Source of the DNA: Planctomycetota bacterium
Lineage (GTDB): Bacteria; Planctomycetota; Planctomycetia; Pirellulales; Pirellulaceae
Assembly: GCA_026692845.1 (NCBI GenBank)
Contig: JAPLNM010000029.1
Location: 1 to 64,000 of the forward strand
DNA: 64,000 nt
Direction: 5' to 3'
Below, in pieces: positions 1 to 64,000 of the stretch; position 1 is the first letter of the stretch, and every line of letters begins with the position of its first letter. Both the position numbers and the translations under genes were made by a program. Below the pieces are notes generated by a model. The model was not told where the DNA came from, did no database searches, and saw nothing but the letters and a program-made list of their open reading frames with translations.

Positions 1-10
1 ATCCTTCGAG

Positions 11-640
11 TCAAACGCCATCGAGGATAGGGTCGGCTAGCACCGTGGACCCTAGGTGCCATGACGAAGTTGTTGATCGCTCTTGCTGCTGAGCGACACG
101 CCGGTATCGCCGACGGGACTCGCAATTGCTGATCGCTTTGATGATCGCATCAGACCCGTGCTCAAGAACCTGTTTTGCCCTCGCAACGCTTGCGCGACCA
201 ACGCTGAGCATTTCGGCGGCTTGATCAATAGTTGGCAGAGTATCAATTGATACTTTGCCTCCTGTATGCTGATTTCCTCTATCGCCACCAGGTCGCAAAG
301 CCGCCAACTTCGCCGCGACCATTGCACGCTGCGATTCGGTCAAGTGCCTTCGATGTAGATTCATCGACAGCACCCACCTGAACGGATCAAAAGAACTATT
401 GCCGCTGTCCTCGATCTCTTCGATTAGAGGCTCGATACCTAGGCCCTGGACGCAACGACGGGATCCTTCGAGGGGAATTCCGAGTTCTGCGGAAACGGTC
501 TCGGACCCCAAAATCGTAAATCCCCAATTTCGTCGAAACTCACGGGGGGGGGTGCGACAGATCGGCGAGGATCGGCGACGGGTAAAGCAAACTTTTCGAC
601 TACCCCCCCGGTATCGACCGGCCGCGCGTACCGCCCCCAA
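11..640 (-). pseudogene. Decayed ParB-like / DNA-binding regulator
   Basis: The frame holds a clear core of the ParB-like regulators common on mobile elements: NLHRRHLTESQRAMVAAK, then a helix-turn-helix segment (IDQAAEMLSVGRASVARAK). The flanking parts lie in other frames. N-terminal-like sequence (FALPVAD, SFDEIGDLRF) is in a second frame, DFGVRDRF in a third, and after HGSDAIIKAI the likely continuation (PVGDTGVSLSSK) is again shifted. At least three frame changes and no proper start make it a pseudogene, last in a minus-strand cassette that begins with the integrase. Sequencing error is an alternative because a run of nine G lies at 544-552. The shifts are seen directly; the family name is recognised from motifs only. 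Confidence 0.6.
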
Positions 641-742
641 CCCCCATGACCGGACGGACTAACTTTCTATGTGAACAATGCGATGATTTACCCCTCACCA
701 AACTGGCAAGTCGCCGGAAGTACCTTGACCATAGGGGGGGGC

Positions 743-928
743 TCATCCTTGTTCGCTTTCGACGATTGTATCCGACGGACGGCCAACGGCCAAACATCGG
801 ATCCGGTAGACCCGTAGCAGGCATTTCAGGAACTTCCGAAGTCGCTGAAACCCGTCGGGCTCATCGCCTACCGATTCGGGTAGCTCGATCGTCAAAAGGA
901 TCCGCTGTTTTTCTTTCCGATGGTTCAT
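743..928 (-). CDS. Small hypothetical protein of the integrated element
   Basis: This 61-residue protein has a hydrophilic start (MNHRKEKQ), then a segment (LRKFLKCLLRVYRIRCLAVG) that resembles short proteins found beside integrases in planctomycete genomes. It may be a small basic nucleic-acid-binding protein, but no domain can be named. It lies in line with the integrase, DUF1580 and 312-aa genes on the minus strand and precedes the decayed ParB-like gene. The gap to the 312-aa gene (929-1103) holds short direct repeats and C/G runs. The call rests on position and family resemblance, so it is tentative. Confidence 0.45.
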   Translation of the reverse strand: MNHRKEKQRILLTIELPESVGDEPDGFQRLRKFLKCLLRVYRIRCLAVGRPSDTIVESEQG

Positions 929-1103
929 TACTACTTCTCCCCCCTTGGGGGATAAAGGGGGTACACTCGTTTGAGTATGCTTCTATGGAAGAGGCTTCTA
1001 AGGAAGAGGCTTCTAAGAATAGCTTCTATGTAAGCCAACGCGAAGGCTACGCCCATGCCTACGCCCAATCTTGCAGGATTCCGACCGAATGCCAACGCCA
1101 TGC

Positions 1104-2042
1104 CTACGCCTTACCAACCTGCTTGGGTTTGTTTTTCAATCGCTCCAATTCAGCCTTTGCTGAGTCTCGATTGTACGCCTCTAGCCGCCTGAGGACTTCC
1201 GCGCGACCTCTAGCCGTGGCTTCTGATGCGCTGGCATCGATCCGCCTTTTCAGCTTGTGGACTTCGCTATCAATCATCATGCTTTCTAACTCCTCTTGGG
1301 GCTTGTGTGAGTACCAATTGTGACGACCGTTTATTGAATACTTGGAAAACAGATTCCGACGGTTCAACTTGTCGACCGTGATTTGGGTTTGGCGTGGCGT
1401 CAACGTCAACTCTTTTAGCTTGCCACCAATCTGAGTAACGCTGTTGAATCCCAACGCTAGCGCGTTTATTTGGCTATAGCAGATTCGGACCTTTAACGGA
1501 TGACCGCCTAGCATGGCGTAGATGCCGCAAAGAATCGTCCAATCGCGCCAGTCGAGCTTCTTTTCATTCAAGTCCCAAAATAAATCACGCCTCAATCGGA
1601 CTTGCATATTTCCGCCCTTAAAACCATTGATGAACGAATGCAGTTCGTAAATACTTGACAGATCTACTTCGATACCTGTCGGCCAAACTACGCGTAAACG
1701 ATCCGCTGCTAAAAATACCGCTGCTTGCTGTGGAACAGTCAACGGTTTTTTGGGGTTGTATTTGTACGTTATCCCTTGGTTAGCAATGCGGTTCGATGCA
1801 ACCTGATTTGCATGCTCTCGGCCAGCCTTTACCAAATTCTTTGTGCCGTAGTCTACTAGGCAATAATCAATAATCTGTTGGTGCCTAGAATGTGCTTCGT
1901 CCTCAGTCACTTTGTCGATTTTCTTTCCCATGTTCAACGCCCGAATTGGGAATTGGAAATAGACGTCCTCAGTACCCATGATAGAATTGACCTCGATAGA
2001 TTGACCTATGCCGGACCCATCGCTACCAACGATGACCGGCAT
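1104..2042 (-). CDS. Hypothetical element protein, putative winged-helix DNA binding
   Basis: This 312-residue protein has no named family that I recognise. The N-terminal half is mixed alpha/beta (FPIRALNMGKK; YKYNPKKPLTVPQQAAVFLAADRL). Residues of roughly 165-245 read like a winged helix-turn-helix: a tryptophan-rich helix (DWRDWTILCGIYAMLGG), a helix ending in TPRQTQITVDKLNRRN and a short wing (KYSINGRHNWYS). The C-terminal 50 residues are a charged, probably coiled helix rich in Glu, Arg and Lys. It starts 18 bp after the DUF1580 gene, so the two are probably co-transcribed. A role in replication initiation or element control is inference. An internal Met at 1979 is an alternative start. 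Confidence 0.65.
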   Translation of the reverse strand: MPVIVGSDGSGIGQSIEVNSIMGTEDVYFQFPIRALNMGKKIDKVTEDEAHSRHQQIIDYCLVDYGTKNLVKAGREHANQVASNRIANQGITYKYNPKKPLTVPQQAAVFLAADRLRVVWPTGIEVDLSSIYELHSFINGFKGGNMQVRLRRDLFWDLNEKKLDWRDWTILCGIYAMLGGHPLKVRICYSQINALALGFNSVTQIGGKLKELTLTPRQTQITVDKLNRRNLFSKYSINGRHNWYSHKPQEELESMMIDSEVHKLKRRIDASASEATARGRAEVLRRLEAYNRDSAKAELERLKNKPKQVGKA

Positions 2043-2060
2043 TTTTCATTTACAGATAGA

Positions 2061-2375
2061 CTACGCTTTAGCCTTGCCCGGCTTCGTCATGCGGTTGAAT
2101 TCCGCGACAGCAGCAGCAACCCGCGCCGGCTTGACCGGCTTTACCGGTTCTAGCTTGGGTGGTTCGACGATTTGGAGACGCGCCTCAGTAGTGGCCGCGA
2201 TGAACTCACGGACCGCGATTTCGGAAGTCAGATACTTCCCATTTACGAATGAGGCTTGGAGTCTAATACCCCTAACGCCCCGCTTTACCCAACGCCTTAC
2301 GGATTGGATATGGGGGCGATGGCCGATGACCGTTTCGACGGCTTGGAGAATCGGAATACACTTTGTCAGTTCCAC
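2061..2375 (-). CDS. DUF1580 family protein, likely excisionase-like
   Basis: This 104-residue protein begins with a MerR/excisionase-like helix-turn-helix (RRWVKRGVRGIRLQASFVNGKYLTSEIAVREFI), which matches the planctomycete DUF1580 pattern of a tryptophan-containing helix, a GVRG turn and a beta-wing. The last 40 residues are Pro/Lys/Val-rich and probably disordered. DUF1580 genes commonly sit next to tyrosine integrases on planctomycete elements. By analogy with Xis proteins it may bend attachment-site DNA or regulate the integrase; that is inference. It is followed at 18 bp by the 312-aa gene and preceded by a 195-bp gap to the integrase. Confidence 0.7.
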   Translation of the reverse strand: MELTKCIPILQAVETVIGHRPHIQSVRRWVKRGVRGIRLQASFVNGKYLTSEIAVREFIAATTEARLQIVEPPKLEPVKPVKPARVAAAVAEFNRMTKPGKAKA

Positions 2376-2570
2376 TGAAAATCCTTCCTTGGGAGTTCAT
2401 TTTGAATCTCCCTTCTGTTGGTTAAAAAACGAAAAATTCATCCTTCATCCTCAATCCGTAGTTAGTGAATAAACTGCCAACCCAATAGGACTGGCACTGA
2501 ACAATAGTGATTAGAACTTGAAACCCCGCAAAGTCAACTAGCGCAGGAAGAGCATTCATTCCGGCAATTG

Positions 2571-3716
2571 CTAGCCGTGTTTTTGGGCAATCTCCAAGGC
2601 TTTGCGCTCGCTCTTTTCGGCGTAGATTTCAGAAGTCGCTAAATGGCGATGCCCCAAAATAAGACTTGCAGACTCGATGCCCTCCGTATCGCGCAGCCTA
2701 GTAGCAACGGCATGGCGCAACTGGTTCGGACTCCACAACGGCAACTCGGCTTTCTTGCATGCGTAGGCAATTGCCCTGCCATAGGATCCGGTCGTAAACG
2801 ACGCTCCTGGTTTCCGCTTCGGGTCTTGCTGCCGATTCGACCCGCGACGATTCCCGCAACTTATGGCGGTGGTTCGTTTCGATGCCCTGATTTGCAACCG
2901 CTGCTCGACCGATTCCGTCGGCGAAAAACAAAATGCATCCTTCGGACGGCCTAGATACGGCTTGAGGATCGCTTGACCCTTTGGACCGACGTAGATTTGC
3001 CGTTTGTGTCCGCGCCATGCGGTTTTATGGTTACTCAGTGTGATCACCCATACCGCGCCGGTCGTTTCGATCATGCCCGGCTTCAACTGGCATAGCTCCC
3101 CTGGACGGCAACCGATGATAGCTTGGAGTCGGACCATATCGGCAACGACAGGACTTAGAAACGGCAACGTCATTTTCACCGTCTTATCGTCAACCGGCTT
3201 GACCGCATCGGCTTCTCTGCATGAGCATCGACCTGCTTTCAAGGGAGCAACACACTTTAGCCCCTGGTGGACAATCGGACTCAAAACGCCCTCGGCGACA
3301 AGCCACTTGATAAAGGCGACGACGCGCCCGCTTTGCCGATTTGCGTAGACCCGTGCCGCATCGCGTTTCACCCAGTAATCTCGAACCGCTTTGAATTGCT
3401 CGATACCAAACTCAGATATGTTCAGGTCGGCGTATAGCTCGATTAGGGGGGTTAGTGCCCTTCGGAAGTTGAATAGCTCCGATTCCCCGTAGTAGCTTTC
3501 GGCATGCTTGAGAAACGCGACGACGGATTCCGCGACACTCTGACGGCTTTTCTCAACCCCGAAGCTAGGGTTTGTCAGATACTCGGCAACCAGCCGGTTG
3601 AACTTGTCTTGGGATTCTTTTGTCCCGAATTCGCCTAGGTAGTAGGTGCGCCCCAAAATACGGCAAATTGCCTGATTTGAGGACTTGTGTAGACGGTAAG
3701 AAGGTAGCTTTTTCAT
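2571..3716 (-). CDS. int: Tyrosine recombinase / integrase
   Basis: A site-specific recombinase of 381 residues from the Met at 3716, which has GGGAG about ten bases upstream. Residues 60-145 form a SAM-like core-binding domain and residues 170-381 the catalytic domain. Visible catalytic residues are R204 (GCRPGEL), K231 (NHKT), R334 in NQLRHAVATR, H356 (LGHRH) and Y365 (SEIYAE). The first His of the usual HxxR box is replaced by N331, as in a number of related integrases. The gene lies beside a tRNA-Met, a classic attachment position, and heads a minus-strand element cassette. A longer frame up to 3764 adds 16 residues with no better start. All core residues are present, so it is probably active. 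Confidence 0.93.
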   Translation of the reverse strand: MKKLPSYRLHKSSNQAICRILGRTYYLGEFGTKESQDKFNRLVAEYLTNPSFGVEKSRQSVAESVVAFLKHAESYYGESELFNFRRALTPLIELYADLNISEFGIEQFKAVRDYWVKRDAARVYANRQSGRVVAFIKWLVAEGVLSPIVHQGLKCVAPLKAGRCSCREADAVKPVDDKTVKMTLPFLSPVVADMVRLQAIIGCRPGELCQLKPGMIETTGAVWVITLSNHKTAWRGHKRQIYVGPKGQAILKPYLGRPKDAFCFSPTESVEQRLQIRASKRTTAISCGNRRGSNRQQDPKRKPGASFTTGSYGRAIAYACKKAELPLWSPNQLRHAVATRLRDTEGIESASLILGHRHLATSEIYAEKSERKALEIAQKHG

Positions 3717-3827
3717 TGGCTGAACTCCCTTTTTGAGTACAATACTCAAAATGCTCACTGACAATTCAGCGCACTAGCAGGGAGCTAGGAACACGTTTTA
3801 CCAACGATTCGCTTGATAGAAACCGAG

Positions 3828-3950
3828 TAGCGAAGGCCGGACTCGAACCGGCGACACACGGCTTATGAAGCCGTTGCTCTAAAGGCCGGACTCGAACCGG
3901 CGACACACGGCTTATGAAGCCGTTGCTCTAACCGACTGAGCTACTTCGCC
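3828..3950 (-). tRNA. tRNA-Met (CAT) with internal 49-bp tandem duplication
   Basis: Read on the minus strand, the gene has acceptor GGCGAAG, D arm TAGCTCAG...AGAGC, anticodon stem ACGGC/GCCGT around loop TTCATAA (CAT) and T arm GCCGG-TTCGAGT-CCGGC. The segment from the end of the D arm through the T arm plus CTT occurs twice in tandem (3882-3930 and 3833-3881). Only the second copy is followed by the matching acceptor half CTTCGCT and discriminator A. Removing one copy gives a normal 74-nt elongator tRNA-Met. CCA is not encoded. With both copies the transcript is 123 nt, and the first copy alone has a broken acceptor stem (CTTTAGA). It is therefore a disrupted gene, an att-site remnant or an assembly error. 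Initiator hallmarks are absent. Confidence 0.8.
3833..3930. repeat. Two exact 49-bp tandem copies inside the tRNA gene
   Basis: Copy one is 3833-3881 and copy two 3882-3930, identical at all 49 positions, with identity running one base past each end. Each holds the anticodon arm, variable loop and T arm. The repeat is 117 bp upstream of the integrase start, so it may also be the integrase core site. Confidence 0.95.
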
Positions 3951-4162
3951 ATCTAACGGACCTATAAAATAAACCGACTCGATCCTGCTGACAAGCCTTG
4001 TTTGGAGCCCCAGGTTCCCCGCAGCCGGGGTTTTAGGGATTGTCCAAACGGCAGAATCCGTCCAAAACGCTCTGTTCGGCTACAATTCGGATACAATTCA
4101 ACCTAGTCGCCACATGACCGTTCTTCCGGTCGTTTGTAGTTTTGCTGCGAGGATCGATTCCT

Positions 4163-6013
4163 ATGGACTTAGAACCTACCACCGACCCAGGCCCGACGGT
4201 TTCCTATCCCCGAGTTTTCGTACTTCGTGTTCTGTTCTCTTGCCGATTTGTCGCACCGGTGCTTGTCGCCCTGCTGCTTGTCGTCCAGGTGCTGCTGACG
4301 AACAACTTCGCGTTGGCTCAGAATCCTGCACCATCCCGAACGGCCTTTTCCCAAGTGGACAAGGAGTTCCCCCAAGTCGCCGATGCGATCGCGTCGAAGG
4401 ACCCGAGTGCACTCCAAAGGGCGCTCGGTAAGCTTCCCCCAGATGCCCAACAACGGCTTCTGACGGTCCTTCATGCCCAGCGCATCAAGCCTCAGTCATC
4501 CTCCTTGGGCGTTCCCAGCGGAGAACCCACTTCGAATCCAACCGGCACTGGACTGCTAGAAAACCCCGGCGGTGGTGCCCGAGGTGCTGCCGGTGGAGGT
4601 GCCATCGCCAATTTCTCTGAATTGATGAGCCTGATCGAATCGACAATCTCTCCTGATGTCTGGCTCAACGCCGGTGGCACAGCGACGATGTCCCCGTTTC
4701 GCCAAGGGGTTCGAATTACCACCGACGGAGTGATCGAACGCATCAGTACGCTTAAGCAATCCGGTGCGCCGAAGCTCCGTGCGGTCCTTGATGAACTCGC
4801 CCAAAGCGAACCGATCGCAGTCGAGCTCGATGAACTCGGAGATTGGCAAAAACCCTCCGGGCTTCGTTGGATCTCGCTCCGGACGCTCGACGAGCAACTT
4901 CATGCTCAAATCGAGCTAGGCGCACGCAGTCCAATCGCTGCGGAGTTGCTCGGTGGGCTGTGCCGAATCGATTACCTAGCCTGGGACGCAAGGAGCAATG
5001 ATTGGCTCGTCGGTGGGCCTGCAGGAAACCTTGCGGCAAGTAGACAAGGGGACTTGCTCCATCGCGAGCTACGATTACCCCCGGTCCTGCTCGAGGATCT
5101 GCTGACGGTTTCGCATCATGTCCTAAATGCGCGAGGGGAGTTTGGATGCTCAATCGATCCGGACCCACAACGGCTCATCGCCGCCTATCAAATGGCCAAC
5201 GACAAAGCCTCCACACGGTTGCTTGCCCGCGATCCGGAAACTTGGTCAAACCAGTGGAAAAAGAAGCTTGGGTTTCAAAAAGCCAACATTGTCGGAATCT
5301 CGCAGGATTCGCCCACCGGATACGCCTTACTCATCGCCGATGCCCACATGAAACGCCTAGCCTTCGGCCTCGAGACGAGCGTCGAAGGTTTGGCGAACTA
5401 TTGGTTGGAATCCGAACGGCTCGGATTTACCAAAGAGCAATCGATGGTCCGATGGTGGTTTTCGATGTCGCAATCTGGAATCGCTTTTGATCCCGACGCG
5501 CAGATTTATCACTTCCAGGGATCGAATGTCGCCGTCCTGAGCGAAACGCAAATGATGAAAGCCGATGGGACGCGCCAAGCTTCCTCCTTTCCGGACCGGG
5601 CCGCGGATGCCTTTGCCAAAAAATTCACGAGCCAATTCGATGCTTTACAGAAAGCCTATCCTCTCTATGGCAGACTGCGGCATATTTTCGACCTTGCTGT
5701 CGTGATGGAGATTGTTCGTTCCCAGGCCTCGAAAACCCAAACGCTCGACTTCCGAGTCCTAGGCAAGGAGGCTTACGTGCCCCACCTGGAGTTTGCGCCT
5801 ACGCAAATCGATTCGATCGTCGCTACACGGAATCGCTCCGACGGAAGTACCTCGGCGATTGTCAGTGGCGGTGTTTCGATCGACCCGAAATCCGTGCTTA
5901 GCAAACTTCGACTCGACAGCGAACTGAAAAACCGTGTGTCTTTGGAAACCTCACCAGGTGAATCCCTCGAGCCGAAGTCGCCTTGGAGCATCGAAGAAAG
6001 TTTTTGGAAGTAG
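4163..6013 (+). CDS. Secreted DUF1598 family protein
   Basis: This protein of about 616 residues starts at the ATG at 4163, which has GAGGA upstream; a TTG at 4142 is a weaker option. A hydrophobic leader (LVALLLVVQVLLTNNFALA) predicts export. Residues of roughly 75-120 are Gly/Pro-rich. The rest matches the planctomycete DUF1598 pattern (LCRIDYLAWD, DWLVGGPAGN, EFGCSIDPDPQRL, KRLAFGLE, RWWFSM) and aligns segment by segment with the protein encoded at 35642-37069. The function of DUF1598 proteins is unknown; an extracytoplasmic role is inferred from the leader. scpB follows 23 bp after the stop, so the two are likely co-transcribed. Confidence 0.8.
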   Translation: MDLEPTTDPGPTVSYPRVFVLRVLFSCRFVAPVLVALLLVVQVLLTNNFALAQNPAPSRTAFSQVDKEFPQVADAIASKDPSALQRALGKLPPDAQQRLLTVLHAQRIKPQSSSLGVPSGEPTSNPTGTGLLENPGGGARGAAGGGAIANFSELMSLIESTISPDVWLNAGGTATMSPFRQGVRITTDGVIERISTLKQSGAPKLRAVLDELAQSEPIAVELDELGDWQKPSGLRWISLRTLDEQLHAQIELGARSPIAAELLGGLCRIDYLAWDARSNDWLVGGPAGNLAASRQGDLLHRELRLPPVLLEDLLTVSHHVLNARGEFGCSIDPDPQRLIAAYQMANDKASTRLLARDPETWSNQWKKKLGFQKANIVGISQDSPTGYALLIADAHMKRLAFGLETSVEGLANYWLESERLGFTKEQSMVRWWFSMSQSGIAFDPDAQIYHFQGSNVAVLSETQMMKADGTRQASSFPDRAADAFAKKFTSQFDALQKAYPLYGRLRHIFDLAVVMEIVRSQASKTQTLDFRVLGKEAYVPHLEFAPTQIDSIVATRNRSDGSTSAIVSGGVSIDPKSVLSKLRLDSELKNRVSLETSPGESLEPKSPWSIEESFWK

Positions 6014-6036
6014 CCCCGAAAGTAGGATCCATCTCC

Positions 6037-6789
6037 ATGCAAGGACGCAAGCACACGGATCCTAAGCACACGGATCGCTGGAGCCAGTCCGAGTCGTCCT
6101 CCCAAGACGCAGGCGACTTGGAGCAGGAAGGTTCCGAGTTTGTATCCCTTGAGGAACTCGGGAGTCTCTACGCCAAGGCCCTGCAGGGAGAGCAAACATC
6201 TTCCGTTGTTCCGAAAAGCCTTCCCGCGAGCCAACCGACGTCCTTTGATTTCCATGGAGCGATCACGATCCAGGGCGAGACCGATGGCATTCCGGTCTCG
6301 ATCGGCTCGATCATCGAATCGTTGCTGTTTGTGGGCACTCGAGATGGCCAGAGTGTATCGCTCGATCAACTGTCCACATCGATCAAAGAGTTTTCGCAGG
6401 AAGAGATACTCCAAGGCATCGAGCTGCTTCAAGCGAATTTGGAAACGCAAAACAGTGCCATGCGGGTATCCCAAGATGCCCAAGGCTTTCGACTGACGCT
6501 CACCCCAGAGCTTGAGGCTCGCATCGAGGAGCTCAAATGGGGGCCTCCAAAGCAGGCCGTGCTATCCCAAGCGGCTGTCGATTGCCTCTCCCTGGTGGCT
6601 TATCAGCCCGGAGTGTTGCGTGCGGAACTCGAAGCGCAGCTTGGACAGGGAGTTGGCGCTACGATTTCGCTTCTGCAACGCAGGGGGTTGATCGAGCTTG
6701 ACTCCGAGGGCTTCCACACGACCGAACGATTTCTGGAAATCGCAGGGATCGCGTCGCTTGAGGAATTGCCCAAGGCGGATGATTTATAA
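6037..6789 (+). CDS. scpB: Segregation and condensation protein B
   Basis: ScpB works with ScpA and SMC in the condensin complex that compacts and segregates chromosomes. The tandem winged-helix core is visible: SIGSIIESLLFVG at the start of the first domain and VLSQAAVDCLSLVAYQPG, RAELEAQLG, LLQRRGLIELD and FLEIAGIASLEELP in the second, all typical of the family. The chosen Met (6037, with AGTAGGA upstream) gives 250 residues; a TTG at 5983 would overlap the DUF1598 gene. The first 70 residues are a charged, probably disordered extension. scpA and smc are not in the window. Identification is firm from motif order; the link with the upstream DUF1598 gene is only positional. Confidence 0.85.
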   Translation: MQGRKHTDPKHTDRWSQSESSSQDAGDLEQEGSEFVSLEELGSLYAKALQGEQTSSVVPKSLPASQPTSFDFHGAITIQGETDGIPVSIGSIIESLLFVGTRDGQSVSLDQLSTSIKEFSQEEILQGIELLQANLETQNSAMRVSQDAQGFRLTLTPELEARIEELKWGPPKQAVLSQAAVDCLSLVAYQPGVLRAELEAQLGQGVGATISLLQRRGLIELDSEGFHTTERFLEIAGIASLEELPKADDL

Positions 6790-6883
6790 GCGTTCTTCCC
6801 GTGGGATAGTCTTCCAGCCTGTCACGAAACTGTCTCCCGTACGACAGTCTTCCAGCCTGTCGCGAACCTGCCGCCTGTCGCGA

Positions 6884-7645
6884 TCATTCATCAGGCCCCA
6901 GGCTGCCGACGGCAACCGAGGAGCCTAGCAAGGCAGCATGCAAGGAGCGTTCGCGCTGTCTGGGAATGCCATCTTGAGCCCAGCATTCGGCTTCGTAGGT
7001 CAAGCGGTGGATTGCCTGCTCGATCCATTGGCGATGTTTTTCGACTCCTTGTTCATCGAGTTTGCGTGGGATCGCCATACGAGGGCCGAGGATCATGCGC
7101 GCTCGAGACCCTGGCCTTGGGACTGCGAATCGATCCCAGGTGGGAGCACGGTAGGGGCGGTGGTAGCCTACCCCTACTGGGATGATGGGGACTTGGAGAA
7201 GCGAGCTGAGTTGGATCGAGCCAGGGGCCAAGACTCTTCGGGGGCCTTTGGGTCCGTCTGGGGTGACCACCAGGCTGCTGTTTTGGTGTTCTTTGCGGTA
7301 CTGCAAGATCGCCTTGAGGCCACCTTTGGTCGACGAACCTCGCACGGTATGGTAAGCGAAATCGCGAGCCATCCAACCGAGCCAATTCGCATCGCGGTGT
7401 TGGCTGACCAGAAGGGTCATCCCGAATCGGCTTCGGGTCACAAAGGGCAAGAGAATATTCTCGTGCCAGAACAAATACAAGGCTGGCTTGGTAAAGCATT
7501 CGGTCGTCACGTCCGTGTCATCGGCATAGTCGGCCACCCGCGCATCGAGCGTCCGTACCAGTGCTTGGAGAGACTTACCGGCCAGGAAGGCGACTGGACG
7601 TAGGATTCGCTGAGTCACTTGGACAAGGCTCCTTGCCTGTACCAT
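6884..7645 (-). CDS. DUF374 lysophospholipid acyltransferase-like protein
   Basis: This 253-residue protein has the motif order of the DUF374 branch of the acyltransferase superfamily: LYLFWHEN, SQHRDANWLGW, RGSSTKGGLKAI, TPDGPKGPRR and VPIIPVG. Relatives probably transfer acyl chains to a lipid or lipid A precursor at the inner membrane; the substrate here is unknown. The Met at 7645 is used; a TTG at 7702 would lengthen it by 19 residues and run into dapF. It follows dapF by 53 bp on the same strand, so both may share a transcript. Confidence in the family is high, in the substrate low. Confidence 0.82.
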   Translation of the reverse strand: MVQARSLVQVTQRILRPVAFLAGKSLQALVRTLDARVADYADDTDVTTECFTKPALYLFWHENILLPFVTRSRFGMTLLVSQHRDANWLGWMARDFAYHTVRGSSTKGGLKAILQYRKEHQNSSLVVTPDGPKGPRRVLAPGSIQLSSLLQVPIIPVGVGYHRPYRAPTWDRFAVPRPGSRARMILGPRMAIPRKLDEQGVEKHRQWIEQAIHRLTYEAECWAQDGIPRQRERSLHAALLGSSVAVGSLGPDE

Positions 7646-7698
7646 GGGTTCGCAGAACAAGCCCGAGACGGTGAGAATCTGGCAGAAGGGTTTTGGGA

Positions 7699-8598
7699 TC
7701 AATCGAAATCGATTTTGACTTTTCCGTGAAAGACATCGACAGCCGGGCCTGTCATGAAAACATGGTTAGAGGCTTGGTCCCAGCGGAGCATAAGATCTCC
7801 GCCGGTAAGATGATTGAGGATCATTCGATCGGTCCGTTCGGTCAGGACACCCGCGACGCAGACCGCAGAGGCACCGGTACCGCAGGCCCAAGTTTCCCCT
7901 GAGCCTCGTTCCCAGGTCCGTTGGCGGACTTCGCCTCGTGCGAGAATTTCGACAAACTCGACGTTGGTCCGTTTGGGAAAACGCGAATCGTTTTCGATCA
8001 AAGGGCCGATGCCCAGGACCAGCTCGTCGCTCAATTCCGGGACAAAGATCACGCAGTGGGGGTTTCCCATCGAGACGCAGGTCCCGAAGAGCGTATGGCC
8101 TTTGTATTCCAATTTATGATTGACGACCGAATCGTTGGGAGATCCCAAGGTGGTAGGTATTTGGCTAGCCAGCAGTCGCGGTTGGCCCATATCGACAGTG
8201 ACTTGATCGACCACTCCTTGGGAGATTTCAAGATCCAGGTCGAGAACCCCCGCACCGGTTTCGATTTTGAGGTGGGGTTTGGATGCGATCCGAGAATCAT
8301 GAACGAACTTAGCGACACATCGGATCCCGTTGCCACACATTTCCGATTCGCTGCCATCGGCGTTGAACATCCGCATCTGGGCATCGGCAATCGTCGAGGG
8401 GAGGATCAGGATCACACCATCGCCACCGATTCCGAAACGTCGATGAGACAACTCGACGGCCAGCCGAGGTAGGTCATTGGGCAGAGATTGCGAGAAGCCA
8501 TCGATGTAAACGTAGTCGTTTCCAGCGCCGTGCATTTTCGTGAATGCGAGTTCCTTCACGTGAATACCTTTTTCGTTTCGTGGGAAAGTGTGAGCCAT
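7699..8598 (-). CDS. dapF: Diaminopimelate epimerase
   Basis: DapF interconverts LL- and meso-diaminopimelate in the cytoplasm, the last epimerisation before lysine or peptidoglycan cross-linking. The two active-site cysteines are visible: C88 in MCGNGIRC and C239 in ETWACGTGAS. Other family signatures are KMHGAGNDYVY, FGIGGDG, FNADGSE and MGNPHCV. Its 299 residues are slightly longer than the usual 275 because of an N-terminal extension of about 15 residues; starting at the later Met before HGAGND would be too short. The DUF374 gene follows. The enzyme is consistent with recent evidence that planctomycetes make peptidoglycan. Confidence 0.95.
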   Translation of the reverse strand: MAHTFPRNEKGIHVKELAFTKMHGAGNDYVYIDGFSQSLPNDLPRLAVELSHRRFGIGGDGVILILPSTIADAQMRMFNADGSESEMCGNGIRCVAKFVHDSRIASKPHLKIETGAGVLDLDLEISQGVVDQVTVDMGQPRLLASQIPTTLGSPNDSVVNHKLEYKGHTLFGTCVSMGNPHCVIFVPELSDELVLGIGPLIENDSRFPKRTNVEFVEILARGEVRQRTWERGSGETWACGTGASAVCVAGVLTERTDRMILNHLTGGDLMLRWDQASNHVFMTGPAVDVFHGKVKIDFD

Positions 8599-8665
8599 TG
8601 GGGGAACATTATGCTACGTTCGTTCAAAGATTCCTAGACGAGCTAAAAAAACAGGCTAACCCGAA

Positions 8666-8731
8666 GAATTTGAGGGTGAAAAAGGGGGCTAAGAGCCCTG
8701 AAGTGAAGCGTTTTCCTCGACGCCGATCGGC
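8666..8731 (+). repeat. Dispersed repeat family A, copy 1
   Basis: The segment contains GGTGAAAAAG, CTAAGAGCCCT and AGCGTTTTCCTCGA in that order and matches the reverse complement of 62104-62168 with only a few substitutions and small gaps. A short hairpin (GGGCT-AAG-AGCCC) lies inside. It does not look coding. Confidence 0.75.
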
Positions 8732-8993
8732 AACCATCACCGAGTGGCCGCCAAAGTGGTTTCTAAAATTGAGCGCGGCCGACCGGCCACTTCGGTGCAT
8801 GGTTTTGTTCTGGCTGTTTTTCGTGCTCGTGCTCGATCGATCATGCGATTGTATCATTCCATCCTGTTCAACGCGCTGCTCCGGCGGGAATTTAGTAATG
8901 GATAGGATAATGGAGATAGGGAGCATGATCCGCGAGTCGGGGAACGGCGGTTGTGGGCCGTAACGGAAGTCGCATTGATGCCATGCACGCGAA

Positions 8994-9047
8994 GAATTCG
9001 ATTACGAGCACGAGCACCGTCCGCCACGGCGGACTGAGCACGAGCAC
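8994..9047 (+). repeat. Dispersed palindromic repeat family B, copy 1
   Basis: A near-perfect palindrome (GTCCGCCACGGCGGAC, 9019-9034) is flanked by GAGCAC direct repeats. Its reverse complement matches 61421-61482, where GTGCTC units become GTACTC. Non-coding. Confidence 0.75.
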
Positions 9048-9371
9048 GGTGGGATCCTGTGGTCGGAATGACCCAGGCCCCCGGTTGGCTTGCCCAACCG
9101 GAAGCAAGGTTCGAGAGCTAACGGAATCTGCTTCACCTTCCGCACAAGGCGGCAAGGGTCGTAAATTGGGGTTGGTAGAGATCCGTCAGCTAGCTGACGA
9201 ACCTTGGGCTCCGGTGGCTCAAGGCCACCCGGGGGCCGAGATCTTATGATGAGTGCGCGTGGCTCTGCGAACCAGATCAAGTTGTATGCCTGATTGCGTT
9301 TACAGGCCAGCCGCAGGCGTATCGGTCGTCGAAGATAGCAATGAATCCAGTACGCCTTCGGCTCACGAGAC

Positions 9372-9417
9372 AAAAAACAGGAAACGCCGCAGACGCAGGC
9401 GTCTACGACGTTTCCTG
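9372..9417 (-). terminator. Rho-independent terminator after the 93-aa gene
   Basis: CAGGAAACG-c-CG-c-AGACGC pairs with GCGTCT-a-CG-a-CGTTTCCTG around a 2-nt centre (9378-9417). On the minus strand the hairpin is followed by six T (9372-9377). It lies 46 bp past the stop of the gene at 9464-9745. Confidence 0.85.
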
Positions 9418-9463
9418 AGGGGTTGGATTGGTGATGGTTTGGGGGCAGCGTCGGACCAATTCG

Positions 9464-9745
9464 CTAGCCGACGACTTCTTTGATTTTTTGGAGGAAGTGA
9501 TCCCCGCCATCCTTGCTGAGTTCCTTGGCGTGCTTCTCGGCCTTTTTGACGTCGGTGTATTCGAAAACGGCAACGCGTTTGAGGTGTTGGTTGAAGACAC
9601 CCCAATAAAGCTTCACACGCGGTTCGGCTGCGGGCTTTCGAGTCCGTTTTGGCTTGACTACCACTGGTGTTTCGGTGTTTTCAGTCGTCGATTCGGCGGC
9701 TTCCGTGGCCTTCTTCGTCTTCTTTGCGTTACTAGCACTTGGCAT
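9464..9745 (-). CDS. Small conserved hypothetical protein
   Basis: This 93-residue protein starts at the Met at 9745. The first 45 residues are Ala/Thr/Lys/Pro-rich and probably disordered, and the rest is a compact alpha/beta unit: KLYWGVFNQHLKRVAVFEY, then DVKKAEKHAKELSK and HFLQKIKEVV. The shape is that of a small single-domain protein seen in planctomycetes; I cannot name a function. It has its own strong terminator at 9372-9417, so it is probably a monocistronic and well expressed gene. The longer frame to 9802 is less likely because its extra residues (FFLIFTEPL) lack any upstream ribosome site. Confidence 0.7.
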   Translation of the reverse strand: MPSASNAKKTKKATEAAESTTENTETPVVVKPKRTRKPAAEPRVKLYWGVFNQHLKRVAVFEYTDVKKAEKHAKELSKDGGDHFLQKIKEVVG

Positions 9746-10023
9746 GAGAGGCTCCGTGAAAATAAGGAAGAAAGCAAAAGTTGCCGGTCCAGAGAAATCC
9801 AATCCATGTTCGGCAGGCCCCGTATTATAGCCCGACGGGTCCGATTCGGATATGGTTTATTTGGAAGTTGTTAAGATATTCCTGCCTCGAAAGCTAGCAA
9901 AACCCTTGGCTTTTTGCGGGTTGGCGAGCTGCAGGCGTGCCCAAACAGGGGCCCAAGCAGCAGGGGGATGAGGCGAGCCGAGGCAGATGGACAAACGGTC
10001 CGGTTCAGATGGCTTGTTTTCTC

Positions 10024-11247
10024 TTAAAAAGCCCGTAGCTGAGCGTTGGATTCAAGGTGCAAAAAGGTGCCGCAGATCAGTTGTGCCTTTTCGACCAAGC
10101 TATCGAGTTCGATCCATTCTTGGGGGCTGTGCAGGCAATCGCCTCGGGGCCCGAAGGTATCGAGGTTGGGCAATCCCATGGCTTGGAGTTTGTTCCCGTC
10201 GCTTGCCCCTCCGGATTCCTTCCATCCGACGGCCAGTCCCAAATCCGCTGCAGCTTGCTCGACGGTCGCTTTGATCCGTTCGGTGGCCAGGTCGCATATC
10301 TTGGCTGGTGCATGGATTTGACCGTGGAGTTCAACACGGTAGCCAAGTTGGATTTGATCGTACTTTTTGGCTAGTTCGTCCAAACGAGCTTCGATCCATT
10401 GCTGGTCTTGAGGGTCTGCGATCCGAACGTTGACTCTCAAGACGGCAGTATCGGGCACGACGTTGACGGCATTGCCACCGCGAAGTCGTCCGATATTGAT
10501 CGTAACATTCGGACGTTGGCCATTGAGTTGCTCGATCTCGCAGGCCAAGCGGCAGCAGTGCGCGATCGCGTTTCGGCCCTCGTGAAAATTTCTTCCGGCG
10601 TGTGCCGATTTGCCCCGGACGACCAAGATAAAGGTCCCAGTCCCTTTGCGGGCTTGGACGAAGCTACCATCGGCAAGGGTTGGCTCGAATAGAAATGCGG
10701 TATGAAAATCTTGTGCGATCGATTCCCACATCCCGACAGAACTCGGCGAGCCGATTTCTTCATCGGGAGTTAGGATCAGCGACAAGCCGATATCGTCGAG
10801 CGGTGCGAATTGCTTCAGAGCCATCGCCGCGTAGCGCATCACGACGATGCCGCCTTTGGCATCGATCACTCCGGGTCCTCGAAGGATATTGTTAGGCAAA
10901 CGTTCGCAAGTTTGAAAAGGGTCCTGTTGGCCGTAGACGGTATCGTAATGAATCGTCCAGAGGCAACTGGATCCTTTGGGGTTCCCTAGATCCCAGCGCA
11001 GGGCGGGCCCTGTGGCATAGACCGATTCGATTCCCGCATCATCGAGTAGGGAGTACGTAGGTAGATCCATCCGTTGGCAGGGGATCTTCAATGGGGCGAA
11101 GAAACGCTCGAGCCAGTCGGCGGCTTGGTTTAGCCCATTTAGGTGATCGGATCCGGAGTTGATATCGCACAAATCGATCAAGTCCTGAGCCATCGAATCG
11201 GCTTGGGTGGCGAGCCAGCGGGTTCCTTGCCACGTCTTTGCATTCAT
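10024..11247 (-). CDS. M20 family metallopeptidase / amidohydrolase
   Basis: A cytoplasmic zinc hydrolase of 407 residues, related to carboxypeptidase G2 and acetylornithine deacetylase. Expected metal and catalytic residues are visible: TIHYDTVYG (His and catalytic Asp), VIDAKGG (bridging Asp), TPDEEIGS (catalytic Glu and ligand Glu), FLFEPT, and a late His in DCLHSPQEW. The middle dimerisation domain begins around KGTGTFILVVRGKSAHAGR. The substrate cannot be told; peptides or N-acyl amino acids are usual. There is no signal peptide. It ends 278 bp from the 93-aa gene and starts just below the terminator of the 157-aa lipoprotein gene. Confidence 0.88.
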   Translation of the reverse strand: MNAKTWQGTRWLATQADSMAQDLIDLCDINSGSDHLNGLNQAADWLERFFAPLKIPCQRMDLPTYSLLDDAGIESVYATGPALRWDLGNPKGSSCLWTIHYDTVYGQQDPFQTCERLPNNILRGPGVIDAKGGIVVMRYAAMALKQFAPLDDIGLSLILTPDEEIGSPSSVGMWESIAQDFHTAFLFEPTLADGSFVQARKGTGTFILVVRGKSAHAGRNFHEGRNAIAHCCRLACEIEQLNGQRPNVTINIGRLRGGNAVNVVPDTAVLRVNVRIADPQDQQWIEARLDELAKKYDQIQLGYRVELHGQIHAPAKICDLATERIKATVEQAAADLGLAVGWKESGGASDGNKLQAMGLPNLDTFGPRGDCLHSPQEWIELDSLVEKAQLICGTFLHLESNAQLRAF

Positions 11248-11276
11248 GAAATGGGCCTTCGTGGGTTTTTATTCAT

Positions 11277-11316
11277 AAAAAAAGGGGCCAGACTCCGTAA
11301 GAGGGAGTCTGGCCCC
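11277..11316 (-). terminator. Rho-independent terminator of the lipoprotein gene
   Basis: A perfect 13-bp stem (GGGGCCAGACTCC / GGAGTCTGGCCCC) with a 7-nt loop at 11284-11316 is followed on the minus strand by seven T (11277-11283). It is 30 bp past the lipoprotein stop and separates it from the M20 gene. Confidence 0.93.
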
Positions 11317-11346
11317 GATCGAATCGTTGTGGTTGGTAACGGAAGG

Positions 11347-11820
11347 TTATTTGGAGGTCAATTCGAATTTGATCTGGTCGGTACCCGTATCAGGAACGGT
11401 CACTTTGAGTCCCGAGGAAGCGATGCTGGCGTATTGCATCGGCAGGTCGTTTCTCAAGTTGATCGTGATGGGTTCGTCCTCAGAGGCGCCGGGTTTTTTA
11501 TCTCCCATGACGGACTTGGAGATCTCGACGCGGTATTCACCTGGCAGAGCCCCGGTTTTGCCATTGTATTCAGCCATGATCACCCTCATGACGAATTTGC
11601 CTTGGGCATTGGTATTTCCCACGGCATGGTAGGGGTGTTTTTCGGAGAGGAACGACACGGTGGCATTTTCGACAGCCGACCCGTCGAGCGTGACAATCCC
11701 TTCGGCCTTGACGATGGTCGGGAGTTTCTTCCCGTTGCAGCCCGAGGGCAGCGCGACAAGGCATAGCAGCAGGACCAGGGGGAATTTTAGGAGCAGTCGT
11801 TGGTGCATGAGCGGGTTCAT
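11347..11820 (-). CDS. Lipoprotein with carboxypeptidase-regulatory-like fold
   Basis: This 157-residue protein has a hydrophobic leader ending in VALPSGCNG, with Cys as a likely lipidation site. The mature part reads as one beta-sandwich of the carboxypeptidase-regulatory/transthyretin-like type: AEGIVTLDGSAVENATVSF, NAQGKFVM, GALPGEYRVEI. Such small lipoproteins commonly follow DUF1559 genes in planctomycetes, as here: the DUF1559 stop is only 34 bp upstream. A structural or substrate-binding role in the periplasm is inference. An alternative start is the Met at 11808. The unit ends at the strong hairpin at 11277-11316. Confidence 0.82.
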   Translation of the reverse strand: MNPLMHQRLLLKFPLVLLLCLVALPSGCNGKKLPTIVKAEGIVTLDGSAVENATVSFLSEKHPYHAVGNTNAQGKFVMRVIMAEYNGKTGALPGEYRVEISKSVMGDKKPGASEDEPITINLRNDLPMQYASIASSGLKVTVPDTGTDQIKFELTSK

Positions 11821-11854
11821 CCGTCGCTAGGGGTTGTAGGGTTCAATGGCAGGA

Positions 11855-12964
11855 TCACTCGTAATCGACTGGAGTTTCACCGCCGGACTTTGAGCCCAGG
11901 GCGCCCCAGACACCGTAGGGGCTTTGACCGCTGGCGATGGTAGGTGCGATTGCCCCGAGGTTACCCGAGTCGATCCCGTCGCTCAGGAATCGGACCGAGC
12001 CGTCCCCTAGGGCGATTTGAACGCCGCCGCCGTGCTCGCTCGTCGGGGTCCAAATCCCTGCAAACCAGTGGGGGGAAACCGAACCGGTGCCGATCATGCA
12101 AACAGCGTTGTTCGGGGGAAGGATCGTCGAAACGCCAGCGAAGTAGGCGTTGCCAGCCCAAGCTCGGTAACCTGGCAGGGTGTCACCGGTAAAGAGCAAA
12201 CCTGGATTGATGTACTCTCGGCCGTTGATCAACTGAGCCTTGCAGCTCAAAGGAGCGTATGTAGCAGGATCACCGGCGATCAGCGCTACGGTGCCTTTGG
12301 AGTTGACGATGTTTGGACGTTGGCGTTCGCCCAGCATCATGGTGTTGCTCAGACCGTCGCGCACATCACCGAGTCGATGGTAGGAGGCTCGGCCGAACAT
12401 TCCGCGATTGATGATAGGAAGTTTCTGAAGTGCCAGCGGCAAGCTATTTCGTTCTTCGACCCCGCTGGGGGTGACTTGGGATTGCGCCATATTGTCACCG
12501 ACGCAGAAGGCGTAGCTGGTCAAGCCACGATTGCGATCTGGATTGACCGGTTCGTCGGTACCGCTGTCGCTGGGGCATTCGAGCCAGGGCACCCGAGTTC
12601 GATAGGCGGCATTGCCGTTCCAAGGTTCGAGGCCAAAACCGCTGTTGAGGCTGTTGATGCGTTCGAAGAGTGTGTTGCTTTCCAGATAGGGCAGGATGGC
12701 CCACCAGCCGCTCATGCAGAACCGTTGGTGGGTTTGCACCACGTTTCCGTTGCCGGCTTGCATGGATGGTAGTTTCTTGAATGCCGACTCGTAATTCAGC
12801 ACGCCGAGGGCTTGCTGTTTCATGTTGTTGCTGCACTGCATGCGACGTGCAGCCTCTCGGGCTGCTTGGACCGCAGGAAGCAGTAGACCGACCAAAATGC
12901 CGATAATCGCAATGACGACCAAAAGTTCGACGAGGGTAAACCCTCGGGAGATGCGTTTGCGCAT
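11855..12964 (-). CDS. DUF1559 pseudopilin-type protein
   Basis: This 369-residue protein starts at the Met at 12964. Its N terminus is a type IV prepilin/pseudopilin signal ([26 protein letters not shown]), with cleavage expected before FTLVE, followed by REAARRMQCSNNMKQ. The large C-terminal domain is the planctomycete DUF1559 type, ending in the usual HGGGVQIALGDGSVRFL segment. It should be processed by a prepilin peptidase and inserted in the inner membrane; exact roles of this very expanded family are unknown. It precedes the small lipoprotein at 11347 in one operon. The Met at 13009 would add an unnecessary 15-residue leader. Confidence 0.92.
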   Translation of the reverse strand: MRKRISRGFTLVELLVVIAIIGILVGLLLPAVQAAREAARRMQCSNNMKQQALGVLNYESAFKKLPSMQAGNGNVVQTHQRFCMSGWWAILPYLESNTLFERINSLNSGFGLEPWNGNAAYRTRVPWLECPSDSGTDEPVNPDRNRGLTSYAFCVGDNMAQSQVTPSGVEERNSLPLALQKLPIINRGMFGRASYHRLGDVRDGLSNTMMLGERQRPNIVNSKGTVALIAGDPATYAPLSCKAQLINGREYINPGLLFTGDTLPGYRAWAGNAYFAGVSTILPPNNAVCMIGTGSVSPHWFAGIWTPTSEHGGGVQIALGDGSVRFLSDGIDSGNLGAIAPTIASGQSPYGVWGALGSKSGGETPVDYE

Positions 12965-13304
12965 GGATGAGCTCCATAAAAGCGTAAATAAAGAGGAAGA
13001 TAGCTCCATAGACTATCCCTATCTAACTTTTGCATTAAGTCAAGTCAATCGAGGGGGCCTGGGTTCTGATGAAATTTTCGAGAAAATCCGTTTCCAACGG
13101 AATGCCATCGAGGGGGACTTGGATTAGTTTTGCGGATAGAAATCCCCTGATGGATTCGCGGATCTTCGGGAAATCAGCGACGGGACAAACCCCAGCAAGT
13201 GGAACCCAGGAGCCTTGGGCGGGGCCCCGGAGGGCCTGCCCTATGGATCCTTTGGGTGCCTAAATTTTTGCGAAATAGATGGCCGGTTCGACCTTTAGAG
13301 CTGC
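12965..13304. other. Intergenic region upstream of the DUF1559 gene
   Basis: This 340-bp stretch should hold the promoter of the DUF1559 operon and the end of the fur transcript. An AT-rich segment near 13000-13050 suits a promoter. I see no RNA gene, strong hairpin or open frame with domain-like content. Confidence 0.4.
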
Positions 13305-13820
13305 CTACACACGGTCCTGACGGCGGCCGACGGATCGTTTTTTGGCGCAGGCATCGCAGATGCCTTGGATGATAAAGCGGTGGTCTTTGACGCGGAATCG
13401 GTGCGTTCGGGCGACTTGATCGCGCAAGCGGACGAGTTCTTCGCTGGTGAATTCGATCAGTTGACGGCATTTGGTGCAGTACAAGTGGTCGTGTTCGGGA
13501 TAACCGTAGTTCAATTCGTACATGCTTCGACCGTCGAGTTCGAAGCGGTGGAGGAGTCCTGCGTCTACGAATTCCTTGAGGGTTCGGTAGACGGTCGGCC
13601 GCGAGACGTAGTGATCCGAACCGCGCGAGGGAAGCTGTTCGATCAGCAGATCGGCATCGAAGTGTTCGTGGCGGTTGAAGACCTGTTCGAGCAGGAACTT
13701 TTTTTGCGATGTATTTCGCAGTCCGCGACTTTGGAGGAATTCCTCGTAGCGCTCCAGCGGGGTCATGGAGACCTTGACCGCCTGGAGAGGTTCGTTGAGG
13801 GGTTTCGGTTGGTTTGGCAT
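13305..13820 (-). CDS. fur: Fur family metal-responsive repressor
   Basis: A 171-residue DNA-binding regulator, starting at the Met at 13820 (MPNQPKPL). The winged helix covers roughly residues 20-95 (GLRNTSQKKFLLEQVF, HFDADLLIEQL, VSRPTVYRTLKEFVDAGLLHRFELDG). The metal/dimer domain follows with HDHLYCTKC, a structural CxxC, and a second CxxC in GICDACAKK. Fur proteins repress iron uptake genes, and relatives sense zinc (Zur) or peroxide (PerR); motif reading cannot separate these with certainty. The frame extends to 14459 with no stop, but that part is antisense to the next gene and is not credible as protein. Confidence 0.88.
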   Translation of the reverse strand: MPNQPKPLNEPLQAVKVSMTPLERYEEFLQSRGLRNTSQKKFLLEQVFNRHEHFDADLLIEQLPSRGSDHYVSRPTVYRTLKEFVDAGLLHRFELDGRSMYELNYGYPEHDHLYCTKCRQLIEFTSEELVRLRDQVARTHRFRVKDHRFIIQGICDACAKKRSVGRRQDRV

Positions 13821-13903
13821 GTTCGCGGGTCGCTGAGGCTCTACACTCCTTGGACTGCGATTACTATAACTAGGCGATCTGAGTTGACGAGAGAGGGAAG
13901 CGA

Positions 13904-14965
13904 ATGAATTACGAATTCGAGGGGAAGCTTCTAGTTTTTCGTATGCTGATTCCGTTGATCCTCGGAGGCCTTTTCGGCTGGTTGCTCGTCGGCCGCAAGA
14001 GGATGTCGCCTCGGAACTGTTTTTTCGCATGCCTGACGCTCTGGGCTGTGTTTGGGATTTCCGACCTGGGCTCGCGAGGAATCCTGCCGCTGGCAACGAA
14101 ATTTTGGGAGGGAGCGACAGGTTGGCAAGCCAGGGAGCCATGGATGCATTGGGCTTGGGTGGCTCCGATGGCGATGAGTTTATGGATCGCCCTGCGATGC
14201 ATTGCTGTGCGACGGATACTGGTGCGTCGGTTGGACGTTGGCGAGGGTCCATCGAAGTCGACATCGATGCGAATCGAGTCCGATGGATCTTCCGATCGAT
14301 CCTCCGATCGATCCTTACTGGGCAACGCGACGCGCGTTCGCCTTGTAGATCGCGTTCGCCTCGTAGATATCGTCCAGATGGCCTATTGGTTGGCGACGAT
14401 CGCCTTGCTGAGTTTCTTGATGTTTCCCGTTGGTCAAGGCTACGCGGACCAGGTGTCAAAGTTCCGTTATCTTGGGCTCTTGACGCTGGTCTCTTCGGTC
14501 CTAAACGCTTGGCTGATCGTTCAGCGATCGGGGCTTGCCCAGAGCCGTTGGTTTCGATGGGTGCATGTTGCCCAGCTTGCGTGCATCGCAGCGGTGGTAT
14601 TGCAAAGCTACGCGTCGCTTGGGGAGTGGGTGATATTTTGCGGTGCGTTCATGGCTGGGGCGATTGCGACAACGGGCTCAGGCAAGTACAGCTTGGAAAC
14701 CGACGATGGGTCCCTTAGCATCTTGATCAGCTTTGCAGCTTCGGCAGGACTGTGCCTTTCACAGGCTTACGCTTGGAACCCTTTGCCTCAATGGTTGCTT
14801 GGGGTGCTTGCCACCATGCCTGCGATCATGGCGATTGCCGATATGGGGATTGCTCGAACCTGCGAGCGGTCCTTCGGTTGGCGAATTGGAGGATTCCTGG
14901 CGCTGCTAGCCCTTTGCATGGGACTGGTGTATTTTTTCGTTTTGGGAACCGAGCCGTCCTGGTAA
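13904..14965 (+). CDS. Hypothetical multi-pass membrane protein
   Basis: This 353-residue protein has about nine or ten hydrophobic segments, for example FRMLIPLILGGLFGWLLVG, ATIALLSFLMFPVG, LLTLVSSVLNAWLIV, LLGVLATMPAIMAIADMG and GGFLALLALCMGLVYFFVL. A hydrophilic stretch near residues 105-150 is Ser/Asp/Arg-rich (SDGSSDRSSDRS). GAGAGAGGGAAG upstream is a good ribosome site. It is divergent from fur with 83 bp between starts, so the shared region may hold both promoters. No family was recognised. Confidence 0.7.
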   Translation: MNYEFEGKLLVFRMLIPLILGGLFGWLLVGRKRMSPRNCFFACLTLWAVFGISDLGSRGILPLATKFWEGATGWQAREPWMHWAWVAPMAMSLWIALRCIAVRRILVRRLDVGEGPSKSTSMRIESDGSSDRSSDRSLLGNATRVRLVDRVRLVDIVQMAYWLATIALLSFLMFPVGQGYADQVSKFRYLGLLTLVSSVLNAWLIVQRSGLAQSRWFRWVHVAQLACIAAVVLQSYASLGEWVIFCGAFMAGAIATTGSGKYSLETDDGSLSILISFAASAGLCLSQAYAWNPLPQWLLGVLATMPAIMAIADMGIARTCERSFGWRIGGFLALLALCMGLVYFFVLGTEPSW

Positions 14966-15114
14966 CTTTCCTTCAAGCACGCCGCTCGGAGCATTCAAAT
15001 TCCCGTCGGGTGTCGGATTTGTCTACGAATTGGATACCAAACGATTCCTGATTGAACTCGAACCGAATCGGTCGCTCGAAAAGAATCGGCCGCTCGGGTA
15101 GAATTTGGGCACGT

Positions 15115-15444
15115 ATGAAGCTCCTCAAGAAACTCAAAAGCTGGTTCTCCTTTCGGCTTACCCACTACTATCTGATCCACTTTGTGCTCTTGCTGTCCTT
15201 TGGCTGGATGGCGATGGGTGTTGTGGGGCTTTTGGTAGCCTTTTGGGTTGTGCTGCTTTGGTTTTCGGCTTGGCAACGTCCGATGCGACCGGAGTTTTTC
15301 CTGCTTGCGGGCTTTGGTCTTTTGGCGGCCGCAAGGTTCCTGCCCAGCGGGATGTGGGACAATGTGTTTTGGCTCTTCGGCTTTTTGCTCATCGCAGCGA
15401 GTCCTTTGATCGACTTTATTTCACCGACATTCCGCAATGGCTAA
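15115..15444 (+). CDS. Small hypothetical membrane protein
   Basis: The predicted product from the Met at 15115 is 109 residues with three or four membrane helices (LIHFVLLLSFGWMAMGVVGLL, FWVVLLWFSAW, FFLLAGFGLLAAARFL, FWLFGFLLIAAS). The N terminus is Lys-rich (MKLLKKLKSW), as expected for a cytoplasmic anchor. Its end overlaps the start of the acyltransferase gene by 8 bp, which suggests translational coupling. An upstream Met at 15052 would add a repetitive GRSKRIGRSGRI leader and is less likely. Function unknown. Confidence 0.65.
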   Translation: MKLLKKLKSWFSFRLTHYYLIHFVLLLSFGWMAMGVVGLLVAFWVVLLWFSAWQRPMRPEFFLLAGFGLLAAARFLPSGMWDNVFWLFGFLLIAASPLIDFISPTFRNG

Positions 15445-16702
15445 GACAACTCTCGGACAGATCGATTCCTCAGCGTTAGCGTCCTTTGGGTTGGAGTCCT
15501 CAGCCAGTGAGTCCTCGCATCAGAAGCGACGCATGAGCATCGACGTGCTCCGAGGGATGGTGATGTTTTTGATGCTCGCCGAGGTACTTCATTGGGAGCA
15601 GCTCGCGTCGGCTTCCGACCGATTTTCCGAGCCTGTGCAAAGAGTGCTTCAGTGGATCGTCTTTCATACCACGCACGTCCAGTGGCGAGGCTGTTCTTTG
15701 CACGACATGATCCAACCGGTCTTCTCGTTCCTGGTTGGGACATCGCTTGCATTTTCCTACACCAAGCGGATCGAGCAAGGGCAATCATGGACGCGGATGC
15801 TCATGCATGCGATTGCAAGAAGTTTGATTCTCATCACGCTTGGGATTTTTTTGAGGAGTTTAGGCAAGCCTCAAACGAATTTCACTTTTGACGATACGCT
15901 CACGCAGATCGGGCTTGGGTATGGATTTTTGTTTTTGTTTGGTGGTTGCAAGCAGCTTTCGATTGGCTTAGGGGTCCTGGGGATTTTGTGCACTTACTGG
16001 TCGCTCTTTGCGATTTACCCGTTGCCACCCGCATCGTTCGATTACCCTGCGGTAGGAGTCCCCGATACTTGGCAGCACCATGCTTCGGGTTTTGCCGCCC
16101 ACTGGAACAAAAACAGCAATGCGGCATGGGCATTTGACGTCGAGTGGATGAATTTGTTTCCACGCGAGAAAGTCTACCAATACTCCGGGGGTGGGTATTG
16201 CACGTTGAGTTTCCTGCCGACGCTCGGAACGATGCTTTTGGGTCTTTTGGCGGGCAATTGGCTCCGAGAAGAATCGCAAGCCAGACGTCGAAGTCTCTAT
16301 TTTCTGCTGACCGCAGGGGTGTGTCTTTTGGGGGCTTGGGCGTTGGATGCCTTGGGAGTTTGTCCGTTGGTCAAGCGGATTTGGACACCCAGCTGGACGT
16401 TGTGGAGCGGTGGAATCTGTTTTCTTTGGCTCCTGGTACTCAGTTGGATCTGCGACGATGCTGGGTACATCCGGTGGTCGTACTTCTTCCGGGTTATCGG
16501 GGCCAACTCGATCATCGCTTATGTCATGAGTTGGACGATGGAATCTTGGGTTGGGCAAGCGATCGAGCGGCATTTTGGATTTGCGATAAGGGCGTTGGTC
16601 CCCGAGGTCTACCGCACGTTCGTGCTCGGCTGGCTGATTCTATTGGTTTTCTGGCTGATTCTCGATTGGCTGGCTCGGCGAAAGATTTTCGTACGGATTT
16701 AA
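15437..16702 (+). CDS. HGSNAT/NagX-like membrane acyltransferase
   Basis: This 421-residue, roughly ten-helix membrane protein has the family entry motif MSIDVLRGMVMFLMLAEV, then GCSLHDMIQPVFSFLVGTSLAFSY and FDDTLTQIGLGYGFLF. These match the heparan-alpha-glucosaminide N-acetyltransferase-like (DUF5009/NagX) group, which acetylates amino sugars across the membrane. A conserved His is likely in LHDMIQP. In planctomycetes these genes are common and the substrate is not known; cell-surface or degraded glycans are plausible. The first 32 residues are hydrophilic, and a Met at 15533 is an alternative start. It overlaps the small membrane gene before it. Confidence 0.8.
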   Translation: MAKTTLGQIDSSALASFGLESSASESSHQKRRMSIDVLRGMVMFLMLAEVLHWEQLASASDRFSEPVQRVLQWIVFHTTHVQWRGCSLHDMIQPVFSFLVGTSLAFSYTKRIEQGQSWTRMLMHAIARSLILITLGIFLRSLGKPQTNFTFDDTLTQIGLGYGFLFLFGGCKQLSIGLGVLGILCTYWSLFAIYPLPPASFDYPAVGVPDTWQHHASGFAAHWNKNSNAAWAFDVEWMNLFPREKVYQYSGGGYCTLSFLPTLGTMLLGLLAGNWLREESQARRRSLYFLLTAGVCLLGAWALDALGVCPLVKRIWTPSWTLWSGGICFLWLLVLSWICDDAGYIRWSYFFRVIGANSIIAYVMSWTMESWVGQAIERHFGFAIRALVPEVYRTFVLGWLILLVFWLILDWLARRKIFVRI

Positions 16703-17043
16703 CAGTCGCATCGATGGGTACTTCAGGCCGGCGGCCTGGGTCTCGACCCGGTATTCGCCAAGCTAATAATCGCGGTGTTCGGCTGAGGAATCGGCCCGCG
16801 TTGAAATCTGCGTTGAGAACGCCGCCGAGAACGCCGCCGAGAACCGTTTTGGGCGGTCTGCAATGGTCCTGACCCATCTAGCCCGATAGCTATACTTTGC
16901 GGTAAATTACGCGTTAAGTTAAACTTCCCCGGTTCGAGCGGTTATTCCCGGGCCGAGAACTCAATTAGAGTTTCTCAATTTGTGTTGATTGGACTGATTC
17001 CTAAAAGATTCCTCACTAGATTACACAGGGTAACGGATAGCAG
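16703..17043. other. Intergenic region before the peroxidase gene
   Basis: The first 160 bp are GC-rich and carry GAACGCCGCC-type short repeats (16818-16843). The second half turns AT-rich and probably holds the peroxidase promoter, including the inverted repeat listed separately. No gene is seen. Confidence 0.4.
16955..16976. promoter_or_regulatory. Inverted repeat upstream of the peroxidase
   Basis: GAGAACTC and GAGTTTCTC flank AATTA; the arms pair except for one extra T. It lies about 70 bp before the peroxidase start in AT-rich sequence, the usual place for an operator. The binding protein is unknown. Confidence 0.35.
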
Positions 17044-18273
17044 ATGAAGAAGCGATTTTTATGTGCACTCTTGGCGGGGATCTCGTTTCCTGCGGTGTCA
17101 TTTTCTGCCGATGCGGTAAAGCTTGGGGATCCGAGTCTAACTTCAGGTGTACCTGGAACAGGTGCCTTGAACGCCAGCGATGTCCGAAAGTATCTGGACA
17201 ATCCAGCCAACCATTCGATTTTGAGCGTTGAGTTGCCCGATGGGCTTGCGGCCGGCAAAGAGGCGATTTACATCCCCGAAAACAATCCATTGACCCGTGC
17301 GAAAGTGGAGCTTGGACGTCAACTCTACTTCGACAGGCGGTTGTCGAAGGACGCGACGGTCAGTTGTGCGGATTGTCATAGTCCATCGGCTGGTTACGGA
17401 GCGCACACGCAGTTCGGGGTGGGGGTCAAGGGCCAGACCGGTGGTCGCAATTCACCGACGTCGTTCAATCGAATATTGAGTAAGACTCAGTTTTGGGATG
17501 GGCGTGCTGCGGACTTAGAGGCCCAAGCCGTCGGTCCGATTGCCAATCCGATCGAGATGGGCAATACCCATCAAGGGGTGGTATCGTTTTTGACGGCAAA
17601 CGAAGTCTATCGGATCGAGTTCGAGAAGGTTTTCGCAGCCGCGCCGAACATCGATAATGTCGGCAAGGCGATAGCGGCTTTTGAGCGGACGATCGTCACG
17701 GGCACAAGTCCCTACGATGCTTATGAACCGCTCCGGAAATTTCAGGAAGCGTTCGAAGAGCAACTCGGGGATCTCGAGGACTTCAAGCAAGAGGACCCCT
17801 CGAACTTTGCGAAGTATCAGGGGCTCAAGTCCAAGAGCGACGCGACACCGATCAGCGAATCGGCCAAGCGGGGTAGGGACCTGTTTTTCAGCACCAAGTC
17901 CAATTGTTCGGCATGTCATGTCGGTGCGAATTTCACCGACGAGCTCTACCACAACCTAGGAGTTGGAATGGCCTCCGACAAACCGGATCTTGGTCGATAC
18001 GACCAGACCAAGCTTGACAAAGACAAGGGAGCGTTCAAGACGCCGACGTTAAGGAACATCGAGCTCAATGCGCCGTATATGCACGATGGCAGTCAAAAGA
18101 CGCTCGAAGAGGTTGTCGAGTGGTATGCCAAGGGTGGGCATCCGAACCCTACATTGAGCGACAAGATTAAGAAGCTTGAACTCTCCGAGCAGGACAAGAC
18201 CGATTTGGTCGAGTTCATGAAGGCCTTGACCGGGCCATTGCCGGTAGTCAACGAAGGTCGCTTGCCCCAGTAG
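17044..18273 (+). CDS. Di-haem cytochrome c peroxidase family protein
   Basis: This 409-residue exported protein has an N-terminal leader (MKKRFLCALLAGISFPAVSFSADA) and two c-type haem sites, C108-A-D-C-H and C288-S-A-C-H. Between them lie the family segments GRQLYFDRRLSKD, GGRNSPTSFNR and FWDGRAADLEAQA. It should act in the periplasm, reducing hydrogen peroxide with electrons from a small cytochrome, though MauG-like oxidation is possible. A long acidic insertion (QEAFEEQLGDLEDFKQEDPSN, about residues 234-254) is unusual compared with the standard enzyme. It stands alone between a possible operator and a bidirectional terminator. Confidence 0.88.
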   Translation: MKKRFLCALLAGISFPAVSFSADAVKLGDPSLTSGVPGTGALNASDVRKYLDNPANHSILSVELPDGLAAGKEAIYIPENNPLTRAKVELGRQLYFDRRLSKDATVSCADCHSPSAGYGAHTQFGVGVKGQTGGRNSPTSFNRILSKTQFWDGRAADLEAQAVGPIANPIEMGNTHQGVVSFLTANEVYRIEFEKVFAAAPNIDNVGKAIAAFERTIVTGTSPYDAYEPLRKFQEAFEEQLGDLEDFKQEDPSNFAKYQGLKSKSDATPISESAKRGRDLFFSTKSNCSACHVGANFTDELYHNLGVGMASDKPDLGRYDQTKLDKDKGAFKTPTLRNIELNAPYMHDGSQKTLEEVVEWYAKGGHPNPTLSDKIKKLELSEQDKTDLVEFMKALTGPLPVVNEGRLPQ

Positions 18274-18350
18274 CTCGATCTAAACGCGTTGAATTGCCTT
18301 TTGGGTTGACAGAAGGATAGTCATCGAGCGGTCGACGCGAATGGCGTTAA

Positions 18351-18387
18351 ATAAAAAAAATCGGCTCGCTTTCGCGAGCCGATTTTC
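18351..18387. terminator. Bidirectional terminator between convergent genes
   Basis: TCGGCTCGC-TTTC-GCGAGCCGA (18361-18382) is a perfect 9-bp stem with a 4-nt loop. Eight A precede it and TTTTCATTT partly follows it, so it can serve both the peroxidase and the Cys-repeat gene that ends at 18426. Confidence 0.9.
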
Positions 18388-18425
18388 ATTTCGCTGTATC
18401 TTAACCCTAGCAATCCGATTCGTGA

Positions 18426-19385
18426 TTAACGAACGCGGGTGCTGCTAGCTTGAATGATACCGCGATTGGTGTTCAGGTAAGCGTGTGGGTCGACTACTGG
18501 AGCCGGTGCGAGCGAAGGAGCGGCAGCAGGAACGCTTCCGCAGGAGCTGCAACCCGAATCACAACCAGCAGCAGCGTCACAGCTTGACTTGCTCTTGAAA
18601 ATCTTTCCGAGCAGACCGCAAGAACGCTTCTTGGATCCGATTCCCCCATCGCAACCAGCAGCAGCACCGCTGCAAGGATCGCATGCAGCGATTTCAGCGC
18701 CGCAGGAAGGACCGTTACCGAGAAGACCGTTGCCACATCCGCCGGCGATTTCGGCGCCGCAGGAAGGTCCGGATCCGCAACCGCCAGCAACTTCAGCGCC
18801 ACAGCTAGGAGCAGCAGTTTCGCAACCGCAGCTAGGAGCCGATTTTGCAGCGTGCTTAGCAGCCAAGCGAGCATGCATGTTTGCAGCAGCGCTGTGGATG
18901 CGGGCCATCTTTTCTACGTGGGCTGCGTGCAGCTTGCACTTGAGGCCTTTGAGACCATCCAAAACTGGAGTGCGGCAAACGTTTGCTGGTCCGCAAGCAG
19001 CAGCTTCGACGCCGCAGCTTGGTCCAACGATACCGCCATTGTTACCGGCACAAGGATCACAAGCTCCGGCGATTTCGGTGCCGCAGCTAGGAGCACGCTT
19101 GTTGCCAAGAAGACCGCAACCGGCCTTACCAGCACCAATGCCTGCAGCTGCACCTGCACAAGGATCGCAAGCTGGAGCAGCGATTTCAGTACCGCAGCTT
19201 GGGCCACGACCGCCGCCGGCCATTTCGGCTCCGCAGCTAGGATCAACAACCGAGGTGTCACAGCAAGAGCTCTTGGCTCCAACGCCGTTTCCACCCAAAA
19301 GACGGTGAATCAGGTCACCACCGAAGCTTTGTCCGCTAAGGCATGCTCCCAAAACGACCGAACCAACAAAAATGTTCCACTTCAT
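18426..19385 (-). CDS. Secreted cysteine-rich repeat protein
   Basis: This 319-residue protein starts at the Met at 19385 with a leader (MKWNIFVGSVVLGACLSGQSFGG). The mature protein is dominated by imperfect repeats of the form PSCGAEIA(G/A), PSCGTEIA, ACDPCAG and PSCGVEAA, more than a dozen in all, giving very high Cys, Gly and Ala. A helical segment in the middle (LHAAHVEKMARIHSAAANM) separates two repeat blocks, and a small Pro/Ala tail ends the protein. No named family was recognised. Many cysteines suggest disulfide-linked or metal-bound material; a cell-wall or matrix role is inference. The open frame reaches 19706, but the longer leader lacks a signal peptide. Confidence 0.75.
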   Translation of the reverse strand: MKWNIFVGSVVLGACLSGQSFGGDLIHRLLGGNGVGAKSSCCDTSVVDPSCGAEMAGGGRGPSCGTEIAAPACDPCAGAAAGIGAGKAGCGLLGNKRAPSCGTEIAGACDPCAGNNGGIVGPSCGVEAAACGPANVCRTPVLDGLKGLKCKLHAAHVEKMARIHSAAANMHARLAAKHAAKSAPSCGCETAAPSCGAEVAGGCGSGPSCGAEIAGGCGNGLLGNGPSCGAEIAACDPCSGAAAGCDGGIGSKKRSCGLLGKIFKSKSSCDAAAGCDSGCSSCGSVPAAAPSLAPAPVVDPHAYLNTNRGIIQASSTRVR

Positions 19386-19955
19386 CGAGACAAACTCCCT
19401 ATGTACATTTGGGTCACTGACTACCACCAACATTCGAAAGCATGACGGAGTTGAGACCGGTTTCGGCGTACGAAGTCGTCGCCGAAACCGCCCTCTACTG
19501 GCGCGGCTCCAAGACCACCGCTTGCGCGATTGTCTGTATGACTTCGTAGGCCCCATTTCCTTCAGCTCGATCCATCCGTACTTGGATCTTTGCCGACCAT
19601 GCGTTTCAAAATGCTCCAATCCAAAATGAGGATCGGAATCGGGGAAGTTGCCGGCCGAGCCATCCATAGACTCGATCAGTTCTGGGCTACCGGCAATATC
19701 GAACACCTTCTTACCAGGCTACGGATTGAAGTCTGGTAAGATGGGTCGACAAGGAAACTATCGGCCAAGGGATGAAAATAGCTTGAACCCCCTACCGCAT
19801 TTTCCAGAAAATGAGGGCAGGTAAGAAGTTACGTAAACTCTACCGCGCAGCGAAAGTGTTCCAAATGATTCGATAAAGACGAGGGATAAACCGCCCAGGT
19901 TATCAAACAGGATGGAGTTTTTTACCGATGCGGTACAATCGTCAAAGTCGTTAGA
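19386..19955. other. Intergenic region between divergent genes
   Basis: This 570-bp stretch should hold the promoters of the Cys-repeat gene (minus) and the glycosyltransferase gene (plus). The clear feature is the hairpin at 19458-19490. No credible gene was found in it. Confidence 0.45.
19458..19490 (-). promoter_or_regulatory. Hairpin in the leader of the Cys-repeat gene
   Basis: CGGTTTCGGCG pairs perfectly with CGCCGAAACCG around an 11-nt loop. It lies 73 bp upstream of the gene start on the minus strand, so it may be a leader hairpin or an operator. There is no T tract, so it is not a simple terminator. Confidence 0.45.
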
Positions 19956-21329
19956 ATGAAAGGCTCGGACGGACCCACACCCAAACAGAAAGACTCGATG
20001 AGAATTACTTACTTGACCGCAGGCGCTGCCGGGATGTTCTGCGGTTCGTGCATGAACGACAACGCCGTTGCAAAGGAATTGATCAAGGCCGGGCATGACT
20101 GCGTTCTGATGCCCGTGTACACCCCGATCCGCACCGACGTCGAGGACATGAGCGTCGAGCGAGTCTTTCTCGGAGGCGTCAATGTTTACCTAGCCCAAAA
20201 GATCCCCCTAGCTCGCTACTTGCCGCGTTGGGCACTTGGCTGGCTCGATCATCCTTGGGTGATCAAGTCATTGACATCCAAAGCAGGCAATACAAGCCCA
20301 GCGCTGCTAGGCGAACTGGCAATCAGTATGCTCGATGGACTCGAAGGGTATCAGAGGAAGGAGTTCGAAGACCTCCTGAATTTCCTCCAGACGGATATTC
20401 GCCCCGAGACGGTCCTTTTGACGAACTTGCTCATCGGCGGTGTGATCCCACAAATGGCCACGAATGCCAATGTTTGGGTCATGCTCCAGGGGGACGATAT
20501 CTTCTTAGATTCCCTGGGGCCATCCCATCGAGCCCAAGCCATCGATCGGATGAGGCGTCTGGTCGGACCGGTCAAGGGCTTCATCTGCCACTGCCAAGCC
20601 TATGCCAAGAGCATGCAAGCGCTGCTCGAAATCCCCGAATCGAAACTGCACGTCGTGCCGTTGGGTGTTGCGACCGAGGATTTCATCGCCAGGGCCCCGA
20701 GCCAGTCGGAGCCTCGCAAAGACAATCAGACAATCCAACTCGGGTACCTTGCACGCATGGCCCCTGAGAAAGGACTTCATCTTCTTGTCGATGCCTTTAT
20801 CGAACTTCGGCGCAACGGGAATTGCAGCGATGTTCGGCTCTCGCTGGCAGGCTGGATGGGTCCACAACATGCGAGTTATTGGAAAGAACAACAAACCAAA
20901 CTCCAACGCGCAGGCCTCGACGGCCAATGGAGCTATGCTGGGACGGTCAACCGAACTGAAAAAGTCGCGTTCCTCAACAGTCTCGATCTGTTTTGCGTCC
21001 CGACAACCTATGCCGATCCCAAAGGGATATTCTTGCTAGAAGCAATCGCTTCGGGACTCCCGTATGTCATGCCCGATCACGGCGCGTTCCCGGAACTCCA
21101 TCGACGGATCGAAAAGGCCAATCCTGGAGCATCGCTAGGGAACTTGTACCCCCACGACTCGTCCGACGCACTTCGCTCGGCTCTTGAGTCGGCCATTAAG
21201 CGATCCCCGAAACGAGAGCCCGCAAATCCCTTGGTGCTGAGCGAATTAGATATCTCAACCCATGCCAAGCGGCTTGTTGCCACTTTGCAGGGGAAATCCA
21301 TTTCGATTGACCCGAATCGCCAAGCCTAA
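19956..21329 (+). CDS. Glycosyltransferase family 4 protein
   Basis: This cytoplasmic protein of about 457 residues has the two-Rossmann layout of GT-B enzymes. The N-terminal half begins MRITYLTAGAAGMFCGSCMNDNAVAKEL, with the Gly loop and sugar-acceptor region. The C-terminal half has the donor-binding signatures KLHVVPLGV, IQLGYLARMAPEKGLHLLVDAF and KGIFLLEAIASGLPYV (the E-x7-E like motif). It probably transfers a sugar from a nucleotide donor to a lipid or glycan; substrate unknown. The Met at 19998 (MRITYL) is a good alternative start, as the first 14 residues are not family-like. The gene stands alone before guaA. Confidence 0.82.
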   Translation: MKGSDGPTPKQKDSMRITYLTAGAAGMFCGSCMNDNAVAKELIKAGHDCVLMPVYTPIRTDVEDMSVERVFLGGVNVYLAQKIPLARYLPRWALGWLDHPWVIKSLTSKAGNTSPALLGELAISMLDGLEGYQRKEFEDLLNFLQTDIRPETVLLTNLLIGGVIPQMATNANVWVMLQGDDIFLDSLGPSHRAQAIDRMRRLVGPVKGFICHCQAYAKSMQALLEIPESKLHVVPLGVATEDFIARAPSQSEPRKDNQTIQLGYLARMAPEKGLHLLVDAFIELRRNGNCSDVRLSLAGWMGPQHASYWKEQQTKLQRAGLDGQWSYAGTVNRTEKVAFLNSLDLFCVPTTYADPKGIFLLEAIASGLPYVMPDHGAFPELHRRIEKANPGASLGNLYPHDSSDALRSALESAIKRSPKREPANPLVLSELDISTHAKRLVATLQGKSISIDPNRQA

Positions 21330-21408
21330 GCTCGGATTCATGTAGGCGATCGGACGCAACTCGCTATAATTCTGCGTTTTCCAGCCGGCCAACCAACCTT
21401 TGCTTTGT

Positions 21409-23013
21409 ATGAACAGCTCGCAGTCCCACGACGCCAAACGCCCCGAGCCAATTGGCCATAGTGCCGACGCTTTGCAAAACGAACGCGTGCTGGTCTTGGA
21501 CTTTGGTTCCCAATTCGCACAGCTCATTGCAAGGCGAGTCAGGGATCAGAATGTCTACTGCGAGATCGTACGTCACGACATTTCGGCTCAGACGGTACTG
21601 GCCCGCAAACCCTCAGCGATTATTTTTTCCGGAGGGCCCTCGAGTGTCTACGACCAAGGAGCACCGGTTTGCGATCGGCGCATCTTCGATCTGGGTATTC
21701 CCCTGTTGGGAATTTGTTATGGCATGCAACTGACAGCCCATAGTCTTGGCGGTGCGGTTCAGCCATGCCCGGCCCGAGAGTACGGCCGCGCCGGCTTATC
21801 GATCAGCAACATGGAAAAGCTCTTCGCAGGGTTCCCATCGCAGATCGACGTTTGGATGAGCCATGGCGACCAGGTCCAGAGGCTTCCCGAAGGCTTTGAG
21901 AGCATTGCCAGCACAACGACCTGCCCGTATGCGGCCATCAAGCACCAAACCAAACCGATTTATGGTATCCAGTTCCATCCCGAGGTCTCGCACACGGCCC
22001 TAGGCGGCACCTTGATTCACAACTTCTTGTACAACGTCGCGGGTTGCCAAGGCCGTTGGCATTTGTCGAACTTTGCCGAACAAACCATTTCGCAGCTTCG
22101 TGAGAAGATCGGTTCCGAGCGCGTCATCTGTGGGTTATCTGGTGGCGTGGACTCCTCGGTTACGGCCGCCTTGCTCTACAAAGCGATCGGACCGCAGTTG
22201 ACCTGCATTCTGATCGATAACGGCTTGCTGCGCAAAGACGAGCAAGCGGCCGTCATCAGAGAGTTCACCGATCACTTCCGAGCCGATCTTCGAGTGGTCG
22301 ATGCCAGCGAGCGGTTCTTGAGTGCTTTGTCAGGAATTCGCGACCCACAAGAAAAACGCCTTCGGATCGGGCATGCCTTTATCGATTGCTTCAAGGAGGA
22401 AGCCCACAAGATCAACGGAGCGCGGTATCTGGCGCAAGGGACTTTGTATCCGGATGTGATCGAAAGCGGGGCGGCACCCGACGGTCCTGCAGCGACGATC
22501 AAGCTTCACCATAACGTCGGGGGACTGCCCGAACAACTCGGATTCGATCTGGTCGAACCGCTTCGCGATTTGTTCAAAGACGAAGTTCGCAAACTCGGGA
22601 TCGAACTTGGACTGCCTGAACATCTTGTTTGGAGGCATCCGTTTCCTGGTCCAGGCTTAGCCGTTCGATGCCTCGGTGAGGTCACCGAAGCGAAGCTCGA
22701 TGTGCTCCGGGAAGCCGACGAGATACTCATCGCTGAGATCAAGAACGCCAATTTGTACCGCGAGACCTCCCAAGCCTTCGTCGTGCTACTTGAATCCCAA
22801 AGCGTCGGGGTGATGGGAGATTCACGCACGTACGAGAACGCGGTGGCTGTGCGTTGTGTCAACACCGACGATTTCATGACCGCCGACTGGAGTCGGTTGC
22901 CTTACGATCTGCTCGCACGCGTATCGACGCGGATCATCAATGAGGTCCGAGGCGTCAATCGCGTTTGCTACGACATCAGCTCCAAACCCCCCGCAACCAT
23001 CGAATGGGAATAG
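21409..23013 (+). CDS. guaA: GMP synthase (glutamine-hydrolysing)
   Basis: GuaA converts XMP to GMP with ATP and glutamine. The 534-residue protein has the class I glutamine amidotransferase domain at residues 25-210 (nucleophile C103 in GICYGMQ, H190 and E192 in FHPEVSHT), the ATP-pyrophosphatase domain with SGGVDSSV at 244-251, and the C-terminal dimerisation domain ending in KPPATIEWE, a near-universal end. The chosen ATG at 21409 follows a TTG at 21400. ettA starts 16 bp after the stop, so the two are likely one unit. Start, length and all active-site residues fit; confidence is high. Confidence 0.96.
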
Positions 23014-23029
23014 CCATCCACGGACTTTT

Positions 23030-24703
23030 ATGAACCGTCAATACATCTTTCAAATCGAAAAACTCACCAAACGCCACGGACAAAAAGAGGTCCTCAAGGA
23101 CATTTGGTTGTCGTTTTATCCTGGGGCCAAGATCGGTGTGCTTGGCTCCAACGGCGCCGGGAAAAGTACCTTGCTGCGAATCATGGCAGGCATCGACAAG
23201 AATTTTGACGGCACGGCCCGACTTTCCAACGGCTTTACCGCAGGGTACTTGTCCCAAGAACCTCAGCTCGACGCTGAAAAAAACGTCCAGGAGAATGTCG
23301 AACAAGCCGTTGCGCCGAAGCGGAAGATCCTCGATCGATTCAATGAAATCTCCGGTCTGCTCGGTGAGGTGACCGACGACAAAGAGATGCAAAAGCTCTG
23401 CGATGAAATGGCCAAGCTCCAGGACATAATCGACGCGCAGAATCTCTGGGAACTCGATCGTCAGGTCGAAATGTCCATGGATGTGATGAATCTGCCACCG
23501 GGCGATGCGGACGTAACGAAACTCTCCGGCGGCGAACGTCGCCGTATTGCACTCTGCAAGCTGCTGCTTGAACAACCCGATCTGTTATTGCTCGATGAGC
23601 CGACGAACCACTTGGATGCCGAGGCCGTCCATTGGCTTGAACAGCATTTGGCCCAATATCCTGGGACTGTCGTTGCCGTGACGCACGACCGATACTTCTT
23701 GGACAACGTCGCCCAATGGATCCTCGAACTCGATCGCGGATCGGGTTTTCCCTTCGAAGGCAACTACACATCGTGGTTGGAGCAAAAGCAAAAGCGACTT
23801 CAGATCGAACAAAAATCGTCCGTCGCACGACAGAAAACCCTCGATCGAGAGCTCGAATGGATCCGATTGTCCCCACGAGCTCGGCAAGCCAAGAACAAGG
23901 CCCGCATCAGCGCCTACGAACAACTTGCTGCCCAGCAATTCGAAGAGCGACCGGACGAACTGGAAATCCAAATTCCACCCGGAAAACACCTTGGCGAAGT
24001 CGTCGTCGAGGCCAGCGGGGTCTCGAAGGCCTTCGCCGATCGGATGCTCTTTGACAACCTCGAATTCCGCTTGCCCCCAGGGGGGATCGTTGGGGTGATC
24101 GGCCCAAACGGAGCAGGTAAAACCACATTGTTTCGAATGATGATCGGCCAGGAAACGCCCGACAGCGGAACGATCCGTGTGGGTGATACGGTGGAACTTG
24201 GGTACGTCGACCAGTCCCGCGACTCGTTGACCGCGACGAACACGCTTTTCCAAGAGATCTCCGGCGGGGTCGATTGGCTCGATATGGGGGGCAAAAGGCT
24301 CAACTCACGCGCCTACGTATCGAAATTCAACTTCAAAGGTACCGACCAAGAAAAGAAGGTCGGGGACCTATCGGGCGGGGAACGCAACCGTGTCCACCTG
24401 GCAAAACTCTTGCGCCGGGGTTGCAATGTGCTGCTGCTTGACGAACCGACCAACGACCTGGACGTCGACACTCTGCGGGCCTTGGAAGAAGCCATTTTGA
24501 ATTTCGTAGGCTGCGTCGTGGTCATCACGCACGATCGGTGGTTTTTGGATAGGATCGCCACGCATATTTTGGCCTTTGAAGGCGACGGCTATGTCCACTG
24601 GTGCGAAGGAAATTTCCAAACCTACGAGGATCAGCGCAAGCAGCGGCTCGGCATCGCAAGCGACGAGCCTCGGCGGTTTCGGTACAGAAAACTTACGAAT
24701 TAA
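23030..24703 (+). CDS. ettA: ABC-F ATPase, energy-dependent translational throttle
   Basis: The ABC-F protein of 557 residues has two ATPase domains in one chain and no membrane segment. Walker A motifs are GSNGAGKST (39-47) and GPNGAGKTT; each domain also has an LSGGE(R) signature and a DEPTNHLD or DEPTNDLD Walker B. A charged linker lies between the domains ([16 protein letters not shown]). Length and signatures match EttA, which binds the ribosomal E site and gates the first peptide bond according to ATP level. The ATG at 23030 is 16 bp after guaA; a start at 22940 would overlap it. Assignment to EttA rather than another ABC-F is by length and motif likeness. Confidence 0.9.
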
Positions 24704-24824
24704 ACCCTGTATCAAATCCCGTATTAATCCCCGTTGAAACCCAGGCCACTTTGGTATACTTCACCATAGCAATTCAGCTAAAAATCCTCTTCGTTTCCTT
24801 GTCCTTTTGAAAGGCGCAACGCTC

Positions 24825-25556
24825 ATGAATCCATTCGATATTCTTACGGAAATCCTCAACGCTGGTGCCGGCGCGCAGCAGCAACCTCAAGGTGGCGGCC
24901 AACGTCGCCCGGGTCCCTCAGGTGTCGATATTTTGAAGGACATTCTCGGGGGCGGTCCAGCCGCTGGGCGCGATAACTCGACCTCTGGCGGTGTGCAATT
25001 CCCTGGCGTTCTGAAAGAAGGAAGAGGTGGCAGCAGCAAGGCACCATCGGCTTCCGAATTGGAAGACATGCTCGGTGTAGGAAACAAGTCGGCCCCGGCT
25101 CCCACCCAGCAGCGCCAACAAGCTCCTGCAGGGAACTCTGGCGGTGCGGGCGACATCTTTGGACAACCGCAGCCTAAGCAATCTGCTCCCCAGCTATCCC
25201 AAGCCGAACAAGAACAAATGGTCTTCTTGATCCGCGCGATGATCTACGCTGGAAAGGCCGATGGCAGGATCGATGCCAAGGAGCAGCAAGCGATCCTCGA
25301 ACGCATCGGCAATACCAACGAATCGACCGTCCAATTCCTTCGCCATGAATTCTCCAACGCCACGAGCGTTCGCGATTTTGCTTGGTCGGTTCCCCTGGGA
25401 ATGGAAGCAGCCGTGTACGCATCTTCGCTTTCGACCATCGATGTCGACACCAAGGAAGAGATCGAGTACCTTCGCGAACTGGCCCATGGACTTCGACTGC
25501 AACCAAAACTTTGCAATCAGATCCATCAGCAGTACGGGGTCAAGCCGATTTTCTAG
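24825..25556 (+). CDS. TerB/DUF533-like protein with disordered N-terminal half
   Basis: This 243-residue protein starts at the Met at 24825. The first 120 residues are Gly/Gln/Pro-rich with repeated DIL(K)DIL(G)G and PSASELEDMLG pieces, probably disordered. Residues 130-243 are an all-helical TerB-like domain: EQEQMVFLIRAMIYAGKADGRIDAKEQQAILERIG, the characteristic ADGxID acidic turn, and VYASSLSTIDVDTKEEIEYLRELA. Relatives (DUF533, YebE) sit at membranes or in tellurite resistance contexts and may bind metal through the acidic turn; function here is unknown. It lies between ettA and glnS in the same direction. Confidence 0.75.
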   Translation: MNPFDILTEILNAGAGAQQQPQGGGQRRPGPSGVDILKDILGGGPAAGRDNSTSGGVQFPGVLKEGRGGSSKAPSASELEDMLGVGNKSAPAPTQQRQQAPAGNSGGAGDIFGQPQPKQSAPQLSQAEQEQMVFLIRAMIYAGKADGRIDAKEQQAILERIGNTNESTVQFLRHEFSNATSVRDFAWSVPLGMEAAVYASSLSTIDVDTKEEIEYLRELAHGLRLQPKLCNQIHQQYGVKPIF

Positions 25557-25598
25557 TAGTCAAACAAGTACCTCTGTCTTATACCCAAGTCAAGCATC

Positions 25599-27302
25599 GT
25601 GTCGCATCCAGCGGAAAACCCAGATTCTCACCACCATAAGAACTTCATCGAAACCGAAGTCGAAAAAGACTTTGCGGCCAAGGAGTCCTTGCAGGGTAAG
25701 AAAATTCAAACCCGTTTTCCGCCGGAACCCAACGGCTATCTGCACATCGGACATGCCAAAAGCATCTGCTTGAATTTTGGGCTCGCTCGAACTTACGGTG
25801 GCCAATGCAACCTGCGGTTTGACGATACGAATCCAAGCAAAGAGAGCCAGGAGTACGTCGATTCGATCCAGCGCGACGTGCGTTGGCTGGGCTTTGATTG
25901 GGACAACCTCTTGTACGCCTCGGACTACTTCCAACAGCTCTACACTTGGGCTACGCAGTTGATTCGCGAAGGCCACGCCTACGTGTGCGACCTAAACGCC
26001 GATCAAATGCGAGAGTACCGAGGCACACTGACCGAACCGGGCAAAAATAGCCCTTTTCGGGATCGCTCCGTCGAAGAAAACTTGGATCTGTTCGTCCGCA
26101 TGAAAAACGGCGAGTTTGCAGAGGGCACCCGGACCCTTCGAGCAAAAATCGACATGGAAGCCGCCAACTTCAACATGCGAGATCCGGTCCTCTACCGGAT
26201 CATGTTCTCCCACCACCATCGGACCGGCAACGACTGGTGCATCTATCCAATGTACGATTGGGCTCACGGTCAGTCCGATTCGATCGAAGGCATCACGCAT
26301 TCGATCTGCACACTGGAGTTCGAAAACCATCGTCCGCTGTACGATTGGTTTTGCAATACGCTGCGAATTTTTCATCCGCGACAGATGGAATTCGCACGGC
26401 TGAACTTGTCCTATACCGTGATGAGCAAGCGTAAATTGCTCCAACTCGTCACCGAGAAGCATGTCGATGGTTGGGACGATCCTCGCATGCCCACCATCAG
26501 CGGATACAGACGTCGAGGGTACACTCCCGAGTCGCTCCGCAATTTCTGCGAAACCATCGGCGTGGCCCGCTTCAACGGTGTCATCGACGTACTGGTCCTG
26601 GAAAATGCCATCCGAGAACATCTCAATAAAACCACCTCGAGATTCATGGCAATCCTCGATCCGATCAAAATCACACTGACGAACTACCCAGAAGCTCAGG
26701 TCGAAGAACTCGATGCGGTAAACAACCCTGAAGACCCAGCGGCGGGAACTCGAAAAATACCATTTTCAAAAACACTCTTCATCGAACGAGAGGATTTTAT
26801 GGAAACCCCACCCTCGAAGTTCTTTCGGCTCAAACCCGGTGGAGAAGTGCGTCTAAGATACGCCTACATCATCAAATGCGAAGAGGTCGTCAAGGATTCT
26901 TCCGGTAACATCGTCGAGCTCAAGTGCACGTACGACCCACAGACCAAGAGCGGCTCTGGACCTGCTGCCGAACGCAAAGTCAAAGGAACCATCCACTGGG
27001 TCAGCGCCTCGACAGGCCACAACGCCGAAGTCCGACTCTACGATCGATTGTTCCTCTCGGAATCCCCTGAGAATGCCCCCGAAGGGAAAACCTTCCTCGA
27101 TAACATCAATCCCCACAGCAAGACCATTCGGCATGCAGTGATCGAACCGGCATTGGCCCAAATCCAACCCGGGACCCGCGTTCAGTTCGAACGCAACGGA
27201 TACTACTGCGCCGATGAGGTCGACTCGCAACCCGGTGCCCCTGTTTTCAATCGCGTCGTGACCCTCAAAGACACCTGGGCAAAGATCTCTTCGAAGGAAT
27301 AG
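25599..27302 (+). CDS. glnS: Glutaminyl-tRNA synthetase
   Basis: GlnS charges tRNA-Gln directly. The 567-residue protein starts at a GTG at 25599. It has the class I HIGH motif at residues 49-52 ([11 protein letters not shown]), LRFDDTNP, and the KMSKS equivalent VMSKRKL at 274-280. The middle segments [24 protein letters not shown] and [15 protein letters not shown] are GlnRS signatures, which distinguishes it from GluRS. The C-terminal beta-barrel anticodon domain runs from about residue 350 to the end. The following gene is convergent with 21 bp between. This enzyme means Gln-tRNA does not have to come from the GatCAB route. Confidence 0.96.
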
Positions 27303-27323
27303 AAGCTCAGGGGCTTGATAGCT

Positions 27324-28952
27324 CTATGGCAATCGCTTGAGGTTCAACTCATAGAACCATAGGTCGTCGTTGGGTACATCCAACCGTATCGATTCGGAAT
27401 TCCCCTGAGCGTCGAAGACAAAATGGGCCGAGCCAGACTCGAACCATGCAAAGGTCTTGTGCCACCGGATGGCAAACGTGTCGTAATGCATCAACTCCAA
27501 ATCGGCTTTGAGCTCTGGATAAGCCAGCAGTTGCAATTGAAGCCTTCCGTCTTTCAACCCGACTTGCGCATCGCCGTACATCGCGCATCGAAACTTACCG
27601 ACGTAGCTTTCGAGCGGATGACTCGGCGCGTCCATCGATTTGACCGACAAGGTCGCTTTTCGGATCCGTTCGTCAAATGCTTGCCGACTGCCGCGGAATT
27701 GCTCCAACCCCTCCTTGGACCGATCCCCGGTAGGCACCTTCAAAAACCCATCGATCACTTGGTAGACGATCGCGTTGCCGATCGGGGTCATGCTGTTGGT
27801 CAATACCACGACCCCGAATCCGAGTTCAGGAATCATCAACTGCTCGGAATACATGCCATCGTATCCCCCGCCGTGTCCAACGAGTTTCACGCCGTGATAG
27901 TCCGCCAGCGACCAACCTAAACCGTAGGCGCGAAAATGGGTCGATGGGACCCGCTGCGAGCGGTTCATCGAAACAGGGATGATCGAATGCGGTTGCATGG
28001 TTTCATAGATCCGAGCATGGCTCACCAACGCGCGGCCTTGGGCATCCTTTCCCTGGCGCATTTGAAATTGCATCCAGCGAGCCATATCCGAGGCGCTCGA
28101 GAGGATTCCGCCTGCTGCAGCCATCGAATCCCAATTCATCCATTCGATCGGATTGGATCGATCCAGATAGGTCTTGTGCGGGGTCGCCACATTTTCAACT
28201 CCGCCGAGTTGCTTGACGGACCATTTCGAACCTTTCATTTCAAGAGGATCTAGCAGTCGGGATTGAATGAATTGACCCCAGGACATCCCGGAGACTGTTT
28301 CGATGACCTCGCCTGCAGCAAGGAACATCAAATTGGAATAACCGTAATTGGCGCGAAAAGGGAACTCCGGCTTTAGCACCACGGACCTCTGTAAAATTTC
28401 TTTGGGAGTGTAGGGGGTTCCCCACCAAAGCAAATCGCCGCTGAAGGTTCCCAGCCCACTTCGATGGCACAGAAGGTCCCGAACCCGTATGTCGTTGCTG
28501 GCTAAGGGATCCGAAAGACGGAACCAGGGCAAATGCTTTTGCACCGGGTCGTCCCACCCGAGTTTCCCTTCGTCGACCAAAATCGCCAATGCATCTGCGG
28601 TGAATGCTTTGGTGTTCGATGCGATTGCAAAAAGGGTTTGATCATCAACGCGTTGGGATTTTCCAAACTCACGGACCCCATAACCCTTGCTCAGCAAGAC
28701 CTTGTCCTGGGCCACAATCGCCACCGAGAGCCCAGGCACTTGCCAGATTTCTCGGGCTTGCTCGATCCATTGGTCCAAGGCCTCGATTTGCTCGTTCCCC
28801 AGTTCAAATCCTTGGGTTTCGATGGTTTTGCGGGTCACCCCTTGGGTATCCTGGGCGCAGCACCATTGGGAAGCATTGCTTGCAAGACAGCAAAGGAGCA
28901 CCAGAGCCAATTCGATCCGTTTTCGGATCGCGTGTGAGACATACTTTTTCAT
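27324..28952 (-). CDS. Serine beta-lactamase-fold hydrolase, secreted
   Basis: This protein of about 542 residues carries an N-terminal leader (LALVLLCCLASNASQWCCAQ) and the class C/esterase-type beta-lactamase fold. The catalytic S112-N-T-K115 box sits in FAIASNTKAFTAD; Y205-S-N is the YxN box; HGGGYDGMYSE is the third motif. The C-terminal third resembles the DUF3471-type beta-barrel often added to this family. Such enzymes are mainly esterases or peptidases (often D-amino-acid specific); antibiotic hydrolysis cannot be assumed. A GGGAG site supports the Met at 28952. It converges with glnS and is followed upstream by an SDR gene. Confidence 0.88.
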   Translation of the reverse strand: MKKYVSHAIRKRIELALVLLCCLASNASQWCCAQDTQGVTRKTIETQGFELGNEQIEALDQWIEQAREIWQVPGLSVAIVAQDKVLLSKGYGVREFGKSQRVDDQTLFAIASNTKAFTADALAILVDEGKLGWDDPVQKHLPWFRLSDPLASNDIRVRDLLCHRSGLGTFSGDLLWWGTPYTPKEILQRSVVLKPEFPFRANYGYSNLMFLAAGEVIETVSGMSWGQFIQSRLLDPLEMKGSKWSVKQLGGVENVATPHKTYLDRSNPIEWMNWDSMAAAGGILSSASDMARWMQFQMRQGKDAQGRALVSHARIYETMQPHSIIPVSMNRSQRVPSTHFRAYGLGWSLADYHGVKLVGHGGGYDGMYSEQLMIPELGFGVVVLTNSMTPIGNAIVYQVIDGFLKVPTGDRSKEGLEQFRGSRQAFDERIRKATLSVKSMDAPSHPLESYVGKFRCAMYGDAQVGLKDGRLQLQLLAYPELKADLELMHYDTFAIRWHKTFAWFESGSAHFVFDAQGNSESIRLDVPNDDLWFYELNLKRLP

Positions 28953-29000
28953 CATCGCTCCCACTATGGAATCGTCAGTATAAAGTCAAATTGCGAAGCG

Positions 29001-29873
29001 TTAAGGGCGCTTCATTTTCTTGCGAATAATACGGTCTACAAAACTGGGCCAAATCGCCATGAGCATCGCCAGCAAGCGGACTTTGCCCGGCACGATCAAT
29101 TCCCATCGGCGCTGCGCTGCGGCTTGGAGTATTTTCTGACTCAGCCCATCGGGGTCGAGTCGGCCGAGGGCAACCCCTCCGCCGGGGCGTTGGCTAACCG
29201 GATCGAGTCCACGCGATTGAACGATATCGGAATACCGATCTAGCGTATCATCACGCTGGATCGGCCCAGGGCAGACCAAAAGGAAATGCACACCGCTGGA
29301 ATCCGATTCGATTCGCCATTGACGATGCAGGCCCACCAACGCATGCTTGGACATCGAATAACCGCCCATGCCTGGCCCTGGTACTATCCCTGCTAGCGAG
29401 GCGATATTGACCACCACACCACGACTCTGACAAAGAGCCGGGAAACAAAACCGAGTCATCGCGTGGGTTGCAAGTACGTTCAGCTCGAATTGCTCGGTTA
29501 AATCCGCTGCGGTCAATTGCCCAAGTAGCCCACGGTCGGACTTACCGATGGCATTGATCAGCAGATCGCAGCCTTGGACAGCCAAGACAGCTCGCAAAGA
29601 TTCGCCGAATGCCGGCTTGCTTGCGATTTCGAAATCGACGAGCGATCCTTTACCGGCGGCCAATTGACGCACATCCAAAGAAACGACCGAAACGCTCTGC
29701 GCACCGGCCTCTAGACACTGCTCTCGAACGCTTGCCAAACGGTCAGGATCGCGGCCAATAATCACGACATTGGCAGATTGTTGGGAAAGGGCCAGAGCCA
29801 GCGCGCGGCCAAGACCGTTGGATCCTCCGCTTATGACGGCTGTTCGGTTTTTCCAAACTTGGCTCGATCCCAT
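29001..29873 (-). CDS. Short-chain dehydrogenase/reductase
   Basis: A NAD(P)-dependent enzyme of 290 residues. The nucleotide loop SGGSNGLGRA is a slightly altered TGxxxGxG, followed by NVVIIGRDPDRL and the NAG-like INAIGKS. Catalytic residues are the Ser in VNIASLAG, Tyr and Lys in YSMSK. A final hydrophobic and basic stretch (LLAMLMAIWPSFVDRIIRKKMKR) could be a membrane anchor, as in 3-ketodihydrosphingosine reductase-like SDRs; that relationship is a guess. Its start is 8 bp downstream of the stop of the PDZ gene. Substrate unknown. Confidence 0.85.
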   Translation of the reverse strand: MGSSQVWKNRTAVISGGSNGLGRALALALSQQSANVVIIGRDPDRLASVREQCLEAGAQSVSVVSLDVRQLAAGKGSLVDFEIASKPAFGESLRAVLAVQGCDLLINAIGKSDRGLLGQLTAADLTEQFELNVLATHAMTRFCFPALCQSRGVVVNIASLAGIVPGPGMGGYSMSKHALVGLHRQWRIESDSSGVHFLLVCPGPIQRDDTLDRYSDIVQSRGLDPVSQRPGGGVALGRLDPDGLSQKILQAAAQRRWELIVPGKVRLLAMLMAIWPSFVDRIIRKKMKRP

Positions 29874-29880
29874 GTGAGGC

Positions 29881-31056
29881 TTATCGAACCGTCCTTTGAC
29901 GCACCAAGTTCAAGAGGATCGGGATCCTCAATTCGGACGGTTGGGACAATCTGCCACGGAGCGATTGGATCTCGCTTTGCGTGGCTGAACGCGCAAAGAG
30001 GTTGCGGTAGATATCATTGATGTATAGATCCATGTTTCCACGGAAGCGGTCGGAGTACTCGGTACTTGCTAGGAAGGTCGCATAGATCTCGTCGAGCGAC
30101 TTGCCCCTGGCCAGTTCTCTTTGCCATACGGTGCTCTCCCGATCGGTCATCCGACGACCTGCGAGTTGCTCGTACCAAATCCCAATTTGGTCGATCGGGC
30201 GTATGTCGGGGTTAATCCCTCCGCCGGATCCTGAATTCGGACCTGGGACCAGTGTTACCGCGACCCTTGGTGATCCGTTGGCAAGGTTGATTGCCGATGG
30301 TGAATTCATTTGCAGGATTGGATAGCCACGCTGGACGACTTGAACGTCCAACGCATAGCGGTGATTGGGGCGTATTTGGGAAGGATCTAAGTCGACTTGG
30401 AAATCGATAGGCCACCTGCCGGTCAGTGGAACTTGGGTCTCCCCAAGCGACACGTTCTGCCATTGAGGATAAGTGGTATCGACGACGCGAGCCAGGAGCG
30501 TCATGCCTGATTGGGCTGGGGGGCGACTGGCGGTATTGGCGCTTCCGAAGACCGAAATACCAAGGCCGGGAGTGTTTCCGTTGAATTGCACGGGGATGTT
30601 GACCAAACGCCCGTCGCGGTGATTGCGGACGAGCAACACGACTCGGCCCTGGGCATCGACGCGTCTTTCGAGTTCCTCGGAGATATCATAGGTCCGGCCG
30701 CTGATGATTCCAACTTGGTAGCCACCGACGGCGATGATGATATCTTGGGCTTCGATTCCCGATTGCTGGGCCACCGAGCCAGGATTCACGTTGGTCACGA
30801 GCACGCCGGTGTCGCTGTTTCTCGAGTAGATCCCCAAGCGAAAGTTGGTGGGAGGACGCTGGCTAGGGGGCAAGTACCTGCCTTGTGCCATGCTTCCTGC
30901 GTCGCTGCCGTCGAGGAACGGATCGTTGATGGAGCCATCGCGATCTCGGTCCCCTTGAGCCCATAACTTCGATTCGCTGCAAGCAGCCAAAACCAACACA
31001 GTCCAAAGCAAGCTCAAAACGCAACGGCAATCAAAGTAGCAACGCAGTCTAGTCAT
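29881..31056 (-). CDS. Secreted PDZ protein with YbaY-like domain
   Basis: This 391-residue protein has a leader ending near AACSESKLWAQ (a lipobox-like Cys is present). Residues 65-150 form a PDZ domain (LGIYSRNSDTGVLVTNVNPGSVAQQSGIEAQDIIIAVGG). Residues of roughly 185-270 resemble the YbaY/YscW beta-barrel (LLARVVDTTYPQWQNVSLGETQVPL, DPSQIRPNHRYALDVQV). The C-terminal 110 residues are helical and look like a DUF4214-type tail (YEQLAGRRMTDREST, FLASTEYSDRFRGN). Function unknown; scaffolding or chaperoning at the envelope is inference. A Met at 31152 would add an unlikely leader. It ends 7 bp before the SDR start. Confidence 0.78.
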   Translation of the reverse strand: MTRLRCYFDCRCVLSLLWTVLVLAACSESKLWAQGDRDRDGSINDPFLDGSDAGSMAQGRYLPPSQRPPTNFRLGIYSRNSDTGVLVTNVNPGSVAQQSGIEAQDIIIAVGGYQVGIISGRTYDISEELERRVDAQGRVVLLVRNHRDGRLVNIPVQFNGNTPGLGISVFGSANTASRPPAQSGMTLLARVVDTTYPQWQNVSLGETQVPLTGRWPIDFQVDLDPSQIRPNHRYALDVQVVQRGYPILQMNSPSAINLANGSPRVAVTLVPGPNSGSGGGINPDIRPIDQIGIWYEQLAGRRMTDRESTVWQRELARGKSLDEIYATFLASTEYSDRFRGNMDLYINDIYRNLFARSATQSEIQSLRGRLSQPSELRIPILLNLVRQRTVR

Positions 31057-31108
31057 GTTGGCCTTTCGTATCACACTTATGCTTAGGATTGCGGCAATCG
31101 CCGTCAGC

Positions 31109-32173
31109 TTACTTGAGCGTTTCCCAGCCGAGCCGCTCTTGTTGCACGGCAATATCGGATCGATCCAAGGGAATAAATCCGTCCTTGATGAGCGTCTCTT
31201 GTCCGGCTCGGCTCAGGATAAATCGAGCCCACTCCTCGACGACTGGCGCAAGCTTTCCATCGTCATCTAAGGCGACAACCACGTTGAGCTTGCGCAGTAG
31301 GGGGTAGCCCCTATCGACCGCTTGGCTGCTCTTTGGCGAGACGATGCGTTGACCCTCGATCCCGATCGCAAGGGATCGGACCGATTCTGGTAGCGCTCGG
31401 TTTGCACTGACGATGGCGATGGCCTCTGGCGTGGCAGCAACGGTATCGACGATATCGGGTTGATTCCCCTTTTCGACCGTGATTGCCTTCGGACGATCCC
31501 TGAGATTCAAAAAACGGTCGGCTACCGATCGCAAACCATGGGAAGGAACGATCAGAACATGCACGAGCGGTTTATCGCCCAAGGGCCCATCGATGCCTAG
31601 GTCCGCCCATTTTTCGACAGGTTTATCGTTCGACAGACTCATCGGTGAGTTCGTTTGGGGGTTCCAGGCCAAGGCGCGAAGCGGATTGTCTTTATTGACG
31701 ATGATCGACAGAACGTCGTATCCGACATCGATCGCAATAAGTTTCTTTTTGACGTCCTGGCTCCATTGCTTGAGCTCCTGTGGACTTACCTCTCGGCTGA
31801 GCAGGCCGACGGTGGCCGAAGCCCCCGAAAACTTCTTGAACGACTCCTCGGAGCCTTGGCAGTCGATTTTGGTCGAAACCTCGGGATGAATTTTCGCGAA
31901 GTCTTCGGCCCACATCGTCGCGAGCGATTGCATGAGCGTTGAGCCGACGAATTCGATCTGCCCTGCGATCGGTTTTTCAGGCGCATAGGCCGAAGCCTCC
32001 GAGAGCGCATCGACGCTCAAAAGGATCGCCTCGGACTTGCTGGATTGGGTGGCTTGTGGGCCCCCTGAGGTGGTATCCTGGCACAGGGCGTTGGTCGCCG
32101 ATCCGATAGCGAATGCTAAAAAGAGGAACACCCCTGCGAGGCTTCGGCTAGTTTTTTCTGGAACGGGTCTCAA
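31109..32173 (-). CDS. Periplasmic phosphate-binding-like (PstS family) protein
   Basis: This 354-residue protein has a leader (LAGVFLFLAFAIGSATNALCQ) and the start of the PBP-like domain used by PstS: IEFVGSTLMQSLATMWAEDFAKIHPEV, then KIDCQGSEESFKKF, which carries the Ser/Gly positions that ring phosphate in relatives. Later segments (KAITVEKGNQPDIVDTVAATPEAIA, RGYPLLRKLNVVVALDDDG) fit the second lobe. No pst permease or ATPase genes are nearby, so it may be an orphan binding protein or a signalling sensor. The ligand could also be another oxyanion. Upstream is a 115-bp gap from the GT-C-like gene. Confidence 0.75.
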   Translation of the reverse strand: MRPVPEKTSRSLAGVFLFLAFAIGSATNALCQDTTSGGPQATQSSKSEAILLSVDALSEASAYAPEKPIAGQIEFVGSTLMQSLATMWAEDFAKIHPEVSTKIDCQGSEESFKKFSGASATVGLLSREVSPQELKQWSQDVKKKLIAIDVGYDVLSIIVNKDNPLRALAWNPQTNSPMSLSNDKPVEKWADLGIDGPLGDKPLVHVLIVPSHGLRSVADRFLNLRDRPKAITVEKGNQPDIVDTVAATPEAIAIVSANRALPESVRSLAIGIEGQRIVSPKSSQAVDRGYPLLRKLNVVVALDDDGKLAPVVEEWARFILSRAGQETLIKDGFIPLDRSDIAVQQERLGWETLK

Positions 32174-32288
32174 TGGTGGGTTTCCTTGTCAGTCGAAATC
32201 GAAAGCTTGAGTTCCCGCTATCATCTACGATTTGGCAACTCATGACAACCGTATCGGATCAGCCGCCCGGCCTTCTTACCAAACCGGT

Positions 32289-34085
32289 TCATTGATAACG
32301 ATCCGGGAAAAGCCACATCAAGACGCGATACGGCCAGGGATGGGACCATGGGTTTGCCCAAGGAATCACCGCCGAGACGATCCCCAAGACGATGGCAAGA
32401 TAGACTAGCCCTCGGAAAAAAGGTTTCGATGCGCATCGATCCACCGCAGGAATCGCTAACCAGATCCAACCTGGGATGATCCAAAATAGCCAGCGAAATC
32501 CGCTCGCAACCCCACCGTAATTTCGGTCCTCAATCTCCCGCGAAGCATAGAAGACCAAACAAGCCAGAGTCACGCTCAGCAGCGCTGCGGCTACCCCTCG
32601 CTCGCTGAGCACCCAAGCTCGAATTCCCCCGGGTCGATGGGTATCGGGGCCATTGGTATCAAGCGACTCGGTTCGATACCCCGAGAAGCGCCTCAGGGCA
32701 TCGCTCCCTTGTACGAGCCAAATCACCGAGCCAACGAGCATCCAAAGCCAAATCGGGGTCAGTGAAAAAATCCCATGATGACCAACCAAAAAATGGACTA
32801 CATACTTCCATCGATCCGACTCACCCAAATCAACCCCTTTTTTGCTTCCTGGCAACCAATACGATTTGGGATAATCGTACCAATCGTCCCACTCGTAGAT
32901 TGTCCACGTTCCCTTGGTCGGTGGATCCCTCAATGGAGGATCCGAGACGGCCAAGGCGAGGCGGTAGGAAGTCGATTCGTCGAGGATTTGGTAGACCCCC
33001 TCGAGGCGAGCTGGGATGACCCGAGCTTGATCGGTAAGCATCGCATGGGTGCTCTGCGTTTGCGCGCGAATGCTCTCGATCCAACGTTCCTGCTCGGGCA
33101 ATTCCCTAATCGCCTTGAGATCCGCTTTCCGCTCGACGGCCTGCTTGAAGCTCGATAGATCCAGGTCCACCCTCGCGATGCTGGTCCCCAAACCGCGATG
33201 CGAGTAGGGAGGCCGCCAATCGCCGTGCGCCCAAAGGTTCGTCAGGAGAAACGCCACCGCGATCGATGCGGAACCCAAGCCGAATCCGATAAGCATCCGT
33301 TTGGGATCTGCGATAAAGACGATCGCCCCGATGGCCGCAGCCCAGGCCAAGGCGGGCAATTCACAAGCCACGCACAGGGCCGTCGCAATACCGAGGCTTA
33401 GCCAAGTATTCCATGGAGCCGAGGTTCGACTCTGTGCGGCTCTAAGGATCTGCCAAGCCAGGGCGAGGCTGATCGAAAAGAATATTGCACCATGCAGATG
33501 GTTGTTGAGCGTCACGACAAAGGTCGTCAGAAAAGTACCCCAGATCGCAAGGGATAGAACGACCGTGCGCGTCCAAGCGCGTGGCACATGGGACTCCAAC
33601 CAAAGATGCAACCAGCACCACCACAGCGCCAGTGGGATCAAGTTCGCAAGGATCAACACGATCCGGCCGATCAAGTAAGGGTCTTCGGTCAGAGACTTTC
33701 CTCGAATCGCATTGGTGGCCATCATCACCGGTTTGGTCACTGCCGCGAGCATGAGTGTCAGCAACGGAGGCTTGCTCGAATAACTATGCTCCAGGCCGTC
33801 GGAACCGCGGTGACGGACCATGTCGATGGTATTCCAGAGCTTGGACTTTCCCTTCGCATCGAGAATTTCAACGATCGAGTCGATTTCCCATCGCCCCTCT
33901 TGGGTCAGCGCTGCGATCGCACTCCATCGCGATCGATCGTTGGCACTTAGGAACGGAACCTCGTTGTTCACTGCAGTAATGCCGAGGATTCGAGCGGCTT
34001 GGACGGCGATGGCCAAGGTGATCATCCACCAGCCGATCGTGCGTGTCGAGATACTCGGGGAACCATTTTCAAAGTCTTGGGTCAT
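32289..34085 (-). CDS. Multi-pass membrane protein, GT-C glycosyltransferase-like
   Basis: About 598 residues from the Met at 34085, with twelve or so membrane helices. A large extracytoplasmic loop with acidic residues follows the first helix (NNEVPFLSANDRSRWSAI, GRWEID), and SYSSKPPLLTLMLAAV lies before later helices. This is the layout of polyprenyl-phosphate-sugar dependent GT-C enzymes, but no family motif can be shown. It lies 65 bp after a GT2 gene typical for making lipid-linked sugars, in a probable vanZ-GT2-GT-C operon. Transfer of that sugar to a surface glycan or protein is inference. A longer frame to 34151 overlaps the GT2 stop. Confidence 0.65.
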   Translation of the reverse strand: MTQDFENGSPSISTRTIGWWMITLAIAVQAARILGITAVNNEVPFLSANDRSRWSAIAALTQEGRWEIDSIVEILDAKGKSKLWNTIDMVRHRGSDGLEHSYSSKPPLLTLMLAAVTKPVMMATNAIRGKSLTEDPYLIGRIVLILANLIPLALWWCWLHLWLESHVPRAWTRTVVLSLAIWGTFLTTFVVTLNNHLHGAIFFSISLALAWQILRAAQSRTSAPWNTWLSLGIATALCVACELPALAWAAAIGAIVFIADPKRMLIGFGLGSASIAVAFLLTNLWAHGDWRPPYSHRGLGTSIARVDLDLSSFKQAVERKADLKAIRELPEQERWIESIRAQTQSTHAMLTDQARVIPARLEGVYQILDESTSYRLALAVSDPPLRDPPTKGTWTIYEWDDWYDYPKSYWLPGSKKGVDLGESDRWKYVVHFLVGHHGIFSLTPIWLWMLVGSVIWLVQGSDALRRFSGYRTESLDTNGPDTHRPGGIRAWVLSERGVAAALLSVTLACLVFYASREIEDRNYGGVASGFRWLFWIIPGWIWLAIPAVDRCASKPFFRGLVYLAIVLGIVSAVIPWANPWSHPWPYRVLMWLFPDRYQ

Positions 34086-34150
34086 GATCAGGAGCCTGTG
34101 GAATTCAACGCATCGTTGTTTGCGATTCAGATCGGTTATCAGCACATGCA

Positions 34151-35107
34151 TCAGCTAGGGGGATCGACCCGCGCGGCGATCGAGTAAACGCGGCGGCCGG
34201 GTTGGGCATTGGCCACGAGCAGTTCGGCGATCAAGCCGGTGGCAAACGCTTGGATCCCCACAACGATCAATAAGATCGAGACAAAAAAACTGGCTCGCTC
34301 ATGCAAGTGCAATGGGTTTTGATAACCTGCCAGACGGGTCCAAACCCAGCCGCAAATCAGCAGGGCCAGCAGAAGGAATCCGACGAAGAAAAGCGCTCCG
34401 CCGACCCCGCCGAGCAAATGCTGCGGACGATACCGAAATCGGGTTAGGAACACGACCGTCGCAAGGTCGAGAAAACCCTTCGGAATTCGCGACCAACCGT
34501 ATTTGGAAGTGCCAAACTCGCGAGGATGATGCTCAACGGTGATTTCCGCGACTCGGAACCCTCTGGCTGCAGCCAGTACAGGAACGAATCGATGCATTTC
34601 CCCGTACAAGTCGATCTCGTCGAGCACCTCTCGGCGGTAGGCTTTAAACCCGCAGTTGAAATCGTGTAGGGGGATTTTGGAGAAGTACCTTAGAATGGCA
34701 TTGAAGACCAGCGAGGGCCAACGTTTGTGCCAAGGATCAAAGCGATGTTGTTTCCAGCCGCTTACGACGTCGTAGCCTTCCTCGAGCTTACCGAGCATCC
34801 TGGGGATCTCCTTGGGATCATCCTGCAAATCCGCATCCATGGTGATGATGATTTTGCCGGTAGCTTCCGAGAAACCCGCAGCCAACGCAGCAGCTTTTCC
34901 GAAATTCCTTCGGAAGCATAAAGCGCGTATCGAGCCACGCGATTCGGCCAACTTCTCGATGGCCTTCCACGACCCATCGGTCGAACCGTCGTCAATGAGC
35001 ACAATCTCACACAGATTCCCATCGCTAGCCGCGTCGATGCGGCGTACTAGTTCGCAAAGCGTCTCTTGCTCGTTGAGCAAAGGGATCACTACGGAAATCG
35101 AATTCAT
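34151..35107 (-). CDS. Glycosyltransferase family 2, polyprenyl-phosphate type
   Basis: This 318-residue protein has an N-terminal GT-A catalytic domain (SVVIPLLNEQETL, VLIDDGSTDGSW, FRRNFGKAAALAAGF, ITMDADLQDDP with the DxD site, DFNCGFKAYRREVLD) and two C-terminal membrane helices (LGGVGGALFFVGFLLLALLICGWVW; FVSILLIVVGIQAFATGLIAELL). This is the dolichol-phosphate mannose/undecaprenyl-phosphate glycosyltransferase layout (GtrB/ArnC-like). It likely loads a sugar onto a polyprenyl phosphate at the inner face of the membrane. Its start overlaps the vanZ-like stop by 4 bp, showing translational coupling. The sugar is unknown. Confidence 0.9.
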   Translation of the reverse strand: MNSISVVIPLLNEQETLCELVRRIDAASDGNLCEIVLIDDGSTDGSWKAIEKLAESRGSIRALCFRRNFGKAAALAAGFSEATGKIIITMDADLQDDPKEIPRMLGKLEEGYDVVSGWKQHRFDPWHKRWPSLVFNAILRYFSKIPLHDFNCGFKAYRREVLDEIDLYGEMHRFVPVLAAARGFRVAEITVEHHPREFGTSKYGWSRIPKGFLDLATVVFLTRFRYRPQHLLGGVGGALFFVGFLLLALLICGWVWTRLAGYQNPLHLHERASFFVSILLIVVGIQAFATGLIAELLVANAQPGRRVYSIAARVDPPS

Positions 35108-35508
35108 TGCAACTCCTCGATTCGCAATACCCTCGCCAGGAGTCGGCGGACCCCCTCGAAAAGCAACATCCCCATGACTAGTCCGAGTCCATCGACGGCC
35201 AGATCCATAAGATCATAATACCTGCCGACCAAGGGTTGCGTTAGCTCATCGAACCAACCATAGAGCAACCCAAAGACAAAGGTGGGGATAACGTAGGCGT
35301 ACCAACCATAAGATCGAACGCGAAGTTGCACTGCCAAACTCAAAAGGAACCCCAAGACCAAGAACGCCGACGTGTGCAGCAGTTTGTCCCCAGCCAATTC
35401 CAAGGTCCTCGGAATACAATGCTTAGGCAAATGGGTCATGATGAACATGAAAACGAGATAAGAAAAAGCGACGAAGGTTGTAAGGTTCTTTGCCATGTTC
35501 CTTGCCAT
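35104..35508 (-). CDS. VanZ-like membrane protein
   Basis: This 134-residue protein has four hydrophobic helices. It carries the VanZ signature order: MTHLPKHCIP, DKLLHTSAFLVLGFLLSL (the conserved DKxxH), and LYGWFDELTQPLVGRYYDLMDLAVDGLG, which holds the DE and Asp-rich turns of the family. VanZ proteins affect teicoplanin sensitivity in some bacteria, but most are of unknown role. It begins the unit vanZ-GT2-membrane GT; the stop overlaps the GT2 start by 4 bp. A second Met at 35493 is an alternative. Confidence 0.83.
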   Translation of the reverse strand: MARNMAKNLTTFVAFSYLVFMFIMTHLPKHCIPRTLELAGDKLLHTSAFLVLGFLLSLAVQLRVRSYGWYAYVIPTFVFGLLYGWFDELTQPLVGRYYDLMDLAVDGLGLVMGMLLFEGVRRLLARVLRIEELQ

Positions 35509-35580
35509 GATCTGTTCCGTTTCAAGCCAGTACTCGATGAGGGTGCTGATAACTTGGCGTGAGCATCTGGGCGTGGAAAG

Positions 35581-35606
35581 CAAAAAGCCTCGCCGAAAGC
35601 GAGGCT
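35581..35606 (-). terminator. Rho-independent terminator of the DUF1598 gene
   Basis: AGCCTCGC (35586-35593) pairs with GCGAGGCT (35599-35606), loop CGAAA. On the minus strand the stem is followed by TTTTTG. It is 35 bp past the stop at 35642 and separates the gene from the vanZ operon. Confidence 0.85.
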
Positions 35607-35641
35607 ATTTGACTTGAGCTTATTGTAGCGAACTATCGGAA

Positions 35642-37069
35642 CTAGTCCCACCACCACTGATCTTCGCGTAGATCACTAGGTGCTGAGAGCTTTTCTGCCG
35701 AAGCATCCAGTGTGTTGTCGACCTGAGGATCGTTGGCTAGTTTGCGGGCAGAGATATGAACGCCTCCGATCGGAGTGACCAAGGTTCCCTCTTTCCACAT
35801 GGCGTTGACGGCGGGTTCAACTTGCGAGATTCCGTTGTTGACCTTCGTGGAAAGCTTGTCCTCGTCAGCGAAAACTCCGAGCTCCCAATTCGCTTTTCCA
35901 TAGAAGTCGTTTTGCTGCATGAACGCAGCGACGATGCTCATGTCGAACAAATTTCGCATTTGACTGAAAACCGGCATGACCTCGCCTAGAGCTTCAAACT
36001 TTTGCGTGAACTCCTTGGCAAAACCGACCGAAGCCGCATCGCCGGCGCCTGCGCCCCGGGTTCGTTCCCCGGTCTTGGACAGAAACTCTTTTTCGCTGGT
36101 GAGCTTGGCACCCTGGCCCTGAAGATGCAAAGCAGTGCGGTCTTCGTTGGTCGCTACCGTGCCATAATCGGCTTCAAAGTACCATCGCTGAAGTGCGCTC
36201 GCATTGGCGCCAGCTTGGGTGCGGACGATCCAAGGCTTGAAGGGGATCACGGTGTTTTCCAAACCGAGCCCAATGAGCTTCATGCGGTAGTCGGCTTCCA
36301 CGAGAACCCTGGCGAAGTTCGTCTCGCGAGGGACACCTTTGATGATGACGTTTTGGTAGCCCAGGGCTTGTTTCATACCAGCTAAAACCGCTGGATTGAT
36401 CTGATTAGCGCGACCTCGGAACTGGTCGTTGTACTGATTCATCCGCTTGATCCCCTCCTGGGTCGGTTCGATCGACACAGCGATCGATCCGATCGCATCG
36501 TTCGACGGAGCATAGACTCGAAGGGCAACGATCAAATCCATGAGGTTCAAAACCGATCGCCCAGACTTGAGTCCGACCCGATTGCCGTTTTCCGTCACGT
36601 GGATCTTTTCGGCCGGACCTGCGATCACGATGTCGTTGGAGTCGGGCAGGAAAAAAACATACTCAATTCGCGTCAGTCCAGCCAAACCTAGGACCTCATC
36701 GCCGAGCTCTTGTTGCTCTGACACCCGATTCGCAACGAGCTTTTCCAAGCGGTTCAAGGAGACTTTGCGCATTTCCGACGCCACCACATCGGTATTTCCG
36801 ACGGTTTGCAAAGCGGCCTTTCGGACCCGCAAAGCCAAGGTGTTGTCGACGGCGCTGATCCGCAGAACGCCCTGAGGATCGATCTCTACCCCCCCACCAT
36901 TTCCGGTGTCGCCACCGCCGTTGTTGTTATTGCCGCCGCCGTTGTTGTTATTGCCGCCGCCGTTGTTATTACCTTGGGAGAATCCCAAGTTGGCCAAGCT
37001 CGCAACGAGCGCCACGGCGGCGATAAATCTTGTCAGTCGATGGAACGGTTTTTGGAAAAGCATCAGCAT
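35642..37069 (-). CDS. Secreted DUF1598 family protein with Asn/Gly-rich linker
   Basis: A 475-residue protein starting at the Met at 37069 (a second Met at 37063 is possible). A leader (LTRFIAAVALVASLANLGFSQ) is followed by repeats of NNNGGGNNNNGGG at residues 33-55. The core matches DUF1598: GLTRIEYVFFLPDSNDIVIAGPAE, IAVSIEPTQEGIKRMNQY, LIGLGLENT, WYFEADYGTVATNEDRTALHLQ. The same order appears in the protein at 4163-6013. A role outside the cytoplasm is implied by the leader; the exact function is unknown. It has its own terminator at 35581-35606 and is divergent from the proline/tyrosine-repeat protein. Confidence 0.82.
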   Translation of the reverse strand: MLMLFQKPFHRLTRFIAAVALVASLANLGFSQGNNNGGGNNNNGGGNNNNGGGDTGNGGGVEIDPQGVLRISAVDNTLALRVRKAALQTVGNTDVVASEMRKVSLNRLEKLVANRVSEQQELGDEVLGLAGLTRIEYVFFLPDSNDIVIAGPAEKIHVTENGNRVGLKSGRSVLNLMDLIVALRVYAPSNDAIGSIAVSIEPTQEGIKRMNQYNDQFRGRANQINPAVLAGMKQALGYQNVIIKGVPRETNFARVLVEADYRMKLIGLGLENTVIPFKPWIVRTQAGANASALQRWYFEADYGTVATNEDRTALHLQGQGAKLTSEKEFLSKTGERTRGAGAGDAASVGFAKEFTQKFEALGEVMPVFSQMRNLFDMSIVAAFMQQNDFYGKANWELGVFADEDKLSTKVNNGISQVEPAVNAMWKEGTLVTPIGGVHISARKLANDPQVDNTLDASAEKLSAPSDLREDQWWWD

Positions 37070-37430
37070 TCGCCTTGTACTACTACGTTTCGCGGTAACG
37101 GATTTAGCGTATTTGAGTTCTTGGACCAACATGCTTTTGGCCGAACGGGCAACCCTAGAGCCTCTTATTTGGTATCGGATCGCCGTCGGTTTGGATCAAT
37201 TCTCAAATATACCAACTCTCAAGAATAGTTCCCTCCAGGGTGGATATCAACAAATTGGGCAAAATAGGCGGGTCGGGCGAAGCAGGATTTATCCGATTTT
37301 TCGTTAAAAACCGGGTTTTCCTTAGAATCGTTCAAGTTCGCTTGACGGAGAAACCCAGCCAACGCTAAACCCTACCCAGGCGTAACGGTCCAACTTCTTC
37401 GGTAACCTGCTCAACCAACGGCTCGAAAAC
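37070..37430. other. Intergenic region between divergent secreted-protein genes
   Basis: This roughly 360-bp stretch lies between the divergent DUF1598 and repeat-protein genes and must hold both promoters. An AT-rich part near 37195-37215 and 37250-37330 is the likely promoter area. No hairpin, RNA or open frame with domain-like content was seen. Confidence 0.4.
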
Positions 37431-39167
37431 TTGTCGGCAACCCCTGGAAATCGCACTTCACTGGAATCTACGCTGGATTCAACACTGGATTCTACTTCTG
37501 GGCTCCCATGGCGCCAGAGGCTTGTGCGTTTCGTTGTTTTCCTGGGTTTGGCCCTGATGATCCTGCAAATGGGATTGGCCCAAGCCCCCTTCCCATCCAC
37601 GACTCCCGGGACCTTGCCACCGAGCCCTGGCTACCCGTCGACTCCTGCAGGGACCCCCTCCGGCGCGTATCCTGCAACGACCATTCCCCCATACACGGCA
37701 GCTCCACCGACGTATTCCGCTCCACCCTCGAGCTACAACCCCTACGCACCGACGTTCCGCCCAAGCACCGCACCTACTTCGGCTCCCGCTCCTGGGATGT
37801 ACCCGTCCACCTATCCGACGTCCAATTCGTTTAACCAAGCCTACAACTCCTGGATGGAATGGCTCACCGGAAATCCCGCCGTAGCGGCAAGCCCCACGGC
37901 CTACGGCCAAGCCCCCTACGGAACTTCTACCTACGGCGTTCCAACCTATGGACAACCCGTCGGGGCGCAATCAAGTCCCACTGGCTACCCTCCGACGTAT
38001 CCTCAACCGGGCTATCCTCAACCGGGCTATCCTCAACCGGGCTATCCTCAACCGGGCTATCCTCAACAGGGCTATCCTCAACAGGGCTATCCTCAACAGG
38101 GCTATCCGCCAGCAAGCGCTCCGCCCGTTAGCTATTCATCACCGGGCTATCCGAACCCGTCGCCGGGCGTGATGTTCCCCGGCACAGCACCCACACCGAA
38201 CCCGTACAGCAGCAACCCGTACAGCAGCAACCCGTACAGCAGCAATCCGTACGCAGCCGGAGGATATCCCCAAGCTCCCTATCCGAACTCTTGGAACGCA
38301 TGGTGGTACACCACCTCCACGGCAGTCCAAACCCAGACTCAGCAGACGATGCGTTTGTGCCAAGGAGTAAGGTTTCGTTACACCTACTTGCCTGGAAATA
38401 CCGATTTCAGTGGAGTCAGTGGCAACCAGCTAGAAAGCCACGACTTTGAAACCTCCATGGTCTTTGCGATTCCGCGAATCTTCGGTACAAGCCAGCCGTG
38501 GTACTTGATGCCGAGCTTCGCACAACACCTTTGGTCCGGCCCCGAGACTCTCGGCTCGGACCTTCCAGGGTCCGCATTCAGTGCCTTTCTCGATAGCACT
38601 TGGGAAACCGATCCGCTTCAGACCTGTGGCGCCGAACTCGGCTGGCGCGTCGGTGTTTTCTCCGCCTACGATGCGATCAACAACGATAGCATACGACTCC
38701 AAGGCAAAGCGTTGGGTCGGCTCCGCATGACCCCTAATTCGACCCTTCGTGCCGGGGTCTATTACATCGATCGAAACAACATCAAGTTGCTCCCGGCCGG
38801 GGGCATTCTATGGATGCCTAACCAAGATACTCGGTGGGATATCTTTTTTCCCGAACCGAAACTCTCCCACTACTTGACCACCTGTGGAACGCATGACATG
38901 TGGTGGTACTTGACCGGTTACTATGGCGGTGGTGCTTGGACCATCAAACAACTCGATTCCGATACGACTGAAGAGATAGACATCAACGACTTGCGCATCA
39001 TGGTCGGTTTTGAAAAAGGCCGCAACGACCTTCTGCGACAAGGTTTCCGGACCTGCTTCTTCGAAGTCGGATACGCGTTCAATCGGGAATTGATTTTCCG
39101 AACCCGACCCGAAGCGAATATCAATCCCGACGATAGCCTCGTGTTCCGCGCTGGTTTCGGTTACTGA
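37431..39167 (+). CDS. Outer-membrane-like protein with Pro/Tyr-rich repeats
   Basis: A 578-residue protein beginning with a TTG (37431); the true start is uncertain because no ATG precedes the leader ([22 protein letters not shown]). Residues 55-290 are very Pro/Tyr/Ser/Gly-rich: seven consecutive PQ(P/Q)GY units of five residues at about residues 190-225, and four NPYSS units at 263-280. The C-terminal 300 residues are beta-rich with alternating aromatic strands ([10 protein letters not shown] at the very end, aromatic last residue), as in outer-membrane barrels and like the DUF6268 family of planctomycetes. The Pro/Tyr region may lie at the surface or span the periplasm; this is inference. 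Confidence 0.72.
37992..38105 (+). repeat. 15-bp tandem repeats coding PQ(P/Q)GY
   Basis: Seven near-identical 15-bp units of the form CCTCAACCGGGCTAT, the last three with CAG for CCG, lie in frame within the repeat-rich protein. Copy-number change would keep the frame. Confidence 0.85.
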
Positions 39168-39505
39168 CACCGGTATCGAAGACTAAGAATGTTAACCACG
39201 GAAAACGCAGAATACACGGAAAAATGAAAGTTGCTTTTCCGTGTGTTCTGTGGTTTGGTGGTTTTGTTCTTAGAAAGTCACTCGGGACAGTCCCAGCGTC
39301 GCGATGCTCGGTCTTACGGATTGAGATTTTCCTCTAGCCTCGCGCCTGCCTTCCGCCGTATTTTGCAGGAAATCTTGAGCATAAAGGATTCCACCCCGTT
39401 TTTTTCCAGCTACGCTATGGGTCTCTCCCTAAGTAGTTTCCAGATCGGTCACCCTTCAATTCGCCGATCTGTTCGCACCTTCTACAACGGATTCCTTGTG
39501 ATACG
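39168..39505. other. Intergenic region with a dispersed-type hairpin
   Basis: This 338-bp stretch lies before the 1409-aa gene and probably holds its promoter. Its clear feature is the inverted repeat at 39209-39249, listed separately. Nothing else was recognised. Confidence 0.45.
39209..39249. repeat. Hairpin of the CACGGAAAA repeat type
   Basis: AGAATACACGGAAAA pairs with TTTTCCGTGTGTTCT, with one mismatch, around 11 nt (39224-39234). It lies 42 bp after the barrel-like gene. It may end that transcript or be a dispersed intergenic repeat. Confidence 0.6.
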
Positions 39506-42500
39506 ATGCTCCGCAATCTACTCTGCATTGTCTTTCTAAGTTGCCTCGGACTCTCCGTGGACCGATCGGCGCTGGCCTCGACTCAAGAACCCAGCCAAGC
39601 CCCAGCTACTGAGCCGCCAGCTACTGAGCCGCCAGCTACCGAAAAGCGACTCGAAGCGATTGAGAAACTTCTCGAGCAACTCTCAAGCGATCTGCAGGCC
39701 CGCAAAGCTACCCAAGCTCCAAACAAATCGTCCGAAGATAGCAAACCATCGGCCGAAAAGAGTCCTGAAAAAAATGCCGAGCGGCCAGCAAATGATTTGG
39801 TACCGACTCCACGACCTCGCGGGGAACGAGCCGCTGTACCGAAAGTCCCTGCAAGCGTCAAACTCGAGCCTTCTTGGCTCGAAGAGATCAAGTGGCGATC
39901 GATCGGTCCTGCGAACATGTCTGGCCGTATCTCCGACATCGTTGTCCACGAAAAGGACACGTCGCTTTGGTGGATCGCAACAGCCTCGGGCGGATTGCTC
40001 AAATCGACCAACCACGGTGGATCCCTTCAACACCAATTCGATCGTGAAAAAGTCGTCTCGATCGGCAGCATCGCCACAGACCCGAACAACAAAGAAGTTC
40101 TTTGGGTAGGAACCGGCGAGATCAACCCTCGTAACTCGGTCTCTTACGGCAACGGTGTTTACAAAACCATCGATGGGGGAAAAACATTTCAGCACCTAGG
40201 CCTGGATCGCTCCTATCAAATCGCGCGCGTTTTGGTCGATCCAAAGAACTCCGATACCGTCTATGTCGGAGCCGCTGGACGTCTCTACGGCAGCAACCCT
40301 GAACGAGGCGTGTACAAGACCACCGATGGCGGCAAGACCTGGCAACAGGTTCTCTTTGTCGATGACCAAACCGGCGTGATCGATATGGCGATGAGTCCTA
40401 CCGATCCGAACACGATTGTCGTGGCCATGTGGGACCGCATGCGCGACGGCTTTGACTCCTGGCCTGGCACAGTCCCCAAACCCGATGGGGTCGATGGTTA
40501 TGACCCGATTCGCAAATGGGGTAAGGGAGGCGGGATCTTCCGAACCACCGATGGCGGAACCAACTGGACCAAAATCTCCAAAGGACTGCCACCGGGTATG
40601 ACCGGTCGAATCGGTCTAGATTGGCAAGTGCATTCGCCAAATGCTTTATTTGCTATCATCGATTGCGAGGACATCGGCAAAGGCCCCCCACCTTTTGCTG
40701 CTTATCTGGGATTGGTCGGACAAAACATCGATGCCAAACCGATCGTCACGCAGGTCATCACCGATAGCCCTGGGGCCAAAGCCGGAGTGCAAGCCGGCGA
40801 TCAATTGATTTCCGTCGACGGAACCAACATCGCTGAATTCGATACCTTGCTCGAGACGCTTCGCAAGAAACGTGTGGGCCAACGTGTTTCGCTCACGCTC
40901 AAACGCGCCGACGAAGACAAGAGCGTCGACATCCTACTGACGGGAAGACCAGGCACTGCAGCCCAGGCCACGACTGTATCGCTGGGGGTAGCCGGTGAGG
41001 ACAAGGACGAAAAGATCGTCGTCCAACGCGTTTCCGTCGGTGGATCGGCGGCCAAAGCGGGCGTAAAAATCGGAGATGTGATTACCAAGGTCGACGGGCA
41101 AGCCCCTGGCGCGTTGCAAGCGTTGAACGAAAAGATTCAAAAGAAGTCCGAAGGGGACAAAGTCCAACTCGAGATCCAACGGGGCGAGGAAAAGATCGAC
41201 CTGAGTGTCGTTCTCGAAGCCCGCGTTGGACGCGGAGGGGGTGGGGGCGGATTGCAGTCACCTGCTCAAAGCAACGTTTTCATGGGAATTCAGGGTGAAG
41301 ATGCCTCTGGTGGAGGCGCCAATCTTACGTCGGTCACCGAGGCCGGACCGGCCGAAAAAGCTGGCATAAAATCCGGAGACATCCTCTTGCAACTCGATGG
41401 CAAAGACATCGCCAACTACGAAGGGCTCGTGAGTGAAATCCGCACCCACAAACCAGACGACAAACTCAAGGTGAAGGTCAAACGTGCCGACCAGACGCTC
41501 GAAATCGAAGTCGTCTTGGCCGATCGGCTTGCAGGAGGTTCGGCGGTTCGCCCTTACACCTATTCCTATTTCGGTCAGTCACCGAACGTACAGGACCAAC
41601 AAGGCTCCGAGGGATACAAGTATGGTGGTGTTTATAAATCCACCGATGGCGGTGCGACTTGGCAACGTATCAATTCGCTCAACACCCGCCCGATGTATTT
41701 TAGCGTCGTGAAGGTCGACCCGAGCGATGAGAAGAATCTGTATGTACTTGGCGTCGCCCAGCATCAGTCCCGAGATGCTGGGGCGACCTTTACTGAGGAT
41801 TTTGGTCGAAGGGTCCATGCCGATGGCCACGATCTTTGGATCGACCCGAGCGATGGTCGGCACATGATCCTCGGATGCGATGGCGGTATCTACACTACAC
41901 ACGATCGCGGGGCGACCTGGGACCATATCAACACAGCTGCAATTGGCCAGTTCTATCATGTGGCGATTAGCCCAAAACAACCCTATTGGGTTGCCGGTGG
42001 ACTGCAAGACAATGGATCATGGGCTGGTCCAGCAATCAGCCGATCCGGAGGGGCGCTGAACGAAGATTGGGTCAATATCAACGGAGGCGACGGTTTCGTC
42101 TGCCGCATCGATCCAAACGACCCGGACTTGTTCTACGCCGAGAGCCAAAACGGCGCGATCGTCCGAAGGAATCTTCGTACCGGCGAACGAGGTTCGATCC
42201 GCCCGGCTCGGGTCGATGGAATGAGCTATCGATTCAATTGGAATACTCCGTTTGTCCTGTCGAGCCACAACTCGAAAATCTTCTATAGCGCTGGCAATTA
42301 TGTGTTTCGCTCGCTGGATCGAGGCAACGATTTGCGTCCGATTTCGCCCGAAATCACCCTGACTCAGCGAGGCTCTGCAACCGCTTTGTCGGAGTCCCCA
42401 AGGGACTCGAATGTCCTGTATGCGGGGACCGATGATGGCGCATTGTGGGTCACTCGCGATGGCGGAACGAACTGGAAGAACATCACCGCGAATCTGAAAT

Positions 42501-43735
42501 TGCCCAATCCACGCTGGGTCGCGACGATCGAAGCTTCCAGGCACTTCAAGGGCCGTGTATACGTCTGCTTGGATGGTCACCGATCCGATGATGATAATCC
42601 CTACGCTTTTGTCTCCGAAGACTTCGGCGAAACATTCAATCCACTACACACCGGCTTGCCATGGGGTTCAACGCGCTGCCTACGCGAGGATTTGGTCAAC
42701 CCAAACCTGCTTTATCTAGGAACCGAGTTCTCCCTATGGGTCTCGATCGATCGAGGGCAAAACTGGACTCCGTTCAATCAAAGCCTTCCGACCGTCGCGA
42801 TCCATGATGTCGCGATCCATCCGGAAAACGGCGAAATCGTCGTGGCCACCCACGGCCGCAGTCTCTGGGCCTGCGATGTGACCGGACTGAGGCAACTAAA
42901 GCCCGAAAACATCGGCAAAGAGATCGCGTTTTTTGGTCCCGTCGATGTGACGCGCTGGCGCAACGATTCGGGGCGCGGTGGAACCAACCGCAGCTTCGTC
43001 GGGCAAAATCCATCCCAAGGAGCAAAGTTTTGGTACGCGTTACCCAATAAGTCCGAGAAGGTCGTCGCCCGAATCGAGAACATCGATGGAGAATTGATCA
43101 GCGAACTCAGCGCCAAGGCCGAGCCAGGCTTGCACCTGCTTAACTGGGACCTTACCCAAACCAATCGCGATGCGGCTCGCGGTCCTGGCGGCGGCGGTCC
43201 TGGCGGTGGCGGTCCGCGCGAGCGAATCGAACGTCCAGGCGATGAGTTGTCGGATCGACCAAGCCGACAACGACGCGGAAGGGGTGAACCGCCCTCCGAG
43301 GGCTCCCCCGGAACGGCTGAGGAACCTACGGCAACACCGAATCCGAACCCAAATAACCCCAATCCACCGGCTCAAGAGGAAGCCGACGCCGAAGGCCAGC
43401 AGTCCACAGCGCCGAGCCCAGCCGCGCCGAGTCCTGCTGCGTCGGGTCCGCAAACCCCCGGTGGAGCCGCAGGGCCCACCGGCAACCGCCCCCCCGGAGG
43501 ATTCCTTGGTTTCCGCGGCCCTCGGCCCGTGCCCAACGGCGTGTATAGGGTGCAGTTGCTTGTCGATGGCAAGGTGATCAAGAGCCATTCGATCCGTGTC
43601 AATCGCGACCCGAACTTGCCAGAGAACGCCGTAGCCGATGAGCTTTACGAACTGCAGATCTTGTTGGACAAACAAACCAAGGAGAACAAGTACCAGAACA
43701 AATCCAATGGACGTGGAAACTACGGGGACGACTGA
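39506..43735 (+). CDS. Secreted BNR/sortilin-type propeller with three PDZ domains
   Basis: This 1409-residue protein has a leader ([20 protein letters not shown]), a Pro/Lys-rich spacer and a beta-propeller made of Asp-box/BNR repeats ([66 protein letters not shown]). Between early blades lie three PDZ domains at roughly residues 395-486, 490-575 and 590-675 ([52 protein letters not shown]). After them the propeller resumes. A Gly/Pro-rich tail (about residues 1220-1340) precedes a final beta-sandwich-like segment. The propeller family resembles VPS10/sortilin-like glycosyl-hydrolase-type proteins. Binding or sensing at the cell surface is inference. The stop overlaps ATG sequence shortly before the DUF1559 gene. 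Confidence 0.85.
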
Positions 43736-43779
43736 TGTTCTCAGACGCTAGGCATGGGTATCTACGGAGAAATGAAACG

Positions 43780-44727
43780 ATGAGGATTCACCAGCTCCGT
43801 CAAGCGTTCACGCTTGTCGAGCTGCTTGTGAGCATCGCGATCCTTGGGATTCTCGTGGGCTTGCTCTTGCCAGCCGTCCAAGGAGCACGTGAGGCGGCTC
43901 GCAGGATGCACTGCGCAAACAATCTTCGCCAGATCGGACTTGCTCTGCACAGCTTTGTGGATGCAAGAAAATGCTTTCCGTCATCGGGCTGGACGATCGC
44001 TTCGGCACAAAATCCATCCGGTGCTTATATCGGATGGCAAGCATCGATATTGGTGCATCTGGAACAGGCTCAAGTTGCCGTCGGCTACGATCGCAATAGC
44101 CATTGGTGGGCGGATCGGAATTTGCTCCTTGGCCGCATTCCGCTCGGTGTGTATCAGTGCCCATCGACTCCATTGGTTGAACGGCCAAGTTCCTTGGTAG
44201 CCAAACCACCCCGGCCGTCCTTGGTGCTCGATAGTCCGCTGGGACCCTCCGACTATGCTGCGTTGATGGGGGTTCGCGCAAGCATCTCGCCGAAGAGTTA
44301 CCTCTCGAGCGAATCGACACGATCGGTGATGTACCGCAATTCGGCGACCCGATTTGCCGACATCACCGATGGCTCATCGCAGACGACGATGGTCGTCGAG
44401 TGCGGGGCAAGACCCGCAGTTTATCGTGAGTCCAAGCTTGTGCGTGACGTCGGCAACGACCAAGGAAACGGGTGGGTAGACAGTGAGGGCGGTTTTAGTT
44501 TGGATGGTTCGGATGCGACCGGAACGCGCCAGGGTGCCGGTCCGGTTCTGGCCCCTTTTGCGATGAATCGGACGAACGAAAACGAACCCTACAGTTTCCA
44601 CCCCGGGGGTTGTCATTTCTTGTATGCCGACGGTCACTGCCAATGGACCGACCAATCGATCGATTTGGTCGTAGTTGCCGCTCTGAGCACGCGGGCAGCA
44701 GGCGAGATCGTCGCGCAGGATCGCTAG
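43780..44727 (+). CDS. DUF1559 pseudopilin-type protein
   Basis: A 315-residue protein starting at the Met at 43780. The prepilin-like N terminus is [27 protein letters not shown], followed by [17 protein letters not shown]. The DUF1559 C-terminal domain ends in [17 protein letters not shown], the family end motif. A Met at 43735, whose ATG overlaps the previous stop, would add 15 residues before the signal. It lies 45 bp after the propeller gene, so co-transcription is probable. Its stop overlaps that of malQ on the other strand (the four bases CTAG). Confidence 0.9.
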
Positions 44728-46349
44728 CGGGCGTTTCTTCCGTAGGTCTCCGTCAGTTCGCCGAGCCAATCGGCAAGCCCCTCGGTCAGTAGGCCCGGTG
44801 GACAACGCCAAATCCAGTTACCCTGCGTTGTGCCAGGAGTGTTCATTCGGGCAGTGGTTCCCAACCCCAATAGGTCTTGGATCGGCGAGATCGCCAAGCA
44901 TGCGACAGATCGCCATATCGATCGCATCATCGTTCGGTGAATCGAATCGCTATTGCAGTCCAAATAACGGGCCGCAAAGGCCTTCTCACGGTCGATCTGA
45001 TCCTGAGTCCGAGTGCTCGATGCGCCTGCCTGACTGGCATACCAACCGACAACCGTGTCGTTGTCGTGGGTGCCGGTGTAAGCGACGCAGTGGCTCGGAT
45101 AGTTGTGGGGTAGATCCAGTGACGAAGCGACCGCGTCACAGAATCCAAACTGCAAGATGCGCATTCCGGGGAAACCAAATGCGTCGCGCAACTGGCGCAC
45201 CTCAGGCGTGATGAACCCAAGGTCCTCGGCGATCACCGGCAATTCTTGTCCTGGGAGCAGGTTCAAGCCCTGGGCGATTTTATGGAAAAAATCATGACCC
45301 GGGCCAGGCCGCCACTGACCTATTTTTGCATCGGAATACTCGGCCGGAATGGCATAGTAAGATTCAAAACCTCGGAAGTGATCGATGCGGATCAGATCGC
45401 ACCAATCAAGGGACTTACGAAATCTGCGAATCCACCAAGCGTACGCGCTATGCTGATGTTGGTCCCAGCGGTAAAGCGGATTGCCCCAGCGCTGCCCACT
45501 TTCGGAAAAGTAGTCCGGAGGAACACCAGCGACGAGCGTCGGATGGCCTTGATCGTCTAGTTCGAACAAGTGTTGTTCAGACCACACATCGGAGCTGTCC
45601 ATGGAAACAAAAATCGGTATGTCGCCGATGATTCCAATTCCTAGACTCGCTGCATACTGACGCAGTTCCCTCCACTGTCGATCGAACAAGTACTGCACAA
45701 AGGATTCGAATTCGCAGGCACCTTTGAGCTTGCGATGCCAAGCTTCCATCGCATGGGGCTCACGCCGCTGGAGCTCTGGCTCCCATTCGTGCCAAGCACG
45801 ATCCTGATGGTTGGCTTTGCAGGCCGTGAACAAGCAATGATCGCCGAGCCAATCGCCGTTGCGATGTCGAAACTCTTCCCAGTCTTGGGTCCAATCGGGC
45901 CTATTCGTCGGTTGCCTGCGAAACGCCAATCGCAATAGCTCCATACGTCTAGGAACAAGCTTAGGGAAATCCACACGCTCGAAATCCTCTTGGGAAACCC
46001 CTGCGATCGCGCTGCCGAGATCCTCTTGCTTGAGCAACCCGTCGCGCACCAGCAAGGCGGGGCTGATAAGCAAGGGATTTCCTGCAAAGGATGAAGGCGA
46101 CTGGTAGGGGGAGTAACCGTAACCGACCGGACCGGTCGGGAGAATCTGCCACCAGCGCTGGCCGGCACGATGCAGAAAACGAAGGAGTTGATAAGCTCCC
46201 GGGCCGATGTCGCCTGAGCCTAGGTCGCCGATACTCCAGTCCCCGTCGGTTCCAGGCATCGCGTCGCGTTGTGCAACACCTTGGGATCGAGGCGGAAGGC
46301 TCGTGACATGGATCAGTTGCCCGGCGGCTCTGCGAAACAAAGATTCCAT
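44724..46349 (-). CDS. malQ: 4-alpha-glucanotransferase (amylomaltase)
   Basis: A GH77 enzyme of 541 residues, starting at the Met at 46349. It moves alpha-1,4-glucan chains between maltodextrins in the cytoplasm, in glycogen or maltose metabolism. Visible signatures: [49 protein letters not shown] (catalytic Asp after R), [14 protein letters not shown] (acid/base Glu) and [13 protein letters not shown] (stabilising HDN motif). It lies downstream of asnS by 56 bp on the minus strand. The reading frame runs up to 46556, but that part covers the asnS end. Confidence 0.93.
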
Positions 46350-46405
46350 CGAATCACTTCCCTGTCTGTCGTAAGACGCTTGACCCAATAGAAAACCAGT
46401 AACAC

Positions 46406-47806
46406 TCAGAAATCGCAATTTCCTGGGCTTCTCGGGAATGGTATCACATCGCGAATGTTCGCCATGCCAGTAGTGTACTGAACCATGCGTTCGAGACCCA
46501 GGCCAAAGCCCGCATGCGGAACCGTTCCGTACCTGCGAAGGTCCAGGTACCACCAATAATCCTCTTGTTTCAGCCCGCAGCTTTCAAGCCGAGCGATCAG
46601 CACGTCGAGTCGTTCCTCGCGCTGCGATCCGCCGATGATCTCGCCTACGCCCGGAACCAAAACGTCCATGGCCGCAACGGTCTTTGCGTCGTCGTTGAGC
46701 CGCATGTAGAACGATTTGATCTCCTTGGGGTAGTTGTACAAGATCAATGGACCCTGGACGTGCTCCTCGGTCAAGAATCGCTCGTGCTCGGACTGCAGGT
46801 CCGTCCCCCAACTGACCGGATAGTCGAACTTCTTACCGCTCTTGATGAGCACTTCAACCGCATCGGTATAGGTCATGTGGATAAACGGCTTGTCGAGCAC
46901 CAACTGCAGCGAGGCGAGCAACCCGGGCTGGACACGTTTTTCAAAGAAGTCCATATCCTCGGCGCAATGCGCCAGGGTCTCTCGAATCATGAACTTGAGA
47001 TACCGTTCGGCTAGTCCCATATTGTCCGATAGCTCGTAAAACGCAGCCTCGGGTTCAATCATCCAGAATTCCGACAAGTGCCTTGAGGTGTTCGAGTTTT
47101 CCGCACGGAACGTCGGGCCAAAGGTGTAAATCTTGCCCAATGCACAAGCGTATGTCTCGCCCTCGAGTTGTCCACTGACGGTCAAATAAGCTGGCTTTCC
47201 AAAGAAGTCCTTCGTCGAATCGACCTTACCTTGGACCATCGGCAGGTTCTCTAACGGCAAGGTCGTCACGCGGAACATCTGACCGGCTCCCTCACAGTCG
47301 CTGGCCGTGATCAACGGCGTATGGACCAATACGAAGCCTTCTTCGTGGAAGAACTCGTGGGTGGCCAAGCTGATTCGATCCCGGACTCGGGTAACGGCGC
47401 CGAAGGTATTGGTTCGGGGACGCAAGTGTGCCCATTCTCGGAGCTTCTCGAAGGAGTGCTGTTTTTTTTGCAAAGGATAGTCGGTGGCACTGGCCAGCCC
47501 GAGCACTCTTAAACTGCTGGCTGCCATTTCGGTAGCTTGGCCTTGCCCCTGGCTCGCCCTGAGCTCTCCGTCGACGACGATACTTGAACCCACCGTCAGG
47601 GTCAGAACATCAGACGCGTAGTTGCTAAGTTGTGCATCGGCGATGATCTGAAGATTCCCCATGGAACTTCCATCGTTGATTTCGATGAAACTGAAACCAC
47701 CTTTGCTATCTCGACGCGTGCGAACCCAGCCTCGAACCTGTACGCTCTGTCCGGCCGACTCGGCTTGGCGAGCTTTTTGTACGGAGATCCACGGGTTGCT
47801 GCTCAT
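46406..47806 (-). CDS. asnS: Asparaginyl-tRNA synthetase
   Basis: AsnS charges tRNA-Asn directly. The 466-residue protein starts at the Met at 47806. The N-terminal OB-fold anticodon domain ([22 protein letters not shown]) leads to the class II catalytic core: [55 protein letters not shown] (motif 2) and [28 protein letters not shown] (motif 3). The MIEPE and [10 protein letters not shown] segments point to Asn rather than Asp. It has no fusion. malQ follows after 56 bp. Confidence 0.95.
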
Positions 47807-47933
47807 TTGATTCTCTAACAAAAAGGGTCGATTCGGATAGCATTGGGTGCTTACAACACATCCTGGGGATTATAGCAAGTCTTTTAAACCGTTCCCATAG
47901 CCGCAAACCTAGGACGCCGCCGCTGGGATGGTA

Positions 47934-48056
47934 GATCGATTGTCCCCAATCGATCGGAGCGTTAAGACCGCATGGCCAGTGAAGAAAAACAGCCGAAAAA
48001 CCGAAGACTCCGACGCTAGCGCGTCGGGTAGAGCCATTGGGGACAATGGCTCTACC
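47934..48056. repeat. Two adjacent intergenic inverted repeats
   Basis: GATCGATT/AATCGATC (47934-47955) and GTAGAGCCATT/AATGGCTCTAC (48028-48055) each form a hairpin with a loop of 6 bases. Both loops carry GTCCCC or its complement GGGGAC. No T tract follows; a repeated intergenic element is likely. It lies between asnS and the DUF1573 gene. Confidence 0.65.
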
Positions 48057-48082
48057 ATGGAAGACACCGCTGGGCGAACCTT

Positions 48083-49114
48083 CTACTTCACTGAGGCCGA
48101 TAAGGGCACGATGTTCTCCTTGAGCCGGTACACGACATCCAAATCCGCTCGGGGCTTGCTCGCCAGATCCGTCAAAACGACGATCTTGCCACGCTGCTCG
48201 GAGTTGTTCTTCTTGTCGCCGTTTGCTTCCAACTTGGGACTGAAAACAAGAGACAGTAAATGCATGTCCTTGGACTCTTCGGGCAACTTGGTGCTCGATA
48301 CATCGAAGTCCTCGCTTGAAATTCCAAGGACCCTAAAGGATTCGGTCGCCTTCAGACGGACCAACTTCTTGATCTCTTCTTGCTTGCCGATCGATCCGAG
48401 CGAAAACAAATTCGGCTGAATCGACAACGAAGGCTCAACATTGGCGCTGAGTCCTAAAGATAGAGATTTGATGTTCAAGTCGTTCGTATGCAGCGCAATT
48501 TCACTCTGCAATGGGCCCGTCGGCGCCGTTTCGTCCAAAGTCACCTTCAGACCATAGCGAACTTTCCCGCCCTGTCGAAGCAATTCCTGAATCGCGATCT
48601 TCACAAACGGTAAATCGCTCGTCGCATGGGTCACTTGCCAGGTCGATTTTCCTGCATAGTCCAAAGTCACCTCGACCTCTTTGGCCGTCCCCTCGGATAA
48701 CTTACCAAACGCAACCTCGTTGGGGTTGAAGACCACATCGGAGCGGATGTATCCCTTGACGGTCAATTGGACTTCGGAAAAACTCGGTTTGTCAAACGTC
48801 ACCGTGATCGTCGCACCCCGTGATCCGGTGTGTGTGCCTGTATTGAATACTGCCAAAATGCAGCCAGTCTGACCAGGCTCGACCGTCTCGGTGACGATGC
48901 TCGGCGTGGTGCACCCACAGGATGTTCGTACACTGCGAACATGGATCGGGTTCGGATAGGGGTTCTCGAAGTAAAAGCGATGCTCGGTTTTGGCCGAACG
49001 TGCGACGTTTCCGAAGTCATGGGTCCGCTCTTTGAATGCACTCTGAAATTGTTGACCCAACGCAACGGTAAACCCCATCGCTACCCACATCATTGCCATC
49101 AGACACGCTCTCAT
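48083..49114 (-). CDS. Secreted DUF1573 family protein
   Basis: A 343-residue protein starting at the Met at 49114, with GGGGGAG as a close ribosome site. The leader (MRACLMAMMWVAMGFTVALG) is followed by an Ig-like DUF1573 domain: HDFGNVARSAKTEHRFYFENPYPNPIHVRSVRTSCGCTTPSI, whose TSCGCT is the family hallmark. A second and third beta-sandwich segment follow. DUF1573 proteins are extracytoplasmic, often of unknown role. The frame to 49258 includes a repeated QLGTKQ leader but lacks a signal peptide and is rejected. It is divergent from the 329-aa gene. Confidence 0.87.
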   Translation of the reverse strand: MRACLMAMMWVAMGFTVALGQQFQSAFKERTHDFGNVARSAKTEHRFYFENPYPNPIHVRSVRTSCGCTTPSIVTETVEPGQTGCILAVFNTGTHTGSRGATITVTFDKPSFSEVQLTVKGYIRSDVVFNPNEVAFGKLSEGTAKEVEVTLDYAGKSTWQVTHATSDLPFVKIAIQELLRQGGKVRYGLKVTLDETAPTGPLQSEIALHTNDLNIKSLSLGLSANVEPSLSIQPNLFSLGSIGKQEEIKKLVRLKATESFRVLGISSEDFDVSSTKLPEESKDMHLLSLVFSPKLEANGDKKNNSEQRGKIVVLTDLASKPRADLDVVYRLKENIVPLSASVK

Positions 49115-49552
49115 CGAAGCTCCCCCTGTGATTCCCTGTTTTGTTTCGACTCTGTGTTGTTTCGTCCCTAGTTGTTTCGTCCCTAGCTGTTTCCTCACCG
49201 TGCCGCTGTCGATCCAGATCGTGTCCAGCCCAAGCAGCATCGGTCTCGTCGTTGGCATTAGCCCTTAAAGGGTAAGCCTTCGGCGTTCGGTCAAGTATCC
49301 CCCCTGAATAAAGATCGATTTGCAATTTCGATAAAAAATCAGGCGAGTCGATTCGACTCTTGCTGGACTAAGCGTCCTGACCGTCAATCTCCCTACCCTT
49401 CGAATCCCACAGAACTGAAAAGGTCTATCCAGGCCATACAAAGCGAATCTGAATCTTTTTATTGCGATCGAATTCGACATGCGACCGACAAGCTCGCTCG
49501 CATGGTCCCCCAAGTGTGGCAGACTAAATCAAACTCTTGAGGAATTCTCGCT
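49115..49552. other. Intergenic region between divergent genes
   Basis: This 438-bp stretch holds the promoters of the DUF1573 gene and the 329-aa gene. A short tandem repeat (GTTGTTTCGTCCCTA, almost twice, with a third decayed copy) lies at about 49156-49195. No gene was seen. Confidence 0.5.
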
Positions 49553-50542
49553 ATGGCAACCAAAAAGAAAAATCTACCCACCGAAGAATCGTCAACCACG
49601 GCGCGTCCGAAGATGCTCGTGATGGCTGTCGTCGTCGCAGCGACGGCTAGCTCTTGGTACTGGTACCAACCTTTATCAGATGAAACCGCGGGGATCGACC
49701 CGATGGCTCCAGCGGCCAGCAACTACTCCGACATCCATCGGACGTTGATCGAGCCAAACACCAACGATTCGAATCCCGCTAGCGGTGCGACCGTTCCAGT
49801 CTATTCGGCCCTTCCTGAGGATCTCGTCGGCGAGCGTCAAGTCGCAGTACGTCCATTCCAGCCGATGCCACAAGGCACCCTTCGAGAGGTCCTGTCTAAG
49901 GAACCCTTGCCGGTGATTCCAATCTCCAGGCCGGATCGGACCCGACCGGACAACCAGGCCGCATTGGTCGCCGCGCGCCCTCCCCTTTGGACATCGATGG
50001 ATTCGGCAAACGCAGACCCCAGTGCGGCCCGGTTCGGGGAATCCATGGCAAGTCGCTCCAGCGCTGCGCTTGGGACTTCCCCAAACTCTCAACCCAACGA
50101 TTGGGATCGTCAAAGCCCGTTCCCATCCCGAAGCGATTCGCAGGGTGTTGGCTCTACAATCGTAGGCTCCATCGCGGCCTCTTCTAGCCCTTCGCAGGGG
50201 GATAGAATCGTGGCGATCGAGCCCCCGCAAGCCGTCGCTTCGGGTTGGCCTGACGCAAATTACAAGCCCGATTCAGCCATGGCTCAAGCTCAGTCGATTG
50301 CCAAGAGCCAACCGAATCCCCCTTTGACGATCCGTTCGACCGGTGGTGCGTTGCTTGCTGCACAAGGGACTAGTCAGCCTGGCAAGATCGCCGTTTCGGA
50401 GTCTCAAGCCGAAGAGTCGATCGGAGCGCTCGCACGAAGGACGGTTCCGACGGCTTGGTCTAGCGGCCCATCGAGTTTATCCGATCGCAACCAGACGGGT
50501 AAAAAAAGCGGTGCGGTCATCCGTCAACCGGCCAAGCCTTAG
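49553..50542 (+). CDS. Membrane-anchored low-complexity hypothetical protein
   Basis: This 329-residue protein has a short basic N terminus (MATKKKN) and one hydrophobic helix (MLVMAVVVAATASSWYWY, residues 21-38). The rest is rich in Ser, Pro, Ala and Gln with few hydrophobic clusters, so it is probably disordered and sits outside the cytoplasm (type II orientation). No known domain was seen. Its stop codon overlaps that of the convergent TPR gene (TTAG shared), so read-through on either strand is likely. Function unknown. Confidence 0.65.
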   Translation: MATKKKNLPTEESSTTARPKMLVMAVVVAATASSWYWYQPLSDETAGIDPMAPAASNYSDIHRTLIEPNTNDSNPASGATVPVYSALPEDLVGERQVAVRPFQPMPQGTLREVLSKEPLPVIPISRPDRTRPDNQAALVAARPPLWTSMDSANADPSAARFGESMASRSSAALGTSPNSQPNDWDRQSPFPSRSDSQGVGSTIVGSIAASSSPSQGDRIVAIEPPQAVASGWPDANYKPDSAMAQAQSIAKSQPNPPLTIRSTGGALLAAQGTSQPGKIAVSESQAEESIGALARRTVPTAWSSGPSSLSDRNQTGKKSGAVIRQPAKP

Positions 50543-53500
50543 TCGTCTGACGAATTTTGTTTTTTCCCGAACTTCTTGATGTACGATTCGGCCTTGGCTT
50601 TTTTGCGAGGGGGTATTGGGGGCTGATCGGATTCGATGGCTTTTTGAAAGTCTTCGCAGGCGAGTTGTTCTTCTTGGCGAGCGATATGGAGCAAGGCTCG
50701 GTAGTAGAACAGCCAAGCGTTTAGGGGCTGCAATTCCTCGGACTCGCTCAGTGCGGTTTGGGCCTCCTCGAATCGCCCGGCAGAGATTAGTGCTCTGGCG
50801 TAATTGTTGAGGTAGTAGGCCAGATGGTCCGGCTCTTTATCGCGAGCCATCGCTATGGCTTTTTCAAGATCGACGATGGCAGGTTCGTAGTCACCCAATT
50901 CCGCGGCGCAGCCACCGCGACCGTTGAGGGCAGTGGAGGACTCTTTTTCGAGCTTCCTGATGACATGGTTGAAATCCTCCCAAGCTTCAGCGAATTGGTC
51001 TGAGTACCAGTAGGCCGCAGCCCGCCGCAAATAACCGGTATCGTTGGTCGCATCGAGCTCGATAGCTTGGGTAGAAGCTCGGATGGATTCTTCGAAGCGG
51101 TTTTGGACAAAGGCGATATGTGCCGACATGATGGCGCGGGTGAATTCCGTTTCTTCGGCTGATTCGGGCCTGAGCAAAACGGCCGCATCGAGATCCTCTT
51201 GCGATTTCTCGTCGTCGCCTTGCTGCTGATAAATCGCGCTTCGACCGATCAGCGCCGGTGCAAAATCTGGATCCTCTTTGAGGATCGCGTCGAGGTCGCT
51301 GAGGGCTTGGTCCATCTTGCCCAACTGGATGCTCAACTGGGCGCGTGAAAACAATGCTGGGAGCAGGTCGGGGCTCGACTGGATGACCAAGTTGAGGTCT
51401 TTTTCGGCCCCTTTGAGATCATAGCTGGACATGGACATGCGCGAGCGATCGAGCAAGCATTCTTCGTTGGTCGGATCGAGCTCAAGGACTTGGTCGAGGA
51501 TCTTCAGGGCTCGCTTGCGGTCTCCGAGCATTTCGCAGACCAGCGCACTGCCCCGCATGGCTTGGATCTCTTTGGGTTCGATTTTCAGCGCCTCATCGAA
51601 GTCATCACCGGCCCGAGCGTATTGCCCGAGCATCATGTAGTGGTATCCCCGGACGACGAAGGGGATAGCGTGCTCGGAGTCGGATTCGAGAATCGCCGAG
51701 AGTTCGGCTACCGCATCGTCGATCCGACCGAGTTTCGAGTAGGTTTGGGAGAGTCGGTAGCGTGCAGAGAGGTTGTTGGAGTCCAGCTCAACGGCGCGCA
51801 AAAGCAATTCGAGAGCTTCTTCGTAATCTTCGTTGAGGAATTTTGCGTATCCGTAATCGCTCAGCAGTGCGGTGTTTTCGACGCCTTGATCGAGCAGGAA
51901 TTGCGAGTCGGCGATGGCTCCATCGGCATCGGCGTTTTCGATCCGTATTTCGATGCGTTGTTGTCGTGCGACAGCCAAATCAGGCTGGTTTTCGATGACC
52001 CAATCGATGTCTTCAAGGGCCAAAGTGAGTTTTCCGGATTCTTTGTAGGCATCGGCTCGAAGGCCGTTGAGGATCGGATGCTGGCCGAGTTGCTCGATGC
52101 ACGACGAGAGATAATCGATCGATTTGTCGATCCCTTCGAGTCGATGGATGATGTAAGCTTTGAGTTGGATCGCTCTAAGATTGGGGCCCTCGTTTTCGAC
52201 AAACGCATTGACGTCCATGAGTGCATCCTGGTTGTTTCCCTGGATCATCAGGAGTTTAGCTCTAAGCAAAAGGGAGTTGCCATGCAAGGGGTTCACGGCC
52301 AGGGCGGCATTGAGTTCGCGAAGCGCGCCGGCGGTGTCGTCAACATCCTGAGCAACACTGGCTGCGACGAAGTGAAATTCTTCGGACTTCGGGCCTTGGG
52401 GCGCTTGTTCGAGGGTCTTTTTGGCTTCGAGGGGAAAGCCCATCGAGTGCTGTAGATGGGCCAAGAACCCATACCAATCGGTACCGGCGTCGGGAAGTTT
52501 GATCAAAGACTGGCAAACGCTCGCGGCTTTTTCAAGCATTCCATTGCGTTGAAGGAACCGGGCGTAGCCGAACAGCAACTCGCGGTCCTGTGGGGATTTC
52601 TCCAACAAGTTTTCCCATCGTCCTTGGGCTTGGTCGTACTCCCCGGAGGCAGCCAAGAGGTCCGGGATACCGACGTCCAAGCGTCGGTTTTCCTGAACGG
52701 CTTTTTGCCAATACTCTAGGTCCTCTACTCGAATCCGGTTTTCGGGTAATGCCATCATTTCTGTTGCGAAATGAAGATCCCCGATCGAGGGGTCTGGGTC
52801 TTTGGAGTCCTCCTGAGGATTGTCTTGTTCCTTTTCTTTTTTCGGCTCTTGCGTCTGATGCATCGCGCGCACGTAGCGTTGGTAGTCGGGATGCGCGTCG
52901 GGGAGGGTCAGTTCGCGGAATTGGCCGGTACCTTCGAGGTTGCAACTGCGATACATAACGATGATCGGGCCTCTGACCGGAAAGTCCGGCATCGACTGCA
53001 ATGCTTTGTCGAGGGCTCGGTTGGCTTGAGGCAACAGAAGCTCTCGGCCGGATGGTTTCGAGTCGCTTTGCCCAAGGGGCAGTACTTGGGTTTGAATGAT
53101 CCGTTTTCGACCGGGAAAAAACTGAACCAATGCTTGGCACGCGATCGGCGAGTCTTCGATCTGTCGGAGCTCTTGATGGAACGCCGAATCGATGTATTGA
53201 AAAACCGCGTGGCAAATCGCCAACGATCCGTCTTCTTCGTTGAGCCCATGCATATCGGACAAAACGTACCCACGATCAAAAGCAATGAGGCTGGATTGAA
53301 AGAGTTTTTTCTCCGCGTCGGTGCTCCAAGGTTCGAGTTGAAGCGAATTGTGCCAGAACAATCGACCGTTGGGATAGGCCTTAAGAAATTTGCTAAAAAA
53401 CGGGCTCTTGGAGACCAGATGCCGGGTAAGTTCTTCGCGAACTTTTGAATCCTGGGGCTTGCTGCGAAGGTGTCTTTGGAGGAACCAAACTCCGACGAGC

Positions 53501-53883
53501 AAGGCCAGCAGAAACCAGACCACTGGCAAGGGGGCTTGCAGACTGTAGGCCAGGGCGGCTAGGGCAGCAAGCAAGCTACCTGCGGTCAAAAAGTAGATCG
53601 GCCGATCGGTTCGTGTCGCGACGATCGGCCAGAGCCGACTGCATTGGTCGCAAAGAGCCAGTGGAAAAGAGCAAGCGAAATGCTCGTCGAGAAAAACCAC
53701 AGCAGCGATCTTTAGCGGCCGGCGTTTCTCGCACGCGCAACAGAGATTCGAGTGCTTGAGCCGTTCGAACAGTTCGACGGTTTCGTTGTAAATTGAGTTC
53801 GCACCCAATAGCTCCTCGGTCACCACGCTCACGGGTGGGAAACCGTTGGATACTTCGGCTGGGGAGTTGTATAAAAACTGCAT
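50539..53883 (-). CDS. Large TPR-repeat membrane protein
   Basis: This 1114-residue protein has a cysteine cluster near residue 50 (CCACEKRRP...CDQC, zinc-ribbon-like), two close hydrophobic helices around residues 100-135 (FLTAGSLLAALAALAYSL; PVVWFLLALLVGVWFL) and then about 20 tetratricopeptide repeats. Examples are ALLSDYGYAKFLNEDYEEALELLLRAVELD, IPFVVRGYHYMMLGQYARAGDDFDEALKIE and LNGRGGCAAELGDYEPAIVDLEKAIAM. It is probably a protein-interaction scaffold anchored in the membrane. The Ser/Asp-rich C-terminal end (KKFGKKQNSSDD) is charged. It lies 35 bp upstream of rnhA on the same strand (order rnhA after it is not implied; rnhA is transcribed first). Confidence 0.85.
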   Translation of the reverse strand: MQFLYNSPAEVSNGFPPVSVVTEELLGANSIYNETVELFERLKHSNLCCACEKRRPLKIAAVVFLDEHFACSFPLALCDQCSRLWPIVATRTDRPIYFLTAGSLLAALAALAYSLQAPLPVVWFLLALLVGVWFLQRHLRSKPQDSKVREELTRHLVSKSPFFSKFLKAYPNGRLFWHNSLQLEPWSTDAEKKLFQSSLIAFDRGYVLSDMHGLNEEDGSLAICHAVFQYIDSAFHQELRQIEDSPIACQALVQFFPGRKRIIQTQVLPLGQSDSKPSGRELLLPQANRALDKALQSMPDFPVRGPIIVMYRSCNLEGTGQFRELTLPDAHPDYQRYVRAMHQTQEPKKEKEQDNPQEDSKDPDPSIGDLHFATEMMALPENRIRVEDLEYWQKAVQENRRLDVGIPDLLAASGEYDQAQGRWENLLEKSPQDRELLFGYARFLQRNGMLEKAASVCQSLIKLPDAGTDWYGFLAHLQHSMGFPLEAKKTLEQAPQGPKSEEFHFVAASVAQDVDDTAGALRELNAALAVNPLHGNSLLLRAKLLMIQGNNQDALMDVNAFVENEGPNLRAIQLKAYIIHRLEGIDKSIDYLSSCIEQLGQHPILNGLRADAYKESGKLTLALEDIDWVIENQPDLAVARQQRIEIRIENADADGAIADSQFLLDQGVENTALLSDYGYAKFLNEDYEEALELLLRAVELDSNNLSARYRLSQTYSKLGRIDDAVAELSAILESDSEHAIPFVVRGYHYMMLGQYARAGDDFDEALKIEPKEIQAMRGSALVCEMLGDRKRALKILDQVLELDPTNEECLLDRSRMSMSSYDLKGAEKDLNLVIQSSPDLLPALFSRAQLSIQLGKMDQALSDLDAILKEDPDFAPALIGRSAIYQQQGDDEKSQEDLDAAVLLRPESAEETEFTRAIMSAHIAFVQNRFEESIRASTQAIELDATNDTGYLRRAAAYWYSDQFAEAWEDFNHVIRKLEKESSTALNGRGGCAAELGDYEPAIVDLEKAIAMARDKEPDHLAYYLNNYARALISAGRFEEAQTALSESEELQPLNAWLFYYRALLHIARQEEQLACEDFQKAIESDQPPIPPRKKAKAESYIKKFGKKQNSSDD

Positions 53884-53918
53884 GGATTGGATTTGTCAGG
53901 GCGTTCGAGACTGAAACT

Positions 53919-54635
53919 TCAATGGATGCTCCGTTTTGCTTCGTTAACCATATACATCGTCCCGCATCCTGGACAGAACAGATACCATTCGTAAAAATAC
54001 GTCTGCCCGGGCTTCCTGGGCTTGGACTTGGGCGTTTTCTTGACCAAGATCTCTGTACACTTTCGACAGGGTGCCCCTTGCGAAGGTTCCACGGCAGGTC
54101 CTGCATCCTGAGCAATTGGCCGAAAAACCCGGGCAGCCAATTGGGGATTCGCCGAGCGACTACTCGATGGGTCGGACAAATACCCTTGGTCGTCGGCCAA
54201 ATCGTATTGCTGAATCGCAGCGACGGCCAATGCATCGCAGCGCTCGTTCTCGGCAACACCCGCATGCCCTTTGACCCAATGAAATCGGATCGAATGCCGC
54301 GCCGAGGCTTCTAGATACCTTTTCCAAAGATCGACATTTTTGACCGGTTGACCAGGGCTGCGGAACCAACGGTTCTTTTGCCATCGCAAAAGCGAACCGC
54401 GTTGGACGGTATCTACCACATACTTCGAGTCGCTATATAGGTGCACCGAGCAAGGTTTCGATAGGGCCTCTAGAGCGACAATCACACCCATGAGTTCCAT
54501 ACGGTTGTTGGTCGTAAGGCGAAATCCTCCGGACAACTCCTTGCGATGCTTACCGGCCATGAGCACGATCCCATAGCCGCCCGGACCAGGATTAGGCTCA
54601 GCGGCCCCGTCGGTGTAGATGGTTACCGATGACAT
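53919..54635 (-). CDS. rnhA: RNase HI with C-terminal zinc-ribbon extension
   Basis: Ribonuclease HI degrades the RNA of RNA-DNA hybrids. Residues 1-145 are the standard domain with catalytic D9 (YTDGAAEPNPGPGG), E47 (NNRMELMGV), D69 (YSDSKYVVD), H124 (VKGHAGVAENERCDALA) and D134. After a Ser/Pro linker, residues 187-238 add an extension with C190-x2-C193 and C221-x2-C224 (APCRKC ... FCPGCGTMY), a likely zinc ribbon. Typical bacterial RNase HI is about 155 residues, so the addition is clear. The Met at 54635 starts the domain; the frame to 54764 is not credible. The TPR gene begins 35 bp downstream, perhaps on one transcript. Confidence 0.92.
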   Translation of the reverse strand: MSSVTIYTDGAAEPNPGPGGYGIVLMAGKHRKELSGGFRLTTNNRMELMGVIVALEALSKPCSVHLYSDSKYVVDTVQRGSLLRWQKNRWFRSPGQPVKNVDLWKRYLEASARHSIRFHWVKGHAGVAENERCDALAVAAIQQYDLADDQGYLSDPSSSRSANPQLAARVFRPIAQDAGPAVEPSQGAPCRKCTEILVKKTPKSKPRKPGQTYFYEWYLFCPGCGTMYMVNEAKRSIH

Positions 54636-54822
54636 TTCATTAGCTATCGACGCGTCGGACACGAAAAACTCCAGTGTCGTTTGGAATAGGCCGGTCAGGT
54701 TGGAATCCGGATGTGCATTGTAACGACAAGAGTAAGCCAGAGAAAGTTTCCATGCGCGTCGCAACCGTTTCGCTAGGACAATCGATGGACCTGGAAGCGA
54801 CGTGTGAAATGGACAATTCGCA

Positions 54823-54853
54823 TAAAAAAAAGGGCACGCTTTTGCGTGCCCTT
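54823..54853 (-). terminator. Terminator of the Cys/Ala-rich secreted protein gene
   Basis: AAGGGCACGC pairs with GCGTGCCCTT around TTTT (about 54830-54853). On the minus strand it is followed by eight T (54823-54830). It is about 70 bp past the stop at 54921. Confidence 0.9.
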
Positions 54854-54920
54854 GATCGTTTAAACCTGAGCTTAATAAGCTCTTTCAGGTATTTTGTGAT
54901 CCGGTCAATCCGGCAAAGAC

Positions 54921-55523
54921 CTAGGCCTTTGGAACGTCGCTTGCCGACGGAACGGCAGGCGCATCTGGGATCGCTGGTGCGGCAGGAACTGCAGCGGCAG
55001 GAGCCGGTGCAGCAGGAACTGCAGCAGCAGCAGGAGCTGCGGATGGAGCGACTACTGCAGGTGCAGCTGGCACTGGAGGAGCAATGGTGGAGCTTTCGAC
55101 CGTTCCAGCATTGACTGCGGTTCCGCAGTTGGTGCAAGGAGCCGAGCCGACGATGACCGACGAATCGGACATGACGGTTGTGCCGGCGCATCCGGTGCAT
55201 CCGGAATCGACGGCAACGCTGCCGCATCCGGTGTCACAACCGGTGTTGCAAGCAGGTGCTGGAGCTGGTGCACATGAAGCAGCAGCCGCACCCGAGCACT
55301 TGGCAGCACGGCGACCACCCATCTTGCTGAGCAATCCGCCACCGCTGCAGTCCTTGGCAACGGCGCCACTGCAAGCCGCCTTTTTCGAATGCAAGCGAGC
55401 GATCAAGCCGCTTCGACCGCCACTGCAGCCATTGTCTCCACCGCAACCGGCCATCGCGACGGATCCGAATCCCGCTGCAACAAAAGCAACGGCTGACAAA
55501 ACTACTAAGCGCAACTGACTCAT
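54921..55523 (-). CDS. Secreted cysteine- and alanine-rich protein
   Basis: A 200-residue protein with leader MSQLRLVVLSAVAFVAAGFGSVAMAG. Residues 27-135 hold many Cys in CxxC and CSGG-type settings (GCGGDNGCSGG, ACNTGCDTGCGS, DSGCTGCAG, APCTNCG). The C-terminal 65 residues are a low-complexity Ala/Pro/Val tail (repeats of VPAAPA). It recalls the Cys-repeat protein at 18426-19385 in style but not in sequence detail. Secreted disulfide-linked or metal-holding material is the best guess. It has a strong terminator and a clear leader, consistent with high expression. No family was recognised. Confidence 0.72.
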   Translation of the reverse strand: MSQLRLVVLSAVAFVAAGFGSVAMAGCGGDNGCSGGRSGLIARLHSKKAACSGAVAKDCSGGGLLSKMGGRRAAKCSGAAAASCAPAPAPACNTGCDTGCGSVAVDSGCTGCAGTTVMSDSSVIVGSAPCTNCGTAVNAGTVESSTIAPPVPAAPAVVAPSAAPAAAAVPAAPAPAAAVPAAPAIPDAPAVPSASDVPKA

Positions 55524-55882
55524 AGGAAATTCCTCCCGAGAGAAAAAACTGGGTAAACCACTACCCCGGACTCGATTCCGACAAACCGCACTCCCACCGG
55601 AGGGATGCTGTCAAAGTTTGCCAATTAGGGGTTTTACGTAAACTGGAACGTTTTTGAAGGGTACCAAACCACGGCCGGGTGTCAACGACCCCAAATCCTC
55701 AGCCGCGACCCGTTGGCTTGCCTGGCCATCGCTAGAAGTGCATCCCGAGCACCCAGACCGAACAAAAACCTTAAACTACTCTCTTCCTGGTCTCAACAAA
55801 ACCCAATGCATCTGCTAAATTTAAGGTTTGGATATCCATCGAATCCACCTGCCATACAGTCCGACAACGGAGATTATTAGCC
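55524..55882. other. Intergenic region between divergent genes
   Basis: This 359-bp gap lies between the Cys/Ala-rich gene (minus) and secG (plus). It probably holds both promoters. No hairpin, repeat or gene is evident. Confidence 0.4.
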
Positions 55883-56485
55883 GTGCTCATGCCGCTTGGG
55901 GTTCTTTCCCAGTACATTTTCGGTTCGGTCCTTTTTGTCCTTTCGTTTCTAATTATCGCGATCATTTTGCTGCAGCGCGGCCGTGGTGGTGGTTTGACAG
56001 GAGCCTTGGGGGGACTCGGTGGCCAAAGCGCCTTCGGGGTCAAAGCGGGCGATATTTTCACCCGGATCACAGCGGTCTTGGTGCTGCTTTGGATTTTCTT
56101 CTCGGCACTGGCTGCACGCTGGTATAAAGAGGAAAGTTTGGACATTGATGCCGACACCTCGGCTGCGGCCACGACGAGCTTGAACCCCGGTGGTGGAATG
56201 GGGGGGACTTCGGAAATCCCTGCGGCTTCTCCGGCAGTCTCTCCGGTGGTAGCTCCGGCTAATTCTCCGGTGGTAGTACCGCCAGCCGTCCCGCAAGCAC
56301 CGTCCGATGGGGCTAGCAAGCCCGCCGTTCCTGCTGAGCCCACAGTTCCTGCTGAGCCCACAGTTCCTGCTGAGCCCACAGTTCCTGCTGAGCCCACAGT
56401 TCCTGCTGAGCCCACAGTTCCTGCTGAGCCCACAGTTCCTGCACCGGTGCCTGAATCCCCCGACGCGCCTGCTCCCCCCAAGTAA
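55883..56485 (+). CDS. secG: SecG translocase subunit with Pro-rich repeat tail
   Basis: SecG is a two-helix subunit of the SecYEG protein export channel. Residues 1-85 show the family: helix one ([25 protein letters not shown]), the [20 protein letters not shown] loop and helix two ([20 protein letters not shown]). The tail of about 115 residues is unusual: Pro/Ala/Ser-rich with six perfect VPAEPT hexapeptides at residues 149-184. The gene starts with a GTG (55883; ATG at 55889 is an alternative). SecG is normally 75-110 residues, so the tail is an addition; its place (cytoplasm or periplasm) is not certain. It is divergent from the Cys/Ala gene and precedes yicC. Confidence 0.88.
56327..56434 (+). 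repeat. Six perfect 18-bp tandem repeats in secG
   Basis: GTTCCTGCTGAGCCCACA occurs six times in a row with no mismatch, each coding VPAEPT. A part seventh unit follows at 56435. Such exact tandem units can change in number without shifting the frame. Confidence 0.95.
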
Positions 56486-56595
56486 CCTTATTCCTTAGGT
56501 AACCGTATCTAGGATTCGCAGCTTCTGGATTCGCCGGCGGCTCCATCCTGGGCCATTAGGTCGAGTCGTTTGGGTTAGCACACCGGGGTCGTAGC

Positions 56596-57474
56596 ATGAC
56601 AGGCTTGCAGAGCATGACGGGCCATGGCAGGGCCCAGCAAACCGACGATGGCCTTGCGCTCGAGGCCGAAGTCCGCTCGGTCAACAATCGCTTTTTGAAG
56701 GTGACCTACAAGCTTCACGAGTCTCTGGGTTTTCTGGAAAATCAGATCGAAGGCTTGGTCCGCGAGAAAGTCAGGCGAGGTTCCGTGCACGTGTCTCTAC
56801 GCGTCACAGGGGGGGCCACTGGCATGGCCAGCATGGTCTCGGTTTCCACGCTAAAGTCTTATTTGGATCAAACCAAAAGTGTGGCTTTCCTGGGCGGGAT
56901 TTCGATCGAACTCGGTTCGGTCCTGCAACTCCCAGGCGTCTTGCTACCGAACCCGGGTCCTGAGCCCGAGAAGCTCACGGCACTGGCTCTTTCGACCATT
57001 GGCCAAGCCCTGGACGAACTAAACCGCATGCGGCAGATCGAGGGTGGGCAGATGGCCAAAGAACTCATCGAAGCGGCCTCGAAAGTCCGTGCGATCAGCG
57101 GCCAGATCGAGGCCCGCGCGCCGAATGTCTTGATCGATTATCGCAAGCGATTGGAATCGCGAGTCCGATCCGCTCTTGCAGAAATGCTTCCGACGGTCGG
57201 TGAAATCGATGTTCTGCGGGAAGTCGTCCAATTCTCCGATCGCTGCGATATCCGCGAGGAAATCGTTCGCTTGTACAGCCACCTTGACCAATTCCTCGGA
57301 GCATTAAGCGACCGGGAGTCCCAAGGTCGGCGGCTTGATTTTCTGATTCAAGAGATCGCTCGCGAGACGAATACCATTGGAGCCAAGGCCAACGATGCGA
57401 CCATCGCGCACGGGGTCGTATCGATCAAAACGACGGTCGAACAGATGCGGGAGTTGGTCCAGAATGTCGAATGA
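56596..57474 (+). CDS. yicC: YicC family endoribonuclease-like protein
   Basis: A 292-residue cytoplasmic protein. The family start LQSMTGHGRAQ is followed by VEVRSVNNRFLKVTYKL-like text (EVRSVNNRFL), EGLVREKVRRGSVHVSLRV, and the C-terminal domain with DVLREVVQFSDRCDIREEIVRLYSHLDQF and LDFLIQEIARETNTIGAKAND. YicC is an RNA-acting protein with endoribonuclease activity reported in E. coli. Its stop overlaps the gmk start by 11 bp, as is usual for a yicC-gmk pair. Strong match to the family, with full length. Confidence 0.93.
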   Translation: MTGLQSMTGHGRAQQTDDGLALEAEVRSVNNRFLKVTYKLHESLGFLENQIEGLVREKVRRGSVHVSLRVTGGATGMASMVSVSTLKSYLDQTKSVAFLGGISIELGSVLQLPGVLLPNPGPEPEKLTALALSTIGQALDELNRMRQIEGGQMAKELIEAASKVRAISGQIEARAPNVLIDYRKRLESRVRSALAEMLPTVGEIDVLREVVQFSDRCDIREEIVRLYSHLDQFLGALSDRESQGRRLDFLIQEIARETNTIGAKANDATIAHGVVSIKTTVEQMRELVQNVE

Positions 57475-58057
57475 ACCCGGCAAGCTGATCATTATCTCCG
57501 GGCCGTCGGGATCTGGGAAATCGACCATCGTCGCAAGGCTTCTAGAAAGCTGTCCGCTGCCGCTTGTCCTGAGCGTTTCGGCCACTACCCGACCTGCAAG
57601 GCCCGGCGAGGTCCATGGCCAACAATATTGGTTTCTGAGCCCCGAGGAGTTTCAGGCCAAGCAGTCCAGGGGTGAGTTTCTCGAATGCAAAGAGGTTTTC
57701 GGGCGAGGATTTTGGTACGGAACGCTCAAAGAAGCCGTTTCGGCTGGTCTTTCTAGTGGGAAATGGGTAATCTTGGAGATCGACGTCCAAGGAGCCCTGG
57801 CCGTCCTAGACTACGATCCGAAAGTCATTACGATTTTTATCGACCCAGGATCGATGGACCAATTGGAACAACGCCTTAGAGACCGAGGAACCGATTCTCA
57901 AGACGCGATCCAACGTCGCTTGCAGGTTGCCAGGGAGGAAATGGGGCTCAAGCACCATTACCGACACAGCATCATCAACGAACGCGTCGATGATGCTGTG
58001 ACTCACGTCTGCCGGTTGCTCTGCCAATACGACTCCCGCATTGGCAAGCAATCCTAA
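57464..58057 (+). CDS. gmk: Guanylate kinase
   Basis: Gmk phosphorylates GMP to GDP with ATP, linking with guaA for guanine nucleotide supply. The 197-residue protein has the P-loop GPSGSGKST at residues 13-21, the GMP-binding segment VSATTRPARPGEVHGQQYWFL, and the adenine-binding region with RLRDRGTDSQDAIQRRL. The ATG at 57464 overlaps the yicC stop, so translation is probably coupled. Size and motifs are typical; the rpoZ gene follows at 60 bp. Confidence 0.95.
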   Translation: MSNEPGKLIIISGPSGSGKSTIVARLLESCPLPLVLSVSATTRPARPGEVHGQQYWFLSPEEFQAKQSRGEFLECKEVFGRGFWYGTLKEAVSAGLSSGKWVILEIDVQGALAVLDYDPKVITIFIDPGSMDQLEQRLRDRGTDSQDAIQRRLQVAREEMGLKHHYRHSIINERVDDAVTHVCRLLCQYDSRIGKQS

Positions 58058-58117
58058 AGGCCTGAATCCAGCGACCACTTCCCAGAGTTAAACTTAACCT
58101 TTCCGCGAGGCGTACCG

Positions 58118-58381
58118 ATGCTCGACGAGCTTAAAGAAGAAGCGATTGTCAACAAAGTCGGAGGGCGATTCAAACTATCGACCCTCATTCAAAAGCGACT
58201 GGTACAAATCAACCGTGGCGGTCGCCCGCTGGTCGATATGCACTCGGATGACAAAATGGAAATTGTCATTCAGGAAATTTTGCAGGACAAGATTTATCTC
58301 ACGCAGACAGGTGAATTGAAGATCTTCGGCGAAACGACCGAACAAGGAGACCTGCTGGACCTCGACGCTGGGGATCTGTAG
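58118..58381 (+). CDS. rpoZ: RNA polymerase omega subunit
   Basis: This 87-residue protein matches omega subunit layout: an N-terminal [39 protein letters not shown] (the helix that binds beta-prime), then an acidic C-terminal part. Omega helps assemble RNA polymerase. Its place directly after gmk is the standard gmk-rpoZ arrangement, which supports the call as the protein is short. coaC follows after 33 bp. Confidence 0.85.
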
Positions 58382-58414
58382 AGATCTGCGGCCCTTGCAT
58401 CTCGAGCAGCCATC

Positions 58415-58966
58415 ATGGCCAGTACCAACCGGATCAAAGACCGGATTGTCGTCGGAGTCTCTGGAGGCATCGCAGCTTATAAATCTGCGGTGCTCGTGAG
58501 TCGATTGGTCCAATCCGGACATCGCGTATCGGTCGTCATGACCCCCAAGGCAACTGAGTTTGTCGGTGCGGCGAGCTTCGCTGCATTGACCGACTCTGCC
58601 CCGGTTCTCGATGCGTTTGATTCACGATTTCCACTCGGTCCGCACATCGAGTTGGCTCAAGACTGCAAGCTCTTGATCATTGCGCCGGCTACGGCAAGGA
58701 TCATCGCCTCTTGTGCTTGGGGAATGTCCAATGATTTGCTCTCGACTTTGTATCTGAACGTCGAGTGCCCAGTGCTCATGGCGCCTGCCATGAGCGCCCC
58801 GATGTGGGACAAGCCTGCTGTGCAGAGAAATATCCAGCAGTTGAAAACCGATGGTGTGCACCTAGTCGGGCCCGAGTCTGGGTGGCTTTCTTGTCGACGC
58901 GTTGGTTTTGGTCGGATGAGCGAGCCCGAATCGATCCTCGAAGCTTGTAAGCCCTGGTTGGAGTAA
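58415..58966 (+). CDS. coaC: Phosphopantothenoylcysteine decarboxylase (CoaC)
   Basis: A flavoprotein of 183 residues that decarboxylates phosphopantothenoylcysteine in coenzyme A synthesis. Visible: VGVSGGIAAYKSAVLVSRL (FMN-binding start), FPLGPHIELA with the catalytic His, IAPATARIIASCAWGMSNDLL, and the substrate-clamp Cys in GWLSCRRVGFGRM. The family PAMNxxMW box reads PAMSAPMW here: the usual Asn is replaced by Ser. It is a separate gene, unlike the fused coaBC of many bacteria; coaB follows 8 bp later. The overall identity is clear, the missing Asn is noted. Confidence 0.9.
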   Translation: MASTNRIKDRIVVGVSGGIAAYKSAVLVSRLVQSGHRVSVVMTPKATEFVGAASFAALTDSAPVLDAFDSRFPLGPHIELAQDCKLLIIAPATARIIASCAWGMSNDLLSTLYLNVECPVLMAPAMSAPMWDKPAVQRNIQQLKTDGVHLVGPESGWLSCRRVGFGRMSEPESILEACKPWLE

Positions 58967-58974
58967 CACGACAC

Positions 58975-59619
58975 GTGGCGCATATCGTCATTACTTCCGG
59001 ACCGACACGAGAGTATCTCGATCCGGTGCGTTATCTGACCAACGCTTCGAGCGGAAGGATGGGGACCTCGCTGGCCCAAGCTGCATTGGACCTAGGCCAT
59101 CAGGTCACGGTGGTTTCCGGTCCGGTGAGTGTCGAGTATCCGGCCAAGGCAAAAGTCGTCTGGGTGACGACCACTCAAGAAATGCTCGACGAGGCACGCA
59201 TGGCCTTTTCGAATGCCGACGGCCTGATCGGTGCAGCCGCTCCTTGCGATTACATGCCCGAGCATGTCGAGACGAGCAAGCTACAGAAAACCGGAAACGA
59301 CTTGATGCTTCATCTGAAGGAAACACCCGACATCGTCGCGACACTCGCGGCAAAGAAGCTTTCCAAGCAGTGGGTCGTGGCATTTGCCTTGGAGACCCAA
59401 GACGTCCGATTCCGAGCCATCGTCAAGCTTAGCCGCAAAGCCTGTGATATGATCGTCTCGAACAGTGCTCAAGCCATGAATTCGCTCGACAACAGTGTCG
59501 AGGTGATCTTGCGCGGCGGAACGGTGTTGGATCAGTTCTACGGTCCGAAACCGCTGGTCGCAACCGGAATTCTAAGGCTCATCGATAAACACTTGATCGT
59601 CCCTACAGCCAATTCTTGA
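58975..59619 (+). CDS. coaB: Phosphopantothenate-cysteine ligase (CoaB)
   Basis: A 214-residue CTP- or ATP-dependent ligase, starting at a GTG at 58975. It joins phosphopantothenate and cysteine. The start IVITSGPTREYLDPVRYLTNASSGRMG is the nucleotide-binding family motif. Later segments are AAPCDYMPEH, SKLQKTGN (in place of the KIKK motif) and FALETQD. It forms an operon with coaC (8-bp gap), while in E. coli both are one protein. The TTG alternative start of bshB1 overlaps its stop. Confidence 0.9.
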   Translation: MAHIVITSGPTREYLDPVRYLTNASSGRMGTSLAQAALDLGHQVTVVSGPVSVEYPAKAKVVWVTTTQEMLDEARMAFSNADGLIGAAAPCDYMPEHVETSKLQKTGNDLMLHLKETPDIVATLAAKKLSKQWVVAFALETQDVRFRAIVKLSRKACDMIVSNSAQAMNSLDNSVEVILRGGTVLDQFYGPKPLVATGILRLIDKHLIVPTANS

Positions 59620-59630
59620 GCCACCTTGCC

Positions 59631-60371
59631 ATGCACGGATCGATGCACCACGATTACCCGAACCTACCACCGGTCGACGAGCCGCTGGATATTCTTGTGG
59701 TGGCTCCCCATCCAGACGATGCGGAGTTGGGCATGGGAGGGACAATCGCCAAACTGCTCGAGCAACGCGTGCGTGTGGGGATTCTCGATTTGACCACCGG
59801 TGAGCCGACCCCTTTTGGCACGATGGAAAAACGTCAAGCGGAAACCAAAGCGGCTTCGGAGTTTTTACAAGTCACCTGGCGGTACAACTTGGGGCTCGCG
59901 AATCGGTTCCTTGAACCGACGCTAGAAAATCGTGCGAAGATCGCAGGGCTGTTCCGATTGGCCCGTCCCCGTTGGGTTTTTGCACCTTATTGGCTCGATG
60001 CACATCCGGATCATATCGCCGCGACCGAGTTGGTCGAAGCGGCCAGGTTCTGGAGCAAACTCACCAAATGCGATTTGCCTGGGAAACCATTTCACCCTCA
60101 ACGCATTTTCTATTACTACTGCATCCATTTGAAACATATCCCTCAACCGGCCTGGATCATGGATATCAGCTCGCATTGGCAAGCCAAAGCCGATGCGATC
60201 ATGGCTTACCGTAGCCAGTTCTACGAAGGAAAAGAACACCTTGATCCGCCGATCATCGAGCTATTGCGCGAGCAGGCTGCTACTTGGGGAATGTCCATCG
60301 GAGTTCGCTACGGAGAACCTTTCGCATCCAAAGAACCTCTGGGGCTTAGCGATCTTGCGCATTTGATCTAG
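59631..60371 (+). CDS. bshB1: PIG-L deacetylase, bacillithiol BshB1 type
   Basis: A zinc deacetylase of 246 residues. It has [15 protein letters not shown]-like sequence ([17 protein letters not shown] at about residues 27-30), [43 protein letters not shown] and the YEGKEHL motif, typical of BshB1, which removes acetyl from GlcNAc-malate in bacillithiol synthesis. Related BshB2 or LmbE-like enzymes are an alternative. bshA and bshC are not in the window. It comes directly after coaB in one unit. Start candidates are TTG 59616, ATG 59631 and ATG 59643. Confidence 0.85.
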
Positions 60372-60403
60372 GCCCACTTGACCTTATGGAGAGTCCCACC
60401 TGA

Positions 60404-61393
60404 ATGAACTCAAACCGCCGGCATTGGATGCAGCTTGCTACCTTGAGCGCCTCAGGTGCGCTGATCAGTGGGTGTTGGCAAGGCTCCCAAGACGCGCGCA
60501 CCGCAGCGGGCCAGTCTAACACATCGGATGATCGCTTGCCGGTCGTGGCGACCACCGGGATGATAGCCGACATGGTCCGGAGCATTGGACGCGACGCGGT
60601 CCGACTCACGCAATTGATCCCGGCCGGGGTGGACCCTCACTTGTACAAACCGATCCGGGACGATGTCGTGGCGATCGTCCACTCGAAAATCGTTTTCTAC
60701 AATGGGCTCAAACTCGAGGGACGCATGGCCGACGTGCTCGGCGGCGGCTCGAAGTCCGATCGCGTGCATGTGGCCCTTTCCGATTCGCTCGATCCATCGA
60801 GTTTGATCGGGGAGTCGTCGAGCGATGCGATCGATCCGCACATTTGGATGGACGTCTCGATGTGGAGCAAGACGATCGGGTGCATCCGCGATACGCTCGG
60901 TAGATTTCTTGTTCACCACCAAGAGCGGTTGGATCGAGCCGCGCAGGAGTTGATCGTGCAGCTCGAAGCGCTCGATCGATACGGGCTAGAGGCCATCGAG
61001 AGGATTCCCAAGCCGCAGCGGATCTTGATTTCCTCGCACGATGCGTTCCAGTACTTTGGCCGACGCTATGGGTTGAGGGTCGAGGGTGTCCAAGGGATCT
61101 CGACAGCCTCCGAGGCAGGGCTTCAGAGGATCCCGGAGTTGATCGAGTTGATCGGCGAGAATTCCGTACCGGCGGTCTTCAAGGAATCAAGTGTTGCGGG
61201 CAAGATGATCGATGCGGTGATCGAAGGAGCCGCAAGCCGCCGAATCGAGCTTCGTGTCGGCAAGGAACTCTACTCCGACGCGCTCGGTCCAGTTGGCTCC
61301 GGAGCCGAGACTTACCTGGGGATGATGAAGCATAATTTCGATAAGGTCGCCGAGGCACTCTCGGGTGGCCGTTCAACGCGATCAGGCATGTAA
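60404..61393 (+). CDS. Metal ABC transporter substrate-binding lipoprotein
   Basis: A 329-residue cluster A-I (TroA/ZnuA-like) binding protein with a leader ending in LISGCWQG, a likely lipidation Cys. Metal ligands visible are His in VDPHLYKP, His in IDPHIWMD, His in ISSHDAFQYFGRRYGL and Asp in ELYSDALG, the HHHD set of TroA-type zinc/manganese proteins. GISTASEAGLQR also fits the family. It ends the plus-strand run, and no permease or ATPase gene follows; the downstream genes are on the minus strand. GGAGAG supports the start. The metal, Zn or Mn, is not decided. Confidence 0.9.
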   Translation: MNSNRRHWMQLATLSASGALISGCWQGSQDARTAAGQSNTSDDRLPVVATTGMIADMVRSIGRDAVRLTQLIPAGVDPHLYKPIRDDVVAIVHSKIVFYNGLKLEGRMADVLGGGSKSDRVHVALSDSLDPSSLIGESSSDAIDPHIWMDVSMWSKTIGCIRDTLGRFLVHHQERLDRAAQELIVQLEALDRYGLEAIERIPKPQRILISSHDAFQYFGRRYGLRVEGVQGISTASEAGLQRIPELIELIGENSVPAVFKESSVAGKMIDAVIEGAASRRIELRVGKELYSDALGPVGSGAETYLGMMKHNFDKVAEALSGGRSTRSGM

Positions 61394-61680
61394 CTTGTTC
61401 GTGCCTTGCATTGGATTTCGTCGTACTCGTACTCAGCGAAGCGGTACTCAGTCCGCCGCGGCGGACGGTACTCGTACTCGATGGCTGTTTGAACTGCGGC
61501 GATGCCGATAGAGGCGAATTCAAGCAATGCCTCTGCTAGCGCTCTAAGTCCATCTGGATCGCCGTAAATTCCTATCAACGGATCCTCATCGTCAAAGGGT
61601 TCATAGTAATGAATGACGACGTTTTGCTTTTTCTTCATCGTAGTGCGCTCAGCGTCTATTTCGACCATGGGGGGAATCAA
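61312..61680 (-). CDS. Imm32-like small protein with repeat-derived C terminus
   Basis: The frame codes up to 122 residues; the Met at 61638 gives 108. The core KKQNVVIHYYEPFDDEDPLIGIYGDPDGLRALAEALLEFASI resembles Imm32-type immunity proteins. After residue 60 the text becomes EYEYRPPRRTEYRFAEYEYD, which is a translation of dispersed repeat B (61421-61482), and the last 27 residues are antisense to the metal-binding gene. It thus looks like a gene whose end was replaced by a repeat. No toxin gene is nearby. The family name is tentative. Confidence 0.5.
   Translation of the reverse strand: MIPPMVEIDAERTTMKKKQNVVIHYYEPFDDEDPLIGIYGDPDGLRALAEALLEFASIGIAAVQTAIEYEYRPPRRTEYRFAEYEYDEIQCKARTSYMPDRVERPPESASATLSKLCFIIPR
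61421..61482 (-). repeat. Dispersed palindromic repeat family B, copy 2
   Basis: GTCCGCCGCGGCGGAC (61451-61466) is a perfect 16-bp palindrome flanked by GTACTC units. It matches the reverse complement of 8994-9047, with GTACTC for GTGCTC. Confidence 0.8.
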
Positions 61681-61707
61681 CGATCGCTAGGGCTAGAACG
61701 TATACTT

Positions 61708-61929
61708 TTACTTGGTATGCAATACAATTAAGCCGTCCACATCAGCGCCCAACCCCCGGTCAAGCTCATCGAATCCTTTTTCGACTTCATATTTGAGCGT
61801 TTCGCTCGCCCTAAGCATTCTGAGGCCTTCAGCAATGACATCCTCTTCGGATAGAAACCGACGAGAGTCAACAAGACGTTTCACGAATGGTGCAAAATCA
61901 CTTGGTATTTGGACTGTCATTTTGTACAT
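61708..61929 (-). CDS. Ribbon-helix-helix antitoxin-like protein
   Basis: A 73-residue protein starting at the Met at 61929 (or 61920). A beta-strand (MTVQIPSDFAPFVKRLV) and two helices (SEEDVIAEGLRMLRASETLKYEVEKGFDELDRG) match ParD/CopG-type antitoxins. The usual toxin gene overlapping its end is not present; the next gene on this strand is the Imm32-like one. It may be an orphan regulator or the remains of a toxin-antitoxin pair. The frame to 62088 is longer but not family-like. Confidence 0.7.
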   Translation of the reverse strand: MYKMTVQIPSDFAPFVKRLVDSRRFLSEEDVIAEGLRMLRASETLKYEVEKGFDELDRGLGADVDGLIVLHTK

Positions 61930-62103
61930 TCTCCGATTTAGGGACACCCAAATTGTACACTTGTCCGGCATGCTTGCCACGCAAAGGGCCGGAACATCTA
62001 GTGAGGATGCCCTTTTCCGGGCACCCTCCCCACACCACCAGGCATGCTGGTCCGCACCGGGCCGTTCAATGAGGATGACCATGCTCAACCCCGCGTCCTC
62101 GAT

Positions 62104-62168
62104 GCCGATCGTTGATCGAGGAAAACGCTGCAGTTAAGGGCTCTTAGCCTTTTTCACCCACAAATTCC
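62104..62168 (-). repeat. Dispersed repeat family A, copy 2
   Basis: The reverse complement carries GGTGAAAAAGG, CTAAGAGCCCT and AGCGTTTTCCTCGA, matching 8666-8731. It lies 10 bp downstream of leuD, so it could also affect the end of that transcript. Confidence 0.75.
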
Positions 62169-62177
62169 GCGGGAGGC

Positions 62178-62762
62178 CTAATGCCTAAGCTCGTAGTCGG
62201 TGATTTTCGACTCGTGTTCCAGGGTCAAGCCGATGTCGTCGAGGCCGTGGAGCAAGCAATGGCGGCGAAAGGGCTCGACGTCAAAACTCGCCGAGAATCC
62301 TTGGTCGTCGAAAACCCGATTTTGCTCCAGATCGACCGTGAGTCGATAAGGCACATTGGATTGGAATCGACGAAACAATTCTTCGACGAGTTCTTCGGAC
62401 AAGGCGATCGGCAAGACGCCGTTTTTGAAGCAGTTGTTGTAGAAGATGTCGGCAAACGAGGGAGCGATGACGGCTCGAATCCCGTAGTCTTCGATGGCCC
62501 ACACGGCGTGTTCACGCGACGAGCCGCTGCCGAAATTTCTCCGGGCCAGCAGGATCTGCGCCTGAGCGTTGCGGGGCAGATTCAGTTCGAACGTCGGGTT
62601 CGGATCGCCGTTTTCGAGGAATCGCCAGTCGAAGAACAGAAATTGGCCGAATCCCGATCGTTCGATCCGCTTGAGAAACTGCTTGGGGATGATTTGGTCG
62701 GTATCGACGTTCGCACGGTCCATGGCTGCTGCGACGCCATAGAGTTTTGTGAATGCTTTCAT
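62178..62762 (-). CDS. leuD: 3-isopropylmalate dehydratase small subunit
   Basis: LeuD pairs with LeuC to isomerise 2- and 3-isopropylmalate in leucine synthesis. The 194-residue protein has the swivel-domain signatures [74 protein letters not shown] (GSGSSREHA is diagnostic). It follows leuC by 36 bp on the minus strand. A 479-codon frame on the plus strand covers both genes and is rejected as antisense. Confidence 0.95.
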
Positions 62763-62798
62763 GGTCCTGGGTCTTCGTTGAGGGTTTGGGGGGCCCGA

Positions 62799-64000
62799 TC
62801 AGCGGTATTGCCAATCGCGAATGTCGATGAATTTGCCGGCGATTGCAGCGGCTGCGGCCATCGCTGGGGAGACCAAGTGGGTACGGCCAGCTTTGCCTTG
62901 TCGGCCCTCGAAGTTGCGGTTGGAGGTCGAGGCGCAGCGTTGGCCTGGATCGAGTCGATCGGGGTTCATGGCCAAGCACATGCTGCAACCGGCTTGACGC
63001 CAATCGAAACCTGCTTCTTTGAAAACGCGATCGAGACCTTCTTTTTCCGCTTGCTGTTTGACCAGTCCGCTTCCGGGCACGACCATTGCGTCGACTTGCC
63101 CGCAGACCCGGTAGCCTTGGACGACTTTGGCCGCCGCGCGGAGGTCTTCGATGCGGGCGTTGGTGCACGAGCCGATAAAGACGCGTTGGATTGGGGTATT
63201 GGTAAGTTTCTCTCCGGCTTGGAGACCCATGTAGTCCAGGGCGCTGGCCGTCGACTTGCGCTCGGTTTCGTCTTGGAAGTCCTCCGGAGATGGAATGGGT
63301 GTATTGACCGAGATGACTTGGCCGGGGTTGGTTCCCCAGGTGATCTGCGGTTCGATGTCTTGACCGCGGAACAGATCGACACGGTCGTACCTAGCGCCGG
63401 GATCCGAAGGGAGATTTCGCCAAAGCTCGATGGCGCTCTGGAGGTCCTTTGGAGCAAAGGGCCTGCCTTGGAGGTAGTCGAAGGTCGATTGGTCAGGAGC
63501 GATCATACCGGCACGAGCTCCGGCCTCGATCGACATGTTGCACACGGTCATGCGTTCTTCCATCGAGAGGTTACGAATCACCTCACCGGTGTACTCCAAC
63601 ACATAACCGGTTCCACCTGAGGTGGTCAACTTGCCAATCAAATACAGAATCAGATCCTTGGCTGTCACCCCGGGTGCCAACTGCCCATCGACGCGCAGTT
63701 CGTAGGTTTTGGGGAGATATTGCAAAAGCGTTTGGGTTGCCAGCACGTGTTCGACTTCGCTCGTTCCGATGCCGAAGGCAAGCGCACCGAATGCGCCGTG
63801 GGTTGCCGTGTGGGAGTCACCGCAGACGATCGTCATGCCAGGTTGGGTGTATCCGAGTTCCGGACCGATGATGTGGACGATCCCCTGGTGTGGATCGTTC
63901 AGATCATAGAGTCGGATTCCGAACTCTTTGCAGTTATTGCGCAACGTATCGACTTGCTGGCGCGCGATTGTGTCGGCGATTGGCAAGGACCTGTCGGAGG
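62799..64000 (-). CDS. leuC: 3-isopropylmalate dehydratase large subunit (partial)
   Basis: About 400 residues of LeuC are present; the start lies beyond the window edge, as the frame continues through [22 protein letters not shown] to base 64000. Roughly 75 N-terminal residues are missing from a usual 470. Iron-sulfur cluster Cys are visible in [12 protein letters not shown] and [12 protein letters not shown]. Other signatures are [34 protein letters not shown] and [13 protein letters not shown]. With LeuD it makes the aconitase-type enzyme of leucine synthesis. leuD follows at 36 bp. Confidence 0.95.

Follow-up and report, generated by a model that had tools for sequence, protein, structure and literature searches.

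Islander-type islands (PMC4383910) are tyrosine-integrase islands that sit in tRNA genes, and the disrupted tRNA genes treated in PMC3978253 are intron-containing, split or circularly permuted. The locus described here lies in the window, which is the first 64 kb of contig C29 in a draft Planctomycetota genome of 5.24 Mb (182 contigs, 96.2% complete). It resembles the islands in having an integrase beside a tRNA gene, a block of identity over the 3′ part of the tRNA, a displaced 3′ fragment at the opposite end and a host 3′ half replaced by sequence from the element; it differs in its small size, about 4.03 kb, and in the additional 49-bp tandem copy that the assembled gene holds. With the disrupted genes it shares parts that are not contiguous in the normal single-copy order, but the order here is 5′ half, repeat, repeat, 3′ end, the duplication is exact, and there is no endonuclease or intron match and no conservation. 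We rejected membership of the intron-containing, split or permuted class because the defining feature that we tested, a tRNA-splicing endonuclease (PF01974), was not found in this 96.2% complete genome.

The duplicated gene is most likely a recent defect, or else a fault of sequencing or assembly, and not a new kind of tRNA; we read it as an isolated lesion where an element has integrated. tRNA pseudogenes are not expected to fold as working tRNAs, and the window gene is like them in being predicted to lack such a fold: ARAGORN miscalls it as tRNA-Pro(cgg), and the proper T stems of both copies have a pair probability of 0.0 in the predicted RNA. It is unlike them in that neither copy shows point decay and that the assembly yielded no second standard gene of this kind. 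A literature search, which covered subscription papers incompletely, found no report of such an internal duplication for bacterial tRNA genes. Were the duplication both real and fixed, the cell would either read a sole essential tRNA gene through a 49-nt insert or rely on the genus's odd tRNA array as a back-up, and the locus would offer a direct way to learn whether these arrays are functional. If the duplication is an artefact, it is a warning that tRNA integration sites in draft genomes can mimic exotic disrupted tRNAs.

The duplicated tRNA-Met gene and its predicted RNA

The gene starts with GGCGAAG, and the 3′ strand that pairs with it, CTTCGCT, is followed by the discriminator base (Table 1). 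Inside it, two 49-nt copies abut directly and are 100% identical, and TRF reports a tandem repeat of period 49 at 3833–3931; the exact 49-bp internal tandem duplication of the original prediction is thereby confirmed. The matching run extends over 50 bases, and the junction therefore carries 1 bp of microhomology. The extra stretch is itself 49 nt of tRNA sequence. The repeated part had been described as the anticodon arm, variable loop and T arm, all of which it contains, and it also takes in the end of the D loop, the D-stem 3′ strand (TAGAGC) and CTT of the acceptor stem. Removal of one copy had been predicted to restore a normal 74-nt elongator tRNA; it does give an ordinary elongator tRNA-Met(CAT), with a length of 75–76 nt without CCA. 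This single-copy form matches the genes of three relatives (G017, G013 and G001) letter for letter, and in two others (G004 and G011) the differences are confined to the last bases. An Rfam scan of the locus returns a partial tRNA at 3882–3946, and at gathering scores the only Rfam family matched in the window is tRNA, with no match to an intron family, including the group I intron. Boxes similar to the promoter-like sequence upstream of the gene were seen by eye upstream of tRNA-Met in G017 (spacing 20) and in G013, G004 and G001 (spacing 17). Because the two copies have no differences and this box is still in place, the duplication is probably recent.

Table 1 Coordinates of the duplicated gene, the element and related loci (window positions unless a genome is given)
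Feature	Position	Strand	Details
Elongator tRNA-Met(CAT) gene with duplication	3826..3950	-	5′ end 3950, discriminator A 3828, CT 3827-3826
49-bp unit, first copy in gene order	3882..3930	-	abuts second copy
49-bp unit, second copy	3833..3881	-	identical to first copy
Novel junction CTT/TAG	3881..3882	-	1-bp microhomology; TAG side from 10 bp outside attL/attR identity block
Promoter-like TTGTCA-17-TATTTT upstream of tRNA-Met	3966..3994	-	consensus match only
attL core, 46 bp	3826..3871	-	identical to displaced fragment at G000:C32:280-325
Element arm just past tRNA, CAAGCGA motif	3804..3825	-	putative integrase arm site
Tyrosine integrase, 381 aa from ATG at 3716	2571..3716	-	PF00589 Phage_integrase, E 3.4e-8; phrog_1, E 2.7e-17
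DUF1580 protein, 104 aa	2061..2375	-	profile match, E 3.2e-14
312-aa ORF in element	1104..2042	-	family-less in Pfam, PHROGs, NCBIfam
209-aa ORF in element	11..640	-	residues 65-190 match phrog_21315 (unknown function), E 3.7e-10
Exact 120-bp overlap with start of contig C32	1..120	.	element would run on through C32 to attR
tRNA array loci, several genus members	G006 L315 990-5597; G002 L316; G009 L317; also L286, L291, L292		

To place the repeat among others in this genome, we scanned 876 kb (16.7% of the total, with 5 kb counted twice) for exact tandem repeats with units of 25–300 bp, dropping units with strong inner periodicity. The tRNA-Met repeat was the sole one with only two copies, and the other five exact loci had 2.3–3.6 copies. 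A chance repeat was rejected because the 49-bp unit is exact and is the sole two-copy exact repeat in those 876 kb.

The predicted 125-nt RNA has a minimum free energy of -59.4 kcal/mol in ViennaRNA. This fold keeps the acceptor stem, the D arm and both anticodon arms, but its T-arm pairing runs between the copies, from the first 5′ strand to the second 3′ strand. The best fold that keeps a canonical second-copy cloverleaf lies at -51.1 kcal/mol, a cost of about 8 kcal/mol that is only suggestive, as ViennaRNA ignores tRNA tertiary contacts. The tRNA-splicing endonuclease profile PF01974 had no match in the 96.2% complete genome; among control genomes it matched in four of four archaea and none of ten bacteria. 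A degenerate pattern for this Met-type duplication, limited to Met-type anticodon arms, recovers the window itself and had no match in viral contigs or in 84,980 species genomes, two collections that may both lack records of the genome itself or very near ones. Together with the state of the gene in relatives, where the duplication was not found, these results lend no support to the suggestion that the cell removes 49 nt from the transcript.

The integrated element and the tRNA-Met site in relatives

The tRNA-Met gene serves as attL, the left attachment site of a small integrated element (about 4.03 kb). Positions 280–325 of contig C32 repeat, without a mismatch, 46 bp from the 3′ part of the tRNA (GCTTCAT... 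to ...CGCTACT), and the flank beyond them differs from that of the tRNA; this is the displaced fragment, attR. C32 opens with 120 bases that are the reverse complement of positions 1–120 of the window, and we infer from this overlap that C29 and C32 join, which would give an element of 3825 + 159 + 46, or about 4030 bp. Both contigs break inside the element, at the overlap. The integrase ATG is 110 bp beyond the tRNA-Met 3′ end, and the ORF list offers a longer alternative start at 3764. DUF1580 and DUF1598 proteins are encoded near the tRNA-Met locus and point to Planctomycetota, and the DUF1580 protein may be an excisionase or regulator. At E 0.01 none of Pfam, PHROGs and NCBIfam matched the 312-aa ORF, and searches of Pfam and NCBIfam with the 209-aa ORF also returned none. 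An integrase adjoins the tRNA, the opposite end carries the displaced 3′ fragment, and one relative shows an empty site; this is an ordinary, small tRNA-targeting tyrosine-integrase element. The tRNA 3′ half on the element side is complete, and the gene as assembled holds the extra 49 bp. The original prediction that the gene might be att-derived is thus upheld for an attL beside an integrase with a displaced core at the far end, and fails as an account of the duplication; the full 49-bp unit, which it proposed to look for at that end, extends beyond the 46-bp fragment found there.

On C32 (616–1221, minus strand; L049), an ORF is followed by several similar direct repeats; it had no Pfam match at E 0.01, and we take it to resemble a REP-associated (Y1) transposase.

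The empty site is seen in G004, where a single-copy tRNA-Met runs directly into a C32-like flank, with 86.4% identity over 287 bp beyond the core and an alignment that starts at the second base after it. This flank is partly repeat, with stretches that recur at other places in that G004 contig; of these matches, only the one next to the tRNA lies in line with it. In G017, only about six bases past the core agree with C32, and the opposite side is alike over 4 kb at 78%. Integrase homologues adjoin tRNA-Met in five relatives (G002, G005, G012, G018 and G022) in addition to the window genome; the gene is single-copy in all five, and the homologues are broken in G002, G005 and G018. A CAAGCGA-like motif follows tRNA-Met at about the same distance in G002 (CAAGCG), G005, G018, G022 and the window. 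The tRNA-Met gene is thus a recurrent integration target in the genus. The full standard layout is present in G012, with an intact one-copy tRNA-Met, an integrase homologue and, 9.8 kb off, a displaced fragment beginning TTCATAAGCC. Among the four integrase-adjacent regions read, only that of G012 has such a fragment; none was found in the 6–9 kb read around G002, G018 and G022. The first bases of the displaced fragments are TTCATAA in G012 and CTTCATAA in G023, and in G006 the fragment starts where the anticodon stem does; a crossover that reaches out to the D loop is therefore not expected.

The tRNA-Met 5′ half was found, once each, in 22 of 27 genomes of the genus. Twenty of the 22 have one intact copy, and the other two are the window and G021. 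In the remaining five the 5′ half is missing, and in G001 and G011 the gene is within 250 bp of a contig end; the locus is often badly assembled in this genus. None of the 21 other genomes with a 5′ half has the 49-bp duplication, which led us to reject the duplication as a conserved feature of the genus.

Three relatives have tRNA-Met sequences of a different appearance. In G021 (C118:18816–18880; L127, around 2817–2880), the sequence departs from the usual gene after TTCATAA (ACGATAAGCCGTG...), the usual 3′ half was not found in that genome, and CRISPR-like repeats were seen by eye about 500 bp beyond the 5′ half; this looks like another tRNA-Met broken in a draft genome. In G006, a one-contig genome, a 3′ fragment with integrase-like remains (27% over 177 aa) at C1:6361895–6361930 (L093) lies 106 kb from the intact gene (6467974, L094). 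ARAGORN calls a tRNA-Met at this fragment, though the usual 5′ half is missing, and the fragment and gene together are possibly a large island or a relic. In G023, a displaced 3′ fragment is present at C125:1173–1220 (L134) and no tRNA-Met 5′ half was found in the assembly, as expected if the other att site was lost at a contig break.

Origin of the duplication

The 49-bp unit starts 10 bp to the left of the attL/attR identity block, in host sequence that is absent from attR, and ends in the acceptor stem, within the block. One breakpoint of the duplication is thus outside the block in which the crossover can have occurred. The junction CTT/TAGAGC is also absent from single-copy attL, attR, attB and the inferred attP; CTT is always followed by CGCTA and never by TAGAGC in these four, so no mixing of paths through them can spell the junction. 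The outer breakpoint and the single-copy tRNA-Met genes beside integrase homologues in relatives led us to reject a normal integration product, and on the same grounds the duplication does not hold up as an att product. An aberrant product of the integrase, made by mis-paired strand exchange or left by the decay of two elements once stacked in tRNA-Met, would account for a duplication that is exactly at the att site, covers most of the core and has its acceptor-stem breakpoint in the block. The 10 bp of host sequence in the unit count against this as well, and so, within limits, do the five single-copy relatives, as three of them have broken integrase homologues and G012 alone among the four regions read has a displaced fragment; we regard it as the least probable of the explanations considered.

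We consider the most likely explanation to be a recent accidental duplication that is real in at least some cells and damages the tRNA-Met gene, with a probability of roughly 0.5. The gene is the normal single-copy elongator tRNA-Met of the genus, which the small element took as its chromosomal target. Crossing over within the shared block, at some point from the anticodon arm on, exchanged the 3′ half of the gene for the identical copy of the element and carried the former 3′ half to the opposite end of the element, as attL, attR and the empty site of the relative show. Separately and recently, a 49-bp stretch that starts in the D loop and ends in the 3′ strand of the acceptor would have been duplicated in tandem with 1 bp of microhomology, presumably by an accidental event of the slippage or template-switch type. 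The resulting RNA, in which the two T arms are predicted to pair together at the expense of the T loop, should fail as a tRNA. The duplication should be lethal if fixed and without a back-up; cells that carry it would survive only if the population is mixed or an unassembled CAT gene supplies tRNA-Met. It counts against this explanation that the gene hit is the sole standard elongator tRNA-Met found in the assembly, and that the array CAT genes of relatives look odd and accompany an intact normal gene.

An assembly or library artefact is nearly as likely. The cells would then have one copy at attL, and the second would come from chimeric reads, a faulty overlap join or a rare variant that the assembler chose where a mobile-element site is polymorphic; an unmerged-overlap join was considered as one such cause. 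A draft of 182 contigs in which C29 and C32 break inside the element at a 120-bp overlap is consistent with this, as are the poor assembly of the locus across the genus (five of 27 without the 5′ half, and G001 and G011 near contig ends), the perfection of both copies and the expectation that a sole essential gene should not be broken. Other observations are harder to fit to an artefact. No other expected sequence contains CTT/TAGAGC, which makes it probable that the junction was present in part of the reads, and the breakpoints appear to differ from the branch points that sharing among attL, attR and attB would predict. The contig is continuous without N, and the single N run (160) seen across 899 kb points to gaps being written as N, unless it marks a masked stretch. 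The lack of a second exact two-copy tandem repeat in the filtered 876 kb gives no sign of a systematic fault.

It is also conceivable that the sole standard tRNA-Met is truly duplicated and yet supplies tRNA-Met for internal Met codons. The 125-nt transcript could be charged and work with a 49-nt insert in the D loop or T arm, one unit could be removed from the RNA, or loss and gain of one 49-bp copy in the DNA could switch the gene on and off reversibly. In favour of such a functional gene are that the assembly yielded no other standard elongator tRNA-Met, that a promoter-like box is in place, that the outer halves contain all cloverleaf parts and that there is no decay. We think it very unlikely, given that neither PF01974 nor an intron family was matched, that the predicted fold has no T loop, and that the Met-type pattern was found neither in the searched genomes and viral contigs nor at the 21 other loci of the genus. 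Recent accidental duplication remains the reading that we prefer.

Other CAT genes and the tRNA arrays

We looked for other tRNA-Met genes in the assembly with DNA, pattern and CAT-motif searches, which were added after an Rfam tRNA search of the genome had scored 150 of 207 candidates and was not relied on. Two other complete CAT genes were found, one of the initiator type on contig C45 and one of the Ile2 type on C139, an assignment that we take from features such as the 1–72 mismatch. These searches found no other standard elongator tRNA-Met in the assembly. A CAT-to-T-loop motif scan gave 90 places, with no excess over the 107 of a reversed control. ARAGORN was run at 30 of the motif-scan places and 20 chosen ones, partly overlapping, and found no further CAT gene at the motif-scan places checked; the others, except those on C45 and C139, were judged by eye from the matched letters. 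The motif scan also turned up, at C180:5742–5769 on the minus strand (L262, L283), a 3′ fragment of an initiator-like tRNA without its 5′ half, perhaps displaced by the insertion of a different element into an initiator tRNA gene.

Contig C90 carries an array of eight tRNA genes (15541–16437, L282) that ends about 80 bp before the contig end. In the stretches read, the related arrays of G006, G002 and G009 have 37, 31 and 31 ARAGORN genes, respectively, and each includes one or two called CAT genes of 69–71 nt beyond the point at which C90 ends. These arrays hold many short or odd tRNAs, among them a 69-nt CAT gene with a neighbouring second CAT sequence. The array CAT genes look odd, and G002, G006 and G009 all keep a normal chromosomal tRNA-Met intact. 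It is possible that a back-up CAT gene lies outside the assembly, for example in the array past the end of C90. The original prediction had proposed a search for an ordinary tRNA-Met elsewhere in the genome; this search yielded only the initiator and Ile2 types, and the CAT-bearing part of the array of relatives is cut off here by the contig end. At the other end of the same contig (C90:1–8000, L282) are a prenyl diphosphate synthase, identified by NCBIfam, and a rhodopsin-like protein without an NCBIfam match, a set of genes that presumably resembles carotenoid synthesis enzymes and a rhodopsin.
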